DNA of 64,000 nt from Verrucomicrobium sp. BvORR106 (GTDB lineage: Bacteria; Verrucomicrobiota; Verrucomicrobiia; Verrucomicrobiales; Verrucomicrobiaceae). The notes under the pieces were generated by a model, which saw only the letters and a list, made by a program, of their open reading frames with translations, was not told the origin of the DNA and made no database searches. Below are positions 1 through 64,000 of this stretch, in pieces; position 1 is the stretch's first letter; every line of letters begins with the position of its first letter. The translations under genes and the position numbers were made by a program. The stretch spans positions 62,001 through 126,000 of the forward strand of contig NZ_BATR01000164.1 in the NCBI RefSeq assembly GCF_000739655.1, written 5' to 3'.

Positions 1-1022
1 CTCCAGAGTTTGAAAGCGAGGGAGACAAACTTCTCGCCGTCGTCCGGACGGGCTTCGATCTTGATTGCTTCGTCGTCAGCGCTCTGGCCTTGGGCGGCTG
101 GAATGTCGAGGGGGCCTGGGAGGTAATCCACCACGGCGTCCACAAGATACTGAACACCCTTGTTCTTGAAGGCAGAACCACCTGCCATCGGGATGATCTT
201 GAGACCGATGACGGCGCGGCGGAGAGCCTGCTTCACGTCATTGACTGAGATCGGCTTCTCTTCGAGGAACATCGTGCCGATTTCATCGTCCACGTTGCAG
301 AGTTCTTCGACGAGTTCATCGTAAGCCTGATTGGCGATGTCAACCTGATCGCCTTCAAGTTCGCGAACTTCGTAGGTGGAACCGAATTTGTCATCGTCAG
401 AGAAGATGACGGCCTTCTTGTTCACCACGTCGATCTGGCCACGAAGGCTGTCTTCAGCACCGATCGGGATGAGGATCGGCCAGGCGTTTGCGCCCAGCTT
501 GGTGCGAACGTCTTCCACCACACGCTGGAAGTTGGCACCAGTACGGTCCATCTTATTGACGAACGCAATACGAGGCACACCGTACTTCTCAGCCTGACGG
601 TAAACCGTCTCGGACTGGGGCTGCACACCAGCCACGCCGCAAAGCACGAAGATCGCACCGTCAAGAACGCGCAGGGAGCGCTCCACCTCAGCCGTGAAGT
701 CCACGTGACCGGGGGTGTCGATGATGTTAACGCGAATGTCCTGGTTTTCGAAGAGCTTGACCGTACCTGGCCCGGGGAGCTGCTTCCACTTGGTGGTCAC
801 AGCAGCGGAGGTGATCGTGATCCCGCGCTCTTTCTCCTGTTCCATCCAGTCCGTGGTGGCTGCACCGTCGTGCACCTCACCGATCTTGTGGATCATCCCG
901 GTGTAGAACAAGATACGCTCGGTGAGCGTGGTCTTGCCGGCATCGATGTGGGCGCAGATGCCGATGTTGCGGGTCCGCTCAAGCGGGTACTCGCGTTGGG
1001 GGGAATTCGGGGTGGCGGACAT
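1..1022 (-). CDS. fusA: Elongation factor G (partial, C-terminus off window)
   Basis: Translocation GTPase of the ribosome, cytoplasmic. The reverse-strand reading starts with ATG at 1022 and runs off the left edge, giving about 340 N-terminal residues with no stop. The G1 P-loop AHIDAGKT lies at residues 24-31. The switch I segment GITITSAA, the G3 motif DTPGH and the G4 motif NKMD follow in the expected order and spacing of a translational GTPase, and the N-terminus matches the EF-G type ([13 protein letters not shown]). It is the third gene of the str operon, 57 nt after rpsG. Domains II-V lie outside the window, so whether it is the canonical EF-G or a paralog is judged from the operon position. 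Confidence 0.96.
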
Positions 1023-1078
1023 GAGTCAAAGATCAGGTGAAGAGGACGAACGACGTACGGGGAAAACTGCAGGACCGA

Positions 1079-1552
1079 CTACCAGCGGAAGTGGGCGAAG
1101 GCGCGGTTCGCCTGAGCCTGCTTGTGCACGTCATCACGCTTGCGGATGGCGTTACCCTGGTTGGTGGACGCGTCACGCAGCTCGTTGGCGAGGGCGCGGT
1201 GCATCGGAGTACCTTTGCGGGAGCGGGCGAAGTTGACGATCCAGCGGAGCGCCATGGCTTCGGAGCGAGCCGGCACCACTTCGAGGGGCACCTGGTAGGT
1301 CGCACCACCCACGCGGCGGGCTTTCACTTCCACACGGGGTTTGGCGTTTTCGATCGCACGGGTCACCAACTCAAGCGGATCCACGGCGTCGCTGTTCTCA
1401 TTCAGGGCGTCGATTGCGGCATACACGATGCGCTCGGCGAGGGACTTCTTGCCGCCCACCATGATTTTGCTGATGAGGTGAGCCACCAACTCGCTGTCAT
1501 AGCGAGAGTCTTTGCTGACCGGTTTGTCGAAAACGCGTTTCCTGCGGGACAT
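1079..1552 (-). CDS. rpsG: 30S ribosomal protein S7
   Basis: Primary 16S rRNA-binding protein that nucleates the 30S head and lines the E site. The product is 157 residues, the normal bacterial length, beginning MSRRKR. It contains the conserved stretch KPRVEVKARRVGGATYQVP (about residues 90-108) and RWIVNFARSR. The ATG at 1552 follows the rpsL stop by 44 nt. It is the middle gene of rpsL-rpsG-fusA and is presumably cotranscribed and coupled to both neighbours. Confidence 0.98.
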   Translation of the reverse strand: MSRRKRVFDKPVSKDSRYDSELVAHLISKIMVGGKKSLAERIVYAAIDALNENSDAVDPLELVTRAIENAKPRVEVKARRVGGATYQVPLEVVPARSEAMALRWIVNFARSRKGTPMHRALANELRDASTNQGNAIRKRDDVHKQAQANRAFAHFRW

Positions 1553-1596
1553 GGTAAATTAGCTGCTAAAGATTAAAGAGGCAGAGAAGGCCGGGC

Positions 1597-2004
1597 TTAT
1601 TTCTTGCCCTTGCCAGTGGCGGCGGCTTGGCCCGGCTTCGGACGCTTCGCACCGTACTTCGAACGACCACGGCGACGCTTGTCCACCCCAAGGCAGTCCA
1701 GCGTACCGCGAACGATGTGATAACGGACACCCGGCAAATCCTTTACTCGGCCGCCGCGAACCAGGACGATGGAGTGTTCCTGGAGGTTGTGTCCTTCACC
1801 GCCGATGTAGGCGATGACTTCGAATCCGTTGGTCAAGCGCACCTTGGCAACCTTACGGAGAGCCGAGTTTGGCTTCTTCGGGGTTCTGGTCATCACCTGC
1901 AGACATACACCACGACGCTGGGGGCAGTTCGCAAGCGCGGGTGACTTGGATTTGACCGCTTTATCCTTGCGGCCATGTCGCACGAGTTGGTTGATGGTGG
2001 GCAT
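1597..2004 (-). CDS. rpsL: 30S ribosomal protein S12
   Basis: Decoding-centre protein of the small subunit. The product is 135 residues, slightly longer than the E. coli protein because of a C-terminal Gly/Lys/Ala-rich extension. The signature KKPNSALRK lies at residues 43-51 and GGRVKDLPG at 84-92. Lysines are present at 43 and 88, the residues usually altered in streptomycin-resistant ribosomes, so the sequence is of the sensitive type. It is the first gene of the str operon. A promoter and two leader hairpins lie upstream, between 2106 and 2197. Confidence 0.98.
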
Positions 2005-2105
2005 ACGATGTCAAAGAATTTTCACGTTCGCGATCGATAGCGATACGGAAAGACACGTCACCCTTGTATTGTGCGCATCTTGTCCGGAGCAGCTTCCGAT
2101 AGGAA

Positions 2106-2150
2106 GACCCGCCGAAGCGGGCCTAGAAACCGTCCCGCGGTTGGCGGGAC
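2106..2150 (-). promoter_or_regulatory. Two stem-loops in the rpsL leader
   Basis: Hairpin B has perfect 7-bp arms, GTCCCGC (2132-2138) and GCGGGAC (2144-2150), with a 5-nt loop. Hairpin A (core 2108-2121) has a CCCGC/GCGGG stem closed by a TTCG loop in the transcript sense, extendable by three pairs. Neither is followed by a T-run, so they are not plain terminators. They sit between the proposed promoter and the rpsL start and could be a leader control element or an RNA-stabilising structure. Confidence 0.45.
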
Positions 2151-2169
2151 TAAGATTGTGGGAGCGCAG

Positions 2170-2197
2170 ATGCTACAGAGGTTTCAAAAACGTGCAA
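2170..2197 (-). promoter_or_regulatory. Candidate sigma70-type promoter of the str operon
   Basis: On the minus strand there is TTGCAC (2197-2192), a 16-nt spacer, and TAGCAT (2175-2170). It points toward rpsL and would leave a leader of about 160 nt. It was identified by eye from consensus similarity only. A second element cannot be excluded in the T-rich tract at 2200-2280. Confidence 0.4.
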
Positions 2198-2359
2198 CCT
2201 CTTTTTCCGAGTTTTCTCCCCTTTCGCCTCGAAATTGGCATCTTTTTTCTATTTTGAGAACGCTTTTTTACCCTTGCAGCCCGTATCATCCCCCTTCAGC
2301 CTAGCTAGCATTGTTTTTCTTCGCACTCTTCGGCCACAACCTTCATCAGTTCCCAGCAC

Positions 2360-3766
2360 GTGAAGCTGCTTTCCCTCGGTTACTCCGCTCTTGCATTCCT
2401 CACCTGTGCTGGTGCCTGCCTCGCGCAGACGGCAGGTGAGTTGATCACCCAGGGCGTTGATGCTCAACGCAAAGGCAACCCTGACCTCGCCATCACGCAC
2501 TATACTTCCGCCCTCGCCAAGGGGCTGGATTCCCGGTTCGAGGCGATTGTTCTGCAGAATCGTGCTCTCGCTTGGGTGGAGAAGTTCTCCTGGCAAAAGG
2601 CCATTGCTGATGCCGACGCCGCCTTGAAGCTCAACCCCAGCTCTGCCACCGCCTATGCCGTTCGCGCCGAGGCGAGAAAAGGATTGCGGGAGAATGATCG
2701 TGCGATTCTGGATTACAGCGAGGCCATCAAACTGGAACCTGGCGACCCCATTTATCTGAACAATCGCGGAAATCTCTTCGATGGGCAGCAAAAATGGGAT
2801 CTCGCTCTCCAGGATTTTGACAACGCCATCAAAATCCAACCCCGCTATGCCCATGCCTTGGCCGGACGGGGCGAAGCCCGGCGCAATCTCGGCCAGTTTG
2901 AAAAGGCTCTGGAAGATTTTAATGCCTCCATTGAGCTGGATCCCAAAAATCCTGGGGCCTACAATAATCGCGGCCTGACCCAAGCCAGCCTTGGCAAGCG
3001 TGAGGAAGCCCAGGCCGACTTCAACAAGGCCATCGACCTGCTGCCCAATTTTGCTCCCGCCTACAACAATCGCGGGTTCAACTACGCCAACCTCGGCCGC
3101 CCCAAGGACGCCCAGACGGACTACAACCACGCTCTGAAGATCGACCCCGCTTACACCCCGGCCCTCAACAACCGGGCCATGTTGCGCGTCTCAGAAGGCT
3201 CCTTGAAGGACGCGATTGCCGATTTCTCAGAGATCCTCCGCCTCCGCCCGGACAACATCCACGCCTACAACAACCGTGCGGCAGCCTACGACAAGGCCGG
3301 TCAACCCGACAAGGCGCTTGCCGACCTCGACACCGCCATCAAGCTGGCTCCCCAGGATGGTCAGACCCACAAGAACCGGGCCATCGCCTACGTGAACCGG
3401 GGCCGCTGGGACGAGGCGCTTACAGAGTTTACCACCGCTTCCACCCTCCTTCCTGAGGATGTGGAAACATGGAATTGGTTGGGACGTTTGCTGGGCTCTC
3501 ATCCCAAAGACGAACTCCGAGATGGCACCAAGGCCATCCAGGTCGCCACCAAGGCGTGTGAATTGAGCCAGTGGAAGAACGCAGATTGCCTCGACACTCT
3601 GGGTGCAGCGCACGCGGAGGCGGGAGATTTTGAGAACGCCAAAAAATACGCCCAGCAGGCGCTGGCCGATCCCAATGTGCCTGCGCCCACCCGCCAGCGG
3701 ATGGAGCGCCGTTTCAGCCTGTACCAGCAGGGGTTGCCCTACCACATCCCAGCCATCGCTAGGTGA
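2360..3766 (+). CDS. Exported tetratricopeptide-repeat protein
   Basis: The 468-residue product opens with a signal peptide (MKLLSLGYSALAFLTCAGACLAQ, cleavage near residue 23) and is then almost entirely TPR units of 34 residues. About ten are recognisable from recurring A-x3-R-(G/A) and ALxDxxxAIxLxP patterns, for example YNNRGLTQASLGKREEA. The family mediates protein-protein contacts, and no catalytic domain is visible. The start is GTG at 2360, chosen because it gives the clean signal peptide. The gene stands alone, divergent from the str operon. The partner and process are unknown. Confidence 0.9.
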   Translation: MKLLSLGYSALAFLTCAGACLAQTAGELITQGVDAQRKGNPDLAITHYTSALAKGLDSRFEAIVLQNRALAWVEKFSWQKAIADADAALKLNPSSATAYAVRAEARKGLRENDRAILDYSEAIKLEPGDPIYLNNRGNLFDGQQKWDLALQDFDNAIKIQPRYAHALAGRGEARRNLGQFEKALEDFNASIELDPKNPGAYNNRGLTQASLGKREEAQADFNKAIDLLPNFAPAYNNRGFNYANLGRPKDAQTDYNHALKIDPAYTPALNNRAMLRVSEGSLKDAIADFSEILRLRPDNIHAYNNRAAAYDKAGQPDKALADLDTAIKLAPQDGQTHKNRAIAYVNRGRWDEALTEFTTASTLLPEDVETWNWLGRLLGSHPKDELRDGTKAIQVATKACELSQWKNADCLDTLGAAHAEAGDFENAKKYAQQALADPNVPAPTRQRMERRFSLYQQGLPYHIPAIAR

Positions 3767-3788
3767 TTCAGAACCATCCGCTGCCCGC

Positions 3789-4709
3789 CTAGACCCGCAC
3801 CCAGTCAAAGAAACCGAGTTTCTCCAGCTCTTCCCTGAGCGCCTGCTGTTGAGCACTTCCCAGATTGGCGTTGGGGAGTCGGGCGGGGCCCACGTCCACA
3901 CCTAGGAAGCTCATGGCTACTTTGGCGGCCCCCATGTAGCCCAATCCCGCGAAGAGCTGGATCAGTTGGACTCCCCGAAACTGCTCGATGCGAGCTGATT
4001 CCCAATCCCCTGCCTGAAAGGCACTGATCATCCGGAGATAGATCGGCGCTGCGAAGTTGAATCCGCTTCCCACCGCTCCTTTGGCCCCCATCGCCAGGGC
4101 ACCCAGCATGTGCTCATCCACACCGAAGGGCAGATCCCATTTCCCCTCACCCGATCTCAGGCAGAACTGGTAAGCCATGAGGTCGGGATTGGTGAATTTC
4201 AGCCCCGCCAACGTTGGAATTCGGTCCGGCGCCTGATTCAGAAACTCTGCCATGGGAAACGACACCCCGGTCATGGAGGGAATGTCATAGTAGTAAAAGG
4301 GAGTGGCAGGTGCTGCCGAGGCGATTTCCGCGCAGCAGGCAATGAGTACATCCAGCGACCGCGGCTTGAAGTAGGACGGGGTCAAGGCGGAGATAGCCAC
4401 CGCCCCCAGAGCCTCCGCCTGAGCGGCCAGCTCGCGGGCATCCGCGATGCAGTTGGTCCCCACGTGCACCACCAGGTGGAGCGGAGTCCCCTTGGCCACA
4501 TCGCTCCAGCGCTGCGCCAGAGCTCGTCGCTCATCCAAGGTCAAAGAGCTGCTCTCGCCCGTCGTACCACCGAGAAACACGGTGCCCACCCCAGTGCGAA
4601 GGTAGTGAGCCGCCTGCAGCTCCACCGCCCCCAGGTTCAGGCTGCCGTCGGCGTGGAAGGGAGTGTGGCTGGCTACTACGAGACCATGAAGGGGATGCGT
4701 CGGTGTCAT
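3789..4709 (-). CDS. N-acetylneuraminate lyase-like aldolase (DapA/NAL superfamily)
   Basis: A class I aldolase of the DHDPS/NAL TIM-barrel family, 306 residues from the ATG at 4709; an upstream in-frame start would add 12 poor residues. The Schiff-base lysine is K171 in GLKFTN, the tyrosine cluster YYYD is at 139-142, and the GTTGE carboxylate-binding loop is near 48-52. The YYYDIPSMTG and GLKFTN contexts resemble N-acetylneuraminate lyases more than dihydrodipicolinate synthases, which suggests cleavage of sialic acid to N-acetylmannosamine and pyruvate. It follows a GntR-type regulator by 83 nt on the same strand. Another 2-keto-3-deoxy sugar acid substrate remains possible. Confidence 0.85.
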   Translation of the reverse strand: MTPTHPLHGLVVASHTPFHADGSLNLGAVELQAAHYLRTGVGTVFLGGTTGESSSLTLDERRALAQRWSDVAKGTPLHLVVHVGTNCIADARELAAQAEALGAVAISALTPSYFKPRSLDVLIACCAEIASAAPATPFYYYDIPSMTGVSFPMAEFLNQAPDRIPTLAGLKFTNPDLMAYQFCLRSGEGKWDLPFGVDEHMLGALAMGAKGAVGSGFNFAAPIYLRMISAFQAGDWESARIEQFRGVQLIQLFAGLGYMGAAKVAMSFLGVDVGPARLPNANLGSAQQQALREELEKLGFFDWVRV

Positions 4710-4792
4710 CTGGATGCGATTTGACCGCAAACATAGGAGAAGCATGACCCGCTCCCAGCGAGAACCACTTGTCTTTTCCCCAGACAGGTCAC

Positions 4793-5857
4793 CTACTTCT
4801 TGAGCGTTCCACCCTTCACAAACGTGGGCATGATCCGCACCGTCCGGGGAGCGGATGCCTCCCCTTCCAGCCGTTCCGTGACCAGCCGGGAGAGTTTGCG
4901 GGCAAACAGCTCCACATTCGGGGAGTAACAGGCGGGCGGAGGGATCATATGCTCCAGCAAGGGATCATGATCCCGGCACACCACGGCAATCTCCTGCGGC
5001 ACGCTCAGGCCGCGCTGTTGCAACCAGCCCAGAACAGTCAGCAGGTGCGGCACATGAAAAACAAACAACCCGGTCGGCCGGATCCGGCAGCCAAACGCCC
5101 GCTCCAGGCCCGCCACCACGCTCTCCACCGTGCCGTGATGCAGCACGCTGGTCACCGGCCCGCCTGCGCCCTGTTCAAACCCCACCACACTTTCCAGATC
5201 CCCGGCGATCTTGGTATCTGGCCGCACAATCGCCAGTCGCTGATGCCCCGCCGCCAACAACCGACCCGCCGCATGACGGCAGCAGGCGGTAAAATCCACA
5301 TCCACTGAGGCCAGCTTGATCTCTGGATGCAGGGATCCCGCCACCACCGCAGGGAGCCGACGGTCCGCAAACCATCTCTGCATCTCCATGGTGGAGCGAT
5401 ACAGCACCCACGCAGCCGGGCGCAGCCGTGCCTTGAGCGATTCCAACGTCGCCCCTGGCTGCCGGCGATAGGCCGCAGCACATTCTTGAAACTCCAGCAG
5501 CCAGCCCCCGTCTGCCAGCTGCTCCCGCAGCTTGTCCATCCAGAGCACAGCCGCCGCAGGTAGCTGGTGAGCAGGCACCGCAGACAGCATCACCACCACA
5601 CGCTGACTCATTGGCGGACCAGATCCCCTGCCCGCAGAAGCCACGATCTCCCGACGCCGCCCCTGCCCCCCTTTTAGCCAGTGATCCTGCTCCAGTTCCG
5701 TGAGCGCCGCCCTCAGGGTCACCCGGCTCACCTGCAACTTCTGAGACAGCTCATGCTCCCCGGGCAGCACCCCCACCCACTCCCCGGCCAGGATCGCCTC
5801 ACGCAGCACTTCAACGGTCTGAGTGACCAGGGAGGATCGGCGGGGTAGACGGTGCAT
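4793..5857 (-). CDS. GntR-type transcriptional regulator with LacI-like sensor domain
   Basis: The 354-residue product has an N-terminal winged helix typical of GntR proteins. Residues about 8-75 include QTVEVLREAILAG, the ELSQKLQVSRVTLRAAL recognition region and LEQDHWL. A periplasmic-binding-protein-like domain of the LacI/GalR kind follows from about residue 85 (RVVVMLSA, LAIVRPDT, VVCRDHDP). It lies just upstream of the NAL-like aldolase on the same strand. I infer that it senses a sugar or sugar acid and controls that gene. The effector cannot be named from the sequence. Confidence 0.88.
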   Translation of the reverse strand: MHRLPRRSSLVTQTVEVLREAILAGEWVGVLPGEHELSQKLQVSRVTLRAALTELEQDHWLKGGQGRRREIVASAGRGSGPPMSQRVVVMLSAVPAHQLPAAAVLWMDKLREQLADGGWLLEFQECAAAYRRQPGATLESLKARLRPAAWVLYRSTMEMQRWFADRRLPAVVAGSLHPEIKLASVDVDFTACCRHAAGRLLAAGHQRLAIVRPDTKIAGDLESVVGFEQGAGGPVTSVLHHGTVESVVAGLERAFGCRIRPTGLFVFHVPHLLTVLGWLQQRGLSVPQEIAVVCRDHDPLLEHMIPPPACYSPNVELFARKLSRLVTERLEGEASAPRTVRIMPTFVKGGTLKK

Positions 5858-5899
5858 GAATTCGACAAAGCTAAGACACCAGACGCCAAATTTAAGAGC

Positions 5900-6382
5900 T
5901 CAATCCAGCCGCTGCAATGCTGCCAGCACCTGATCCACATGTCCGGCAGGTTTCACCTTTTCCAGCACCTCCTTGATCAGACCATCCGTGCCGATCACAA
6001 AGGTGCTTCTTTCAGTCCCCATGTACTTCCTGCCGTAGAGGCTCTTCTCCACCCACACGCCGTAAGCATTCACGATTTCATGCTGCTCGTCGCTGACGAT
6101 CGGAAACGGCAGTTCGTGCTTCTTGATGAACCTCTCATGAGACTTAATGCTGTCGGGGCTCACCCCCAGCAGGTGGACCAGCTTCTTGAGCCGCCCCCAG
6201 GAATCCCGCACATCACAGGCCTGCGTCGTGCACCCAGGAGTGTTGTCCTTGGGGTAAAAGTACAGCACCACCGGCTTGTCCCTCAACTGGCTGAGTGTGA
6301 TCACCTCGCCAGAAGCATGGCCTCCGCCTACGATAGGCGCGGTGAAGTCAGGTGCAGGGGTGCCAGGGAGAGGTTTGCTCAT
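5900..6382 (-). CDS. bcp: Thioredoxin-dependent peroxiredoxin, BCP/PrxQ type
   Basis: Reduces H2O2 and organic hydroperoxides in the cytoplasm using thioredoxin. About 160 residues from the ATG at 6382; a GTG two codons earlier is also possible. The peroxidatic motif NTPGCTTQACD carries two cysteines five residues apart, the arrangement of the Bcp subfamily. PxPDFTAP near the N-terminus and ERSTFVIGTDG near the C-terminus are family features. It is divergent from pgsA, with an 82-nt gap. Confidence 0.95.
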   Translation of the reverse strand: MSKPLPGTPAPDFTAPIVGGGHASGEVITLSQLRDKPVVLYFYPKDNTPGCTTQACDVRDSWGRLKKLVHLLGVSPDSIKSHERFIKKHELPFPIVSDEQHEIVNAYGVWVEKSLYGRKYMGTERSTFVIGTDGLIKEVLEKVKPAGHVDQVLAALQRLD

Positions 6383-6464
6383 GCGCACTTCCTACATCCT
6401 CCAGGCCACCCGTGCCGTAAAGATTTGCAACCCAAGGTTACCGGGGTTAAGGAAGCGATCCCCT

Positions 6465-7046
6465 GTGACTGTCGCCAATCAAATCACCCTGGCTAGAATC
6501 CTCCTCATCCCCGTGTTCGTGGGGTTTGCGGTGTACTATTCTGACAGCGTGAAGGCAGGCCACCCCAACGAGTCTCTGCGCTATTGGGCGATGGCCGTTT
6601 TTGCCGCAGCAGCCCTCAGCGATGGCATCGATGGGTGGGTGGCGCGTCGGTTCAACCAACGAAGCAAACTGGGCGTCATCCTTGATCCTCTGGCGGACAA
6701 GCTGCTGCTCATGACGACCATCATCACGCTCAGCTTCACGGCCTGGCCGGCGAAGCTGCCGCTCTGGTTCGTCATCCTCTATCTCACTCGCGAGGTGCTC
6801 AGCATCGCGGGAGCTTTTGTTATCAAACATGTGGCTGGCTCAGTCCACATCCAGCCTCATTGGACGGGCAAGTCCGCTACCGTCGGCGAAATCGTCGTCG
6901 TCAGCGTGGCCATGCTCAATCTCACCCCCCTCGTGCTGCCTGCTTCCATCGTCGCCGGCGTCTTCATCTTCAGTTCCGGCATGGTCTATCTGGCTGTGGC
7001 GGTGCGTCAAATTCAAGCTTCCGGTCATGGAAATCCAGAATCCTAA
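6465..7046 (+). CDS. pgsA: CDP-diacylglycerol--glycerol-3-phosphate 3-phosphatidyltransferase
   Basis: Inner-membrane enzyme making phosphatidylglycerol phosphate, the committed step to PG and cardiolipin. 193 residues from GTG 6465, preceded by AAGGAAG about 9 nt upstream. This start gives the standard N-terminus MTVANQITLAR; longer in-frame starts run into the divergent bcp gene. The CDP-alcohol phosphotransferase signature D56-G-x2-A-R-x8-G-x3-D-x3-D78 is intact, and several hydrophobic segments follow. Its end overlaps the start of der by about 20 nt, so the two are translationally coupled. Confidence 0.92.
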   Translation: MTVANQITLARILLIPVFVGFAVYYSDSVKAGHPNESLRYWAMAVFAAAALSDGIDGWVARRFNQRSKLGVILDPLADKLLLMTTIITLSFTAWPAKLPLWFVILYLTREVLSIAGAFVIKHVAGSVHIQPHWTGKSATVGEIVVVSVAMLNLTPLVLPASIVAGVFIFSSGMVYLAVAVRQIQASGHGNPES

Positions 7047-8550
7047 AATGGTCGCCATCGTCGGCCGCCCCAATGTGGGGAAGTCCGCCCTGTTCAACCG
7101 CCTCGCAGGCAAAAACATCGCCATCGTTCATGATCGCCCCGGGGTGACTCGTGACCGCCTGGTCGCCTCCTGCCGCAGAGCCGTGGTGCCGTTTGACATC
7201 ATGGATACAGGCGGCATCGGAGCCACCATCGAGGACGAGTTCGCCGCCCAGGTTCAGGCCGAGGCCAACCTCGCGATGGAAGAAGCGGACCTCATCCTCT
7301 TCGTCGTGGACGGCGTGGATGGCGTCACCCCCATCGATCTTGAGTTGTCCCGCACGCTTCGGAAGAGCCCCAAGCCCATCATCTTGGTGGTCAACAAGGC
7401 GGATTCTGACAAGCGCCGCGCCCATGGTGCGGAGTTTGCCAAGCTGGGCTTCAACCACCTCGTGGACGTCAGCGCCGTGCACGGTCTGCGCATTGACGAG
7501 CTCATGGCCCTCATCACCAGCGAGCTGGGGTTGAAGGGGGCAGACGGCAGCACGGAGCGGGTCAAGCCTGCCAAGCGTCCGTCCCGGAGCAGAGGCAAGG
7601 ACAAAGACAAGGGCAAGAAAGCCACCGAGGAAGACTCCGGGGAGGAAACTGGCGATGAGGGCGAGGAAGAGGCAGCCGCCACCCGTCCGCAGAAGCCCCT
7701 TCGCATCGCCATCGTCGGGAAACCGAATGCCGGAAAATCTTCATTGGTGAATGCCATCTTGGGCGAGCAGCGCACCATCGTCAGTGAAATTGCCGGCACC
7801 ACCCGGGATGCCATCGACATTCCCTGCACCGTTGCAGGAAAGAACTACACCCTGGTGGACACAGCGGGACTTCGCCGCAAGGCAAAGATCCAGGACGCCG
7901 TGGAATCCTTCAGCGCCATGCAGGCCACGAAGACGATCCGCCGCGCGGATCTCTGCCTGCTCATGGTGGATTGTGCGGAAGGCATCAGCATGCAGGACCG
8001 CAAGATTGCGAGCCTCATCGTGGAGTATCAAAAGCCCTGCATCATTCTCCTCAACAAGTTCGACCTCTACCATCCCTCAGGGAAGATGAAGGATCGCTCA
8101 GAAGAGTTGCTGGAGAATGCCGGGCGCGAATTCTTCTTCCTGCGCCACGCTCCGATGATCCCGGTTTCTGCCAAGGAGAAGCAGTTCCTCGACAAGGTGT
8201 TCAAGGCCATTGAACGTGTGCACCACGGAGCCAAGAATCCTCCCGGCACCGGCGTGCTCAACCGCATGCTGCAGAAGGCCATCGCGAACTCCCCTGCCGC
8301 CGTCGGCCGCTCCGGCAGTTCCTTCAATCTCCTCTACGCCACCTTCAAGAAAGAAGACGAACCGTCCCCCATTCCGGTGCCGAACATCGTCCTTTTTGCC
8401 AACCGGGCGGACAAGCTCCAGGAAAGCTACCTGCGCCACCTGGAGAGCACCATCCGCGAGGCTTGGCCCGCTGAAGGTCTCCCCTTCCAGTGGACCATCA
8501 GGGGGAAAGAGAAGAAGGCCGACATGAAGTCGAAGAAGAAGCGCAAGTGA
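7027..8550 (+). CDS. der: Ribosome-assembly GTPase Der (EngA)
   Basis: Tandem-G-domain GTPase needed for 50S maturation. 507 residues from ATG 7027; ATG 7048 (MVAIVGRP) is an alternative. The first P-loop GRPNVGKS lies at about 14-21, with DTGG and NKAD following. The second G domain begins GKPNAGKSS near residue 235. The KH-like C-terminal domain ends in a lysine-rich tail. The two G domains are joined by an unusually long charged linker of about 45 residues (basic RSRGKDKDKGKK, then acidic EEDSGEETGDEGEEE). It is coupled to pgsA by overlap. Confidence 0.96.
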   Translation: MEIQNPKMVAIVGRPNVGKSALFNRLAGKNIAIVHDRPGVTRDRLVASCRRAVVPFDIMDTGGIGATIEDEFAAQVQAEANLAMEEADLILFVVDGVDGVTPIDLELSRTLRKSPKPIILVVNKADSDKRRAHGAEFAKLGFNHLVDVSAVHGLRIDELMALITSELGLKGADGSTERVKPAKRPSRSRGKDKDKGKKATEEDSGEETGDEGEEEAAATRPQKPLRIAIVGKPNAGKSSLVNAILGEQRTIVSEIAGTTRDAIDIPCTVAGKNYTLVDTAGLRRKAKIQDAVESFSAMQATKTIRRADLCLLMVDCAEGISMQDRKIASLIVEYQKPCIILLNKFDLYHPSGKMKDRSEELLENAGREFFFLRHAPMIPVSAKEKQFLDKVFKAIERVHHGAKNPPGTGVLNRMLQKAIANSPAAVGRSGSSFNLLYATFKKEDEPSPIPVPNIVLFANRADKLQESYLRHLESTIREAWPAEGLPFQWTIRGKEKKADMKSKKKRK

Positions 8551-8648
8551 TGCCGCGCCGGCCTTGGCCGGAACGCTCCATCCCACGTCAGCCTCTGTAT
8601 CGACGTTTCGCGATGCGGAAGGCGACGGTGTGTTCGTCTTGAAGACTC

Positions 8649-10232
8649 CTAGGGTGCTGGCGTCGATGACCCCGCTTCAGTGACCGCCGTCGCTGGGCGT
8701 CCCGCAGGCACATGCTCGCACTGGGCCAGCAGCACACGCTGCAACGGCCCAGTCTTGCCCCCGGCCAGCGTGGGCTCGTGAATGAAATAGAACTGCCAGG
8801 CCACCACCTGGCTCAGTCCGCCATGATCCTCATTCCAATGTCGTACCATCCAGTCCCCATACGCCGGACGGAACTCATGGTACCGTTGTAGCCAGAGATT
8901 CATCAGGTACTTTTGCCAGCGGGCATCCTTGAAGGTGGAGCTCAACCGGGGCGGTTTGCCCCAGTCTGTCGGAGCACCCGCGCGCAGCAGATCCACCTCG
9001 CTGCCGTCAGAAAGTCCCGCCCGGAGGACGAACCACCCGTCCTCCCGGGTCGGAAAAGGGGCGAACATGCTCCAGTGCTGATCCAGACGGAGCGCAAACG
9101 CCGCCCCGTTCAGGGATCGCGGAAAGAACTTCTCCCAACGTGGAAAATCGGTCCCCCGCAGATTCCAGAGAAAGACGTACATCAGGCAGGCTGCAGCGAA
9201 CATCCCCACCACGGGATGGGTCCGCAGACCTGGCGTTCGCGGCGCCTCGGCGGAGCGCCGGTCCACCACCCCAAGGCGGTCCCACCACGCTCCCGGCAGG
9301 AGCCCAAGCCAGGCAGTGATCATCAGCCAGGGGAAGGCCCCAATGTTCATGCACAGTCCGATGCCCAGATGAAACAGGATGAAAACTCCACAGAGCAACC
9401 CTCGCAGCACTGGCCACCGCCCTGTCAGGAGCAGAAGAAACGGCCCCAACAGTTCCAGCCAAACCGTGCCCCTCGTCAGCCACCGGCACAGTTCCGCGTG
9501 CTCCCGGAGCCACACTCCCACCGGCAGAGCAAACAGGTCCAGATGCAAGGCGGTTTGCAGGGCCGTACCTTCCACGAACCACGCCCCTCGGTCCTTCATC
9601 ATCGCAGAGAAAACATAAACAAACGCCACCTGCAGCACCCAGCACACTGCTGGAAACGAGATCCATCGTACGGGCAAAGCTTCCCTCCCCTGTCGCAGCT
9701 CCCGGCGAGCATCGCAGGACCACCATGCCCCCAGGGGAAGAAACAGGCTCCAGAAAAGCAGCAACCGCATTACCGCATCCGCGCCATTGGTCACCAGCGG
9801 ATTGCGCGACTCTAATGAGCACGCCAGCACCCAACAGAGCAAATTCATCCACCGTGTGCGCCATCCCAGCACCAAGCCCACTCCCGTAAGCAGTTGCACG
9901 GTCAGGAGCAGCTTCGCAAAAGTCACGCCGCCGCTCAAAGCGTGAAGAGACCACTGGGCGGTATTCTCCCAGAGACGTTCCTTCAACACCTTGCTCGTCA
10001 GCACACCCGCATCGGAATAGAAGGCTTCCACGTTGGTGAACGCGATGCCGACATCCACCAGGATCAGCAACCCCAGTCCGATGCGAAACAGTGCCAGAGA
10101 TCTTAGATCCAGAGAAAACGCCTCCCCCAGCCTCTTGCCGAACTTCCGCAGGAATCCCAACCATCTCCACCTTCCAACACCCCCCTCATCGGTCTCAACC
10201 GGTTCAGAAACTGGGGCGGCGGAATTCTGCAT
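8649..10232 (-). CDS. HTTM-domain membrane protein (vitamin K gamma-carboxylase-like)
   Basis: The 527-residue polytopic membrane protein has an HTTM-type core. RSLALFRIGLGLLILVD with AFYSDAGVLT at about residues 45-80 is the recognisable start of the domain, and six or more hydrophobic helices follow to about residue 370. A soluble C-terminal part begins near the LDQHWSMFAPFP motif, which is typical of these proteins. The family resembles the membrane portion of vitamin K-dependent carboxylase, but bacterial members are mostly uncharacterised and no carboxylase activity should be assumed. It is divergent from an AraC regulator. Confidence 0.85.
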   Translation of the reverse strand: MQNSAAPVSEPVETDEGGVGRWRWLGFLRKFGKRLGEAFSLDLRSLALFRIGLGLLILVDVGIAFTNVEAFYSDAGVLTSKVLKERLWENTAQWSLHALSGGVTFAKLLLTVQLLTGVGLVLGWRTRWMNLLCWVLACSLESRNPLVTNGADAVMRLLLFWSLFLPLGAWWSCDARRELRQGREALPVRWISFPAVCWVLQVAFVYVFSAMMKDRGAWFVEGTALQTALHLDLFALPVGVWLREHAELCRWLTRGTVWLELLGPFLLLLTGRWPVLRGLLCGVFILFHLGIGLCMNIGAFPWLMITAWLGLLPGAWWDRLGVVDRRSAEAPRTPGLRTHPVVGMFAAACLMYVFLWNLRGTDFPRWEKFFPRSLNGAAFALRLDQHWSMFAPFPTREDGWFVLRAGLSDGSEVDLLRAGAPTDWGKPPRLSSTFKDARWQKYLMNLWLQRYHEFRPAYGDWMVRHWNEDHGGLSQVVAWQFYFIHEPTLAGGKTGPLQRVLLAQCEHVPAGRPATAVTEAGSSTPAP

Positions 10233-10366
10233 CCGCTAATATTCTACATGTCTTATGGAAACTCCACCCGCAATTCCCGTGCTTGAATGCGCGTTCTTCA
10301 AAACCCCGACGAACGTTTCTTGATCCCCCGCCCGTATTTCGACTAGCCTCAAAGACTCTCCCACTC

Positions 10367-11224
10367 ATGACCCGGTTTGTACGCAGTTATTTCCACACGG
10401 AGCGGGATGCCGTGCGTGCGTCGCTCTATACCACCGTCCGGGCCGGGCACCTGACCGCCGACAAGACCCACCACATCGAGCGGGAGACCCTGGCCGGACA
10501 CGAGCTGGTGTACTGTCTGCGAGGTTCCGGCACCGTGCGGGTGGCCGGCCGCGTTCACCGGGTCAAGGCCAGAGGCCTCTACTGGGTGTCCTGCTGGCAT
10601 CCTCACCAGTATCAGGCCGATCCTACTCATCCTTGGGAGCTCTACTGGGTCCGCATCGAAGGGCCGGGGCTGGATGCCCTGGCCTCTCTGCTCCGGATTC
10701 GGGAGACGCCAGTCTTCCCCCTGCTGGACGATACCGCCGCAAAGGCATGCTTCATGGAGGCCTTTAACATCCTGGAGTCCCCCAGCCCCAATGCGCCCGC
10801 CTCCATGCACGTGGCCATCGCCCAGTTGTTGTCGCTGCTTTATGAGAACCGTTTCAAGGACGGTGGCCAGGACGCGGAGCCAGTCCCCAGCACACTGGAG
10901 CGCCCGCTCATCCGTATGCGCCAGCACTATGCGGATGCCCTGCGCCTCTCAGACCTCGCCCACCTGGCAGGCATGAGCGTGAGCCACTTCATCCGCACCT
11001 TCAAGCGCACCATGGGCACCAGTCCCATCGACTGGCTGCGTCGGGAAAGGATGAACCAGGCCAAACATCGACTCATCGATACGGACGAGCCCATCAAGGA
11101 AATCGCCCGGCAGTGCGGCTACCGGGATCCCTACTTTTTCAGCAAAGACTTCAAGAAGCTCACCGGGCTGCCGCCCACAGACTACCGCGTGCAAGAGCGC
11201 GGCCGCGCGCACGAGACCTCGTAG
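10367..11224 (+). CDS. AraC-family transcriptional regulator
   Basis: 285 residues from ATG 10367; upstream in-frame starts would extend into the divergent gene. The N-terminal half is a cupin-type sensor (HELVYCLRGSGTVRV, YWVSCWHPHQY). The C-terminal 100 residues contain the two AraC helix-turn-helix motifs, ending with the signature IARQCGYRDPYFFSKDFKKLTGLPPTDYR split over two helices. The sensor resembles those of carbohydrate-responsive AraC proteins. The divergent HTTM gene or a distant sugar locus may be the target, which is inference. Confidence 0.93.
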   Translation: MTRFVRSYFHTERDAVRASLYTTVRAGHLTADKTHHIERETLAGHELVYCLRGSGTVRVAGRVHRVKARGLYWVSCWHPHQYQADPTHPWELYWVRIEGPGLDALASLLRIRETPVFPLLDDTAAKACFMEAFNILESPSPNAPASMHVAIAQLLSLLYENRFKDGGQDAEPVPSTLERPLIRMRQHYADALRLSDLAHLAGMSVSHFIRTFKRTMGTSPIDWLRRERMNQAKHRLIDTDEPIKEIARQCGYRDPYFFSKDFKKLTGLPPTDYRVQERGRAHETS

Positions 11225-11232
11225 AACCCCTC

Positions 11233-11535
11233 TTACCGGAACAGGGCCAGAGCCATGGCGATCAGGAGCACCAAGGCGGTGAGCCACCACAGGGGTTTCA
11301 GCCCGCCAAAGTTCCACTTGGGGCGTTGACCGAACTCCCGGTGCATGAACTCGTCATAATCAAACTCAGCATCGGGCAGATCCAGACCATCGTAGTCGCT
11401 CGCAGCCAGATTCCATCCCGTGCTGTGATCAGCTCCGCATCCCCTGCAGGCAGCTGCCTCTGGCGGAACATCCTCCCCGCACACCGGGCACACGTCAGGC
11501 GTGCGCGGACGGCTGTTGTGGTATCGCTTCTTCAC
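11233..11535 (-). CDS. Small zinc-ribbon protein with C-terminal membrane anchor
   Basis: 100 residues from GTG 11535. Two CxxC knuckles (CPVCG and CRGCG, about 13 residues apart) make a zinc ribbon. An acidic middle follows, and a single hydrophobic helix (LWWLTALVLLIAMALAL) ends the protein, suggesting a tail-anchored membrane protein. Convergent with the AraC gene by 8 nt. The function is unknown. Confidence 0.7.
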   Translation of the reverse strand: MKKRYHNSRPRTPDVCPVCGEDVPPEAAACRGCGADHSTGWNLAASDYDGLDLPDAEFDYDEFMHREFGQRPKWNFGGLKPLWWLTALVLLIAMALALFR

Positions 11536-11569
11536 AGACAATCCCAACGTGGCATAACGCCCTCTGGAT

Positions 11570-12298
11570 TCAACCTGTCACGACCAGCCGCGGATCCTCT
11601 TTCCCGGCCAGACCGCGTTGCAGCTTCGCCAGTGGCTCCTCGATTTTTCCTGAGTAACCTGCGAGGGCCTGGGTCAGACGGTCCTGCCAGCGAAGATGCA
11701 TCTGGTTGAAGACCGTGCATCCCCACAGGAAAACGTCGCGCCCTTTGCGCCTGGCCCGGACTCGTTCGGATTCGATCAGCGGTCCCACCAGTTGGTTGGG
11801 ATCCGCTCCATAGTTGCCATGGAGAGCGAGCAGTAACTGTCCCAGCAGAAGAAAGGGAGCATCATCGGCACACCAGCGCGCCGTCACCACCCGGGTGTGC
11901 ATTTCCTCGTACACCTCTCCCAGCAGGCTCAAAAGCTTCTGGTCTCCCAGTTCCCATGCGTCATCGAGCAGGCTGATGGCGAGATAGTTCGGCGGCAGGT
12001 TGTCATCCGGCCCCTTGTTCCCGGAGCACATCGCTGCCCCTACCGCATTGGTGAAGGTGCGGAAACGGCGAAACCGATCCGGACTGGCCTCCTGATCCGC
12101 CTCACCCCATTGAGTCAACCCAATGGTCTCTGTGATGTTGAAGCTGTATACCTCCGGCACCTCACCGGCGTGATAAATAGCGGTGAACTGGTGAATGTAC
12201 CCCGTCCCGCCTTGCTCTTCTGGGCAGAATTCAAAGATGTCCTGCGGCGTCACATGACTCAAGGCATCTTGAAAAAGCTGCTGACTGGCGGGGTTCAT
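11570..12298 (-). CDS. Conserved-looking protein of unknown function
   Basis: 242 residues from ATG 12298, soluble, no signal peptide, mixed alpha/beta composition. Coding is supported by length, composition and a tidy position 34 nt upstream of the zinc-ribbon gene. I recognise no domain. The region LGQLLLALHGNYGADPNQL looks helical. It may form an operon with the zinc-ribbon gene downstream. Confidence 0.7.
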   Translation of the reverse strand: MNPASQQLFQDALSHVTPQDIFEFCPEEQGGTGYIHQFTAIYHAGEVPEVYSFNITETIGLTQWGEADQEASPDRFRRFRTFTNAVGAAMCSGNKGPDDNLPPNYLAISLLDDAWELGDQKLLSLLGEVYEEMHTRVVTARWCADDAPFLLLGQLLLALHGNYGADPNQLVGPLIESERVRARRKGRDVFLWGCTVFNQMHLRWQDRLTQALAGYSGKIEEPLAKLQRGLAGKEDPRLVVTG

Positions 12299-12400
12299 GA
12301 TGAATGCATGTCCATTTCGAGCGGGCTGTGACAGTCGGACCAGCCATTAATTTTGCAACCAGTTCGGCAAAATTGGATCGATTCCGCCACTCCATAAGAT

Positions 12401-12706
12401 TCAAGCGTCCCAGACCACCTCCGCTTTGTCCGAAAAGAACACCCCAAAGAAATTTCCCACGCGCAGCCAGCCATCGCGCCTTACGCCATCAGCATCAACA
12501 ATGGCAATCCGGAAGACGTACTGCCCCCGAAGAAATGTCAGGATAAAAGGCCCGGTGTCGAAAAAGCGAACCTCCGACTGGATCGGCTGCTTGCCAGTCT
12601 CCTTCAACCATTCACGCATGATCTGTTTGGCACGCAGAATCTGCGCGCCTGTCCCGCCGGCTATCAGAGCCACCACGAGAGCCATTTGCAGGAGCCCGAC
12701 GACCAT
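12401..12706 (-). CDS. Small membrane-anchored protein of unknown function
   Basis: About 101 residues from ATG 12706; a TTG six codons upstream is possible. An N-terminal hydrophobic helix (MVVGLLQMALVVALIAGG) precedes a soluble, beta-rich domain (VRFFDTGPFILTFLRGQYVFRIAIVD). No family is recognised. It lies between the SGNH-sialidase gene and the unknown gene at 11570, all on the minus strand. Confidence 0.6.
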   Translation of the reverse strand: MVVGLLQMALVVALIAGGTGAQILRAKQIMREWLKETGKQPIQSEVRFFDTGPFILTFLRGQYVFRIAIVDADGVRRDGWLRVGNFFGVFFSDKAEVVWDA

Positions 12707-12783
12707 GCGCCACAAGAACCACAACGTTCATCCTCATGCAAAGGCGGCTTCAGCAAACGGGGCCCGGCAATGTCAATCGCACC

Positions 12784-14601
12784 TCACTCTTGTTTCACCA
12801 GCTTCAACGCACTTGCCTCCACCCTCAGCTGCCTGGCTCTTGGCATGTTCCATCCTTTGGGCACATCATGATAGCCGATCCACAAGTCTCCGTCGGAGGG
12901 ACCTTCGATGACATAGGGGTAAGTCACACTCTTGCCCCGGACCAGCGGCACCGGGCGGGACCAGCTCTTTCCATCGTCGGCGGAGAGTGCCAACTGCAGC
13001 TCCCTTCTCGCCTTGGCCCGATGGTTCCACACTAGCGCCACTCGCCCGTCCCTCAATCGAGTGAGGCTGGCGGGTGCGGAGGCGGCATCGATGGTTGTAG
13101 GCGCAGGCACCGTCCAGTTGAGCCCGCCGTCTGAGGAGTGAGCCTCCCAGAAGACCTTGCGGGTGGTGCGAATCAGCATCCAGATCCGGCCGTCCTTCAA
13201 CGCCAGCACCGCTGGCTCCAGCGCCCCTTCGTGATCGCCCGCTCCACCGATGTCCAATGGAGCGCCCAGATCCCAGGTGGATCCGCCATCTGCGGAAATG
13301 GCAACGCGGCTGACCAGACGCCCCGGATTGTTCACGTAGTGGGAAAACGGCACCACCAGTTTTCCATCCGCCGTTTCAATCGCCCCATTGGTGGCCCCGC
13401 TGTAGCCGGTGAAGATCCTCTGGGGCGCTGACCACGTGACGCCCTGGTCCTCGCTGCGCGTCGTCCAGATGTCACTGGAAGTGTCCGGGGTGGGATTGAC
13501 GCCGTGCCACGCCCACTTCTTGAATCCCAGGTAGAAGACATGAATGGTGCCGTTCTTGGAGACCAGCACAGAAGGGTGTGAGGGCTGACAGTCCGGATGG
13601 CGGGCCACTTCCTGCTCAGGCTCCCACGTCTTCCCGCCATCAAGCGTGCGCCGCGCGGCAATCCACACCGTACCGGGTTTGCTGTAGTAGCTGGAGGGGG
13701 TGGAATACACCGCCATCATGGTGGTTCGATCCTTCAACAACGCCAACCCACTCCCCAGGACAGTATCGTGCGGAGAATCGAGCGTGATATCCTTGGCGGC
13801 AGGATGGATGATCGCCGTAGCCCCACTCGTCTGCCAGGCTGGGGCAGCCGTGATGGGCAGCTTCCTCTCCTCCGCCACTTTCAGCAAAGCTGCCTTGAGC
13901 TGATTGCCCACCACACGGTGTCCTTCATCGTTGGGATGCATGCCGTCCGCGAGCAGTTGATCCACACTGCCTTTCATCTCAGCGGCTCGGGCGGACATCG
14001 CCGGCGGCACATCCACCAGCGGGACGTTCTCTTCCGCCGCGATGAGCCGCACCTTTTCCGCATAGGGATTCAGCGTGACATTGAAACCGTCGGGCTGATC
14101 CGGCAGATATGGTGCCCGTCCGTACATTTCCTTGAGATTGGCCGTCCAGCGCAGGGGATTGGGAGTCATCAAGACCACCGCCGTCTTTCTGGCCTTGAGC
14201 GTCTGCACAAAGTACCTCAGGTTCGCCTCATAAGCTTCCAGCGTCACTCGGGGCCCCGTCGCCGCGGGTTGTTTCCAGACATCCACAGCCGAGTCATTGA
14301 TGCCAAACTGGATGATCACCACCTCAGGATGCTTCGCCAGCACCTCCCCCTCAAACCTCTGCCTCGCCATCGTGGTGGTGTTGCCTGGAACCCCGGCATT
14401 GATCACCTGCACCTGCCGCAACTCCTCCTGCAAAATGAGGGGATAAATTGCGATCGCACCACGCGGCGCGGTGGTGGAATCCCCAAAAGCCACAATGGTG
14501 ACAGGCCTCCCCTGCTCTTGCCCCTCCGCAGGGAAAGCCCACGACATCAACAAGGCCCCAAGCCCGGCACACAGCCACCCATGGAATCGCAAAACTCGCA
14601 T
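12784..14601 (-). CDS. Secreted SGNH hydrolase fused to a sialidase (BNR) domain
   Basis: The 605-residue product starts with a signal peptide (residues 1-28). Residues about 33-240 are an SGNH/GDSL esterase with all blocks: GDST nucleophile S42, G70/N74, GIND at 100-103, and the catalytic pair D219/H222 in DGMHP. Residues about 255-600 form a sialidase-like beta-propeller with five Asp-boxes of the SxDxGxxW type (for example SADGGSTW, SSDGGLNW). An esterase removing O-acetyl groups from sialic acids next to a sialidase would be a logical pairing, but the substrate is inferred. Some BNR proteins are not sialidases. Confidence 0.85.
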   Translation of the reverse strand: MRVLRFHGWLCAGLGALLMSWAFPAEGQEQGRPVTIVAFGDSTTAPRGAIAIYPLILQEELRQVQVINAGVPGNTTTMARQRFEGEVLAKHPEVVIIQFGINDSAVDVWKQPAATGPRVTLEAYEANLRYFVQTLKARKTAVVLMTPNPLRWTANLKEMYGRAPYLPDQPDGFNVTLNPYAEKVRLIAAEENVPLVDVPPAMSARAAEMKGSVDQLLADGMHPNDEGHRVVGNQLKAALLKVAEERKLPITAAPAWQTSGATAIIHPAAKDITLDSPHDTVLGSGLALLKDRTTMMAVYSTPSSYYSKPGTVWIAARRTLDGGKTWEPEQEVARHPDCQPSHPSVLVSKNGTIHVFYLGFKKWAWHGVNPTPDTSSDIWTTRSEDQGVTWSAPQRIFTGYSGATNGAIETADGKLVVPFSHYVNNPGRLVSRVAISADGGSTWDLGAPLDIGGAGDHEGALEPAVLALKDGRIWMLIRTTRKVFWEAHSSDGGLNWTVPAPTTIDAASAPASLTRLRDGRVALVWNHRAKARRELQLALSADDGKSWSRPVPLVRGKSVTYPYVIEGPSDGDLWIGYHDVPKGWNMPRARQLRVEASALKLVKQE

Positions 14602-14647
14602 GCCTTCACTACGACCCCTACTCGGGTGACTTGCAGGAATGTCCTGG

Positions 14648-15313
14648 TCACAATCCCTGACCAGACGCTTTGCCCTCTTTCACCTCCAGGTGGCAACGTC
14701 GTCCCAGCCAGGCTACGAGCCACACAAAAGCCAGCGCACCCGCTGCGATGCCCAGACAGTACAGCGCCACCACAGAATAGCCTCCTACCACCCGGGGATT
14801 GAGGAACGGGTAGGGGTACCAGTGTGCCCAAGTGCCGCGCAGCAGCGACCAACCCGCATAGATCAGGGGATACACGGCCCACCGGGTGGCACAATGAACA
14901 AAGGTCATTTCTTTGCTGCGCGGAGGATCTACCAGCCAGTCCACCACCAAGACCAGAGGCATCAAGCGGTGCAGCACGGTGTCCACCCAGGGAATGGTCG
15001 TCTGCAACGCCACCTGATACCCCGCGAGCAGCAGGCCATAGACAACCCCGGTGATGCTCATGTAGAGCACCGCTGCACCACGAATGTGATGCCATGCGTC
15101 AGAACCCCCGCCAGATCGTGCGCCTCCCAACAAGACGGTAGCAGCAAAGAGATTGCTCTGGATGGTGAAAAAGCTGAAGAAGTTGACCACGGGAAACTGG
15201 GTGACCGTGTAACTTTCATAGAACTGCACCGCGATCGCAGACAGTGCCAGCAGGGCAAACGCGGCGCGTGCCCAACGCAGGGTCAGAGAGGCACCTTGCC
15301 CTGACCGCGTCAT
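14648..15313 (-). CDS. Pr6Pr-family membrane protein
   Basis: 221 residues with about six hydrophobic segments. The sequence fits the Pr6Pr / FAR-17a/AIG1-like family: FFSFFTIQSNLFAA, then TVLHRLMPLVLVVDWL and YPYPFLNP with the conserved WYPYPF context. Members are uncharacterised in bacteria; some eukaryotic relatives are lipid hydrolases. Its ATG overlaps the stop of the upstream GNAT gene by 4 nt, indicating translational coupling. Confidence 0.85.
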   Translation of the reverse strand: MTRSGQGASLTLRWARAAFALLALSAIAVQFYESYTVTQFPVVNFFSFFTIQSNLFAATVLLGGARSGGGSDAWHHIRGAAVLYMSITGVVYGLLLAGYQVALQTTIPWVDTVLHRLMPLVLVVDWLVDPPRSKEMTFVHCATRWAVYPLIYAGWSLLRGTWAHWYPYPFLNPRVVGGYSVVALYCLGIAAGALAFVWLVAWLGRRCHLEVKEGKASGQGL

Positions 15314-16041
15314 GGAGCCCCCCTTTCATCCGCCACCGCGAGCCGCCCTGCGTGAAGGGAGGCGTCTGAGGGATTGAACATCGCAAAATAAGGGGAATCG
15401 ATCCAACCCCGCGTCGGATGCAGCAGCCAGGATCGGGCCTCCCCTTCCCTCTCAAAACCCACGGATTCCAGTAATCTCACGCAGCGATGGTTGAGGCTGT
15501 CACACATGGCATTGATCTTGAAAACGCCCAGTTCCTCAAACAGAATCGCGGTGACCGCCGCAACGGCCTCCCTTCCAAATCCTTTCCCCGCATGGGGATG
15601 GTGAATCACCACTCCCAGGTTCACGCTGTAGTAAGGCAGCACATAGCCAACCGGCACCAGCCCTACCACCTTGCCGGTTTCTCTCAAGACCACCTTGAAG
15701 ACCAGACTCCGGGACTTTTTGAATCCCGAAGGAAACCTTCCCGCTCGAATCCTCCGACGAGTCTCCCGGGCCGTGTGGGGACCGGAGATCTCGAACTTGT
15801 AGTTTTCCGGATCCTTGTCGATCTCATGTACCTGACGCCAGTCACGGCGCACCGCCAGATCAATCTCCAGTCGCTCAGTGGAGCGGGCCAATGTCGGCAC
15901 ATGCACAGGTTTTCCAGACTCACGTGGCACGACCACAAAGACACCACACCCACCGCACACCATGAGCCTCCCCACCCAATGCTGCTCCACCTCGAAGGTG
16001 GCACGGCATCGGCAATGGAAGGCGTGAAGGGGCTGAGTCAT
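15310..16041 (-). CDS. GNAT acetyltransferase with N-terminal zinc-ribbon-like segment
   Basis: The 243-residue product carries a GNAT fold of the RimJ/RimL type. Residues about 55-210 include NLGVVIHHPHAGKGFGREAV, whose GKGFGRE is the acetyl-CoA pyrophosphate loop, and NHRCVRLLESVGFEREG. The first 35 residues hold C10-x-C12-x16-C29-x2-C32, a zinc-ribbon spacing that is unusual for this family. The substrate is unknown. It overlaps the Pr6Pr gene by 4 nt. Confidence 0.8.
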   Translation of the reverse strand: MTQPLHAFHCRCRATFEVEQHWVGRLMVCGGCGVFVVVPRESGKPVHVPTLARSTERLEIDLAVRRDWRQVHEIDKDPENYKFEISGPHTARETRRRIRAGRFPSGFKKSRSLVFKVVLRETGKVVGLVPVGYVLPYYSVNLGVVIHHPHAGKGFGREAVAAVTAILFEELGVFKINAMCDSLNHRCVRLLESVGFEREGEARSWLLHPTRGWIDSPYFAMFNPSDASLHAGRLAVADERGAP

Positions 16042-16083
16042 GAAGCAGCTGTAGCGGTGTGGCCACTCGGGGAACCGTCAGAG

Positions 16084-16455
16084 TCATCCGGCGATCACCA
16101 TCACCATCTCCCGAGTATGTTCGGAGAGCCCCTCCCACTCCTCTGCGTCGATGAGTTTCCCCGCATGCATCAACGCCAGTTGCAATAGAGCGGTGGACCT
16201 CCGGGGATTGTCAAAGATCCGCGCCATCTCGTTCTGAGAATCGCGCGCAAATTCGAACACATCCAGCAAACGCTCCTGCGGAGTCTTGCGTTCGGATACG
16301 GCAAGCCTCTGCAAAGCATCCAGTTTGCTTTGAGAAAAGCGCTGAAGAGCCGCCTGATGAATCAGCCTGAACTTCTTCCAATCCGCTTCTGGTATGTCTC
16401 TAAACATGGTGGCCAAAGATTTGCCCCATGCTATCCGAAACTCCTCTGCAAGCAA
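16084..16455 (-). CDS. Small helical protein of unknown function
   Basis: Up to 123 residues from TTG 16455, with GGGGTG-like bases upstream; ATG 16407 would give 107. Predominantly alpha-helical and charged, no signal peptide or membrane segment, no recognised family. Part of a run of small unknown genes on the minus strand. Confidence 0.55.
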   Translation of the reverse strand: MLAEEFRIAWGKSLATMFRDIPEADWKKFRLIHQAALQRFSQSKLDALQRLAVSERKTPQERLLDVFEFARDSQNEMARIFDNPRRSTALLQLALMHAGKLIDAEEWEGLSEHTREMVMVIAG

Positions 16456-16475
16456 CCCGCACCCCGCGTTCCCGT

Positions 16476-16865
16476 CTATTCCATCGCATCCCAGATCACC
16501 TTCGTGTCAGTGAACTGGCGGAAACGCTGCACCCGGCCTCCAATGAGATCGTAAATGTGTGCGGCCGGTGAATTGAACGTCTTGCCCGTCAATCGGTGCC
16601 GTCCGCGATAACGGCCGATCACGACGATGGAGTTGCCGGCATCAAGGTATCTTTCCACCTCATACTTCCAGTCCTCCCAGGTGTCGTCAAACGTGCGGAA
16701 CACTCCATCCACTACCGCCTGCGGCCCATGCCACGTGGCCCCTCGCGGAAACCCCTCGTTCTGGATCCACTCCAGGTCCGGTGCACAAATGGCAATGAAG
16801 GCATCATAGTCCTTCTCGCGAAACGCCTTGTACAGGTCATGCACAATCTGAAGATTGGTTTTCAC
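16476..16865 (-). CDS. NTF2-like / SnoaL-like protein
   Basis: 129 residues from GTG 16865, which gives the typical N-terminus MKTNLQIVHDLYKAF. The pattern of an N-terminal helix, LEWIQNEGFPRG, VVDGVFRTF, and GNSIVVIGRYRGRHRLTGK ending in FRQFTDT is that of the SnoaL/ketosteroid-isomerase-like fold. Members may be enzymes or stress-related binding proteins, and the ligand is unknown. Confidence 0.8.
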   Translation of the reverse strand: MKTNLQIVHDLYKAFREKDYDAFIAICAPDLEWIQNEGFPRGATWHGPQAVVDGVFRTFDDTWEDWKYEVERYLDAGNSIVVIGRYRGRHRLTGKTFNSPAAHIYDLIGGRVQRFRQFTDTKVIWDAME

Positions 16866-16915
16866 GCCAACGAGATACGTTTTCCAGCGCCCGTCTGGCG
16901 CACCAGTGCCGCAAT

Positions 16916-17137
16916 TCAACGCGGCTTGTGAAGACTGCGGGCAATTCTCAAGGCCTCGTCATCTGGCGGAGTGACCACCGGAAATCCCGCCTCATCAAAC
17001 GGCAGACGAGAAGTCGCCTCATAAAACTCTGCGTCCGTCAGGGGCTTGAAGTGCTCTCGAAAACCGGCAACAGGATCATCCAGACAGACCCAATACCCAG
17101 TGCCATCATAGTCACGCACGATCCGCCCTTTCAACAT
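16916..17137 (-). CDS. Small protein of unknown function
   Basis: 73 residues, ATG 17137. Beta-rich start (GRIVRDYDGTGYWVCLDDP) and an acidic middle; no family recognised. It lies 28 nt after the gene at 17166 on the same strand, which supports an operon. Coding is plausible from composition only. Confidence 0.5.
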   Translation of the reverse strand: MLKGRIVRDYDGTGYWVCLDDPVAGFREHFKPLTDAEFYEATSRLPFDEAGFPVVTPPDDEALRIARSLHKPR

Positions 17138-17165
17138 GCGCTCGTAGACTGCGGAATAGGACTCC

Positions 17166-17459
17166 TCAATCGCATAGTCCTTTCCGCCGAAGGACCCTGT
17201 GCTTCAGAATTTCCTCGACATAGTCTTTCGCAATCAAGAAGCGTCGCCCCTTGATCCTGGCCACCATCGTGAACCCGAGCATTTCACTGAAAAGCTCCAC
17301 TACCTTTGGGGAAAAAGCGCCTCGATCTGCGAGGTAAGCACAGGTGAGTTCTTTGTCCGAGACGAAGTAATCTCCCATCGGCCCCATCCAAGGTTCAGGA
17401 TGGTCGCAAAACCCAAGGTGATGCAGCAGAAGTGTGAGATAGCGGTGCATACAAGGCAT
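17166..17459 (-). CDS. Small protein of unknown function
   Basis: 97 residues, ATG 17459. Soluble, with HHLGFCDHPEPW near the start and a helical C-terminal half (YVEEILKHRVL). It begins 24 nt after the stop of the SRPBCC membrane gene on the same strand and is probably cotranscribed. No family recognised. Confidence 0.5.
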   Translation of the reverse strand: MPCMHRYLTLLLHHLGFCDHPEPWMGPMGDYFVSDKELTCAYLADRGAFSPKVVELFSEMLGFTMVARIKGRRFLIAKDYVEEILKHRVLRRKGLCD

Positions 17460-17483
17460 CGTGGCCGTGAGATCAATCAGGGC

Positions 17484-18431
17484 TCACATTGCTGCCCCCT
17501 CAGCCACCACCTTGATGTGGTCGAGCACCCGGTGGTGAATCTGATGAATGATCGCGTCAGAGATGTTCCCCCAATACCACTGCGGTGCCATCTCGTGGCG
17601 ATACCACGTTGTGCCTTCCAGGATCACTTTCCCATCCTCTTCGATGAGCCGAAACTGCCCACGCTCAGATCTCAAATGACCATGCAGATGGGCAGCATCC
17701 ACATGCTCATAGGGGGAGAACTCATCCATGGGTGCCGGGCTCGATGTTACATCAAACGCCAGTAGATGCGGAGCTTCCCATCGGGTAATGGGTTCCACAA
17801 AGTCCCCTGTCGAAAAGGTACAGTAACGGATGGCTCCCACCCCGGCACCGTCAATCCTGGCTTCGATCGGACAGGCGATACCCGCCTTGAAAATCCAGGC
17901 TGGCTCGGAGGTAATCTTGGGGAAAGCAACCACGACATCCCAGACTCGCGCAATTGGCGCATCAATCTCGACCCTGGTGATCACTTGACGCAGAGGCGGG
18001 GAAAATGGCGTACTTCCCTCAAAGGCCACCAAACCTGGAAACATGACTACCGCGAGAAGGGGCACAAGAGTTGTGCCCCCTTTTGAAAAGGAAGCCCCCA
18101 CTGCATTACCAATCAAAGCTCCGATGACATTGGCGATCATGGCCAGAGGCAGCGCCATCAACAAGCAAATCAGACCGTCCATTGCCACCAGCAGGATCAT
18201 CAGCCCCAACGCCAGCTGTGAAACAATGGCAGTCCAGTAGGCTCTGCCGAACGTGACATCCCGGCGGTACGAGGTGCAGAATGCCGACAAAAATGAAACC
18301 AGAATCGGCACCCCTATGAAGAGGACGAGGGCATACCGCTCGAATGCACTGATCCCATACACTGCGATCCCAAAGCCCACGAGCGCGGGCGCTAGAATGG
18401 CGAACCAAGGATTACGAATGGCTGCTGTCAT
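17484..18431 (-). CDS. Membrane protein with C-terminal SRPBCC domain
   Basis: 315 residues. The N-terminal 150 carry about four hydrophobic helices. The C-terminal half begins TRVEIDAPIARVWDVVVAFPKI, the characteristic entry into a polyketide-cyclase/START-like (SRPBCC) helix-grip fold, which binds hydrophobic ligands. Membrane anchoring of such a domain suggests a lipid-related role, which is inference. It is the first gene of the small-gene run that continues to 16084. Confidence 0.8.
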   Translation of the reverse strand: MTAAIRNPWFAILAPALVGFGIAVYGISAFERYALVLFIGVPILVSFLSAFCTSYRRDVTFGRAYWTAIVSQLALGLMILLVAMDGLICLLMALPLAMIANVIGALIGNAVGASFSKGGTTLVPLLAVVMFPGLVAFEGSTPFSPPLRQVITRVEIDAPIARVWDVVVAFPKITSEPAWIFKAGIACPIEARIDGAGVGAIRYCTFSTGDFVEPITRWEAPHLLAFDVTSSPAPMDEFSPYEHVDAAHLHGHLRSERGQFRLIEEDGKVILEGTTWYRHEMAPQWYWGNISDAIIHQIHHRVLDHIKVVAEGAAM

Positions 18432-18506
18432 AGATGGTCCCTCAATCCTCCCATCTGGAACCCCGGACTACAACCTATGCCATGGAAAAACGCAAAGTAC
18501 GATGAA

Positions 18507-19913
18507 TCAGGAATGCGGTGTCTGCGCGCCGATCATCCCGACAAAAGCATCCGCATCCCGACGCAGGGTCACGCCTGGGCCTGGGACGTCGGGCTGCGAA
18601 GGACGTGAAGCGGCCACCCGGTTCCTGAAGGCGTGAAGCGGCGCGCGAATGCGAATCTGAGCCACCACATAGCCTTCTGAAGGCCCAATCGAGAACTCTG
18701 TCCGGCCCTCTCCTGGATAGAGGAGCTCCATGCGCCGGTGGAGATTGCTCAAACCCACGCCGCTGGCAGGGCTGACATTGACACGCTCATCCGCGACTTT
18801 CCAGACGCTGTTGCTCGTCACGCGGATGATCAACTCCCGCTCCATCGCCAGAAAATCTGGCACTTCACTGTCGAAGATCATCCCGGCCACTTCTTGCAGG
18901 TCCGGGGTAACTTCTTGCTCGTGGCGTTCACCATGCACAGGATGCATCCGGAGTTCCTCCAGCACCGCTTCGTCCCCAGATCCCTGACGATGGTCCACCT
19001 GAATCCAGAGATACAGAGGATGATTGCCTGGAGCCCGATGTTTGATGGCATTTTCCACCAGCGGCATCATGAAGACTCCTGGCACCGGGATGTGCCGGCT
19101 GGACGCGTTGTCCACATCGACCTTGAAGATGAGATCATCCCCAAAGCGTGCCCGCTCCACCTTCAGGTATTCACCAATGGCATCCAGTTCATCACCCAGT
19201 GGCACCAGCGGTTTGTCACGGTTGGCAAGACAGAAGCGCAAATAGTCCGATAACCCCCGCACCACGGGAATCACCCTGGTGTTGCCATGAGACAGGATGG
19301 TGATGGCATTCAGAGCGTTGAAAATAAAATGGGGCTCCAGGTGCGCACGCAGCATGAGGAGCTCCGACTCCCTCTGGCGTGCCGCCGTGAGCGCGAGGCG
19401 CTTCTCATTCCTCTTCGCGCGGAGGAAAGAACGAAGAATGAAGAACAGAAGCCCCCAGAAGAAAAAGAGGATGAGATGCAGGGAGAAGGAAGCAGCGACA
19501 AAAACCGGCGCGCTCACATTGCCTCGGCCGACCTGCATCATGTGAAACAGCCACTCTGCCGCCACCCCGTCCAACGCGGCGGCTAATGTGGCCAACCCCA
19601 CGAGCAAGGGCGCCAGCTGAATAGGCTTCAACTTCTGGGCAAAGGGTCTGTGAAAAACCCACCGCAAGCCCAGGCAGAGAACAAATGCGATCAGGTCGCG
19701 GCTCAGAAAGAAAAGCATGTCCGGCACGACGGTCCCCCAAGCACCGCCCTCAGGCTTGGTGATCAGCACCCGGGCGGGGAACATGGTCAGAAAGAACAGC
19801 AGCCACCCTCCGCAATGGAACTTCCAAAACAAGGGTAGCCGTTGGAGAAACTGGAACACGTGCGGGGTAATAGAGGCCGAAGAGGAGGGATCCAAAACTG
19901 TACCGAACCCCAC
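18507..19913 (-). CDS. Orphan LytS/YehU-type sensor histidine kinase
   Basis: Membrane histidine kinase of the His_kinase (LytS) family. Four hydrophobic helices precede a coiled linker, the H-box LRAHLEPHFIFNALNA with the phospho-accepting His, the N-box MMPLVENAIKH and a G-box-like GVGLSNLHRRME. The start is uncertain: GTG 19913 is used here, TTG 19895 is possible, and the open frame reaches 20093, which would overlap pyrD. An atypical tail follows the ATPase domain. No LytTR response regulator is adjacent, so the partner must be encoded elsewhere. Confidence 0.85.
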   Translation of the reverse strand: MGFGTVLDPSSSASITPHVFQFLQRLPLFWKFHCGGWLLFFLTMFPARVLITKPEGGAWGTVVPDMLFFLSRDLIAFVLCLGLRWVFHRPFAQKLKPIQLAPLLVGLATLAAALDGVAAEWLFHMMQVGRGNVSAPVFVAASFSLHLILFFFWGLLFFILRSFLRAKRNEKRLALTAARQRESELLMLRAHLEPHFIFNALNAITILSHGNTRVIPVVRGLSDYLRFCLANRDKPLVPLGDELDAIGEYLKVERARFGDDLIFKVDVDNASSRHIPVPGVFMMPLVENAIKHRAPGNHPLYLWIQVDHRQGSGDEAVLEELRMHPVHGERHEQEVTPDLQEVAGMIFDSEVPDFLAMERELIIRVTSNSVWKVADERVNVSPASGVGLSNLHRRMELLYPGEGRTEFSIGPSEGYVVAQIRIRAPLHAFRNRVAASRPSQPDVPGPGVTLRRDADAFVGMIGAQTPHS

Positions 19914-19970
19914 AATCGCCAACCCCGGGCACCTGTTCTGGTTGCTATCTGCTACAGATAAGAAGAACCC

Positions 19971-19999
19971 TTGGCAATTATTTTTACTAACACAATTAA
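19971..19999 (+). promoter_or_regulatory. Weak candidate promoter for pyrD
   Basis: TTGGCA (19971-19976), a 17-nt AT-rich spacer, and AATTAA (19994-19999), about 65 nt before the pyrD ATG. The -10 is a poor match. Proposed because this is the only AT-rich block in the gap between the divergent kinase and pyrD. Confidence 0.3.
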
Positions 20000-20065
20000 G
20001 TTCTGTGATAGTTCGCCCCATTTGCGATTCTGCCCGGGCGAGGTATGACATAGGCCTTCCCTCCC

Positions 20066-21112
20066 ATGTCCTTGATTCACCGGCTTTACCCACTGCTCCG
20101 TCCCCTGCTCTTTCAACTCGACGCTGAAACCGCCCACGAGTGGACGGTGAAGCTGCTCAAAATGGGGCATGCGCTGGGAATGCTGGAAGGTGCAGACTCC
20201 GACGCTGGTCCGGCCCGGCCTCCTATCAAGGTCCTCGGCCTCGAGTTTCCCAATGTCGTGGGTCTGGCCGCCGGCATGGACAAGTCCGCCGCGGCGGTGG
20301 ATGCCTGGGGAGCCTTGGGATTTGGCTTCGTCGAGGTCGGCACGCTTACCCCGCGTCCTCAGCCCGGGAATCCCACCCCCCGCTTGTTCCGCCTGATTGA
20401 GAAGGAAGCGATCATCAACCGCATGGGCTTCAACAACCCCGGCATTCAGGCCGCTGTCGCCCGTCTGGAAAGGCGCCAGGGCACCGGAATCGTAGGCGTG
20501 AACATCGGCAAGAACTTCGACACCCCCAACGAAAATGCCGTGGACGACTACGTCACCTGCCTGCGGGCCGCTTATCCCGTGGCTGATTACATTGCCGTCA
20601 ACATTTCCTCCCCCAACACCAAAGGCTTGCGCGATCTGCAGGCCGAGGAACCGATCCGCCGACTGGTCGGAACTTTGAAGGAGGAGCAGCAGCGTCTGGC
20701 TGCCCGCCATGGTGACAAGAAACCGCTGCTGGTGAAGATCGCCCCCGATCTGGACTCCACCCAGATTGACAGCCTGGCGCGTGTCTTCACAGAGCAGCAA
20801 CTGGATGGCGTGATCGCCACCAATACCACCATTTCCCGCGAAGCCGTCGCGGGCCATCGCCTGGCGGATGAAACCGGCGGGTTGAGTGGAGCGCCTCTCA
20901 CCACCCGGTCCACGGAGGTCATCTCCGCCCTGCGGGCCGCCCTTCCCGCGTCTATGCCCATCATCGGCGTGGGCGGCATCCTGACCGCAGACCACGCTCA
21001 GGCGAAGCTGGATGCAGGCGCCGCCCTCGTCCAGGTGTACACCGGCCTCGTTTACCGGGGCCCGGCGCTGGTTCGCGATATCGCCAAACTGGCCGTCCCG
21101 GGCAAAAATTGA
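20066..21112 (+). CDS. pyrD: Dihydroorotate dehydrogenase (quinone), class 2
   Basis: Membrane-associated flavoenzyme of de novo pyrimidine synthesis, oxidising dihydroorotate with quinone. 348 residues, with the N-terminal helix extension (LIHRLYPLLRPLLFQLDAE) that marks class 2. NISSPNT carries the catalytic serine, and GFGFVEVGTLTPRPQPGNP, NRMGFNN and VGVGGI are FMN- and orotate-site motifs. The ATG at 20066 gives the canonical N-terminus. A perfect 13-bp hairpin lies between it and dsbD. Confidence 0.97.
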   Translation: MSLIHRLYPLLRPLLFQLDAETAHEWTVKLLKMGHALGMLEGADSDAGPARPPIKVLGLEFPNVVGLAAGMDKSAAAVDAWGALGFGFVEVGTLTPRPQPGNPTPRLFRLIEKEAIINRMGFNNPGIQAAVARLERRQGTGIVGVNIGKNFDTPNENAVDDYVTCLRAAYPVADYIAVNISSPNTKGLRDLQAEEPIRRLVGTLKEEQQRLAARHGDKKPLLVKIAPDLDSTQIDSLARVFTEQQLDGVIATNTTISREAVAGHRLADETGGLSGAPLTTRSTEVISALRAALPASMPIIGVGGILTADHAQAKLDAGAALVQVYTGLVYRGPALVRDIAKLAVPGKN

Positions 21113-21164
21113 GGGAATAAAGCTCCAACGAGCAGCTCCCATCTTCGTTCCTAGAAGTGTGAAC

Positions 21165-21197
21165 CTGTCACCGCTGACAACATTTCAGCGGTGACAG
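21165..21197. repeat. Perfect 13-bp inverted repeat between pyrD and dsbD
   Basis: The arms CTGTCACCGCTGA (21165-21177) and TCAGCGGTGACAG (21185-21197) are exact reverse complements around a 7-nt loop. There is no T-run on either side. It ends 13 nt before the dsbD start codon, so it may be a U-less terminator for pyrD, an operator, or a structure affecting dsbD translation. Confidence 0.75.
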
Positions 21198-21210
21198 TCG
21201 TTACTCCCCT

Positions 21211-23178
21211 ATGTCTATGACCGCCCTCCTGTCCCAATCCCGACGGCACAGCCTGTTCCTCCTGGCCTTGATCGCTCTCACCCTGGCTCCACTCGGAGTG
21301 CGGGCTCAGTTTGGTCTGGACAACAAACCGGTGACTGGCGAGCTCGTTTCTGAGCTCAGCACCATCGGTGCTGGAAAGCCCTTCAAAGTGGCGGTGAAGC
21401 TGGAGCACCAACCTACCTGGCATGTCTATGGCAAGACCATTCCCGAAGGAGCTCCCGGCCTGCCCACCCGCGTCACCTGGAAGCTGCCGGAAGGCTGGAA
21501 GGCAGAAGAACTCCCGTGGCCAGCCACCCATCGCATTCAGTCCACGGGCGGAGTCATGATGGATGCCTACGAGGGCACCGTGTACCTCCCCTATCAAATC
21601 ACCCCACCCGCCTCTGCGGCGGCGGGAAGCGAAGTGAAACTGGACGGACAAGTGGACGCACTGGTTTGCGATCCGCAAACCTGCATGCCAGTGAAGCTGC
21701 CCTTCACCCTGACGCTTCCTCTCGGTGCTGAACCTGCGGTCAATGCTGCAAACAGCACCGTTTTTGCTGCGGCCAGTTCGGAAAAAGCGCCACCTGCACC
21801 GACTCCAGCGGTGGAGCCCAAGCAGCCCGAGGTCTCCCCGGCACCCAAGACCGCTACCCCAGAGCCCGCTCCCGTGCCGGCCGCTTCTGCTGAAGCGACC
21901 CAAGCAACTGCACCGCCTCAAGCTGAAGGCGGGTTGGCGGGAAAGCTCCTCCTCGCATTCGCGGGTGGATTGATTCTTAACGTCATGCCCTGTGTGTTCC
22001 CCGTCTTGGGCATCAAGATTCTCGGTGTGGTGAATCAATCGGGGGAGGACCATCGCCGAATCGTGCTGCACGGGCTGGCCTATACCTTGGGGGTGCTGGT
22101 GTGTTTCTGGGTGCTGGCCGGCATCATCCTGGCGTTGCGCTCTGGCGGGGCACAGATCGGCTGGGGAGCTCAACTTCAGTCTCCAGTTTTCGTCCTGCTG
22201 CTCACCCTCTTCCTCTTCGCCTTTGGCCTGAACATGGCCGGTCTGTTTGAAGTGGGGACCTCAGCCACCGCTGTCGGCAGCGGGCTCACGCAAAAAGCAG
22301 GCTTGGGCGGCTCCTTCTTCTCAGGATTGCTGGCAACGGTGGTGGCCACTCCCTGTGCAGCCCCCTTCCTCGCCCCCGCTCTGGCCTACGCCTTTGTGCT
22401 GCCCCCCATCCCCTCTCTGCTGTTCTTCACCGTGATTGGGCTGGGCCTTTCATTCCCTTATCTGTTGCTCTCGGCATTCCCCAAACTCGTCGGCCTTCTG
22501 CCGCGTCCCGGAGCCTGGATGGAGAGCTTCAAGCAAGCCATGTCCTTCCTGATGTTTGCCACAGCTGCATTCCTTCTCTGGACCTTCGCCGGGATGGTGG
22601 ACGACTACGGCCTGCTCAAGGGCATGTTCGGTCTCGTTCTCGTGGGCGTAGCGTGCTGGATCTACGGACGCTGGCAGCTCCCCTACAAGCCGTCCAAGAC
22701 CCGACTCACTGCAGCCGTCCTGACCCTTGCTTTCCTAGTATCCGGCGCGGTGCTTGCCTGGCCGGAACCCCTTCGCAAGAAGTCCGCCGGCACCGCCAAT
22801 GGCGAAGTAGCGGCGCTCAACTGGAAGGAATGGTCCCCCGAACTGGTGGCCCAACTTCGAGACGAGAAGAAGCCCGTGTACATCGACTTCACAGCCCGCT
22901 GGTGCGTGACCTGCCAGACGAACAAACTCGTGTATCGCGACGACTCCTTGCGTAGCGAATTTCACCGTCTCGGAGTGGTGACCCTCAAGGCTGACTGGAC
23001 CAACCAGGATGAAGTCATCTTCAAGGCCCTCCAGGAACTGGGGAAAGCCGCTGTTCCCGTGAACGTGCTCTACGTTCCGGGCAAGAAGGAGCCGGTGGTG
23101 CTGAACGAGTTGCTCACCGTGGCCCATGTGAAAGAAACCCTGGGCAAGATCGAGCAGCCAGTGGCAGCGGTGAAGTAG
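21211..23178 (+). CDS. dsbD: Thiol:disulfide interchange protein DsbD
   Basis: Inner-membrane protein that passes cytoplasmic reducing power to the periplasm. 655 residues: signal peptide (1-33), an N-terminal Ig-like domain with the CDPQTC cysteine pair near 152-157, a Pro/Ala-rich linker, and a membrane core from about 250 with the paired cysteine motifs MPCVFPVLG and ATPCAAPFLAP. A C-terminal thioredoxin-like domain carries RWCVTCQTNK near residue 570. All three redox modules are present. It is followed by a clear terminator. Confidence 0.95.
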   Translation: MSMTALLSQSRRHSLFLLALIALTLAPLGVRAQFGLDNKPVTGELVSELSTIGAGKPFKVAVKLEHQPTWHVYGKTIPEGAPGLPTRVTWKLPEGWKAEELPWPATHRIQSTGGVMMDAYEGTVYLPYQITPPASAAAGSEVKLDGQVDALVCDPQTCMPVKLPFTLTLPLGAEPAVNAANSTVFAAASSEKAPPAPTPAVEPKQPEVSPAPKTATPEPAPVPAASAEATQATAPPQAEGGLAGKLLLAFAGGLILNVMPCVFPVLGIKILGVVNQSGEDHRRIVLHGLAYTLGVLVCFWVLAGIILALRSGGAQIGWGAQLQSPVFVLLLTLFLFAFGLNMAGLFEVGTSATAVGSGLTQKAGLGGSFFSGLLATVVATPCAAPFLAPALAYAFVLPPIPSLLFFTVIGLGLSFPYLLLSAFPKLVGLLPRPGAWMESFKQAMSFLMFATAAFLLWTFAGMVDDYGLLKGMFGLVLVGVACWIYGRWQLPYKPSKTRLTAAVLTLAFLVSGAVLAWPEPLRKKSAGTANGEVAALNWKEWSPELVAQLRDEKKPVYIDFTARWCVTCQTNKLVYRDDSLRSEFHRLGVVTLKADWTNQDEVIFKALQELGKAAVPVNVLYVPGKKEPVVLNELLTVAHVKETLGKIEQPVAAVK

Positions 23179-23215
23179 CCTTACGGCCCGATCCCCGGTA
23201 ATCAGCCTGGTCATG

Positions 23216-23245
23216 AGCCTTCGCCGTAATGGGCGAAGGCTTTTT
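23216..23245 (+). terminator. Rho-independent terminator of dsbD
   Basis: The arms AGCCTTCGCC and GGCGAAGGCT form a perfect 10-bp stem with a 6-nt loop, followed by TTTTT. It sits 38 nt after the dsbD stop. Confidence 0.9.
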
Positions 23246-23282
23246 GTTTGCCAATCATCGGCCGGCACCGTCCGACAAACAA

Positions 23283-23312
23283 AAGGTGTGACCCATTTCC
23301 AGGTCACACCTT
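23283..23312 (-). terminator. Rho-independent terminator of the DUF6600 gene
   Basis: The arms AAGGTGTGACC and GGTCACACCTT are exact complements (11 bp) with an 8-nt loop. Read on the minus strand the stem is followed by TTGTTTGT. It lies 30 nt after the stop of the gene starting at 25412. Confidence 0.8.
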
Positions 23313-23342
23313 CTTGATCTTGATCAGAGGAGTTCCGACAAA

Positions 23343-25412
23343 CTACTTGCGGCCTTTTTCCTTCTCCTTGTCATCGTCCTTGTCGTGGCCGCGCTTGCCC
23401 CCCTCACGACCACCGGCCGGAGGATTGTCTTCACGGCGCTGGATCTGGGGTTGGGGACGGGACTCTTCGGCACGGCGTTGCTGGCTCTGCAACTGTTGAC
23501 GACGGCCTTCCTCCGCTGCCCGGCGGGAGCGCTCTGCGGCCTCACGCTGGCTGTCATCACTGCGGCGACGGGCATCTTCCATGGCCTTGCGCTGGCCGTT
23601 CTCTGCTTCACGACGCTGCGCACCTTCTGCGGCAGCGCGCTGCCGGTCCTGCATTTCCTTGCCAGCACGCTGCTGTTTTTCGCGCTCGACGTTCCGCATG
23701 CGCTCCTGCGCTTCATTCTGCTCACGGGCCCGGGACTCCATCGCCTTGCGGCGTTCCCCTTCCATCCGTTCCTTGGCAGCCTGCTCACCGCCTTCACGTT
23801 CACGCTGCATGCGCACAGCATCATCGCGCTTTTTGGATTCCATGGCCGCCTGGCGCTCTTTGTCGCGCTGAGAATCACCCCGCATCTTTTCCTCACGGTC
23901 GCGCTGCATACGTTCCGCGTCATCACGCTTCTTGGACTCCATGGCCGCCTGACGCTCTTTTTCGCGCTGGGCATCCATTTTCATTTTCTCGCCGCGCTCT
24001 TGATCCACACGTTCACGCTCCGCCATCTCCTTTTTCTTGGCAGCATCTTCACCTTCCATGGCACGACGACGCTGCTCTGACTCGATGGCATCGCGACGTT
24101 CCTTCTCACGGCGGTCGGCCATGTCGGGAGGAGCCCCACCAGGGCGGCCTACGCGTCCATCTTCATCATTGTTGCGTTTGCGTTCGCGGTCATCCATGGC
24201 GGTGCCACCGCGCTGTTCACGCAGCTTCTTCTCCTCTTCCAAGCGACGGGCAATGTCCGCCTGCGAGGCACCGCCAGGGGTCAGGCGTTCGTCACGCCCC
24301 CCACCGGGCAGGGCACCAGGTCCAGTGCGACGGTCTTCGCGGTTCATGTCACGTCCATCACGATTATCCCGCCCCTTCTGATCCCGGTCGTCATTGGCAC
24401 CAATCCGCCCATCCCGTTCCCGACCACCGACCACTTTCTCTGGCATCACTTGGGGACGCGTACGATCACCATCCTGACGCATGCGTTCGCGAATGCGTTG
24501 AGCCACCGCCGGGTCCTTGACGCCGTCCCAGCCGCGGTCAATGCGACGGTCCGTCACGCGTTCCTTCACCTTGGCAGGTTCACGACGCTCATCATCACGG
24601 AAACGGCGGATGTTCGGGGCAGCCACCAGGAAATTATCCCCCTCACGATGGTTGATGCCGCGTCCATATTCCTTTGGATCGCGGCGCATGCGCTCAAAGT
24701 CAAAGTCGTCCCGCCGACGCAGCTTCATTTCCCGCACTTCCCGCGCACTGCGTTCCCGCACGAACCCGTACTGGGGCCCGCCAATGTAAACGTTGTTCAC
24801 GATCGAGTCACGGTAGCTGATGTGAGTGATGTTGACCGAGTTGTTGATGATCGTGACGTTCCGCTCGTAGGGCATGATCACCGTGCGCAGTCGGGGTTCG
24901 CCGAAATCACGGTATCTGACGAAGTTGTAGCAGGAGGGTCCAATATCGTAGTAGTCATCCACCCAGGTGTTGAACCCAATGGAGATCTCAAACCGTGCTT
25001 CAGGTGGCAAGGGAGCCCAGCCCACATACTCCCTGTCTGGCGTGTCACGCCATGACACCCATGCCGGTGCCCATTCATACCCAGGCACCCAAACCCATCC
25101 CATTCCTATGACGCGGGCCCAGCGGCCGTAGTGGTAAGTGGCCCAGCCAAAGTCTTCGTTAGAAACCCAGGTCCAGCCGCCATCGGTGTGCGCCCAGGAT
25201 CCGTCGGAGTAGGGACGCCACATCGGGTCATCCATGGCCGCGTAGGGACGCCAACAATATCCGTAGTCATCGACTTCAACCCACTCCCCGTAGGGATCCA
25301 GGGAGTCGTAGAAGAGTTCAAACGAGACCGTTTCCTGTGCCTGCACGGCACGGGGTGGGAGCGCGACGCACCAGAGGGCGAAGCTTAAGAGTAATAACGG
25401 AAGTGTTTTCAT
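23343..25412 (-). CDS. Exported DUF6600-type protein with long charged repeat tail
   Basis: 689 residues. A signal peptide (1-25) leads into a tryptophan/tyrosine-rich domain (about 30-150) with recurrent WRPYSDGSW, GWTWVSNEDFGWATYHYGRW and WVPGYEWAPAWVSWR, the pattern of DUF6600 proteins. From about residue 230 the sequence becomes extremely charged and of low complexity (Arg, Glu, Asp, Lys, Gln, Met), ending GHDKDDDKEKEKGRK. It contains a 33-residue tandem repeat. The tail probably forms long helices or a coiled coil. The biological role is unknown; family members are often exported and found near FecR-like genes. Confidence 0.85.
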   Translation of the reverse strand: MKTLPLLLLSFALWCVALPPRAVQAQETVSFELFYDSLDPYGEWVEVDDYGYCWRPYAAMDDPMWRPYSDGSWAHTDGGWTWVSNEDFGWATYHYGRWARVIGMGWVWVPGYEWAPAWVSWRDTPDREYVGWAPLPPEARFEISIGFNTWVDDYYDIGPSCYNFVRYRDFGEPRLRTVIMPYERNVTIINNSVNITHISYRDSIVNNVYIGGPQYGFVRERSAREVREMKLRRRDDFDFERMRRDPKEYGRGINHREGDNFLVAAPNIRRFRDDERREPAKVKERVTDRRIDRGWDGVKDPAVAQRIRERMRQDGDRTRPQVMPEKVVGGRERDGRIGANDDRDQKGRDNRDGRDMNREDRRTGPGALPGGGRDERLTPGGASQADIARRLEEEKKLREQRGGTAMDDRERKRNNDEDGRVGRPGGAPPDMADRREKERRDAIESEQRRRAMEGEDAAKKKEMAERERVDQERGEKMKMDAQREKERQAAMESKKRDDAERMQRDREEKMRGDSQRDKERQAAMESKKRDDAVRMQREREGGEQAAKERMEGERRKAMESRAREQNEAQERMRNVEREKQQRAGKEMQDRQRAAAEGAQRREAENGQRKAMEDARRRSDDSQREAAERSRRAAEEGRRQQLQSQQRRAEESRPQPQIQRREDNPPAGGREGGKRGHDKDDDKEKEKGRK
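23790..23990 (-). repeat. 99-bp tandem repeat inside the DUF6600 gene
   Basis: Two near-identical 99-nt units encode 33 residues containing KERQAAMESKKRDDA and RMQRDRE / RMQRERE. A third, more degenerate copy follows toward the C-terminus (MESRAREQNEAQERMR). The period is exactly 99 nt between equivalent positions (about 23833 and 23932), so the reading frame is preserved. Confidence 0.8.
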
Positions 25413-25587
25413 GACGTTGCAAGGGGGTGTTGGAGTGAAAAGCCTAGGACCAGTCCCCGCCCATACAGACTGGCCCGGTCGCTCTTCTATTCACTAGATC
25501 GCAATCCAATCCCCCGGAGGCTGCTTCGATCATGACCTTCCTCGCAGAGCGCCGCCGCACGAGCACCCTTTTCTCCCATTCAGAAAA

Positions 25588-25629
25588 GCAAAGGCCTCCC
25601 GAAAGGCAAGCATGCCAGCCGGGAGGCCT
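25588..25629 (-). terminator. Terminator downstream of the gene at 25666-26283
   Basis: Perfect 10-bp arms AGGCCTCCCG (25592-25601) and CGGGAGGCCT (25620-25629) enclose a nested GGCA/TGCC hairpin. On the minus strand it is followed by the T-rich TTGCTTTTCTG. It lies 37 nt after the stop at 25666, supporting real transcription of that gene. Confidence 0.65.
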
Positions 25630-25665
25630 GGTGAAGAATTTGTAGATTTAGGAACCGGCAGAACT

Positions 25666-26359
25666 CTAGGCAGCAAACGCCTCGGTAGACTCCTCTGCCG
25701 CGGTTGTGCTGGAGCGATGGGCCAGCGGGATGGCCGACCAGATGGCCTTGGCCATTTTTTCGGGTGTGGTGGCATCTCGCAGGGCTTTTACCCCCACGCG
25801 GCACTTCACCTCACAGAAGTAGGTGCTCTGAATCGGAAGCTGTAGCCCCATCCTGGTTGTGGGATTCAGCGCCGCGGGGAAGCAATTGTCCTCGGGCAAG
25901 CCGCTCACATCCTGACCAGTCTCCATCAAAAGCATCTCGCGGAGACGGGCGTGCACTTGGGCCAGCGTCATCACTAGCCTGCCACCAGGCGACACGCCCA
26001 AGGTGCGCTCTTTGACCGTGATCAATCGATTGATCGTGATCCCAGCATAGTGGGCGGCTTGTAGCGCCCGGGGCCGGTCCGTCGCAACAACCGCGGTTCG
26101 CATGGACGCCGCACGCGTGCGGCTCTGCGGCGGGATTTTGGGGATCGAGCCTCGCCGACCTCCCACCAATACATTTCTCTGTGCCGTGCCGACGCCGATG
26201 CACGAAGGCATGGACGTCCCATTCAATGATTTCCGCGATTTCATGGGGTGATGGAGTCTTGAGGATTTGCCTACCCGAACCAAGTGTCGGGGCTACTTCT
26301 CTAAATCCGTTTGGAGTAATAAAACGCACTGTGGATGACCTCTGTTGCCAGAGCAGCAC
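25666..26359 (-). pseudogene. Probable frameshifted gene of unknown function
   Basis: Two overlapping minus-strand frames look like parts of one gene. The upstream frame (start near 26359) gives natural protein sequence through VRFITPNGFREVAPTL and HEIAEIIEWDVHAF, then becomes Cys/His/Pro-rich and unconvincing. The frame ending at 25666 is poor at first but convincing after about 26130 (LQAAHYAGITINRLITVKERT, LAQVHARLREMLLMETG) to its stop. A single-base indel near 26150-26180 would join them. A good terminator follows the stop. No family is recognised. A sequencing error or two separate genes are alternatives. Confidence 0.45.
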
Positions 26360-26481
26360 GCGTTGGAAATAATATTAAGTAAAAGCCCTACCCTTCACAA
26401 GAATTATTTATGCTAATTGCGGAAATTTTTCAGGTTGCTGACCTTATAGCAATTTAGTTGCTGAAGGCTCCGGGGGAGGAC
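26360..26481. other. AT-rich gap between the frameshifted gene and the PBP
   Basis: About 120 nt, markedly richer in A and T than the surroundings (AATAATATTAAGTAAAAG near 26370 and GAATTATTTATGCTAATT near 26400). It probably carries the promoter of the minus-strand gene downstream. TTGCT/AGCAA repeats occur near 26435-26465. No gene seen. Confidence 0.4.
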
Positions 26482-28647
26482 TCACTTGAACCATCGAAAC
26501 AAACGGCCAAAGAAGCCGTCTTTTTTTTCTCGAGGCTCAGTTCGGGTGAAAATTCCCCCTCCCCCATGCACCGCGCAAGCTGACTGCGGCACCATCTCCA
26601 CGGGCAGTTCATCGGTGTAGGCTTGACCGGCCTGCTGGCAGGCAGCAGTGGCCAGCTGACCGCTCACCCGGCACAGGGTGACCTCGCTGTCGAGGGCCTC
26701 TGCCGCCAGCGCGACAGGTTTGTAATCCAGAGCCACCGCTGACTTCATCACATCCGCCCACACGGGGAGTGCCAGCTTGCCGCCATAGCCACCCGGAGCA
26801 ATGGTCTGTGGAATATCCAAGCCCACCCAGACGCCGCAGGTAATCTCCCCAGTGTAGCCGACGAACCAGGCATCTTTATAGTCATTGGTGGTACCGGTCT
26901 TCCCGCCCGCCCTTTCCTTGAACCCATATTCGCTGCGGGCCGGGGCTCCCGTGCCCTGGTCCATCACCTTTTCCATGAGACGCCGCGTGGCATTGGCAAT
27001 GTAGTGAGGCATGGCGATGGCCTCCAGCACCGGCGTGGAGTAGATGACCTCTCCCTCGGAGTCGGAGATGCGCTCGATGAGAAAAGGTCGCCGTCTCACG
27101 CCCTGATTGGCAAACACGCTCATCGCACTGGTAAGGGACTTCAGGCTTGTGCCCATGTTCCCGATGTAGATCTGGGGCGTGATCACTTGAGGCTCTCCCA
27201 GGCCGGAGTCACGCAGGAGCGCGAGCACATTCTCCATACCAGCATAGTTACCAACGCGCACCGTCATGGCATTGCGACTGCGCACCAATCCCACCGACGC
27301 AGGCTGCCACCCGAGAAACTTTCCGTCAGAGTTGTCGGGACTCCAGTTCGTGTCGGTGTCCTGCAACTCACCGGGGCGGATCGGAGCATCTTCCACCAGC
27401 GTGCCGGGCAGCAATCCCTGCTGGAAGGCTGCGGCATAGATGAAGGGTTTGACCGTCGAGCCGATGGGCCGCGTACCCTGAAGCGCCCGGTCAAAGCGGC
27501 TCTGGGTAAAGTCCCGCCCTCCCACCACTGCCAGGATGCCGCCCGTGTGGTTGTTCACTGCCAGCACCGCCCCTTGCAGATAGGGTACGGACTGAGGTTC
27601 CGTCACGCCATCCCAGGCCGCATCAAACTGCGCCTTGGTAGGGTGAGTGTAGCTGCGCTGCTTTTCCACCTCCTTCAGCCGCTTCTCCAACGATGCCTCC
27701 GCCGCAGCCTGAATGTCCTTGTCCAGGGTGGTGTGGATCACCAGCCCGCCGTCTTCCACATCCTGGTCGTTAAGGATCAGTTCCAGATCGCGGCGCACCG
27801 CCTCCATCATGTAGTTGTCCTGGGAGCGGATCACAGGCAGCGCCGCCACCACGATCTCCTCCTTCATGGCCGCATCTGCCTCGGCCTGGGTGATGGCCTT
27901 GGTGGTGACCATCCGCTTGAGCACATCGTCCCGCTCCTTGAGCGCTCCCTTCCAATTTCGAAATGGGGAAAAGCGGTTGGGGCTGCGGATGATGCCAGCC
28001 AGCATCGCGGCCTCACCCGGAGTCAGCTCGGACGCCGACTTGGCAAAGTAGGCCTTGCTCGCCCGTTCGATCCCATAAAGCCCACTGCCGAAGAAGATGC
28101 GGTTCACGTAAAGTTCGAGAATCTCGTCCTTGGACTTCTCAGCCTCGATGCGCCTCGCCAGCATGACTTCCACCAGCTTGCGATGGAGGGTCTTCGCATT
28201 CAGCCCGTCAAAACTGTTGCGCGCCAGCTGCATCGTGATGGTGCTGGCCCCCTGCACGGCGCGTTTGTCCTTCAGGTTGCGCACTGCCGCACGCAGCACC
28301 CCGATGTAATCCACTCCGCCGTGGTCATAGAATCGGGCGTCTTCCCGAGCCAGCAGCGCCTTGATGAAGAACGGTGACACCTTGGAGAACGGCACCACCA
28401 CCCGGTTCTCCCCGTGTAGTTTGCCCAGCTCCCGCCCCTTCACGTCCAGCACCACTGACCGCTGCGGCATCTCTCCCAGCTTGGCCACATCATACTGGCG
28501 GGCCATCTGCCCAAACACCACCAACACGGTGGTGCCAGCAGCAGCCCCTAACAACAGCACGATCAATCCCAATCGGGTCAAAATACGACGAAAACGATGG
28601 CGCGGAGCTTTGATGGGCTCGGGAGTCGGCAGAGCGGGATCGATCAT
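26482..28647 (-). CDS. Class A penicillin-binding protein (PBP1-type, bifunctional)
   Basis: Periplasmic membrane-anchored enzyme that polymerises and cross-links peptidoglycan. 721 residues from ATG 28647; the open frame extends upstream but adds an unlikely basic leader. Membrane anchor at about 23-45. The GT51 domain carries the catalytic E102 in REDARFYDHGGVD, and QGASTITMQLARN follows. The transpeptidase has GSTVKP (SxxK nucleophile), SRN and KTGTTNDYKDAWFVG. Valine in SxVK replaces the commoner phenylalanine. The tail ends in a Gly-rich segment and a basic C-terminus. Confidence 0.95.
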   Translation of the reverse strand: MIDPALPTPEPIKAPRHRFRRILTRLGLIVLLLGAAAGTTVLVVFGQMARQYDVAKLGEMPQRSVVLDVKGRELGKLHGENRVVVPFSKVSPFFIKALLAREDARFYDHGGVDYIGVLRAAVRNLKDKRAVQGASTITMQLARNSFDGLNAKTLHRKLVEVMLARRIEAEKSKDEILELYVNRIFFGSGLYGIERASKAYFAKSASELTPGEAAMLAGIIRSPNRFSPFRNWKGALKERDDVLKRMVTTKAITQAEADAAMKEEIVVAALPVIRSQDNYMMEAVRRDLELILNDQDVEDGGLVIHTTLDKDIQAAAEASLEKRLKEVEKQRSYTHPTKAQFDAAWDGVTEPQSVPYLQGAVLAVNNHTGGILAVVGGRDFTQSRFDRALQGTRPIGSTVKPFIYAAAFQQGLLPGTLVEDAPIRPGELQDTDTNWSPDNSDGKFLGWQPASVGLVRSRNAMTVRVGNYAGMENVLALLRDSGLGEPQVITPQIYIGNMGTSLKSLTSAMSVFANQGVRRRPFLIERISDSEGEVIYSTPVLEAIAMPHYIANATRRLMEKVMDQGTGAPARSEYGFKERAGGKTGTTNDYKDAWFVGYTGEITCGVWVGLDIPQTIAPGGYGGKLALPVWADVMKSAVALDYKPVALAAEALDSEVTLCRVSGQLATAACQQAGQAYTDELPVEMVPQSACAVHGGGGIFTRTEPREKKDGFFGRLFRWFK

Positions 28648-28841
28648 GCGGGATGGGATTGCAGTTCCTCTCACCTGTGCTTCCGCCAAATGCAAGCCGT
28701 GCGAACGGCGGGTGAATTCTCTGTGAATTGGCAAAGAAAACAAGACATGGCGGCACGCTTCTGGGGCAGTGAGGGAATCCAAAAGCGGAATCGGACTTTC
28801 CTTGCACAGTGAGCGTTGCCGTTTGAAGTATCCCCTTCCCC

Positions 28842-29693
28842 ATGTCTGACACCTTTCTGCCCGAATCCGCTGTCACTCTCATCCAGGCCGCCCTGCTCGA
28901 AGATGTGGGCACCGGAGATCTCACGTCCGAGTTCTTCGTGCCGGAAAACAGCTTGGCCAAGGCCCGCATCTTCGCCAAAGAAAGCGGAGTCACCGCCGGT
29001 GCGGACATCGCACGACAGGTGTTTGAGGCAGTGGACTCCTCACTCTCGGTGCACCTAGAGCGGCACGATGGCGTTCCTTTCGAGCCGGGGGACACCATCC
29101 TCCAAGTGGCTGGCCGTACCCGCAGCATCCTCACGGCGGAACGCACCGCTCTCAATTTCCTCCAGCGCCTGTGCGGCATCGCCACGCAGACCCGCCGTCA
29201 TGTGGAGGCAGTGCGCCCGCATTCGGTGAAGATTCTGGACACCCGGAAGACCACCCCAGGCTGGCGTCTGCTGGAGAAACATGCCGTCAAATGCGGCGGT
29301 GGCACCAACCACCGCATCGGCCTGTATGACATGGTCATGGTGAAGGACAACCACCTGCTGGCGGATGACCGCCAGGAAGACCTGCAAGCCGCGATTCACG
29401 CCGTGCATCAGAAGCACCCACGGGTCCGCATCGAGCTGGAGGCCGACACCCTGGAACAGGTGGAACGATTCCTGAAGCTCGAAGGCGTGGACGTGATCCT
29501 GTTGGACAACATGCCCCCGGATGTGCTCCGCCAGGCCGTAGCTCTGGTGGACAAGCGGGTGCTGCTGGAAGCCAGCGGTGGAATCACCCTCGACACGCTG
29601 CCTCAGTACGCGGCCACCGGTGTGGATGCCATTTCCATCGGCGCGCTGACCCACACGGTGCGGGCGCTGGACCTCTCTCTGGAGCTCCTTTAA
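28842..29693 (+). CDS. nadC: Nicotinate-nucleotide pyrophosphorylase (carboxylating)
   Basis: Converts quinolinate and PRPP to nicotinate mononucleotide in de novo NAD synthesis. 283 residues, the usual length. Motifs are EDVGTGDLTSEFF, ERTALNFLQRLCGIAT, DTRKTTPG (PRPP/quinolinate contacts), KCGGGTNHRIGLYDMVMVKDNH, and LLDNM and EASGGI near the C-terminus. It is convergent with the beta-helix gene by 8 nt. Confidence 0.97.
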   Translation: MSDTFLPESAVTLIQAALLEDVGTGDLTSEFFVPENSLAKARIFAKESGVTAGADIARQVFEAVDSSLSVHLERHDGVPFEPGDTILQVAGRTRSILTAERTALNFLQRLCGIATQTRRHVEAVRPHSVKILDTRKTTPGWRLLEKHAVKCGGGTNHRIGLYDMVMVKDNHLLADDRQEDLQAAIHAVHQKHPRVRIELEADTLEQVERFLKLEGVDVILLDNMPPDVLRQAVALVDKRVLLEASGGITLDTLPQYAATGVDAISIGALTHTVRALDLSLELL

Positions 29694-29701
29694 CGCAGCC
29701 C

Positions 29702-30862
29702 TTAGGGCGCGTCCCATGCGATGATTTTGTTCCCGGATGGTGGCGAGGCCTCCACTCCGGGTTCCAGATACCATTTCTTGGTCGCCACCCCCATGATCAG
29801 GATGTTGTCCTTCACGACCACTCCGGTAGGCTTTTCAAACTTCGAACCTCCAGCCGTGGCCAGTATCATGTGGGTAGGATTGCTGTTGCGACGGGCATCG
29901 ACGTAGTTCCCCTCGATCACGACGCCATGTGAGGCATTGACCACCATGATGATGCCGTTGTTTTGCAGGGTGGAAGTCGTCACCACGGTATTGCCCTTCA
30001 GGAGGACTTCGGCAGAGCGGTCCTCCACATGCAATGCCTCTGCCCCGTAGTTCTCGATCCGACAGTCCTGTACAGTCGCCTTCTGAACATTGGCAAACCC
30101 GACGGCAAATCCACCGGAGGCGTTCTTGCTACGGTTGTCCCGGAACACACAGTCACGCACCAGGATGTCACGCATGGTGCCGTTGGGAGCATTGAACTCC
30201 AGATCGGAAGATTCATTCTCCGCAAACTCGGAGTTCCGCACCAGCACGCCCTCCACACTGCCCTTGGCTTGATTGGACTGGAAGAGACCGTACGTGCAGC
30301 CACGGATCTCCACCCCATCCATCTCAAACCGGGTCAAATCACCGCCCCCTACCTGAAGCGCATGGCAGTAAGTTCCGGGATGACTGGCCGAGTTTCCTAT
30401 GAAGCGGCAACCGCGCAACGTCAGCCCTTCCACCTTGCCCACCACAGGCATCATCACCAGAGGAAAGGCACCTCGACGCTCCATGGTGATGCCCTCCAGC
30501 ACCACTCCGCTCTGCGGGCGCAGAAACTCTCGGTATTCCTTGTCGCCCCCTTCGGAGGTCAGAACAAATACTGACTTCCTCCCCTGCCCCAAGATCGTGA
30601 CCCCTGACGGGACCGTCAGTCCCCCCTTCCCCAGCACCACCCGGTACTCTCCCGGAGGGATCAGAAGGGTGTCACCTGCTTTGAGGGAACCTAACACTTT
30701 CCCCAGACTTTCCCGGTAGTCATTACTACCGTCCGCCAACTTCTGGACATCTGGCGGGGGGAAGACCACGGTGCCCGCCTGCGCCACCGCCCCCGACATC
30801 ACGCCGAGGGTCAGACAAGTGAACCACAGCCAGGGCCGGAGCAAGGAGATGGTTTGGGACAT
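29702..30862 (-). CDS. Exported right-handed parallel beta-helix protein
   Basis: 386 residues from ATG 30862, giving a clean signal peptide (MSQTISLLRPWLWF...AVAQA); ATG 30889 would add nine. The mature part has the rhythm of pectate-lyase-like beta-helices: GDTLLIPPGEYRV, VTILGQGR, GVVLEGITM, LTLRGCRFIGNSASH, VRNSEFAENESSDLEF, VIEGNYV. No catalytic residues of a named polysaccharide lyase family could be assigned. It probably binds or cleaves a carbohydrate outside the cytoplasm. Confidence 0.8.
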   Translation of the reverse strand: MSQTISLLRPWLWFTCLTLGVMSGAVAQAGTVVFPPPDVQKLADGSNDYRESLGKVLGSLKAGDTLLIPPGEYRVVLGKGGLTVPSGVTILGQGRKSVFVLTSEGGDKEYREFLRPQSGVVLEGITMERRGAFPLVMMPVVGKVEGLTLRGCRFIGNSASHPGTYCHALQVGGGDLTRFEMDGVEIRGCTYGLFQSNQAKGSVEGVLVRNSEFAENESSDLEFNAPNGTMRDILVRDCVFRDNRSKNASGGFAVGFANVQKATVQDCRIENYGAEALHVEDRSAEVLLKGNTVVTTSTLQNNGIIMVVNASHGVVIEGNYVDARRNSNPTHMILATAGGSKFEKPTGVVVKDNILIMGVATKKWYLEPGVEASPPSGNKIIAWDAP

Positions 30863-30954
30863 GAGTGCGAGGAAAGAAAATACGTCCATCCCGCCCCGGT
30901 ATTTTCAGCCACATGCATGCAGGCACGCAGTCAGTCAGACAGATCTGGCCTGCG

Positions 30955-31572
30955 TCACTTGACCCGCTCCCGCCCGGACATGCGAAGCCGACCGACCTGA
31001 TCACGCGTGAAGGTGAACTTTTCCCGGACGGTCGCAGACTTCTCACTGCTGCCATACTCGACCCGCACCATGACGACAAAAGGCGCACAGACGATCTTCT
31101 GAATTCTGAACACAGGTTCCGCCTTGGGCCGGAGAAAGCAATACAGCGGCAGGTGGGGACGGTCAGCGTTCCAGATCCATCGCGCCAGGGGAAACTCGGG
31201 CACCTCAGAGAGCGCCACCAACAACTCACGCACCATCGCCTCCCCATACTCCCGGCCGAGCTTCCCAGCGGCCCGCCGGCTTCTCAGGTGCTCCATCCAG
31301 GCTGCCACGGGATTCTGATGCACCTCCTCCATCTCCTCAATGAGCTGGAGGGCGTGTTCGTTCATCGCTTCACGAAAGGATTCCCGCGAGAGATCCCCGC
31401 GATCAAAGGCGGCAAAGATCTGGCGCGGAGTCTGGAAGGAGGCGGGCGGTAGGGACGACACGAGACTGATACGTTGACGAGAGAATTCCCGGCCGCAAGT
31501 GCACGGCTGCGTTTCCCAGCCTTCGCCCCCAGGCTCGGTTCTGCGGTTGAACTGATGACCAGCCCCCGCCAT
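30955..31572 (-). CDS. Protein of unknown function
   Basis: 205 residues from ATG 31572; GTG 31599 is an alternative. Helical centre (FDRGDLSRESFREAMNEHALQL and EEMEEV) and a beta-rich C-terminal part (RIQKIVCAPFVVMVRVEYG). No signal peptide or recognised domain. A CTCG pair near the start (PCTCG) is not enough for a zinc site. It is divergent from the methyltransferase gene with only about 30 nt between starts, so their promoters must overlap coding DNA. Confidence 0.65.
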   Translation of the reverse strand: MAGAGHQFNRRTEPGGEGWETQPCTCGREFSRQRISLVSSLPPASFQTPRQIFAAFDRGDLSRESFREAMNEHALQLIEEMEEVHQNPVAAWMEHLRSRRAAGKLGREYGEAMVRELLVALSEVPEFPLARWIWNADRPHLPLYCFLRPKAEPVFRIQKIVCAPFVVMVRVEYGSSEKSATVREKFTFTRDQVGRLRMSGRERVK

Positions 31573-31604
31573 GATGGCTGCCCCGCCTGCTCCCGACACC
31601 TGCC

Positions 31605-32399
31605 ATGACTCTCGCCGACTGGTACGACACGCCCTTTTACTACGACATCATCTTTGACCAGGACACGGACAAGGAGGTCGCCTTCCTGGAGACGATGATG
31701 CGACGTCATGGAGGGAAAGCTGGCGAGAAACCTCTGAAGATCCTGGAGCCCGCCTGCGGGTCCGGTCGGCTCATGGCAGCCCTGGCACAACGAGGTCATG
31801 GGGTGTGGGGCTTTGACCTGAACGAAAACATGACGGCTTACACCCGTCAGCGACTGGAGGAACTGAAGGCCCAAGGGACAGTGTGGGAGGACCGGATGGA
31901 GGACTTCAACCTTCCCCGCAAAGCGAAGACGAAATTCGACCTCGCCCATTGCCTGGTCAGCACCTTCAAGTACGTGATGGAGGAAGCGGGTGCGGCCTCC
32001 CACCTACAGCGCGTGGCCGACAGCCTCCGGAAGGGCGGGCTTTATGTCCTGGGCCTGCACCTCACGGACTACGACGATCCCAACGAACAGCACGAGCGTT
32101 GGGTGGGAAAGCGCGATGGCGTCAAGGTCATCTGCAATACCCACACGTGGCCAGCAGATCGCAAGACTCGCCGGGAGGATCTGCGCACCCGCCTGCACAT
32201 CACCCAGGATGGCCGGACCGGGATTCAGGAAACGCGCTGGCAGTTCCGCACCTACAATGCGCGCCAGCTCAAGGCTCTGCTAAGCAAAGTCCCGGACCTC
32301 ACCTGCGTGGCCTGTCACGACTTCAACTACGATGCCGAAGACCTTCGGAAGCTGGATGACAGCTATGCGGACATCGTGCTGGTTTTGCGACGCAATTGA
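31605..32399 (+). CDS. Class I SAM-dependent methyltransferase
   Basis: 264 residues. Motif I is ILEPACGSGRL (about 46-56), followed by VWGFDLNENM (motif II acidic residue) and FDLAHCLVSTFKYV, then HLQRVADSLRKGGLYVLGLHL. This is the Methyltransf_25/11-type Rossmann fold. The N-terminus WYDTPFYYDIIFDQDTDKE is typical of a subgroup acting on small molecules. The substrate is unknown. Confidence 0.88.
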   Translation: MTLADWYDTPFYYDIIFDQDTDKEVAFLETMMRRHGGKAGEKPLKILEPACGSGRLMAALAQRGHGVWGFDLNENMTAYTRQRLEELKAQGTVWEDRMEDFNLPRKAKTKFDLAHCLVSTFKYVMEEAGAASHLQRVADSLRKGGLYVLGLHLTDYDDPNEQHERWVGKRDGVKVICNTHTWPADRKTRREDLRTRLHITQDGRTGIQETRWQFRTYNARQLKALLSKVPDLTCVACHDFNYDAEDLRKLDDSYADIVLVLRRN

Positions 32400-32436
32400 C
32401 TTGCACAAAACTGGCAGCAATGACTACCTTGAAGGC

Positions 32437-32628
32437 ATGAAGCATACCCTTCTGCTTGGTTTGGCCTTGGGAGCCCTCTCCCTGCTCCTCTCCTCCTGCA
32501 TGGCCACCAAAGGTCTCGGTCAGGACATGCAGATCTTGGGCGAGAAGATCGAACACAAGGCTGACGAATCCATTGCCCCCCGTACCCCGCCACCCTCCGC
32601 TGGTGCGTACGTGGCACCGCCCCTCTGA
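32437..32628 (+). CDS. Entericidin-like small lipoprotein
   Basis: 63 residues from ATG 32437. A lipoprotein signal (LLLGLALGALSLLLSSC) ends in a lipobox with Cys near residue 21. The next stretch, KGLGQDMQILGEKIEHKA, resembles the entericidin A/B core. Entericidins are small envelope lipoproteins linked to a toxin-antidote pair in enterobacteria; only one copy is seen here, so that role is not implied. Confidence 0.75.
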   Translation: MKHTLLLGLALGALSLLLSSCMATKGLGQDMQILGEKIEHKADESIAPRTPPPSAGAYVAPPL

Positions 32629-32671
32629 AGCGGCGCAATATTTCCTCGGGCCAGCCCGACTGAATCAAGAA

Positions 32672-34168
32672 TCAACGCACCACGGGGTCCCCGGCCACTC
32701 CGGAGCGGCTAATAGCCCGGATGGCCACCGCTTTGGCCCCCGGGGGCATGGTGTAGATTTTCACTTCGGTCGGCAGCAACCGCTTGCCCACCCAGTTGCC
32801 GTTCTCATAGGTCTGCACATACCACCACTTGGTCAGCGAGAGCATGCGCTCATCCAGGTAGTCCCATGAGACGGTGTTGCCTGAGACATTCATCACCGGA
32901 GTGAGCGGCTTCTCCATCCCCAACCACGAAGCGGAGGGCGGAATGGCAAAATCTTGGTAGGCCCGCTGACGGCACAAATCTGCCAACGTCCCTTTGTTCT
33001 TCCCCAGAGCGCTATAGTTCCAGTGCAAGTGGCCTGGCGGCATGTAGGCCGCCCGCGTCCGAACAATGCCGATCTGGCGGAGGATTTCATGCGGTTGACG
33101 GTCCTGCATCACCCGGTCTGAGGCCATGCCGGGCCAGATGTGCCGGCGGGCAGTGTTCTGCGAGAGCCACCAGTCATAGAGCGCGGCAAAGCTCAGGTTC
33201 TTGGGCTCATTCGGCCAGTAGAGCTGCGGAGCCATGTAGTCCACCCAACCGCGCTGCAACCACTTCAGGGAATCTGCGGCCAGGGCTTCGTAGGGATCGA
33301 GCGCCCCTTTCGCGTAGCCGACCGGGTTGTTGGGCCGCCAGATGCCAAAGGGGCTGATGCCCACACGGACCCAGGACTTTTCCCGCTTCACCATATTGTA
33401 GAGCTCTTCCACAAAGGTGTTCACGTTCTCCCGCCGCCAGTCAGACTTGCCCAGCTTTCCACCCGCTTTCTGGTAGGCACCGTAGCTGCGGTCATCCGGG
33501 AAGGGTGCCCCCTTCACGGGATAGGGGTAGAAGTAGTCATCCATGTGGACGCCATCCACATCATACCGCGTCAGCACATCCTGCATCACTGCCAGGGAAT
33601 GGGCCCGCACGCCCGGCTCACCAGGATCCATCCAAGTGTCTTCACCGTATTTCATGCACCACTGCGGGTGCGTGATCGTGATGTGCTTTCCTGCCCCCTT
33701 GTACTTGGGGCCGCTCAGGGCGCGGAAGGGATTGAACCAGGCGTGCAGTTCGATACCACGGGCATGAGCTTCCTTGATGAAAAACGCGAGCGGGTCCCAC
33801 ATCGGATCGGGCGCCTTGCCCATCTCGTTGGTCAGCCACGGCGACCAGGGTTCTAGGTTCGACGCATAGACCGCATCCCCCGCCGGCCGCACCTGGAAGA
33901 TGAGGGCGTTCAGCTTGAGTGTGACCGCCTTGTCGAGAATGCCCGTCAGCTCAGCCTGCTGCTTCGCCGTGGGATCGCCGGGCTCGAACGGAAAATCAAT
34001 GCCGCGCACCGTGGCCACCCAGGCCCCGCGGAACTCACGCAATGGCTGAGGGGGTGGCGGCACCTGGCTTTGACCGGGCGCAGAGGATGGGACCCACCCT
34101 GCGGCCAACGCCGATGCGACAGAGATGGCCAGGCGTACCCGGATCCGGTGGAAGAAGGAGGGGGGCAT
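32672..34168 (-). CDS. Exported GHL10-family glycosidase (DigH/DUF187-like)
   Basis: 498 residues with a signal peptide (1-28). The domain begins REFRGAWVATVRGIDFP, continues KLNALIFQVRPAGDAVY, GIELHAWFNPFRAL and VDGVHMDDYFYPYP, and has WRRENVNTFVEELY and VRVGISPFGIWRP later. These are hallmarks of the glycosyl-hydrolase-like 10 family, whose E. coli member DigH acts on denuded peptidoglycan glycans. A C-terminal Fn3-like segment (residues about 420-498) follows. A cell-wall substrate is likely but not proved. Confidence 0.88.
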   Translation of the reverse strand: MPPSFFHRIRVRLAISVASALAAGWVPSSAPGQSQVPPPPQPLREFRGAWVATVRGIDFPFEPGDPTAKQQAELTGILDKAVTLKLNALIFQVRPAGDAVYASNLEPWSPWLTNEMGKAPDPMWDPLAFFIKEAHARGIELHAWFNPFRALSGPKYKGAGKHITITHPQWCMKYGEDTWMDPGEPGVRAHSLAVMQDVLTRYDVDGVHMDDYFYPYPVKGAPFPDDRSYGAYQKAGGKLGKSDWRRENVNTFVEELYNMVKREKSWVRVGISPFGIWRPNNPVGYAKGALDPYEALAADSLKWLQRGWVDYMAPQLYWPNEPKNLSFAALYDWWLSQNTARRHIWPGMASDRVMQDRQPHEILRQIGIVRTRAAYMPPGHLHWNYSALGKNKGTLADLCRQRAYQDFAIPPSASWLGMEKPLTPVMNVSGNTVSWDYLDERMLSLTKWWYVQTYENGNWVGKRLLPTEVKIYTMPPGAKAVAIRAISRSGVAGDPVVR

Positions 34169-34301
34169 GCGCGCACTTCATGCCTTGAAATGCGTCGTTG
34201 CGCAAGCTCCCAATCCCCTCACTCGAGCCCGGCTGGTCGGCTCGCTTTACCAGTGAAGATCGGTTCTCCCCGGCGTTAAAGTCCGCAGTCGCTCTCTTTG
34301 C

Positions 34302-35054
34302 ATGAATGCTCCCCGCCTACCCCACGCTGACCTGCTGCAACTCAAACGCTGGAACACCCCTACCATTTATAACGGCTGGGAACAGATCACCCGCCGCAAT
34401 CCCTGTGCAGACGGCTTTAATCGCGAGGAGACTCGGGACTACATGCCCCAGATGGGTCCCATGGTCGGGTACGCCGTGACTGTGGTCATCGAGCCCAGCA
34501 ATCCCAACCACCGCACCCTGGCCGACGCTTGGCTGAGATACCGGGAATATGTGGCCAGTGTGCCCGGACCGAAGATTGTGGTTGTGCAGGATCTGGACAA
34601 ACCGGGGGTGATCGGCGCATTCTGGGGAGAGGTGAACAGCAACATGCATCGTGCCCTGGGCTGCGTGGGCACGATCGTGGATGGAGCCATTCGCGATGTG
34701 GATGAGATGACCAACGCGGGATTCAAAGCCCTGGCACGACGCCTTTGCGTAGGGCATGCAGCCGTTCACCCGGTACGCTGGAACTGTGAGGTCGAGGTGT
34801 TCGGCACCCCCGTCCAGCCGGGCCAGCTCATTCACGCGGACAAACACGGCTTCCTCGCCGTCCCTGCCGAAGATGAATCAGGACTCCTGGATGCCGCCCG
34901 CTTCATGGACGCGAACGAATGCAACACCGTGATCCCTGCCGCGCGGGGCACCTCAGGTTTGGCGGCCGGGCAGATCCTTGATCAACTGGCAGCTGCGGGG
35001 CGTCAGTTCGGGGAAGCGGCTCGGGCGAAATTCCAAAGAGATGGCGAGTGGTAG
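34302..35054 (+). CDS. RraA-like protein (HMG aldolase/RraA fold)
   Basis: 250 residues. The RraA/4-hydroxy-4-methyl-2-oxoglutarate aldolase fold is indicated by GYAVTVVIEPS, GAFWGEVNSNMHRALGCVGTIVDGAIRDVDEM (the Gly-rich loop and R-D pair) and PGQLIHADKHGFLAVP. Family members are metal-dependent aldolases or RNase E inhibitors; this longer form with an N-terminal extension is more likely metabolic. It lies 36 nt before the NanM-like gene and is probably in an operon with it. Confidence 0.82.
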   Translation: MNAPRLPHADLLQLKRWNTPTIYNGWEQITRRNPCADGFNREETRDYMPQMGPMVGYAVTVVIEPSNPNHRTLADAWLRYREYVASVPGPKIVVVQDLDKPGVIGAFWGEVNSNMHRALGCVGTIVDGAIRDVDEMTNAGFKALARRLCVGHAAVHPVRWNCEVEVFGTPVQPGQLIHADKHGFLAVPAEDESGLLDAARFMDANECNTVIPAARGTSGLAAGQILDQLAAAGRQFGEAARAKFQRDGEW

Positions 35055-35090
35055 CCAGCGATGGCGACCGTTCTCATTCACCAGTCATCC

Positions 35091-36149
35091 ATGAAACTTC
35101 CCCGTCATCTCCGGTCACTGATCTCTGGTCTGGCCGCTGTCACTTTTTCCATGGCAACCGCTGCCGCCTCTGAACCTTCGTTGAAGTGGGAAAAGCTGCC
35201 CGCCCTGCCGGACCCGGAGGGCTTTGCCAGCATGTACAGTGGCGTCAGTCACGACACGCTGCTGGCCGCAGGTGGGGCCAACTTTCCCGGCAAACGCCCC
35301 TGGGAAGGCGGGACCAAGGTCTGGTATGACACGGTGTGGGCGCTGAACCAGCCCACCGGAACCTGGCAGAAGGCAGGTCAGCTTCCCCAACCGCTGGGCT
35401 ATGGCGCGAGTGTGACTTGGCGGGATGAAGTGATCTGCGCCGGGGGCAGCCACTCTGCGGGACATGTGGCAGATGTCTTTGCCCTGCGGCTCGATCAAGG
35501 GAAGCTGGTCACGCGCTCCCTCCCCAAACTTCCCAAACCCTGCGCCAACATGAGCTGGGCGCTGGTGAATGACGTCCTCTATCTCTCCGGTGGGATTGAG
35601 CGGACCGATGCGACCTCGGCGATGGCCACCCTATGGAGTCTCCGCCTGAGCGATGCCAATGCATACTGGCAGGAACTTCCCCCCTGCCCCGGGACGCCCC
35701 GCATGCTGGCCGTGGCAGGCGCATGGGAAGGAGCCTTTTACCTCTTTGGCGGCGCGGGCTTACAGCCTGGCCCAGATGGCAAGCCCAGCCGGATCTGGTT
35801 GAAGGACGCCTGGCGATACACTGCTGGCAGTGGCTGGGAAAAGCTGCCCGATCTGCCTCGCGTAGCGGTTGCGGCCCCTTCCCCTGCGCCCTCCGTTGTA
35901 GAAGGGCTGGTGATTGCTTCAGGTGATGATGGCAGCAAGGTGGGGTTCAAACCGGAAACCGACCATCCCGGCTTCCCCAAGAACGGACTGCTCTTCTCGC
36001 CCCGCACTGGCACTTGGGTGGAGCTAGCCTCCGTACCCTTCTCCTTGGCCACCGCACCGGTCACTCCTTGGCAGGGAGGCTGGGTGATTCCCAGTGGTGA
36101 AGCCCGCCCCGGCTATCGCACCCCGCAGGTGTGGTTCATGAAACGCTGA
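35091..36149 (+). CDS. Exported kelch-type mutarotase, NanM-like
   Basis: 352 residues from ATG 35091, giving a signal peptide (MKLPRHLRSL...ATAAASE); an upstream ATG adds ten unlikely residues. Six kelch blades follow, with LAAGGANFPGKRPWEGGTKVWYDTVW near the start, a combination typical of sialate mutarotases (cyclically permuted NanM family). Such enzymes interconvert alpha- and beta-N-acetylneuraminate in the periplasm, speeding uptake of released sialic acid. It fits the NAL-like and sialidase genes elsewhere in the window. Confidence 0.85.
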   Translation: MKLPRHLRSLISGLAAVTFSMATAAASEPSLKWEKLPALPDPEGFASMYSGVSHDTLLAAGGANFPGKRPWEGGTKVWYDTVWALNQPTGTWQKAGQLPQPLGYGASVTWRDEVICAGGSHSAGHVADVFALRLDQGKLVTRSLPKLPKPCANMSWALVNDVLYLSGGIERTDATSAMATLWSLRLSDANAYWQELPPCPGTPRMLAVAGAWEGAFYLFGGAGLQPGPDGKPSRIWLKDAWRYTAGSGWEKLPDLPRVAVAAPSPAPSVVEGLVIASGDDGSKVGFKPETDHPGFPKNGLLFSPRTGTWVELASVPFSLATAPVTPWQGGWVIPSGEARPGYRTPQVWFMKR

Positions 36150-37557
36150 TCTTGTCCCGGTCGTCTTTGGGCGAGTCTCTATTGAGGCTCTGAGTCGTCG
36201 AGTGCGGTGACGGTTCCCAATCATCATCCATCGGAGACTTCCGCCCGACGGCCCGCCAAGCCATTACGAGGCCGATCAAAGTCACAACGGCCGCCCCGAG
36301 GAACGGCAGTCCCGGCCAGGAGCCGAGGGAAGGTTCGCCAAGCTGGGTGGCCGTCACGCCCGCGAACGCCGCGGGACCAATGACACCAGCGAGGTGAAAG
36401 ACGGTGGCCCCCACCATATCACCAAGCCCGGGCTGCATCTTCGCGGGGTCAGTCCCGATCCCAATGGCAAACAGCCACGTCCAGAGCAGAGGCCCCACAA
36501 TCCCTGCCACACTGGTGAGACTGTTGAGCGCCCCTTGCACGGCCCCCTGCTCATCCGGCCCCACTTCGCGCGTGATCATCGCCTGCGCGGCCGGGCCAGC
36601 AATGCAGCCCAGAGCTCCTACCACCAGCACCAGATAAACCATCCATCCTTGAGTGGCCAGACCATAGCCCACCATGCCCAGTGCCGTGGCCAGCAAACCA
36701 AAGGCCAGCCCCTTCCGGTCTCCCAAAACGCCAAGAATTTTCCCCGCCAGCCCTCCCTGGACCACCGCCATCAGAATGCCAACGATGGCCAGTGATGCGC
36801 CGACGTGCTTGGTGTCCCAGCCATATCGGATGCCTGTGTAGAGGACCCAGAGGCTGGGATAAATGTTCTGCGCCAGGTGGATGAAGAAGTGCGTCTCAGC
36901 CAGACTCACCACAATGGGCCATCTCCGCAGTGCCAGCAGGGAACGAATGGGGTGCGCACTGGCCCACTGAAAGGGGCGGCGGTTTTCCCGCTTCACAGAT
37001 TCTGGGAGCACGAAGAGCCCATACAGGAAGTTCAAGAGAGTGATGCCGGCAGCCACGAGAAACGGCACCCGAAGCCCCACATCCCCCAGCCAACCGCCCG
37101 CCAGCGGCCCAGCTACAAAACCCAGACCGAATGCGGCGCCAATCATGCCGAAGCCCTCAGCTCGTTTCTCCGGTGGGGTGACGTCAGCGATGTAGGCACT
37201 GCAAGCGCTGAAGTTCGACGCGGTGATCCCCGCAATCACCCTGCCAACATAGAGCCATAGGAGGCTGGGGGCCCAGGCGAGCAACAAGTAATCCAGCCCA
37301 GAACCCAGCAGCGCCAGCAAAATGACAGGACGCCGTCCGAACCGGTCGGACAAGCTCCCGAGCACCGGCGAGAAAACGAACTGCATCAGGGCATAGATCG
37401 CCCCCAGCCACCCCAACGCATGAACGGAATGCAACACGTCCCCTCCCTCCATCTGTTCGACGAGCTTGGGAAGCACTGGCACGATGAGCCCGACCCCGAA
37501 GATATCCAAGAACAGGGTGATGAAGATAAAAATGACGGCGGGCTTCGGACGGGCCAT
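36136..37557 (-). CDS. MFS transporter, TetA/TCR-type 12-TM family
   Basis: 473 residues from ATG 37557 with about 12 hydrophobic segments. Motif A between TM2 and TM3 is [12 protein letters not shown], and motif C-like [14 protein letters not shown] follows in TM5. This arrangement resembles the tetracycline-efflux (TCR) branch, but many such proteins are drug or sugar exporters of unknown specificity, so no resistance should be inferred. Its 3' end overlaps the NanM-like gene end by 14 nt (convergent). Confidence 0.88.
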
Positions 37558-37745
37558 CGGCGACCATAGCGAGGACCTGCTTCCAGGTGATGAAAATGTT
37601 TCCTCAGGGGAAAACAGGTTGATTCCGGCGAATTGTTTATTTGGCCGCAGCCACGTCTCTCCCACCGACGATTTATTTTCATCGGATGAATAGATTGCTC
37701 AGCAACCTCGTCAGTTGCAGCGTGACACTATTTCCCCAAAACGCC

Positions 37746-38318
37746 ATGAAACTGAACCAGTTGCTTTCCACCGGATTGGCCGCACTTGCGCTCATTCCCC
37801 TCCTCGCCACCTCTGCCAGCGCTGCTCCCCCAAAAGGCGACCGTGACCGCGATCGGGATCGTATCCCTGCGGCAGTGATCCAGCTCGACAGCACCTCCCA
37901 TCAGCTGGTGGACGCCTATGAGTCTGATCTCCGCCGTCACAAGCAAGGCCCCCCTCGTGGCAATGAGCGCCGCTTCCTGGACGCCACCCGGAGTCTGGAG
38001 GCTGCCAGCCACACCTTGAGGTCGGACGTGGAGTCCCGCCAGTCTCCCCGCAAGCTTCAGGGCACATTCTACTCCCTGAGAAATGCGATGGATCAGGTCT
38101 CCCTCGCCAGCCGGGATCTGCGCCTGACGGAGCGGACTCGGGGAGTACTCTTTCAGACCCGCTCACTTGTGAAACAGGTGGAGGACCAGAAGGGCTACCT
38201 CTTCGCTCGTGCTGAGGACAAAGACCGTCATGATCACGACCACGACCATGACCATGATCGCGACAAGGATCGCCCCCGCGGTCCTGGTGGAATTCTGAAG
38301 AAGCTCTTCGGAAACTGA
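37746..38318 (+). CDS. Exported protein with His/Asp-rich C-terminal tail
   Basis: 190 residues from ATG 37746, with a signal peptide (MKLNQLLSTG...TSASA). The mature part is basic and helical. The tail carries an alternating His-Asp run (DRHDHDHDHDHDRDKDR) that could bind divalent metal, followed by a short basic end. An Asp/Arg run (DRDRDRDR) also follows the cleavage site. No family recognised. A clear terminator follows. Confidence 0.7.
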   Translation: MKLNQLLSTGLAALALIPLLATSASAAPPKGDRDRDRDRIPAAVIQLDSTSHQLVDAYESDLRRHKQGPPRGNERRFLDATRSLEAASHTLRSDVESRQSPRKLQGTFYSLRNAMDQVSLASRDLRLTERTRGVLFQTRSLVKQVEDQKGYLFARAEDKDRHDHDHDHDHDRDKDRPRGPGGILKKLFGN

Positions 38319-38334
38319 TCCCGCCATCTCTTTG

Positions 38335-38370
38335 AGCGTGAGTCACCCTTGTGTGGCTCACGCTTTTTTT
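38335..38370 (+). terminator. Rho-independent terminator after the His/Asp-tail gene
   Basis: The arms AGCGTGAGTCAC and GTGGCTCACGCT form a 12-bp stem with one G-T pair and a 6-nt loop, followed by TTTTTTT. It starts 17 nt after the stop. Confidence 0.9.
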
Positions 38371-38450
38371 ATTGCCCGGTCCCGAGCCGCCCTGCACCTG
38401 CCATATCCGCCACTTGCACGAATCCTCCGTTTGCATGAAGGGAGTGCCCC

Positions 38451-40193
38451 ATGCGGCTCACCCGTTATCTCCTTGCCCTCGTCAGCGGATTTGCCCTCAC
38501 GTTTGCTTACCCTCGCTGGAACGTCGGCCTCCTCGCCTGGCTTTGGATCTTCCCAGTGCTCTACGCCCTCTGGAGCAACCGGCTCTTTAGCCTGGAGAGG
38601 AAAAAATCCAGGGTGCGGCACGGATTCAAGGTCGGCTACGCCGCTGGCTTGGCTTTCTTCGTGCCCAACCTTGCCTGGGTCCGACATTCCTCCCGGGTGG
38701 TCCATGGAGCCATTGGCAACGAATGGATGGGCTGGGGACCAGAGCTGATGGGCATGGGGGCCGTACTCGGCCTGAGCCTGTATCTGTCCCTCTACTGGGG
38801 TCTGTGGGGTTCCTTCGCCGCCACCATCGCCCGGCCTCGCATCAGCGCTGATGGACTGCCGACCGACGGAGACTCTGGAAAACTCTTCAGCGTCTCGCTG
38901 GAGTCCCTGCGCTCAGCGTTCCTGACGGGAGCCATGTGGGTGGCCTGTGAGTGGCTTCGCGGCATCGTCATGACCGGGTTTGGCTGGAACGGCCTCGGGG
39001 TGGCGCTCCATTCCAACATTGCCATGATCCAGAGCGCTGATCTGGTGGGAGTAACCGGCCTTTCCTTCCTGCCGGTGTTTGTGGCCGCGATCGGGTACAA
39101 CACCGTTCTACGGTTCCGTCAGGAAATCCGTACTTCCCGGGTGCGACCGCATGCAGACTTCTTTCTGGCCATCTGCCTGCTCCTCACCAACTTTGGCTAC
39201 GGAGTGTACCAGCTTTCCCGGCCCTCCGGAGAATCCGTGCGTCTCAACCTCCTGATGGTGCAGCTCAATCTGCCCCAGGGGGAAAAATTCCTGGCGCGAG
39301 GCACAGGGGAAGGGGTCGAGGAAATCTACCATGGCCTGGCGCGGCTTACCGAGCTCTTTGTCACCCGGCCATCCGAAAACAAGCCCGATCTCGTGATCTG
39401 GCCGGAAAGCGCCCTCCCCTATCGCTTCCATGATCCTAACCACATTCCTTTCCTCAATGACGTGCTTGGCATGGGAGATTTTTCCCTGCTGACGGGTACG
39501 GACATCGAGCTTCCCAATGAAGCGATGTACACGGGTGCCGCCCTCATGAAGGGGACCTTTGATCATCATCAGCTTTATCAGAAGATCCATCTCGTCCCGT
39601 TCGGCGAGTACCTGCCGCTCCGGGAGATCCCCTTGGTGCGTGCCGCATTGGGGAACGTGCTCCCGGGAGATTTTCAGCCCGGCACCTCCACCGAGCCCCT
39701 CCTGCTTGACCGCCCCTCAGGCGTCCAGTTGATCCCGCTGGTCTGTTTCGAAGACACCGTAGGCCGCTTGGCCCGGAAATTTGTCCGGGAGGCCCCGCAG
39801 CTTATCGTGAACCTCACCAACGACGGCTGGTTCCTGCAGAGTGAAGAAAACGAGGTTCATCTGGCCAACGCCATCTTTCGCAGCATCGAGCTTCGGCGTC
39901 CCATGGCCCGGGCCTGTAACACCGGGGTGACCTGCGTGATCGACGCCCAAGGACGCATCCCCAAAGGCGCCAAGCTGCTGGATCGCAAAGGCAGCGTCTT
40001 CACAAAAGGTGTCTTGGATCAACAGGTCAAGATCGAGAAGAAGCCGGAGCTCACCTTCTACGCCCGCTTTGGCGACCTGTTCTCCATCATCATGCTCAGC
40101 CTCTGCGGTCTCACCATCGCAGGAAAGTTCATCCTTTCCCGCAAGCAAAAGACCGCCCCCGCCGAAACAGCTTCAGGAGCCAACACGAAATAG
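38451..40193 (+). CDS. lnt: Apolipoprotein N-acyltransferase
   Basis: Inner-membrane enzyme adding the third acyl chain to lipoproteins. 580 residues: six or so N-terminal membrane helices, a carbon-nitrogen hydrolase domain from about 265 to 520, and a final helix near 550. The nitrilase triad is present as E319 (WPESALP), K378 (KIHLVPFGEY) and C432 (VCFED). The segment PNLAWVRHSS and the NLTNDGWF motif are typical. ATG 38451 has AGGGAG upstream. Its presence implies a diderm envelope with triacylated lipoproteins. Confidence 0.94.
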   Translation: MRLTRYLLALVSGFALTFAYPRWNVGLLAWLWIFPVLYALWSNRLFSLERKKSRVRHGFKVGYAAGLAFFVPNLAWVRHSSRVVHGAIGNEWMGWGPELMGMGAVLGLSLYLSLYWGLWGSFAATIARPRISADGLPTDGDSGKLFSVSLESLRSAFLTGAMWVACEWLRGIVMTGFGWNGLGVALHSNIAMIQSADLVGVTGLSFLPVFVAAIGYNTVLRFRQEIRTSRVRPHADFFLAICLLLTNFGYGVYQLSRPSGESVRLNLLMVQLNLPQGEKFLARGTGEGVEEIYHGLARLTELFVTRPSENKPDLVIWPESALPYRFHDPNHIPFLNDVLGMGDFSLLTGTDIELPNEAMYTGAALMKGTFDHHQLYQKIHLVPFGEYLPLREIPLVRAALGNVLPGDFQPGTSTEPLLLDRPSGVQLIPLVCFEDTVGRLARKFVREAPQLIVNLTNDGWFLQSEENEVHLANAIFRSIELRRPMARACNTGVTCVIDAQGRIPKGAKLLDRKGSVFTKGVLDQQVKIEKKPELTFYARFGDLFSIIMLSLCGLTIAGKFILSRKQKTAPAETASGANTK

Positions 40194-40202
40194 AACCAAG
40201 AG

Positions 40203-41306
40203 CTACACCAGCTTCACGTAGTACTTCCCCGGAAGGGGTTTCACCACGCGTTTCATCTCGAGCTTCATGAGCGTCGCGGAGACCGCCGGGCCGGAAAGGG
40301 TGGTGCAGCGTCCGGCGATTTCATTGATATGCGCTTCCCCGGAGCCGATGGCTTCGAACACGGCGGCCTCGTCCAACGCCAGAGTGACGCCAGGTTGCAC
40401 GCTTTCCACCCGTGGCGCTTGAGGCTCCGTCGGGAACAGGGTCATCAAATCATCCAGGACATCCCCACCATCCAGGATGAGCTTGGCCCCCTGTTGAATG
40501 AGCCGGTTACACCCTTGGGATGACGGCCTGTCAATATTGCCCGGCACGGCATAGACCGTCCTCCCCTGCTCCACAGCTTGTTGCGCCGTAATGAGAGAAC
40601 CGCTTCGCCCCGGGGCCTCCACGACGACAATCCCGCAGCTCCAGCCGCTCACGATGCGATTCCGCATGGGGAAAGTCTGCTTGTCCGGCGGGCAGTCCAC
40701 CGGAAACTCGCTGATGACGGCTCCGTTTTCGGCGATCTTCTCTGCCAGCGCTTTATTCTCCGGCGGGTACAGTTTCCCCAAGCCCGAGCCAATCACGGCA
40801 ATGGTTCTTCCCTTGCTGGCCAGCGCTCCTTCATGCGCCGCGGTATCAATGCCTCGAGCGAGGCCGCTGATCACGCTGTAGCCTGCATAAGCCAGCTGGA
40901 ATCCCAGCTTCTTGGCCGTGCTCAAGCCATACTGGGTGGCATGCCGTGACCCCACGATGCCAATGCCATGCTGGTCCCGTGGAAGCAGCGTTCCCTTCAC
41001 GTAGAGCACCAGCGGCGGATCATAGATCTGTTTCAACAGCTTGGGATAGCTCGCGTCATCCTGCGTGAGGACCGTGATCTGTTCTTCGGCAATCCTTCGC
41101 AGCTCCCGGCTCAGATCCACGCGATCTTCCCACCCGGCCACCAGTTGAGCCAGCTCCTCCCCAAAGCCCTCCACCCGCTTGATATCTGATGCCAAAGCGG
41201 ACAACGCCTCCACCGGACCGCCAAACCACTCCACCAATCGCCGCACCCTCACCGGGCCGATTTTGGGCAGAAGATTCAGAACGAGATAGGCTTCGGTACG
41301 GGTCAT
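40203..41306 (-). CDS. dprA: DNA processing protein DprA
   Basis: Loads RecA on incoming single-stranded DNA during natural transformation. 367 residues from ATG 41306. An N-terminal SAM/HhH-like region (LLPKIGPVRVRRLVEWFG) leads into the Rossmann-type DprA core: GIVGSRHATQYG, SGLARGIDTAAHEGAL, IGSGLGKLYPPEN, SGWSCGIVVVEA and GSLITAQQAVEQGR. A C-terminal winged helix (about 300-367) is complete. Convergent with lnt by 9 nt. Confidence 0.95.
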   Translation of the reverse strand: MTRTEAYLVLNLLPKIGPVRVRRLVEWFGGPVEALSALASDIKRVEGFGEELAQLVAGWEDRVDLSRELRRIAEEQITVLTQDDASYPKLLKQIYDPPLVLYVKGTLLPRDQHGIGIVGSRHATQYGLSTAKKLGFQLAYAGYSVISGLARGIDTAAHEGALASKGRTIAVIGSGLGKLYPPENKALAEKIAENGAVISEFPVDCPPDKQTFPMRNRIVSGWSCGIVVVEAPGRSGSLITAQQAVEQGRTVYAVPGNIDRPSSQGCNRLIQQGAKLILDGGDVLDDLMTLFPTEPQAPRVESVQPGVTLALDEAAVFEAIGSGEAHINEIAGRCTTLSGPAVSATLMKLEMKRVVKPLPGKYYVKLV

Positions 41307-41420
41307 GGGAGGACTGAGTGGCAAAGGTCAACGCGAAGAGAAACAACTACTCATTTGTACAGTTGCCCTCGCGTGTGTCAACCACGCGCCGGGGTCCAAT
41401 GTGAACTCTCCGGAGCAAGT

Positions 41421-41434
41421 ACGATTATTATCGT
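41421..41434. promoter_or_regulatory. Dyad 1 upstream of the M56 gene
   Basis: ACGAT-TATT-ATCGT is a perfect 5-4-5 palindrome. Its right edge overlaps TTGACC (41434-41439), a -35-like hexamer pointing to the gene at 41513. It pairs with an equivalent dyad 45 bp downstream. Confidence 0.6.
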
Positions 41435-41465
41435 TGACCAAATCAAACTACCTATGCCATTTTAT

Positions 41466-41479
41466 ACGATAATCATCGT
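41466..41479. promoter_or_regulatory. Dyad 2 upstream of the M56 gene
   Basis: ACGAT-AATC-ATCGT has the same half-sites as dyad 1 (TACGAT/ATCGTA when extended). It overlaps a -10-like TATACG and lies 33 nt before the ATG at 41513. Two identical half-site pairs centred 45 bp apart look like operators for a dimeric winged-helix repressor of the BlaI/MecI kind, but no such repressor gene is adjacent. Confidence 0.6.
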
Positions 41480-41512
41480 ACATCTACCACACATCGGCGA
41501 GCAGCTTGATCT

Positions 41513-44500
41513 ATGGACTCGATCATCAACTCCCCCTGGCTCAATCATCTTGGGATGGGCTTGCTCCATTCCCTATGGCAGGGGTTGGTCATTCTAGCTG
41601 TCACGGCCACCATTTTGGCACTGTGCCGACGACGTTCCCCAGAAGTACGTCATCGGATCTGCCTGGCAGCAATCGCGTCGTTGACGCTTTGTGTACCAAC
41701 AACCGTAGCTTGGTTGGGCCGAGCTACTGCCACGTCTTACGCCCTCCAGAACCGCTCTGAGGCTCCTGCAATCGCTCCCACAACGATGTCGCCGGGAACT
41801 CTATCCACCCCACGCGTAAATAGAGAGACCTCGTTGTCCTCGCCATTTTCCAACGAGCTTCAGCCTCTCTCAATCTCACAGTGGCGATTCAACTGGACCG
41901 CAATCATTGCTCTGGGATGGGTGCTGGGCATCGTACTGCTCACCCTGCGATTGTTGGTTGGGCACCGGATTTTCGCTCGCATCAGATTGGGAGCCTCCTC
42001 GTGGGTCGCGCCGCCCCACGTTGGCCAACTTCTGACCAGAATCGGTCTGCACACTGCCAAGATCCTGGCTTCCCCCGCTGTGCCTGTGCCCCTGGTCGTT
42101 GGCTGGATTCGTCCAGTGGTTCTGCTTCCAGCACAGCTGATTGGCAGGATGGACCAAGAGTCATTGCAGACGCTGCTACTGCATGAACTGGCCCATCTCA
42201 AACGACGGGATCCGGTGATCAATCTGGCACTCACAGCCATCGAAACTCTGCTTTTCTTCAACCCTGCGGCTAGAGAGTTGGTCCGCCGGGTCAGATGGGA
42301 GGCTGAACTCGCCTGCGATGACTTTGTCATTTCCATAAACCCAGATCGTCAGGTCTATGCCAGGGCATTGGCTCAACTGGAAACGTTCCGGGATGAGAGA
42401 CTTGCATTGGCTGCCACAGGACACCATCACCTGCTGACGCGGCTGCAAAGGATTCTCCGTATGCCAGCCGATTCTAGCCCGAAAGGTCTGTGCCCCCTCT
42501 GGCATCCGGGTCTGATGATCCATGCGGTGACAGCTTTGTCGCTAGTCTTCGCCGTTATCGCCGTGCCTCGCGCGGCCCGCGCGATGACCGATGAGGAGAG
42601 GATTGCCTCAATCTCTGCCATCGAGATCAATCTACCAAAAGAGTCCGAGGTCCAATGGACGGCTCGAGCACAACTGGTTGACGACGCCGGAGTAACCTTG
42701 CCTGTGGTGAACACGAAGATCGCAACGTTTTCTATTGGAATATCAGACGCATTCGAGACGGATGTGTCGTCGAGCTTCAATGTCCGCGGGCGAGGGCAGT
42801 GGGCACAAGTCTCCGCCTGGCCTGATGGGTACGCTCCGGTCACTACGAGGATACCCTCGCCTGACCTTGCATCCGGCGCAGCCTCCCATCAGGTAAGAAT
42901 CGAAAAAGGATTCCCAGCAGAACTAATGATCGTCAACGAGGCTGGCGAACCAATCCCTGGCGCGATGGTTACTGTGGATTCTCCGGCACCCGAAAGAAGC
43001 GCCTTCCAACTTCGATCTCCGTTTGAATCTCAATCAGACGGCCGAATTCGTTTCGGCAATGTTGCAGCTTCGTCCCGTGTCACGTTGGAAGCGTTTGCCC
43101 ACGGTTATGAATGGACCCTTTTTGGGGGCATACGTTTTTTACCGGGCGAAGTGAGAACTCTTACTTTGAAGCGGGCCACTCCAATCACGCTGAAGGTGCT
43201 CGACCAGGAGACTGGGAACCCCGTCGAAGGCGCCTGGGCGTTCTGCGGAGGTCGCGGCTGGGGAAACTCCTTCAATAGCTGGTCTGATCAACAGCCCCCG
43301 CTCGCTTCGACTGCTTCAGACAGAGAAGGCCGCCTGGACTTGGATGTTTGTCATCCGTCCAGTCTGTATGGTGTGATCGTAAAGGCGCCTGGATATGCCC
43401 CCAAGGCATTGCTCATCCCGCAAGGTGGGGCCAGTCGCCCCAACCATCTGCAAGTCCATCTCACGAGAGGGCTGAAATTTGACGCAACGATCCACGACCC
43501 GCTTGGCATCCTCCCTGAACTCGCAGCAGGTGTGAAGTTCTCAGCGATTTCCACGCTCGATCTCCCGAAGCTAAACGATTGGCAACTGAGTGTGGGTTGG
43601 AGATCAGTCATCCCAATGGACCGCGGGCTCAGAAACCAACGAGTCGCCCTAGGAGAACTTTCTCCAGGCCCCTTGGAAGTAGTTTTGGGACGAGGACTCA
43701 CCTGGAAAAGAGACCTCGCTCATTCGCTGAGCGACCTGGATCTGTACATCACTCGATCAGGAATCACCGAAACGCCGCCGGCCAACTTCGCCGAAGAACA
43801 AAGAGAGACCCGCAAGATCATCTTTAATCTGGTCCCTCCGAGAGGCGGTCCTCGGGCTTCAGGTGAAGTCGAATTCAACGTCCAAGCCAAACCGAAATTT
43901 GTCAGGGTGGAGAACAACTCCCTGCAATTCGACGCGCCTCTGGGAGCCCAGGTATCAACCGAGGGGCATGGGCTGAAAGGCTACACCCTGTTCGGAAGGT
44001 TTCCTTTCTTCGTGGTCACTGCAGGCGCATCCCCTGTCATACACGAACTGGCCTTGATTCCAGCAGGAAGTGTTATCGCAAAGCTGGAACTCCCCGAACG
44101 TCTTGGCAATGTCTCAGGTGATGTTCTGGACGATAGCGAGCTTGGCACCTCAAGACCTCCCATAGCCCCAAGGATCGAATTCTTGAAGGATTCTCAAACT
44201 ATCTACATCTCGAACCTTCCATTTGGCAACAAATACCGGTTGATGCTCAACGCTCGCTCGCTCTTCATCGAAAGCTCATTGTTTGCAATCGATGAAGAGA
44301 ATCCAATTCGTGAGTTCATCTTCACCGTCCGTCCGAGCCCACCCATCCAAGTCACTATACTGGAGCCGGACGGTTCACCTTGCCGCAACAAACCAGTCAG
44401 GTTGCGGTACACGAGCCACCTTTACACAAGTAACAAGGCAGAACAATTCACCGACGGAGATGGGAGGTTGACCATTGAGAGCCTCAATTTTGAGGCTCCC

Positions 44501-44608
44501 GGAAAACACCATCTCACGCTCCCCGCTGAACCAGGAATCCAAGCATTCGAAGCGTATCTTGTGCCCGACGCCCCCTTGCAGCAATTTCAACGGCAGATCG
44601 CGAACTAA
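41513..44608 (+). CDS. BlaR1-like M56-family membrane metalloprotease with large beta-domain sensor
   Basis: 1031 residues. Membrane helices at about 10-35, 45-65, 120-150 and 330-355 frame an M56 peptidase: the zinc motif HELAH lies at 224-228, with the downstream acidic WEAELACDD near 262-270. BlaR1 proteins cleave a BlaI-type repressor after sensing a ligand outside. Here the outer part (about 370-1031) contains carboxypeptidase-regulatory/Ig-like beta units (EAGEPIPGAMVTV, GNPVEGAWAFC, DGSPCRNKPVRLRY) and no penicillin-binding SxxK/KTG domain, so the signal is not evidently a beta-lactam. No blaI gene is adjacent. Its stop overlaps that of aroB. Confidence 0.85.
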   Translation: MDSIINSPWLNHLGMGLLHSLWQGLVILAVTATILALCRRRSPEVRHRICLAAIASLTLCVPTTVAWLGRATATSYALQNRSEAPAIAPTTMSPGTLSTPRVNRETSLSSPFSNELQPLSISQWRFNWTAIIALGWVLGIVLLTLRLLVGHRIFARIRLGASSWVAPPHVGQLLTRIGLHTAKILASPAVPVPLVVGWIRPVVLLPAQLIGRMDQESLQTLLLHELAHLKRRDPVINLALTAIETLLFFNPAARELVRRVRWEAELACDDFVISINPDRQVYARALAQLETFRDERLALAATGHHHLLTRLQRILRMPADSSPKGLCPLWHPGLMIHAVTALSLVFAVIAVPRAARAMTDEERIASISAIEINLPKESEVQWTARAQLVDDAGVTLPVVNTKIATFSIGISDAFETDVSSSFNVRGRGQWAQVSAWPDGYAPVTTRIPSPDLASGAASHQVRIEKGFPAELMIVNEAGEPIPGAMVTVDSPAPERSAFQLRSPFESQSDGRIRFGNVAASSRVTLEAFAHGYEWTLFGGIRFLPGEVRTLTLKRATPITLKVLDQETGNPVEGAWAFCGGRGWGNSFNSWSDQQPPLASTASDREGRLDLDVCHPSSLYGVIVKAPGYAPKALLIPQGGASRPNHLQVHLTRGLKFDATIHDPLGILPELAAGVKFSAISTLDLPKLNDWQLSVGWRSVIPMDRGLRNQRVALGELSPGPLEVVLGRGLTWKRDLAHSLSDLDLYITRSGITETPPANFAEEQRETRKIIFNLVPPRGGPRASGEVEFNVQAKPKFVRVENNSLQFDAPLGAQVSTEGHGLKGYTLFGRFPFFVVTAGASPVIHELALIPAGSVIAKLELPERLGNVSGDVLDDSELGTSRPPIAPRIEFLKDSQTIYISNLPFGNKYRLMLNARSLFIESSLFAIDEENPIREFIFTVRPSPPIQVTILEPDGSPCRNKPVRLRYTSHLYTSNKAEQFTDGDGRLTIESLNFEAPGKHHLTLPAEPGIQAFEAYLVPDAPLQQFQRQIAN

Positions 44609-45690
44609 AACCGCAGCCCTTTGATCGCGCTGATGATGTGCGCTTCGGTGACGTGCTTGCTCACGTACGCATCTCCCAGGGCACGAAGCAGCACGAACCG
44701 GATGCTGCCTTCGCTGAACTTCTTGTCGTGCTTCATGTAGTCCAGAATCGTCTCCGTCGTCATCCCTTCTGGCAGCCGGGTGGGCAGTTGGAAAAGCTTC
44801 ACCATGTTGGCGATCTTGGCGCGCCCCACGGGAGGCAGACCCGCGAGTTGAGCGGACAAGGACGCGGCAGCGATCATGCCCAGGCTGATGGCCTCGCCGT
44901 GGAGCAACTGGCCATAACCAGCGCTGGCCTCAATGGCATGGCCGATGGTGTGCCCAAAGTTGAGCAGAGCGCGCTCGCCCGTGAGCTCATGTTCATCGGC
45001 TTCCACGATGCGGGCTTTGATCGCCACATTGCGGTGGATCAACGCTGCCAGGTCGCCTTTGCCCTCTGCCACCTCGGCGATGGCTTCAAACATGAAGGCA
45101 TCCCGGATCGCAGCGTGTTTGATGATCTCTGCGAACCCCTCGCGATACTCCCGTTCTGGGAGGCTGGAGAGGGTGTCCACATCCGCCAGCACCAGGCTGG
45201 GCTGATAGAACGTGCCGAGCAGGTTCTTGCCCTCAGGGGTGTTCACCCCCGTCTTGCCACCTACACTGCTGTCCACTTGGGAGAGTACCGTGGTGGGCAC
45301 CTGGATAAAGGGAATGCCGCGCAGGAAGATCGAGGCGGCAAACCCTGCCAAATCCCCGATCACGCCCCCGCCCAATGCGACGAGAAAGGACTTCCGGTCC
45401 AAACCTGCCTTCAGCATCTCACGGCAAACGTCTTCCACCACCGCCATGGCCTTGCTAGGCTCTCCCGCGGGCACCGCCACCAGTGTGGCCGTGATCCCAC
45501 TCTGTTCGAGGCTGTCGATCACCGTCTGGCCGTAAAGCGGCTCGACGTTGGTGTCCGTCACCACCACACACTTTTTCCGGCCCAGAAGCTCGGTCGCGTA
45601 GGTACCAACATGCGGGAGCAAGCCGCTCCCCACATAGACATCGTAGCTACGTTCGGCGAGATTGACGCGGACAGAGAGGCAGTCGGACAT
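44605..45690 (-). CDS. aroB: 3-dehydroquinate synthase
   Basis: Second step of the shikimate pathway, NAD- and zinc-dependent. 361 residues from ATG 45690, which has GGGAG just upstream; ATG 45705 would add five. Motifs are ALGGGVIGDLAGFAAS, FIQVPTTVLSQVDSSVGGKTGVN, AEIIKHAAIRD and NFGHTIGHAIEA, with zinc and substrate ligands present. Convergent with the M56 gene, the stop codons sharing CTAA. Confidence 0.97.
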   Translation of the reverse strand: MSDCLSVRVNLAERSYDVYVGSGLLPHVGTYATELLGRKKCVVVTDTNVEPLYGQTVIDSLEQSGITATLVAVPAGEPSKAMAVVEDVCREMLKAGLDRKSFLVALGGGVIGDLAGFAASIFLRGIPFIQVPTTVLSQVDSSVGGKTGVNTPEGKNLLGTFYQPSLVLADVDTLSSLPEREYREGFAEIIKHAAIRDAFMFEAIAEVAEGKGDLAALIHRNVAIKARIVEADEHELTGERALLNFGHTIGHAIEASAGYGQLLHGEAISLGMIAAASLSAQLAGLPPVGRAKIANMVKLFQLPTRLPEGMTTETILDYMKHDKKFSEGSIRFVLLRALGDAYVSKHVTEAHIISAIKGLRF

Positions 45691-45750
45691 GGAACTCCCA
45701 GTCATGAACGGGGAGGAGCCGAGCGCAAGCGGGTTTTAGCACCACCTCCC

Positions 45751-47334
45751 TCACTTCTTGGCTTTGTCCTCGAGTGAGTCCCAACCCCAAGGATTCTCCA
45801 CCATCCAGGTGAGTGCCTGCCGCATTTCGGGATCTTCCAAGCCAGAGATCCACTTCCGCATCTCATCTGGCTTCCACATGGCCCAAAATCGCATTCCGCA
45901 GAAGGTCCGATCCAAGGCACCATCGTCGTCTGAGTCAAAGCTCTTCCCGGAGAATACCTTGATCAGCATGGAACGAGGATACTGTTCCATCAAGGCAGGG
46001 CTCGTGATGAACGAATAAGCGTAGCGAGCCGCCTCTCCGACATCAATCTGCAGCCAGCGCTCCATTTCCAGGATGCCCCAACCGTCGGGAAAATGAACCA
46101 GCCCTTGTCCTGAATGAGCGGTCTGCCACTTGCCAATATCGAAATCACGCAAGGCTCCCAGTCCCCAATGACTCCGGTTAAAAGCTCCACCGGTGGGATA
46201 TGCCGCATGCCAGAGAACTTCTGAGAGTGGGTCGGGGCTTGCCTGCATCGCACCCGCCTTCAATGCCTCAACGGGACTTACCTCAGCCCAACATCCATAG
46301 AGGGCAGGCAAATATCCACCCCTATCCGCCTCCGCCAGCCATGCTTTCCTCGACTCCCCGGTCACATGCTCAAGAAGGATACCGCGTGCGGCCATGCCCG
46401 TTTCGCTGAACTTCGGGTTCTCACGTTTCGCCCAAGCCTCCATGGAGGCTCTATCCAGTTGCGCCCAAAGCGATAGGAACGACAACGTGATGGTCTGTTG
46501 TTCCGCATCGACCGTGCCGCCGTTCTCCTCCTTGCGAGCCATGTCGAGGGCCAAGTCGACAAGCTTCGAAGCAAACTCAGGCTTCACACTGAGGCAACGA
46601 ACCATGCTAACCCGCCTCTCAGGACCTTCAGGTAGCAAGCTCGCAAAATGGTTCAGATTCCAATCCCCACTACTCCTGAGAATCTTGACCAGCCCACTGC
46701 CGTCAATAGAGACATCATCCCCCGATGGTCCATCAGGCAGACGCGAAGGAGGCAACGATCCCGTGCGATCGACATATGCTGCGGCATACTCCTTCAAAAT
46801 ACGGATCTTTTCATCCTTCCGCAGTTCCGAGGCTTCTATGGCTGGGCCAATCGCCGCGACATCTTCTGGCATGATCCAGAACGAAGACTTCTGGAATGCC
46901 GCTGGGTTGGCTGCAGTCACCTTGCCCCAGTCCCAGCGGGCGAGATCCAGAAGGTTGTGAGAAATAGTCACGTCCAGCAGCTCTCTTGCTTTGCGCCATG
47001 CACCTTCGGGATCGCGCTCGGCCCATACTCTCAGGAAAAATGACGTGAGCGCGCGAGGATGCTGTGTGCCTTCGTATACCACGCTCAATCGAAATGCTGA
47101 CTCGAGATTCGCCACAGGGATCTCGCGAAGGTATTCGGCCAACATGGGATACCGGACCGTCACATCAGGTTCTTGGAACAGAACCTTCAGCACATCTGGC
47201 ATGGATAGCCTTTCATCGTCCCATGGCACTCGCGTCAATGGAGCAAAATCTGAAGGCTTCCAGTCCAGTCGCTGGGCTGAGGCTGGCAGAATCGCCATCA
47301 GCGAGATCATGATCATCAACAGCCGCGCTTTCAT
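45751..47334 (-). CDS. Exported protein of unknown family, tandem paralog A
   Basis: 527 residues with a signal peptide (1-20, ending LPASAQ). The mature protein begins RLDWKPSDFAPLT and is mostly helical. It shares its whole length with the adjacent paralog at 47360: N-terminal QRLDWK and SMPDVL, EPDxxVRYPxLAEY, and a near-identical C-terminus FWAMWKPDEMRKWISGLEDPEM with ALTWMVENPWG. No domain or catalytic motif recognised. It follows the paralog by 25 nt in a likely operon. Confidence 0.8.
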   Translation of the reverse strand: MKARLLMIMISLMAILPASAQRLDWKPSDFAPLTRVPWDDERLSMPDVLKVLFQEPDVTVRYPMLAEYLREIPVANLESAFRLSVVYEGTQHPRALTSFFLRVWAERDPEGAWRKARELLDVTISHNLLDLARWDWGKVTAANPAAFQKSSFWIMPEDVAAIGPAIEASELRKDEKIRILKEYAAAYVDRTGSLPPSRLPDGPSGDDVSIDGSGLVKILRSSGDWNLNHFASLLPEGPERRVSMVRCLSVKPEFASKLVDLALDMARKEENGGTVDAEQQTITLSFLSLWAQLDRASMEAWAKRENPKFSETGMAARGILLEHVTGESRKAWLAEADRGGYLPALYGCWAEVSPVEALKAGAMQASPDPLSEVLWHAAYPTGGAFNRSHWGLGALRDFDIGKWQTAHSGQGLVHFPDGWGILEMERWLQIDVGEAARYAYSFITSPALMEQYPRSMLIKVFSGKSFDSDDDGALDRTFCGMRFWAMWKPDEMRKWISGLEDPEMRQALTWMVENPWGWDSLEDKAKK

Positions 47335-47359
47335 GATTTAGAGAATCAACTTTTTCAAC

Positions 47360-48898
47360 TCAGCGACCACTTGCCCGCTTCCCCCACGGATTCTCCAGGG
47401 TCCAAGTTAGGGCTTTCTGCATTTCAGGATCCTCCAATCCGGCAATCCAATTCCGCATCTCATCCGGCTTCCACATGGCCCAGAAGCGGAGCGCGCACAG
47501 GGTCCGGTCAATCATGTCGGAGTCTGAAGCCGCGTCATCGTCCCCCTTCAGCAATCTGATCAGGTCCCCTCTCGATATGGCCTTGGAGTCCGGAAACCGA
47601 GTGAGATACTCAAAACCATATCGAGCCGCCTCCCCCGCATCGACCTCCAACCACTGCTCCATCTCGGTGTAACCCCAATGCCAGACAACCGATTGCACTG
47701 CCTCTTCTGACATGTCCGGGAGAACACGACGCAAATCATAACCCCGCACTGCTTCCAAACCCGGATGACTTCGATTGTAAGATGAGGCCCCTGGATAGAC
47801 GGCCTCATTTGCCACGCCACACAAGATGTCGGGATCGCCATATTTGCCTGCGGCTTCCAGCGCTTGCAAGGAGGTCACACGGCTCCATGCCTCCAGCAAC
47901 TCCACAAGCGAGGATGGCGGATTCTCCGCGACTCGCGAGGCCGCATCAATCCAGCGTTTCCGAACATTCGCTTCAACGCTGCTCATCAGAATTCCCTGAG
48001 CCGTTCTCCTGACCGTGTCGCTCGTGAGGCGGGGTGCATCGATCCACTCGAGCATTCCAGATCGATCCAACTTAGACCAGAGCAGCAGATGACAATGCAA
48101 GTCACTGTCGATGGGCAAAAGCTCAATCCATTCCTCAGCAGCAGCAGGCTGCATAGCCATCAGTCTTGCCACCCCAGCGCGGATCGCCGCCGACTTGCGA
48201 TGTGCTTCATCTACGGCCTGCAGACGCGTCTTCAGATTCTCCGCCGCAAGCTCGAGCACCTGATTCAATTCCAAGTCTCGTGCGGAATAGCCTGAAGCAG
48301 GTGAATTGGGCAATGTCCCCGCCTTGTCGATGAAGAGATTCGCGTAGTCTCTCATCAACTGCTTACGAAGCTCGCCAGGCCGTCCTGGATCCGCCAACGC
48401 AGGCCCCAATCCCCCTAGGGATGAGACGTTCAACCAGTATGAAGATGCCCGGAACGCATTGAGGTTCACCACTCGCAAGGGACGATTATCCCACCTGTCG
48501 AGGTCCAATGGATGTCCTTCCAACACCACACACTCCATCAATTCCTTTGTCTTGGCCAAAGCCTGTTCAGGCTCACGCGCAGCCCACAATGGTAACAGAA
48601 GCCCCACCAGATCATTTGGGCGCTGAGTGCCTTCCAACTTCACACAGAGCTCAAATGCTGCCTCCAATTCCGACCCTGGCAGATGCTTGCGAAAATACTC
48701 AGCCAGCACGGGATACCGCACTTCGGGATCGGGCTCCTTGAAAATCTTCTCCAGGACATCGGGCATCGACTGATCGTGCTCCCACCAAGGCAATGACGTG
48801 AGGGGCAAAAACTCGTCAGCCTTCCAGTCCAGCCGCTGGGCCACTGAGACACTGGCGAAGCAAAACAACACAGAGAGGCAGACAAACGGCAACTTCAT
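47360..48898 (-). CDS. Exported protein of unknown family, tandem paralog B
   Basis: 512 residues from ATG 48898, giving a signal peptide (MKLPFVCLSVLFCFASVSVAQ); the longer open frame adds an unlikely basic leader. Helical, similar end to end to paralog A. The shared C-terminal signature reads RFWAMWKPDEMRNWIAGLED and ENPWG, and WLEVDAGEAARYG recurs upstream of it in both. Divergence in the centre suggests an old duplication. Function unknown. Confidence 0.8.
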   Translation of the reverse strand: MKLPFVCLSVLFCFASVSVAQRLDWKADEFLPLTSLPWWEHDQSMPDVLEKIFKEPDPEVRYPVLAEYFRKHLPGSELEAAFELCVKLEGTQRPNDLVGLLLPLWAAREPEQALAKTKELMECVVLEGHPLDLDRWDNRPLRVVNLNAFRASSYWLNVSSLGGLGPALADPGRPGELRKQLMRDYANLFIDKAGTLPNSPASGYSARDLELNQVLELAAENLKTRLQAVDEAHRKSAAIRAGVARLMAMQPAAAEEWIELLPIDSDLHCHLLLWSKLDRSGMLEWIDAPRLTSDTVRRTAQGILMSSVEANVRKRWIDAASRVAENPPSSLVELLEAWSRVTSLQALEAAGKYGDPDILCGVANEAVYPGASSYNRSHPGLEAVRGYDLRRVLPDMSEEAVQSVVWHWGYTEMEQWLEVDAGEAARYGFEYLTRFPDSKAISRGDLIRLLKGDDDAASDSDMIDRTLCALRFWAMWKPDEMRNWIAGLEDPEMQKALTWTLENPWGKRASGR

Positions 48899-49302
48899 TA
48901 GGAGGTGCCTTGGAAGGTACAGGCAACCGCCTTTCCCGTTCAAGAAGCTTCTGAGCCATCCTCTCCGTTTCACCATTGGCCCTGCGTTATCCCGGGTCCA
49001 ACTAAGGGGGAACTCATCTCGAGATCATCTCCAAGACGGCGACAGGAGACTTTTTCGAGCAAGCCTCCAGCCAAGCCCTTCCTCGAAGAGGATGCGGCTA
49101 CAAGCCCAACGTTGGCGAGCTTCCAGCGAGTCTACGTTGGGTGCATGAATGCAGTTGCTTACTCCGAAGGAGTTGCGGCGGTCTGCGCCACGTGATGTGC
49201 GCAGTGTTCAATGGCATTCAAGGTAGAAACTTCAGCGCAGTCTCCCTCAGCTCATCACCACTCGTCTGATCTTCCACTGTCCCCTCTCTTCTAGCAGGCC
49301 AG
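48899..49302. other. Gene-free stretch upstream of paralog B
   Basis: About 400 nt with no ORF I can support on either strand and no tRNA-like fold or terminator. AGGAGGT at 48900 is on the plus strand and cannot serve the minus-strand gene. The promoter of paralogs A and B is expected here but no clear hexamers were found. The segment 49130-49200 has short open frames only. Confidence 0.4.
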
Positions 49303-49638
49303 TTACTTGCTCAGTCCTTCGGCAACGGCTTCGATTTCACGGAACACAGCACCATCGACCTCTAACTCTTGCCTGATAACCGTGGAGTCAATCACCCAGA
49401 CAGGTTGGTCCAACACTTCCGGCTTGGGTTTGGGAGGATAAACGGGCACGATGAAATACGGCCACTTGCTCCTTACCCGCTCTACAGCCGCAATGATCGC
49501 CTCGACTTCTTCTTGAGTGTGCTCGATTTGAGTCGTCCCCCAGTGGGAATAATACACGTGATGTGAAGCGAGGGTGTAGTATACGACTCCCTCGTGTAGG
49601 GCACGCCCCACGTTCGAGAAGATGTTCCCGATCAGCAT
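49303..49638 (-). CDS. Small protein of unknown function
   Basis: 111 residues from ATG 49638; a TTG twelve codons upstream is possible. Soluble, with VVYYTLASHHVYYSHWGTTQ, a helical EEVEAIIAAVERVR, a proline-rich turn (YPPKPKPEV) and a beta C-terminus. Composition supports coding. No family recognised. Confidence 0.55.
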   Translation of the reverse strand: MLIGNIFSNVGRALHEGVVYYTLASHHVYYSHWGTTQIEHTQEEVEAIIAAVERVRSKWPYFIVPVYPPKPKPEVLDQPVWVIDSTVIRQELEVDGAVFREIEAVAEGLSK

Positions 49639-49788
49639 CGTGTGGGTCGGGTGAAAGGGAGGTTCTGGGAGCAAAGCGGGCGAGGCGAGGAGGCTGTTCC
49701 GAATGTGAACCTGGTGAGGGTCAATTCAACTCTTCAAGAAAATGGAAACACCTTTCCCTGTCCGGCAGCAGCTTAATCTGGTCATCAA

Positions 49789-50685
49789 TCAATCAATTCC
49801 CGGCAACTGAATTTCAGGCCAATCCCGCTGCCCCTCCTCCATCTCCAACACCTCGAACCCTTTTTCCCGACGGAACCACTTCTCCTGGCGCCGGGCGTAC
49901 TGGCGGGTGGCGAGCTGGATGGCCTCGATCATCTCTATTTCAGACAACTCCCCAGCCAGATGGCGGCGAACCTCATTCACGCCAATGGCTTTGTCCGCGG
50001 TTCCGGAAAGGTCTCCCGCCGCAGCGACCTCTTCAACAAGGCCAGCCTTCACCATGTTCAGGACCCGCTGATTGATCCGAATGTGCAGCACCTCTTTGGG
50101 CCATTGGAGCCTTGCTCCCCGATAGTCGGGTTCATGCATCTTCCAGGCGGATCGCAATTCAGACTGCGGCTGGCCAGTCAGCAGACAGATCTCCAGTGCT
50201 CGAGTCACGTACCGATCGTTCTTCAGATTCACGGTGGTGGCAGCGTGCGGATCCCTCATCAACAACCAAGCCACCCGCTCCCTCGCGGTCAAGTGCTCCA
50301 GCTTGCTTCGCAAACCAGCATCAGAAGGCAAAGGGCTCAATCCATGCGTCAGCGCTTTGACGTACAAGCCGCTTCCTCCCACCACAATCGGCACCTTGCC
50401 TCGGGAAGCGATCTCGTCGATCACCTGCTTGGCCAGCTCAGCATAGAAGGCCGCGTCCCCGACTTCCGTTAGAGCCAGCACATCATAGAGATGATGAGGC
50501 ACTCGTGCCCGCTCCTCTGGCGAGGGTTTCGCGGTGCAGATATCAAGCCCTTTGTAGAGCTGAAACGCGTCCGCATTGACCACCTCCCCTCCCCAGCGTT
50601 CCGCAAGCTCCACCGCGAGCGCAGACTTCCCCGACCCGGTGGGACCGACGACGAAAAACGGAGGGATGGCGGGATGCGTGGACAC
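49789..50685 (-). CDS. miaA: tRNA dimethylallyltransferase
   Basis: Transfers an isopentenyl group to A37 of tRNAs reading UNN codons. 298 residues from GTG 50685. P-loop GPTGSGKSALAVELA at about 13-27, then DAFQLYKGLDICTAKPS, PHHLYDVL, PIVVGGSGLYVKALTHGL and the C-terminal ATRQYARRQEKWFRRE. The DAFQ triplet replaces the usual DSxQ. Length is near the family norm. Confidence 0.95.
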   Translation of the reverse strand: MSTHPAIPPFFVVGPTGSGKSALAVELAERWGGEVVNADAFQLYKGLDICTAKPSPEERARVPHHLYDVLALTEVGDAAFYAELAKQVIDEIASRGKVPIVVGGSGLYVKALTHGLSPLPSDAGLRSKLEHLTARERVAWLLMRDPHAATTVNLKNDRYVTRALEICLLTGQPQSELRSAWKMHEPDYRGARLQWPKEVLHIRINQRVLNMVKAGLVEEVAAAGDLSGTADKAIGVNEVRRHLAGELSEIEMIEAIQLATRQYARRQEKWFRREKGFEVLEMEEGQRDWPEIQLPGID

Positions 50686-50738
50686 AGAGTGAGGCTGGGC
50701 AGCTCCTTCAAGGTGGTAGCTTAGCTCTCCGACTCAAG

Positions 50739-50775
50739 AAAAAACCGCCTGCCCACAAGAAGCGGACAGGCGGTT
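50739..50775 (-). terminator. Rho-independent terminator of the RRM gene
   Basis: The arms AACCGCCTG and CAGGCGGTT form a 9-bp stem. On the minus strand they are followed by TTTTTTCTTG. It lies 30 nt after the stop at 50805. Confidence 0.85.
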
Positions 50776-50804
50776 GGGAAGGTCAATTTTCGGTCGACGA
50801 AAGC

Positions 50805-51515
50805 TTAGGCAGCAAGCGTTGGGCCGGGCTCCTCAGAGGAGGCCTCGGATTCGGCAGGGGCCTCCGAAGACTCTCTCCGGGGCTCCTCGTCATCACGAGG
50901 AGACATCGGCTTGGCACCACCCACCACGAGGGGGCGGCCCATGAAGTCTTTGCCGTTCAGGTCTTCCACGGCCTTTTTAGCCTCGTCCACGCTCATCATG
51001 GTAACGAAGGCAAAGCCCTTGGAACGCTGAGTACGGTTGTTCACCACCACTTCGGCATTCTTCACACGGCCGGAACCGTTGAAGAGCTCGAAGAGATCGC
51101 TCTCAGAGGCATCGTAGCTCAGGTTACCCACATAGAGACGCTCAGTCGTGACTTCCGAAGAGATCGGAGTCTGGCGCGGAGGGCGGGCAGGTTTAGGAGC
51201 GGACTCCGGGCGGGTGGTTTTGGCAGCTTCACGATCACTGCGGGCGATCGGTCCAAGCTCACGGGGAGCTTTAGGCTGGGGGGCTGGTTTGGCAGGCGCT
51301 TTGGGCTTGCCAAGCAGACCGAAGGTCACCACGGAAAGGAACTTCTGGAATCCCGTGGGTTCAGGGGGCTTGGAGCGGTTGGGGCGGAAGTTTCCGCGGG
51401 TATCGCTGCTGCTGCTGCTGTGGTTGCTGTTAGGGCGGTTGCTGCCACTGCGGTGGCGGCGGCCTCCACGGCGCCCATTCGGGCGGCCGGAGCCATTGCT
51501 GTTGTAGTCGCTCAT
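50805..51515 (-). CDS. RRM RNA-binding protein with low-complexity flanks
   Basis: 236 residues from ATG 51515. One RNA recognition motif (about 125-200) has RNP2 LYVGNL and RNP1 KGFAFVTM with aromatic contacts. The N-terminal 45 residues are Arg/Gly/Ser/Asn-rich (RRGGRRHRSGSNRPN), followed by a Pro/Lys/Ala linker; the C-terminal 35 are acidic Glu/Ser/Ala. Bacterial RRM proteins of this size are often cold-induced or autoregulated RNA chaperones. It has a long leader upstream. Confidence 0.88.
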   Translation of the reverse strand: MSDYNSNGSGRPNGRRGGRRHRSGSNRPNSNHSSSSSDTRGNFRPNRSKPPEPTGFQKFLSVVTFGLLGKPKAPAKPAPQPKAPRELGPIARSDREAAKTTRPESAPKPARPPRQTPISSEVTTERLYVGNLSYDASESDLFELFNGSGRVKNAEVVVNNRTQRSKGFAFVTMMSVDEAKKAVEDLNGKDFMGRPLVVGGAKPMSPRDDEEPRRESSEAPAESEASSEEPGPTLAA

Positions 51516-51971
51516 CGGAACGGTATTTTGTTTGCTCTGGTTTCGGAGCGAAGCATGAACCAAGGCGCGGCACGGCACGGATCCGCAAAAACGGCAGATC
51601 CAGCTATTTCCGAAGCGAACGGAGAAAGTGCGGCGCGGCTGGGGCTTCGCATGCAGTTCAGGCCACCGGCGGAGACGGCTGGCATCGCCGAAGATGCGCG
51701 GTGGCGGGTCAAGGCAGCACAAGAAGCTTCCGGAGTCACGGATGACTGGAAGGAGAGGCGGTTAGGTGCTTTTCGCGGGCTTGGACAGCGCATTTGCGAA
51801 GCATTTCCAGGACTGGGCCTCAAAGCGGCATGCTTTGACGAACTGATAGATTTGACAGTACGGGGATGCACGGAGTGGCGCAAGGGGTTTTTCCCGAGGC
51901 GAATTTTTGTCTCGCAACGCCTTCAAGCTCAGTAACAGCCCGCCCTTTCGTAGAATCACCCCACAACCAAC
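51516..51971. other. Long untranslated region upstream of the RRM gene
   Basis: About 455 nt between the RRM start and the ftsH terminator. An open plus-strand frame crosses it but is an antisense extension of the RRM gene and has unnatural composition. No convincing ORF or RNA gene was recognised. It may be a long 5' leader of the RRM mRNA. Confidence 0.45.
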
Positions 51972-52012
51972 AAAAAACGCCTGCACGCTGGAGAGCATGC
52001 AGGCGCTTTTTT
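51972..52012. terminator. Bidirectional terminator after ftsH
   Basis: The arms CGCCTGCA (51978-51985) and TGCAGGCG (51998-52005), extended inside by partly paired bases, have AAAAAA before and TTTTTT after. It can therefore act on both strands. It is 22 nt downstream of the ftsH stop. Confidence 0.85.
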
Positions 52013-52033
52013 AATGGATCAAAAAGTCAGCGA

Positions 52034-54139
52034 TCAGGCAGGAACACCGATGACACCACCGGGAAGGCCGCCTTCCTGCTCGTCTTCAGCAGAGCTGGAG
52101 GTCCGTTCAGGAGTGGCTTTAGATACGGGTGGTGGTGTCGGAGGCTTGGGCGACTGGGGCGGATTCTGGATCTTCCCGGTTGCCATGATCTCCTTGATGT
52201 GGCTGCCATCGAGCGTCTCGAACTCAAGCAAGGCGTGAGCGATCGCGTCCAGCTTGTCCTTGTGGGCAAGCAGGATGTCCTTGGCCTTGGAATAGGCTTC
52301 GTCGATCAGGCGCTTCACTTCTTCGTCGATCTTCTGGGCGGTGGCGCCGCTGTAGTTCCGGGAGCGACCGAGGTCGCGGGCCAGGAAGACTGCGCTCTCC
52401 CCTTCCCCGTACTCGACCATGCCGAGCTTCTCACTCATGCCCCAAGCACAGACCATGCTACGGGCAATGTTCGTCGCCTGGCGGATGTCGCCCATGGCTC
52501 CGTTGGTCACATCGCCGAACTGGACTTCTTCTGCCACGCGTCCGCCCATGGCGACAACGAGATCGTCCAGAAGCTCGCTCTTCCGGTGAGTGAACTTGTC
52601 CTCTTCCGGCAGCCACATTGTGGAGCCGAGGGAGGGGCCGCGGGGAATGATGGTCACCTTGTGCAGGGGATCCGTGTGCTCCAGGAGTTCGATCAGGATG
52701 GCGTGTCCCGCTTCATGGTAGGCGGTGTTTTCCTTTTCCTTCTCGCTCAGCGCCAGACTGCGACGTTCCCGGCCCCAACGCACCTTGTCGCGGGCTTCTT
52801 CAAGCTCGGGGGTACCGATGGCCTTGAGGTTCTTACGAGCCGCCAGAAGAGCCGCCTCGTTGATGATGTTCGCAAGCTCTGCACCGGAGAACCCAGGAGT
52901 ACCACGGGCCACCTTGCTCAAGTCAGCGCTCTCGCTCAGCTTCACGCGCTTGGCGTGGACGCGGAGGATTTCCTCACGCCCCTTCACGTCTGGAAGGCTC
53001 ACCGTGACCTGACGGTCAAAGCGACCAGGGCGAAGCAAGGCAGGATCCAGCACGTCAGGACGGTTCGTAGCGGCAATGATGATGACGCCCTCCTGGGTGT
53101 CGAAACCATCCATCTCCACCAGCATGGCGTTCAGCGTCTGCTCGCGCTCATCATGACCACCGCCGAGGCCGTGGCCACGGTGACGACCCACGGCATCGAT
53201 TTCGTCGATGAAGATGAGGCATGGGGCGTTCTTCTTGCCCTGCTCAAACATGTCGCGCACGCGGCTGGCACCGACGCCGACAAACATTTCCACGAAGTCG
53301 GAACCGCTGATGCTAAAGAAGGGAACGTCCGCCTCACCAGCGATTGCCTTGGCCAGCAAGGTTTTGCCCGTACCGGGGGAGCCCACCATGAGCACGCCCT
53401 TGGGGATCTTGCCACCCAGACGCTGGAACTTCTTGGGATCCTTGAGGAATTCCACCAGTTCCCAGACTTCTTCCTTGGCCTCTTCCACGCCGGCCACATC
53501 CTTAAAGGTGATCTTGTTGCGGTCCTGGCTGAGGAGACGGGCCCGGCTCTTGCCAAAGCTCATCGCGCCACGGCCAGCCATTTTCATCTGCTGGCGGATC
53601 AAGAGGAACAGCCCGACAAATACGAGGATCGGCAGCAGGGTGAAGAAGATGGTCCCCGTGTAGTTGGTCTCGTACTTGGGAGTGATGACGATCGACTCCA
53701 CCTTGGACTTGTCGATACCTTCCTTCTCGGCATTGGCCAGACGCTCCGTATTGGCCTTGTCGATCATGCGATGCAGCTCGTCCTTCTGGAAAGCGACATT
53801 GACTTCCGTGGTGAAGTTGGCATCCGGCACCTTGGTTTTGCCATCCACCGGCACCCCTTTGGTGTACACACCACTCAGGTATTCCGTGCCCGTGCCTTGA
53901 TTGGTGATCAAGAGCAGCGGTTTTTCCTTGGTGCTGATGATCTGGTCGTTCTCCAACAACTGCTTGAACTCAGCAAAGTTCAACTTGGTGCCGCCGCCGA
54001 GACTTTTGTCCTGATTCAGGAAAAAGGCCCATGCGATGATAAGCGCGGATGCGCCGAGGAGCACCAAGCCCTTCCAATTGAACTGGGGCTCAGGCGTCTT
54101 GCGGTTGTTGCGCTGGGGATTCTGTTCTTCGTCGAACAT
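52034..54139 (-). CDS. ftsH: ATP-dependent zinc metalloprotease FtsH
   Basis: Membrane AAA+ protease for quality control and regulatory proteolysis. 701 residues. Membrane helices at about 24-40 and 163-181 flank a periplasmic domain. AAA module: Walker A GSPGTGKT at 253-260, Walker [10 protein letters not shown], the second region of homology [20 protein letters not shown], and the pore motif F-V-G ([12 protein letters not shown]). Peptidase motif HEAGH at 475-479. The tail is proline- and glutamate-rich ([10 protein letters not shown]). Confidence 0.97.
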
Positions 54140-54395
54140 AGTGAAATAGTAAAAAGAGGGCTTTAGAGAGGATACACCGATCAGAGGTCGTGGAAACCCT
54201 TAAATTTTGGAACGCTGACACTAAGCCCCCGGACGCACCCGATTGCACGGTACGAGGGCTGAGCAAGGGTTTAGTGACAGTGTTGTCAAGATTGTTCAAG
54301 CCCTGAATCTTTCTCTGCATCAAAAAGCAGCCGGGCGCACGCACTTGCCCTTGTGTGCGCCCTCATGCCATGTCTAGTTTGAGCCTCCCTTGCCC

Positions 54396-57300
54396 ATGTC
54401 GCCCTCCGCCGAGCCCCAGCCGCCTCCTCCGCGCCCCAAAAAAGGGCCGGCTCGTCCGGCGATATCGCCGCTGGCAGGCGGACGCACAACCTGGTGGCAG
54501 CGCCTCCTGACCCGATTTACCGGCCGCAGTCCGGACTCGGCGGGCAACACCATGTTGCCCGTGCTCATGGAAGTCTTCGCCGGTTTCTCGAAGATCGACG
54601 GCTCCGTGATGGAGGAGGAGATCGACTCCAGCCTGGGCTTCATGCGGTATGACTACCCGGAGGCCATCTACTCTGAGCTGCGCCGCATCTACTTCGAGGC
54701 ACTGCAGAAACCGCAGGATCTCAGCGCCCGGGCCCGTGACCTCAGCCGCAGCTTGACCGTCGAGCAGAAGATTCTGCTGGGCGTCCAGCTCTACCTGCTC
54801 ATTTCCCGCTCAGAAAACTCCCGCCAGCAGCTGGTGGAGTTCTACCTGTTCATGACCAATCTGGGCATTGCCGCCCAGGCCATCGACATTGTTTACCAGC
54901 TCAATGCCGAAGACAAACCTGCGGATGACGGGGAATTCCGGAGCAAGGGCGGCCAGCCCCTGGAGATGCTCCGGATCGCCGCCCATGAGCCGTGTGACGT
55001 GCTCCTGCGCTCCCTGGGGGAGGACTGCTCCGTGGCCGCCTTCCGCTATCAGAACCTGCTCCTGATCAAGAATGTCGGAGCCACGCCCGTGCTCGTACGA
55101 AGCCGCACCCTGCGGCCGGGGGATTTCTCCCGCCTCTATCAGGGCGAGCGGGTGGTTCTGGATGACGTCTCCCTCGACTACGCAGACCTGATTGGCTACT
55201 TCAACGCCAAGAAAAACCTCACGGGCACCCAGCTGTACCTGACCCTCACCGATGAGGGCAGCGCTGAAATCGCCCAGACACGCAGCCGGGGCACGAACCT
55301 ACGCATCAGCTTCGGCCTGGGCGTCACCATTGAGGCGCTGCGTGACACCGACGCGAAAATCAATGGCAAGCGCCTGCGCGAAGGCACCATCATCGAGGCC
55401 TCGATCGAGGACAAGATCATCGCCAAGGGCGAGCTGGAGATCTCCCTCCAGGAACTGCGCCGCCGCGCCCGGGAGTTTGGCGAGCAGTTCCGTCTTGAGG
55501 GCAGCCGCAACACCTACCTCGTTTCCAACAACCCGGATCTGCTGGACGAAGGGGACATCCTCCTCTCTCAGGACGGCGACGGCGAGATCCTGCTCAAGAT
55601 CATCTGCAACTACGAGGACAAGACTGGTGAACTGGAAGTGCTACGCGCCGACCGGCCCATCCTGGTGGGGAACATTCCCATCAAGGACCGGGCCATCCTC
55701 AATGACGGAGACACTCTGACGCTCGGGGAGGGGCAGTACCTGCGCTGCCACTTCGCCGACCGCATCATTGAAGAAGAGCGCAACATCATCCGGCAGGTGG
55801 AACTGCGTGAAGTGGGGCACCGCTTCGACCAGCGGGACACAGCGCTGGACAGCATCAGCCTCACAGCCCGACGCGGGGAGATGATCTGCGTCATGGGCCC
55901 CAGCGGCTGCGGCAAGAGCACCCTGCTCCGCACCATCGGAGGCCAGTTGCGCCCCCGCTTCGGCGACATCCAGATGAATGGCTTCCCGCTCTATGGAAGC
56001 CTGGACAACCTCTGCCCCTACGTCGCCTACATTCCGCAGGAGGACGCCTTTGACTCGCTGCTCAAGGTTCAGGAAAATCTCGACTTCTCCGTCGCTGTGC
56101 GCTGCCCGCACCTGCCTGGTGACGAGCGCCGGAAGCGTGTCGACGCCAAGCTCGTTGAACTGGGCCTCAACGAAATGCGAGGGCGGCTGGCAGGAACGCC
56201 CCAACAGAAGTTCCTGAGCGGTGGCGAACGCAAGCGGCTCAATGCGGGCCTGGATATGATCGGCATCGCGGATGTGTACTTGTTCGATGAGCCGACATCC
56301 GGCCTGTCATCGAAGGACTCCGAGCACGTCCTGGACCTCATCCGCTCCTTGGCGCGAAACAAGATCGTGCTGGCTTCCATCCACCAGCCGAGCATGAAGC
56401 TCCTGCAGATGTTCGACAAGGCGCTGCTGCTCGACAAAGGCGGGAAGATGGCCTACTTCGGCACCCCGCAGGGCATGCTGGAGTATTTCTGGCAAGCCTA
56501 CTGCGAAGAGACCGCCCCCCAGGAGGAGAACGCCGCCAACGTGCCCATGCCTGACATGGTCACTCCGGACTTGGTGTTCGACGTGCTGGAGACACCCCTG
56601 CGCGATATCAGCGGCGACATCATCCACGAGCGCACTAGCGACGGCCACTTGATGGCGGCACGGCGGTTCCCGCCCAACTTCTGGCGCGACCGGTACCAGA
56701 CACACGTGCTGATGAGCAGCATGTCGCAGTCGGAGACGCGACGGGAAAACGCCCGACGGGAGGAGTCCCGCGGGGAATCGCTTTCTCAACAGCGCAAACT
56801 GCCCAAGCCACCCCGGCTCACCATGCGGGAGGAGTCCATCCTCTTCGCCACCATGGTCAAGCGCGCGTTCCTGAGCAAGCTGCGGAACCGGGCGAACCTC
56901 CTGACGACCCTTCTGGAGGCCCCCTTGCTGGCTTTCCTCATCTCCATGGTGCTGCGCTACTCGGAGGATGACGCCTACACCTTTGCCAGCGCCTTCCACA
57001 TTCCCACCTACCTGTTCCTTACCTTGGTGGTGGCCATGTTCCTGGGTCTCACAAACAGTGCGGACGAAATCATCCGCGACCGGCCCATGCTGAACCGGGA
57101 ACGAAATCACAACCTGAGGGTGCGGTACTACATCATCGGGAAGATCCTCTCGCTCTCGACCTTCTCCCTCATCCAGTGCGTCATCTACCTGCTCATCGGC
57201 AATGCCGTGCTGGAACTGCGGGAGATGTTTGTCGTCCATTTGTTCTGGATGTTCATGACCTCCCTCACCGGGGTCTGCCTGGGGCTGCTTGTCTCCACCC

Positions 57301-58178
57301 TCGTGCATGACATCCGCACAGCGCTCAACATCATCCCTCTGCTGCTCATCCCCCAGATCATTCTCGGCGGGGCGCTGATCAAGTATGAGGAAATGAACCG
57401 CAACCTGGACTTCGTGTACTCCATCCGCCAGTGGTCGGCCAAGGGCGAGGACAAGGACACGACGGAGGCCAGCAAGCTCAAGGTCCCGCTGATCTGCCAG
57501 ATCATGCCCCTGCGCTGGTCCTATGAGAGTGTGATCATCTCCCAGGCCCGGCTCAATCCCCTCAGCCGAGCCCAGTCCATGCTGGAGGACCGCATCCAGG
57601 GCCTGATCAACTTGCCCCGGCACATTCCCATGACCGAGGAGCAGCGGGCGGATCTGGACCTGACCAAACAGGCTCTCGCTGTCGTCTCCGGGTTGCAGGA
57701 TGTGGACGCCTCTGGAGTCAGCAGCCGGCTGAGCCGCATTCAGGAAAGCGTGGCAAGGGGGCACCTCTCCCCCGACGACATGAAGCTGAAAAAAGGCGTC
57801 AGCGCGGAAGAAATCTATGTGAACCGCAAGGTCCTGGACCTGGTGACCAAGGCAGAGATGGAGCGTGAGGACTACCGCCGCACCGCCAGTCCCAACGTCT
57901 TCTTTGGCACGATCAAGACCTACCCCCTCTTCGAGCCATCGACCCCGGCTCCGGCAGCTGAGGATGAAGCAAGGGCGGGAGCACCTACCAGCCTCGGCGA
58001 ATCCCGGGTGAGCAGCGCAGCCGCAAGCACGGCCAACAACGTCCGCAAGGCGAAGCCCTGGTGGCAGGAACTGCGGGTACCCACGCTGTGGATGAACTTC
58101 ATCGTCATGGTGGTCACGCTCGTGATGGTGATCGCCGTGCTGGACATCTCCCTCCGTCATCAGCTATCCAGGGTGTAG
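54396..58178 (+). CDS. TerB/FHA-like/ABC transporter fusion (ABCG-type)
   Basis: 1260 residues from ATG 54396 (TTG 54390 also possible). Residues about 45-165 resemble a TerB-type helical domain (LMEVFAGFSKIDGSVMEEEI). FHA-like beta segments with AILNDGDTLTLGEGQYLRCHF end near 455. The ATPase follows: Walker A GPSGCGKST near 501, signature LSGGERKRLNAG near 606, Walker B DVYLFDEPTSGLSS near 627. An ABC-2-type membrane domain spans about 820-1000, then a cytoplasmic-looking helical region and a last helix at 1235-1257. The order ATPase-then-membrane is that of ABCG half-transporters. The substrate is unknown. Confidence 0.88.
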   Translation: MSPSAEPQPPPPRPKKGPARPAISPLAGGRTTWWQRLLTRFTGRSPDSAGNTMLPVLMEVFAGFSKIDGSVMEEEIDSSLGFMRYDYPEAIYSELRRIYFEALQKPQDLSARARDLSRSLTVEQKILLGVQLYLLISRSENSRQQLVEFYLFMTNLGIAAQAIDIVYQLNAEDKPADDGEFRSKGGQPLEMLRIAAHEPCDVLLRSLGEDCSVAAFRYQNLLLIKNVGATPVLVRSRTLRPGDFSRLYQGERVVLDDVSLDYADLIGYFNAKKNLTGTQLYLTLTDEGSAEIAQTRSRGTNLRISFGLGVTIEALRDTDAKINGKRLREGTIIEASIEDKIIAKGELEISLQELRRRAREFGEQFRLEGSRNTYLVSNNPDLLDEGDILLSQDGDGEILLKIICNYEDKTGELEVLRADRPILVGNIPIKDRAILNDGDTLTLGEGQYLRCHFADRIIEEERNIIRQVELREVGHRFDQRDTALDSISLTARRGEMICVMGPSGCGKSTLLRTIGGQLRPRFGDIQMNGFPLYGSLDNLCPYVAYIPQEDAFDSLLKVQENLDFSVAVRCPHLPGDERRKRVDAKLVELGLNEMRGRLAGTPQQKFLSGGERKRLNAGLDMIGIADVYLFDEPTSGLSSKDSEHVLDLIRSLARNKIVLASIHQPSMKLLQMFDKALLLDKGGKMAYFGTPQGMLEYFWQAYCEETAPQEENAANVPMPDMVTPDLVFDVLETPLRDISGDIIHERTSDGHLMAARRFPPNFWRDRYQTHVLMSSMSQSETRRENARREESRGESLSQQRKLPKPPRLTMREESILFATMVKRAFLSKLRNRANLLTTLLEAPLLAFLISMVLRYSEDDAYTFASAFHIPTYLFLTLVVAMFLGLTNSADEIIRDRPMLNRERNHNLRVRYYIIGKILSLSTFSLIQCVIYLLIGNAVLELREMFVVHLFWMFMTSLTGVCLGLLVSTLVHDIRTALNIIPLLLIPQIILGGALIKYEEMNRNLDFVYSIRQWSAKGEDKDTTEASKLKVPLICQIMPLRWSYESVIISQARLNPLSRAQSMLEDRIQGLINLPRHIPMTEEQRADLDLTKQALAVVSGLQDVDASGVSSRLSRIQESVARGHLSPDDMKLKKGVSAEEIYVNRKVLDLVTKAEMEREDYRRTASPNVFFGTIKTYPLFEPSTPAPAAEDEARAGAPTSLGESRVSSAAASTANNVRKAKPWWQELRVPTLWMNFIVMVVTLVMVIAVLDISLRHQLSRV

Positions 58179-58262
58179 AAATGCAGCTTCGCAGGAAGCG
58201 AGGCATTTTGCAGCTTGTCAGTGACAACCCCAGGTTCCTTCTGTATTTCCTCGGGCTGACAG

Positions 58263-59195
58263 ATGCCTTCGTTGTCACCTTATCAGGATGCCATTCCCTT
58301 TCTCTGGCTGGGCGGTTTCGCGCTCTGCCTGGGTCTGCATCTTTTGCTTCACCCGCTCGCGAAGGTGTTCCGCCAGGCGCTGAACTGGCTGGGCAGGCAC
58401 CCGGCCCCGGTGCTGTGGCTCACCGCAAGCCTCACTTTTAGCCGCTACTGGGACCATCGGCTGGCAGAGAAAGCTGCCGTCATCGAGGGAGCCCAGGGAA
58501 ATGCCGCCGAACGGATGTCCCTGGAGATGGCCCCCTGGCCGGAGGTCTTTGTGGATGGGCTGATCAGCGGGTGGCAGCAGTTCGGCCTTCTCTTTCACCG
58601 CGTGCTGGCATTCCCCTCCCTCTGGCCCGGTCACTGGGCAGATGCCACCCTGCTGGCCCTGATCTGCGCCTTCACTCAGGTTTGGTTCGGCTGCTACCTG
58701 ATCAATACCCGCAACATCTTCACTGAAGAAGGTCTCTCCCTCCGTCAAACGCTGGTCCGTTGGCCGAATGTGATCCTGCTGGCCGCCTGTCAGTGGCCCT
58801 GGTGGTGGATCCAAAAGCAGCCAGGACCGGAGTGGAACTTTGCCAAACACTGGCTCCTGCCGGAGTACCTGCTCTTCCTCGCCCCTCTCCCCCTGGCTAT
58901 CGCCACCCTGCGGGGCAGTGTCCTGGCCGTGGGAGAGCTGACCCTCCACTGGTGGTTGCAGCGGGGAGGGCTGCTTGCGTCGTTCGCCATCACCGCCCTT
59001 CCCATCCTGGCACTCCTCCACTTTTGTTTAGGGGTTCTTCCTGACCAATTGCTGGTAAACTGGCCTATGGCAAAGTTCTTTATGGAAGGGGTCCTCATCG
59101 CCACCATCCATTTGTGGCTTTTCGTCAGCGCTGCCTTGCTTCTCTTGTGGGGTGGGTATGTTGATGATGCTCCCGTTTCCCTCGAAGAAGCATGA
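58263..59195 (+). CDS. Multi-pass membrane protein of unknown function
   Basis: 310 residues, ATG 58263, with about six or seven hydrophobic segments (FLWLGGFALCLGLHLLLHPL, LLALICAFTQVWFGCYLI, VILLAACQWPWWWI, LLFLAPLPLAIATL, LLASFAITALPILALLHF, VLIATIHLWLFVSAALLLLW). No family recognised. Its stop overlaps the ATG of the synthase gene by 4 nt, so the two are coupled and may share a membrane-lipid role. Confidence 0.8.
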   Translation: MPSLSPYQDAIPFLWLGGFALCLGLHLLLHPLAKVFRQALNWLGRHPAPVLWLTASLTFSRYWDHRLAEKAAVIEGAQGNAAERMSLEMAPWPEVFVDGLISGWQQFGLLFHRVLAFPSLWPGHWADATLLALICAFTQVWFGCYLINTRNIFTEEGLSLRQTLVRWPNVILLAACQWPWWWIQKQPGPEWNFAKHWLLPEYLLFLAPLPLAIATLRGSVLAVGELTLHWWLQRGGLLASFAITALPILALLHFCLGVLPDQLLVNWPMAKFFMEGVLIATIHLWLFVSAALLLLWGGYVDDAPVSLEEA

Positions 59196-60040
59196 CCCCT
59201 GGCGAGTCCGTCACCAACCAGATCGCACGACGCAGCAAGTCGAACCTCGCGTTCGCCCTGTCCACGCTGTCGCGAGCCCGGAAGCGGGACATGATGACCT
59301 TCTACGCCTTCTGCCGCGTGGTGGACGACATCGGAGACGAGGACATTGCCAGCGTGGAAACCCGGCGGCAGATGCTTCAGGAATGGCGGGACGGGCTCCT
59401 GCACGGATTCCCCCGCGCTGACGATCTGCAGAGCGAGATCGCAGAACTTCCCAAGCGCTATCCCATCGATCGCGCCATGATGGCGGAGATCATTGACGGT
59501 GTGGCCAGCGATCTGGACCACCGGTTCTATGAAACCCATGAGGAGGTCCTGGCCTACTGCTACAAGGTCGCCTGCGTGGTGGGCCTGGTTAGCATCGAGA
59601 TTTTTGGCTACACGAACCCTGCCTGCAAGGATTACGCTGTGGCCCTCGGTTATGCCCTGCAACTCACCAACATCATCCGCGATGTCGGCGAGGACGCCCG
59701 CAATGGCCGCATCTACCTGCCTCTGGAGGACCTGAGGCGCTTTCACGTCACGGAACGCCAGATTCTGGAAGGACGTCCGCCTGCCAGCTTTGAGGCTCTC
59801 ATGGAGCATCAGTACCAGAAGGCGATGCACTACTATGCGGAAGCAGAGAGACTGCTTCCCGAAGTGGATCGTCACCGCATGCTTGCCGCAGAAATGATGG
59901 CCCAGGTGTACAGCGAGATCCTTCAGAAGATCCGCAAGCACCGCTTCCAAGTCTTTGGTCGCCGCATTGGTCTGAGCAAGCTGCGTAAATTCGCCATCCT
60001 CGGTGCCTACACGGCCCGGGGGTTCATGCGTGCGGTCTGA
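59192..60040 (+). CDS. Squalene/phytoene synthase family prenyltransferase (HpnD/CrtB-like)
   Basis: Joins two prenyl diphosphates head to head. 282 residues. The first Asp-rich site is FCRVVDDIGDED (D45, D46, D49); the second is NIIRDVGEDARNGRIYLP with its Asp pair. The length and the tail resemble HpnD or phytoene synthases. No other hopanoid or carotenoid gene is in the window, so the product could be presqualene diphosphate or phytoene. Translationally coupled to the membrane protein upstream. Confidence 0.88.
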   Translation: MTPGESVTNQIARRSKSNLAFALSTLSRARKRDMMTFYAFCRVVDDIGDEDIASVETRRQMLQEWRDGLLHGFPRADDLQSEIAELPKRYPIDRAMMAEIIDGVASDLDHRFYETHEEVLAYCYKVACVVGLVSIEIFGYTNPACKDYAVALGYALQLTNIIRDVGEDARNGRIYLPLEDLRRFHVTERQILEGRPPASFEALMEHQYQKAMHYYAEAERLLPEVDRHRMLAAEMMAQVYSEILQKIRKHRFQVFGRRIGLSKLRKFAILGAYTARGFMRAV

Positions 60041-60206
60041 GCCTGACTCCCGGTGGGATCTGTCGTCGCGGTGAATAGTTCATCCGGCTTCCTCGTCAGA
60101 GCCATCCCCTCTTCCCAGGTTTTCCCAGCCCAGTCCATGCCCGGGCCGAAACTTCGGATTTCCAAAGCACTTGCAACTCCGTCGATTTGGACCACCTTTT
60201 TTCGTC

Positions 60207-61115
60207 ATGAAAACGCCCACCCAGCCCGGCTTCAGCCCCCTTTTTGTGGCCGCGGCCCTGCTTATCACCCCCGTCAGCCAAGGCTTCGCGGCAGATCGCG
60301 ACCCTTCCCAGCCGCCTGAGAAGCTTGGCTCACGCATCGTCAATTTTTTCAAGGGATTGGTGGACCGCGATGAATCGCCCCCAGCCTACAACGAGTACCC
60401 GCCCTCCCGTTCCTACCCGCCTCAAGGGCAGGGTCGGCAACCCCGGCGCTTCAACCTGGATGCCCCGCCTCCGATCCCTGGTGACTCCGGGGACTACGGA
60501 AGGCCGACCTATGACCAGCCCGAACGCCCGGCCTCCCGCCCGCGCACGAATGCGAACGTCAGTCCGGATGAAGAGTACGATCCGCCCGTAAACCGCCAGG
60601 GCGCCAACTCAGGCCCACGTACCCAGCAGGACCTCCCGTACGAAACTCCGCCCACGGAGCCAGCGCCCGCTACGCGGCAAAAGCCCGTAGACCCCCCTAC
60701 CCGGCGGCAGGAGCCGTCCCCCTCCATGAGCAAAACGGCGAACCAGAAAAATAATCAGCCTGCGACTTCGAAGCCCAGCGAGACGCCCTCGAAACCCGCG
60801 AGCAACAACCATTCCCCTGTCTCCACGACTTCCAACTCGCCGGTGAGCAGCCCTGATAGCACGCCAGAACCGCCACCGCGTCGGCAGGAAACTCCTGCGG
60901 ATGAGCCGAGCACCGCCTCGTCCCCTCCTGCTCCCTCCAAACCCTCCACTCCCAGTCCGGCAGCTTCAGGTGCCCCATTGGTGGGCTCCAAGACCGCCAA
61001 GCCGGGCCGCGTGAAGAGCCCCTACCCGCCCTACAATGAGCTGGACGTGACCGGCCTTTCCAGCGGATCGCTGGCGATGGACCCCACCACCCAGAAGGTT
61101 TTCCGAGTGCCCTGA
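60207..61115 (+). CDS. Exported proline-rich protein with conserved C-terminal motif
   Basis: 302 residues from ATG 60207, with a signal peptide (about 1-28, ending GFAA). The body is low-complexity, Pro/Ser/Thr/Gln-rich and probably disordered. The last 35 residues, KSPYPPYNELDVTGLSSG then DPTTQKVFRVP, form an ordered motif. My recollection is that similar tails occur on short Verrucomicrobiota envelope proteins, which would need a search. A terminator follows. Confidence 0.75.
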   Translation: MKTPTQPGFSPLFVAAALLITPVSQGFAADRDPSQPPEKLGSRIVNFFKGLVDRDESPPAYNEYPPSRSYPPQGQGRQPRRFNLDAPPPIPGDSGDYGRPTYDQPERPASRPRTNANVSPDEEYDPPVNRQGANSGPRTQQDLPYETPPTEPAPATRQKPVDPPTRRQEPSPSMSKTANQKNNQPATSKPSETPSKPASNNHSPVSTTSNSPVSSPDSTPEPPPRRQETPADEPSTASSPPAPSKPSTPSPAASGAPLVGSKTAKPGRVKSPYPPYNELDVTGLSSGSLAMDPTTQKVFRVP

Positions 61116-61227
61116 GACAGGGCTTGCACGACTGCCGCACTGACCTGAGCGCGTGGAGGAAGAGCCCTCTGGCCTTCCCCGCGCCCGTCAAGATTGCGGC
61201 ATAAAGGTGCTAAATTGACCCTGCTTA

Positions 61228-61251
61228 AAGGCCCGTGATTCACGGGCTTTT
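61228..61251 (+). terminator. Rho-independent terminator
   Basis: GCCCGTG (61231-61237) pairs with CACGGGC (61241-61247) around ATT, extended by A-T pairs and followed by TTTT. It sits 116 nt after the proline-rich gene and before the GT2 gene. Confidence 0.8.
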
Positions 61252-61295
61252 ATCCAATCAGGCTCTCAAACAAGCAAACCTTTGCACGGCGCTAC

Positions 61296-62078
61296 ATGCC
61301 TGCTAAGACAAGCGCGATGCCAGAACGCTCCCGTACGCACCTTCTCCTGATTCCCTCCTTCAACACGGGCTCCAAGCTCGTGGAGACGGTGAAGGGAGCC
61401 TTGGAAGAATGGGCCCCAGTATGGGTGGTGGTCGATGGCAGCACCGATGGCAGCGAGAAAGCGGTGGAAGCCCTCCTGCCCCAGCATGAAGGCGATCTCA
61501 GGATCCTCAAAATGCCAGTGAACTCCGGCAAGGGATCCGCCGTGCTCTTGGGTACCAGTGAAGCGGTGAACGCGGGATACACCCACGTGCTGACCATGGA
61601 TGCCGACGGCCAGCATGCCTCCGGTTCCATCAGAAAGTTCATGGAGGCCTCCCTGAGCAAACCGGAAGCGGTCGTACTGGGTTTGCCTCAATTCGACAGC
61701 AGCGCCCCACTCATCCGGCTTCGGGGAAGACGGATTGCCAACTGGTGGGCCAGACTGGAAACCCTGTCAGACCTGGGTGACTGCCTCTTCGGGTTTCGCG
61801 TTTATCCGGCAGCCCCGCTGAAGCAGGTGATGCAGAGAACCCGCTGGGCGCGCCGCTTTGACTTCGATCCCGAAGTTGCCATGCGGCTGATCTGGAAGGG
61901 ACATCCCCCGCTAAACGTCCCCGCCCCCTGTCGATACTTTACCAAAGCCGAAGGCGGCGTGTCCCATTTCAACTACTATCGGGACAACGTGCTGCTCACC
62001 TGGATGTTCGCCCGGCTCTTCTTTGGCTTTCTGTTAAGACTTCCAAAGTTGCTTGGAAGGAAGCTCCGTAGTAACTAG
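61296..62078 (+). CDS. Glycosyltransferase family 2
   Basis: 260 residues, ATG 61296 (ATG 61317 also possible). GT-A fold: LLLIPSFNTG, then VVVDGSTDGSEKAVE with the DxS acid and the metal-binding DADGQH, and the end of the fold carries RFDFDPEVAMRLIWKG. It resembles dolichol-phosphate-mannose-synthase-like GT2 enzymes of lipid or envelope glycan pathways. A short hydrophobic, basic C-terminus (FARLFFGFLLRLPKLLGRK) suggests membrane association. Confidence 0.88.
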   Translation: MPAKTSAMPERSRTHLLLIPSFNTGSKLVETVKGALEEWAPVWVVVDGSTDGSEKAVEALLPQHEGDLRILKMPVNSGKGSAVLLGTSEAVNAGYTHVLTMDADGQHASGSIRKFMEASLSKPEAVVLGLPQFDSSAPLIRLRGRRIANWWARLETLSDLGDCLFGFRVYPAAPLKQVMQRTRWARRFDFDPEVAMRLIWKGHPPLNVPAPCRYFTKAEGGVSHFNYYRDNVLLTWMFARLFFGFLLRLPKLLGRKLRSN

Positions 62079-62083
62079 TTCCC

Positions 62084-62710
62084 ATGAGAAGACCTCCCGC
62101 GACGCTGCTTAGACTCTGCCTGGGCGCTGGTATGGCGCTGATTCTTGCCTCCTGCTCCTCGACCCCAGTCAGCCTGGACTATCAGCCAGGACTGAGCCAG
62201 GGTCCCGTGGGCCCCCGCCGTGTCGCCGCCGGCCGTTTTGCCGATTTGCGCAACGATCACCCCTACTACTTGGGAACGGTCAAGACTCCCATCGGCACGC
62301 CGATCGAGAACATCATGGCCAACGTGCCTGTGGCAGAACTGGTTCGGAACGCCTTCGCGCACGGCTTGAGCGCCCGGAAGATGCTGGTCTCCCACACCAC
62401 AGCACCGTACATGATCACGGGTGAGATCCTCGAACTTCGCTGCGACCAGGTCGTCAGGCCGGCAGCTTATGTTAAGATTCGCGTGAACGTGGTCCGGTCC
62501 GGCGGTGGCCAGGTGCTCTTCAGCCGCGTCTATGCTGGCGAGCGTGAACTGGGTGCCTACATGCCCGGGAGCGGCTCCCCGGTCCCGGTGCTGCGCGAGC
62601 TGATGTCTCGTGCTCTACAGGACGTAATTGACCGCGCCCTGGATGACAGCGCCCTTCGGTCACGACTCAAGTCCCCGGCGGCAACCAGCTATGGTACCGA
62701 CGTGCTGTAA
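62084..62710 (+). CDS. Lipoprotein, transport-auxiliary/YajG-like
   Basis: 208 residues. A lipoprotein signal (MRRPPATLLRLCLGAG...LASC) places the lipidated Cys near 25. The soluble domain (VAELVRNAFAHGL, YMITGEILELRCD, YVKIRVNVVRSGGGQVLFSRVY) has the alternating strand-helix order of the YajG/ABC-type-transport auxiliary lipoprotein class. It begins 5 nt after the GT2 stop, so the two are likely cotranscribed. The role is unknown. Confidence 0.8.
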   Translation: MRRPPATLLRLCLGAGMALILASCSSTPVSLDYQPGLSQGPVGPRRVAAGRFADLRNDHPYYLGTVKTPIGTPIENIMANVPVAELVRNAFAHGLSARKMLVSHTTAPYMITGEILELRCDQVVRPAAYVKIRVNVVRSGGGQVLFSRVYAGERELGAYMPGSGSPVPVLRELMSRALQDVIDRALDDSALRSRLKSPAATSYGTDVL

Positions 62711-62776
62711 CCTCCCTGTTTGACCCCGCTTCCTCCAGCACCTGCCCCAGCGCCTCCCACCCACGTGGCGAGGCGG

Positions 62777-63466
62777 ATGGATGCGCAGCCGTTGAAGTTG
62801 GTCGCCCGCACCATCTCGGGCCGGTACGGCAAGCCGTTTGACCGCCACTTCGCCTACTGGAAGGTGCAGATGGACCCCCTCTACCAGGGGGTTGGCGGAT
62901 TGCTGGCAGGCTCATCCCTGCCCGTGCTGGATGTAGGCTGCGGCACCGGGCTGCTCTGTTTCTACCTCCTGGAGCAAGGCGTCCTCGGCCCGCTGCATGG
63001 GCTGGACTTTGATCCCCAAAAGATCGCGGCAGCACGAAAGGCCGCAGAAGCCCTGTCGAATCCCCCTGTTTTCCATCAGGGAGACGCCCGTGATCCCTGG
63101 CCAGATATCTCTGGTCACGTCTGCCTCCTGGATGTGCTCCACTATCTGCCCCCAGACGCCCAGGCATCCCTGCTCACTTCCGCAGCCCGCCACGTCGCCC
63201 CCGGTGGGCGGCTCGTGATTCGCACCGGCCTAAAGGCGGAGAACTGGCGCTACCGCGTCACCCTCATGACGGACCGGCTCATGAACCGTCTGAAACTCAT
63301 GAAATCCCCTCCCGTCTCCTATCCAGAGCAAGGGGCTCTGGAGACGATGCTGAATGGAGCCGGATTGCAGCTGATCACGGCGCGCCCCCTCAACGAGGGC
63401 ACCCCGTTCAACAATCACCTGCTGATCTTCGGACGAGGGACCTCGCTGGAAAGCAACTTGGCCTAA
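62777..63466 (+). CDS. Class I SAM-dependent methyltransferase
   Basis: 229 residues from ATG 62777; a TTG 19 codons upstream would add a proline-rich leader. Motif I VLDVGCGTGLLCF, motif II GLDFDPQK, then GDARDPWPDISGHVCLLDVLHYLPP and RHVAPGGRLVIRTG. It follows the GT2 and lipoprotein genes on the same strand. The substrate is unknown. Convergent with the gene at the right edge, the stops sharing CTAA. Confidence 0.88.
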   Translation: MDAQPLKLVARTISGRYGKPFDRHFAYWKVQMDPLYQGVGGLLAGSSLPVLDVGCGTGLLCFYLLEQGVLGPLHGLDFDPQKIAAARKAAEALSNPPVFHQGDARDPWPDISGHVCLLDVLHYLPPDAQASLLTSAARHVAPGGRLVIRTGLKAENWRYRVTLMTDRLMNRLKLMKSPPVSYPEQGALETMLNGAGLQLITARPLNEGTPFNNHLLIFGRGTSLESNLA

Positions 63467-64000
63467 CGCCGCTGGCGAATGTTCTTCCCGCCCCCCTGGC
63501 TGACCTGGTTCCCCTCGCGGTCCAGCACAGATTGCGTCCAGTCCATGACTCCGTCCCGGGGAAACACTGCCCGGGTCACCATGGTGTATCCGGTGAGATC
63601 GTTGGCAGCGGTCCAGATGAAGGTCTTGGTCGCCGGGTCATAGGTCCCCTCGGCCACACTGGGTGTGTCAGTGTCCTTCGCCACGATCTGGGAGTGAAAC
63701 TTCCCGGTCAGTTCATCGAACTTCATGATCATGGAGCTGTACACCGGGGACTGGGTCGCGGGATCAAGGGTGACACTGCTGTCACGCATCAACTGGGTGC
63801 GGGCCGAGTTCCAATTGCAGATCATTTTCACGCGAGAGTTGGCCTGACCATTGATGGTGCCGGACCATTCCCCGGCATACAGATCCAAAGGCGCCTGAGC
63901 TGTCGCCCTGGTCGCCGCAGCAGTCCCAGATGGTGACACCGGAACCGCGACGGTAGTCTTCGCTGGCGAGGGCACGGCCTTTGCGATCGTCTCCTCTGTC
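63463..64000 (-). CDS. Protein of unknown function (N-terminus off window)
   Basis: The open frame continues past the right edge (residues TEETIAKA precede a GTG at 63975), so the start is unseen. At least 179 residues. After a Pro/Ala/Thr-rich stretch, LYAGEWSGTINGQANSRVKM and the WTAANDLTGYTMVTRAVF region resemble the small beta-barrel DUF1579-type proteins that handle lipid-like ligands, an assignment made by eye only. Confidence 0.6.
   Translation of the reverse strand, partial: TEETIAKAVPSPAKTTVAVPVSPSGTAAATRATAQAPLDLYAGEWSGTINGQANSRVKMICNWNSARTQLMRDSSVTLDPATQSPVYSSMIMKFDELTGKFHSQIVAKDTDTPSVAEGTYDPATKTFIWTAANDLTGYTMVTRAVFPRDGVMDWTQSVLDREGNQVSQGGGKNIRQRR

Follow-up and report, generated by a model that had tools for sequence, protein, structure and literature searches.

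Which repressor governs a gene for a BlaR1-like protease when no repressor gene lies beside it? The question is raised by a locus in the window, a 64,000-nt stretch of the Verrucomicrobium sp. BvORR106 genome, where an orphan M56 (BlaR1-like) membrane metalloprotease of 1031 aa is encoded on the forward strand at 41513-44608 (PF05569, 1.5e-28; PF13620, 3.4e-9). No blaI or mecI gene adjoins it, and the lack of an adjacent BlaI gene had been pointed out in an earlier note on this DNA; its neighbours are the divergent dprA (40203-41324, reverse strand; PF02481, 5.5e-79), which is placed outside the regulon discussed here, and the convergent aroB (44605-45705, reverse strand; PF01761, 1.1e-46). 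On the dprA side, a conserved block at 41346-41385 reads on the reverse strand as a putative dprA promoter, with TTGACA and TACAAA-like hexamers. Between aroB and miaA there are two tandem, apparently paralogous genes on the reverse strand (45751-47334 and 47360-48976, 527 and 538 aa), neither with an NCBIfam match and the first also without a Pfam match. This pair is missing at the same locus in G003, a genome of the same genus, and a single copy is present in Verrucomicrobium sp. BvORR034 (L033, 8258-9847).

The zinc site of the orphan protein, HELAH...EAELACDD, is intact and follows the M56 pattern HEXXH...E, and a structure match to BlaR1 (8exs) was obtained; the single-sequence AlphaFold model had a mean pLDDT of 34.8. 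The carboxypeptidase-regulatory-like domain (PF13620) is situated in the C-terminal part. No penicillin-binding sensor domain was found among the Pfam matches, and the score against NCBIfam blaR1_generic was 62.5 bits, below the cut-off of 400. Since the M56 protein has no recognised penicillin-binding sensor, beta-lactams need not be its signal. Comparison with its orthologue gave a dN/dS of 0.22, and purifying selection acts on the gene.

Direct inspection of the sequence upstream of the M56 gene confirmed two perfect ACGAT-N4-ATCGT palindromes, with the 5-nt half-sites, 4-nt spacers and 45-bp distance that had been described: dyad 1, ACGATTATTATCGT, at 41421-41434 and dyad 2, ACGATAATCATCGT, at 41466-41479, the latter ending 33 bp before the ATG. 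When extended by one base on either side, dyad 2 (TACGAT-AATC-ATCGTA, 41465-41480) becomes a perfect 16-bp dyad, TACGATAATCATCGTA, with TACGATTATTATCGTT as the corresponding form of dyad 1 (TACGAT-TATT-ATCGTT, 41420-41435). Two inverted-repeat sites at a promoter are what is expected of a BlaI/MecI-type operator. The genome-wide scans, run by pattern over 8.69 Mb, gave a divided answer. Single ACGAT-N4-ATCGT sites occurred 8 times, where our own arithmetic from the 10 fixed bases predicts about 8, and the six sites other than the window's stand alone within open reading frames. A regulon defined by single sites was therefore rejected, and because its frequency is that of chance, the single motif is uninformative as a genome scan. 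Twin ACGA-N6-TCGT dyads 18-42 bp apart, on the other hand, were found in just two places in the whole genome, the window and, on contig C110, a blaI-M56 operon promoter, with none in the reversed control; unlike single dyads, the twin dyads are not a product of chance. The suspicion that the motif might be mere background, on which the earlier note had made its reading depend, thus holds for singles and fails for pairs, and the accompanying absence of BlaI from the genome is contradicted by eight BlaI-family genes. A plasmid search gave no near match.

Besides its eight BlaI genes the genome encodes nine M56 genes, of which eight lie beside a BlaI gene, as judged by contig and position; the M56 gene of the window is the only unpaired one. 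The C110 operon consists of two genes only, a blaI (PF03965, 67.7 bits) and an M56 gene, and is followed by a convergent gene. Its M56 protein is the closest full-length paralogue of the orphan (34% identity over ~1000 aa, E 7e-140) and has the same domain order, the second domain being there just under the cut-off. The genome therewith encodes a BlaI whose own operator closely matches that of the orphan both in sequence and in layout. A point against the assignment is that the C110 operator differs from that of the window within the dyads by an ACGAC at one half-site, and in spacing by one base pair (44 vs 45). We also noted that a twin-dyad operator seems to lie upstream of every one of the eight BlaI paralogues (L009-L016), with its own half-site (TGTTGA..TCAACA at C167, GCTAA..TTAGC at C177) and a spacing of its own, by eye ~23 to 45 bp.

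For comparison we used two further genomes of the same genus (G001 and G003) and two from another genus of the same family (G057 and G067). All four have a paired site before the orthologous blaI-M56 operon, and G001 has one also before an orthologous orphan M56 gene, which matches the orphan of BvORR034. Alignment of seven operators from five genomes revealed the invariant positions TACGA..AT.ATCGTTGAC and TACGA..A...TCGTA. The window's TACGATTATTATCGTTGAC, comprising dyad 1 and the adjoining TTGAC, recurs without a mismatch (19/19 bases) at the start of the blaI operators in G057 and G067. On the protein side, the recognition-helix segment of BlaI, GSYTTVLKQFQVMHEKGL, aligned with the MecI and BlaI helix-turn-helix region, is identical in the five orthologues and different in the seven other paralogues of the genome. 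When a matrix was derived from the five blaI operators only, with the window left out, it ranked the window dyads first and second in the 64 kb, at 22.4 and 20.5 bits, the third site scoring 9.0. In another family of the order (genera g30 and g31; L044-L050 and L052), paired ACGACA-N2-TGTCGT dyads with a spacing of ~33 bp were seen in several genomes, and these are probably other BlaI operators.

These data favour the view that the twin dyads are a BlaI-family operator and that the orphan M56 gene is repressed in trans by the C110 BlaI, a prediction to which we assign a probability of roughly 0.88. They also support, at the level of sequence, two suggestions of the earlier note, that the site is of BlaI/MecI type and that a repressor encoded elsewhere may join distant genes, as the twin operator recurs only once, before blaI-M56 on C110. 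BlaI-type operators resemble each other, and the site could instead belong to another paralogue, such as that of C185 (ACTACATTTGTAGT / ACGACAAATGTAGT), or be bound by several BlaI proteins. The operators of the other seven paralogues reached at most 12.5 bits with the C110-type matrix, a value given by the best C185 site, and thereby stay well apart from the 20.5-22.4 bits of the window dyads. The C185 dyads are moreover 23 bp apart as compared to 45 in the window, the recognition helices differ between paralogues, and operator and M56 paralogy both indicate C110, which makes control by another BlaI very improbable.

The locus may also carry traces of its origin. In G003, which has no orphan, dprA and aroB are directly adjacent, 222 bp apart, with no such dyad between them. 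In G057 (C1:2021777-2026868) and G067 (C8:150181-155260) it is the blaI-M56 operon that adjoins dprA, on the other side of that gene, and this suggests that a copy of the operon, near its old place, may have lost blaI, kept the operator and given rise to the orphan. Identity among the three M56 groups is much the same throughout (30-34%), and a tree of the M56 paralogues is compatible with a split of the orphan either before or after that of the two genera. An operator left behind in this way might be a functionless relic, and the layout is consistent with loss of blaI from a duplicated operon, as are the paralogy between the orphan and the operon's M56 and the position of the sister-genus operon beside dprA. 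However, the dyads are identical in BvORR034 (28/28 bases, vs 131/160 in the rest of the intergenic region; hypergeometric P = 0.006), and despite a divergence of the coding sequences to ~31% identity they continue to match the operators of another genus. The matching BlaI is, furthermore, still encoded in both orphan-bearing genomes. With 85% identity across the entire intergenic region, the BvORR034 footprint carries modest weight by itself, but set against these observations together a mere relic is very improbable.

The comparison of operators also clarified the promoter. TTGAC directly follows dyad 1 in 7/7 operators, and in the window it belongs to the -35 hexamer TTGACC (41434-41439), whose upstream edge is overlapped by dyad 1. 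Among blaI operators, those of the window's genus (g1) and of G067 have CATCAT 17 bp further on, and in the orphan promoters CATTTT follows after 18 bp, which in the window gives a probable -10 hexamer at 41458-41463. The earlier note had let the dyads overlap both hexamers, and had doubted the promoter for its long -35/-10 spacing. The overlap of dyad 1 with the -35 stands; a -10 inside dyad 2 is probably wrong, and the long-spacing promoter was rejected since in the alignment the conserved -10 falls immediately before dyad 2, at a normal distance from the -35. The doubt disappears with it, as the paralogous operators point to TTGACC, 18 bp and CATTTT, so that the transcription start would fall in dyad 2. 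A strict, simple sigma-70 scan found no promoter at the window site and matched neither placement of the -10. That the palindromes instead serve a dimeric regulator outside the BlaI family, or are a chance or RNA-level feature, would agree with the chance frequency of single sites, but is extremely improbable given that within this genome only blaI-M56-type promoters have the pair and that the -35 holds the same place across operators.

Under repression in trans by the C110 BlaI, one dimer of this protein would bind dyad 1, covering the upstream edge of the -35, and a second would bind dyad 2, covering the expected transcription start; the orphan M56 gene would be shut off, as would the blaI-M56 operon itself via the near-identical operator. 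Activation of either M56 protease at the membrane would then lead to cleavage of the C110 BlaI, on the model of S. aureus, where BlaR1 cuts BlaI directly (PMC9834060), and both promoters would open together. Binding, repression and cleavage by this BlaI/M56 set, and the inducing signal, are here inferred. S. aureus BlaI is cut between Asn and Phe; in our alignment the C110 BlaI has Gly-Ala at this position, and direct cleavage at the same bond is therefore not assured.

How far such control would extend was assessed by scanning for the full layout, dyad-TTGAC-dyad, tolerating at most 3 mismatches at either of two spacings. The scan recovered the blaI operon and the orphan in both the window's genome and G001, and the blaI operon alone in G003 and G057; the extra matches, one with 3 mismatches each in the window's genome and G057, were background-like. 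The predicted regulon visible in the genome thus most likely consists of three genes, the orphan M56 at one locus and blaI with its partner M56 at the other. Further targets with a single or more degenerate site may exist. We saw no resistance or cell-wall gene attached to the regulon loci. Possibly, though this is a doubtful proposal, the arrangement is a circuit of two sensors and one repressor, in which divergent M56 proteins with different outer domains, encoded at separate loci, report different envelope signals to one BlaI; the regulon would then be the repressor and two proteases, with the proteases themselves as output.

A precedent for such a regulon is known. In C. thermocellum, BlaI_0696 regulates a small set of loci, each with two inverted repeats (four protomers); among them are the operon of the repressor itself, with BlaR1-like genes, and targets elsewhere (PMC8457756). 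The predicted system resembles it in having two inverted-repeat sites per target promoter and a small regulon that includes its own operon. The dyad sequence differs, and whereas two BlaR1 proteins are described with the BlaI_0696 operon itself, the second M56 gene here lies apart from the operon, and beyond it no extra target was found; this unlinked second M56 appears to be the special feature of the present case. M. tuberculosis BlaI (Rv1846c) reportedly has a genome-wide regulon of unlinked targets, in work attributed to Sala et al. in 2009; judged by the title of that work, the unlinked targets are alike and the content of the regulon is different. With BlaI/BlaR1 and MecI/MecR1 of S. aureus (PMC9834060; 1sd4, 1xsd, 1okr, 8exs) the system shares a BlaI-family repressor, an M56 protease with HEXXH...E and operators at the promoter, and we count it as a further likeness that S. 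aureus BlaI also acts on the separate mecA promoter. It departs from S. aureus in the M56 protein, whose C-terminal part is long and bears a carboxypeptidase-regulatory-like domain but no recognised penicillin-binding sensor, and in the regulon, where no beta-lactamase or PBP gene was seen. Our literature search found no paper on BlaI/BlaR1 in Verrucomicrobia or on BlaI in Planctomycetes.

Taken together, the analysis raises the question of which signal and which role a BlaI-M56 system would have that includes neither a beta-lactam sensor nor an evident resistance gene. Using the sequence alone, it assigns an orphan sensor-protease gene to a predicted regulator, and it offers a small, cleanly testable regulon in Verrucomicrobia.
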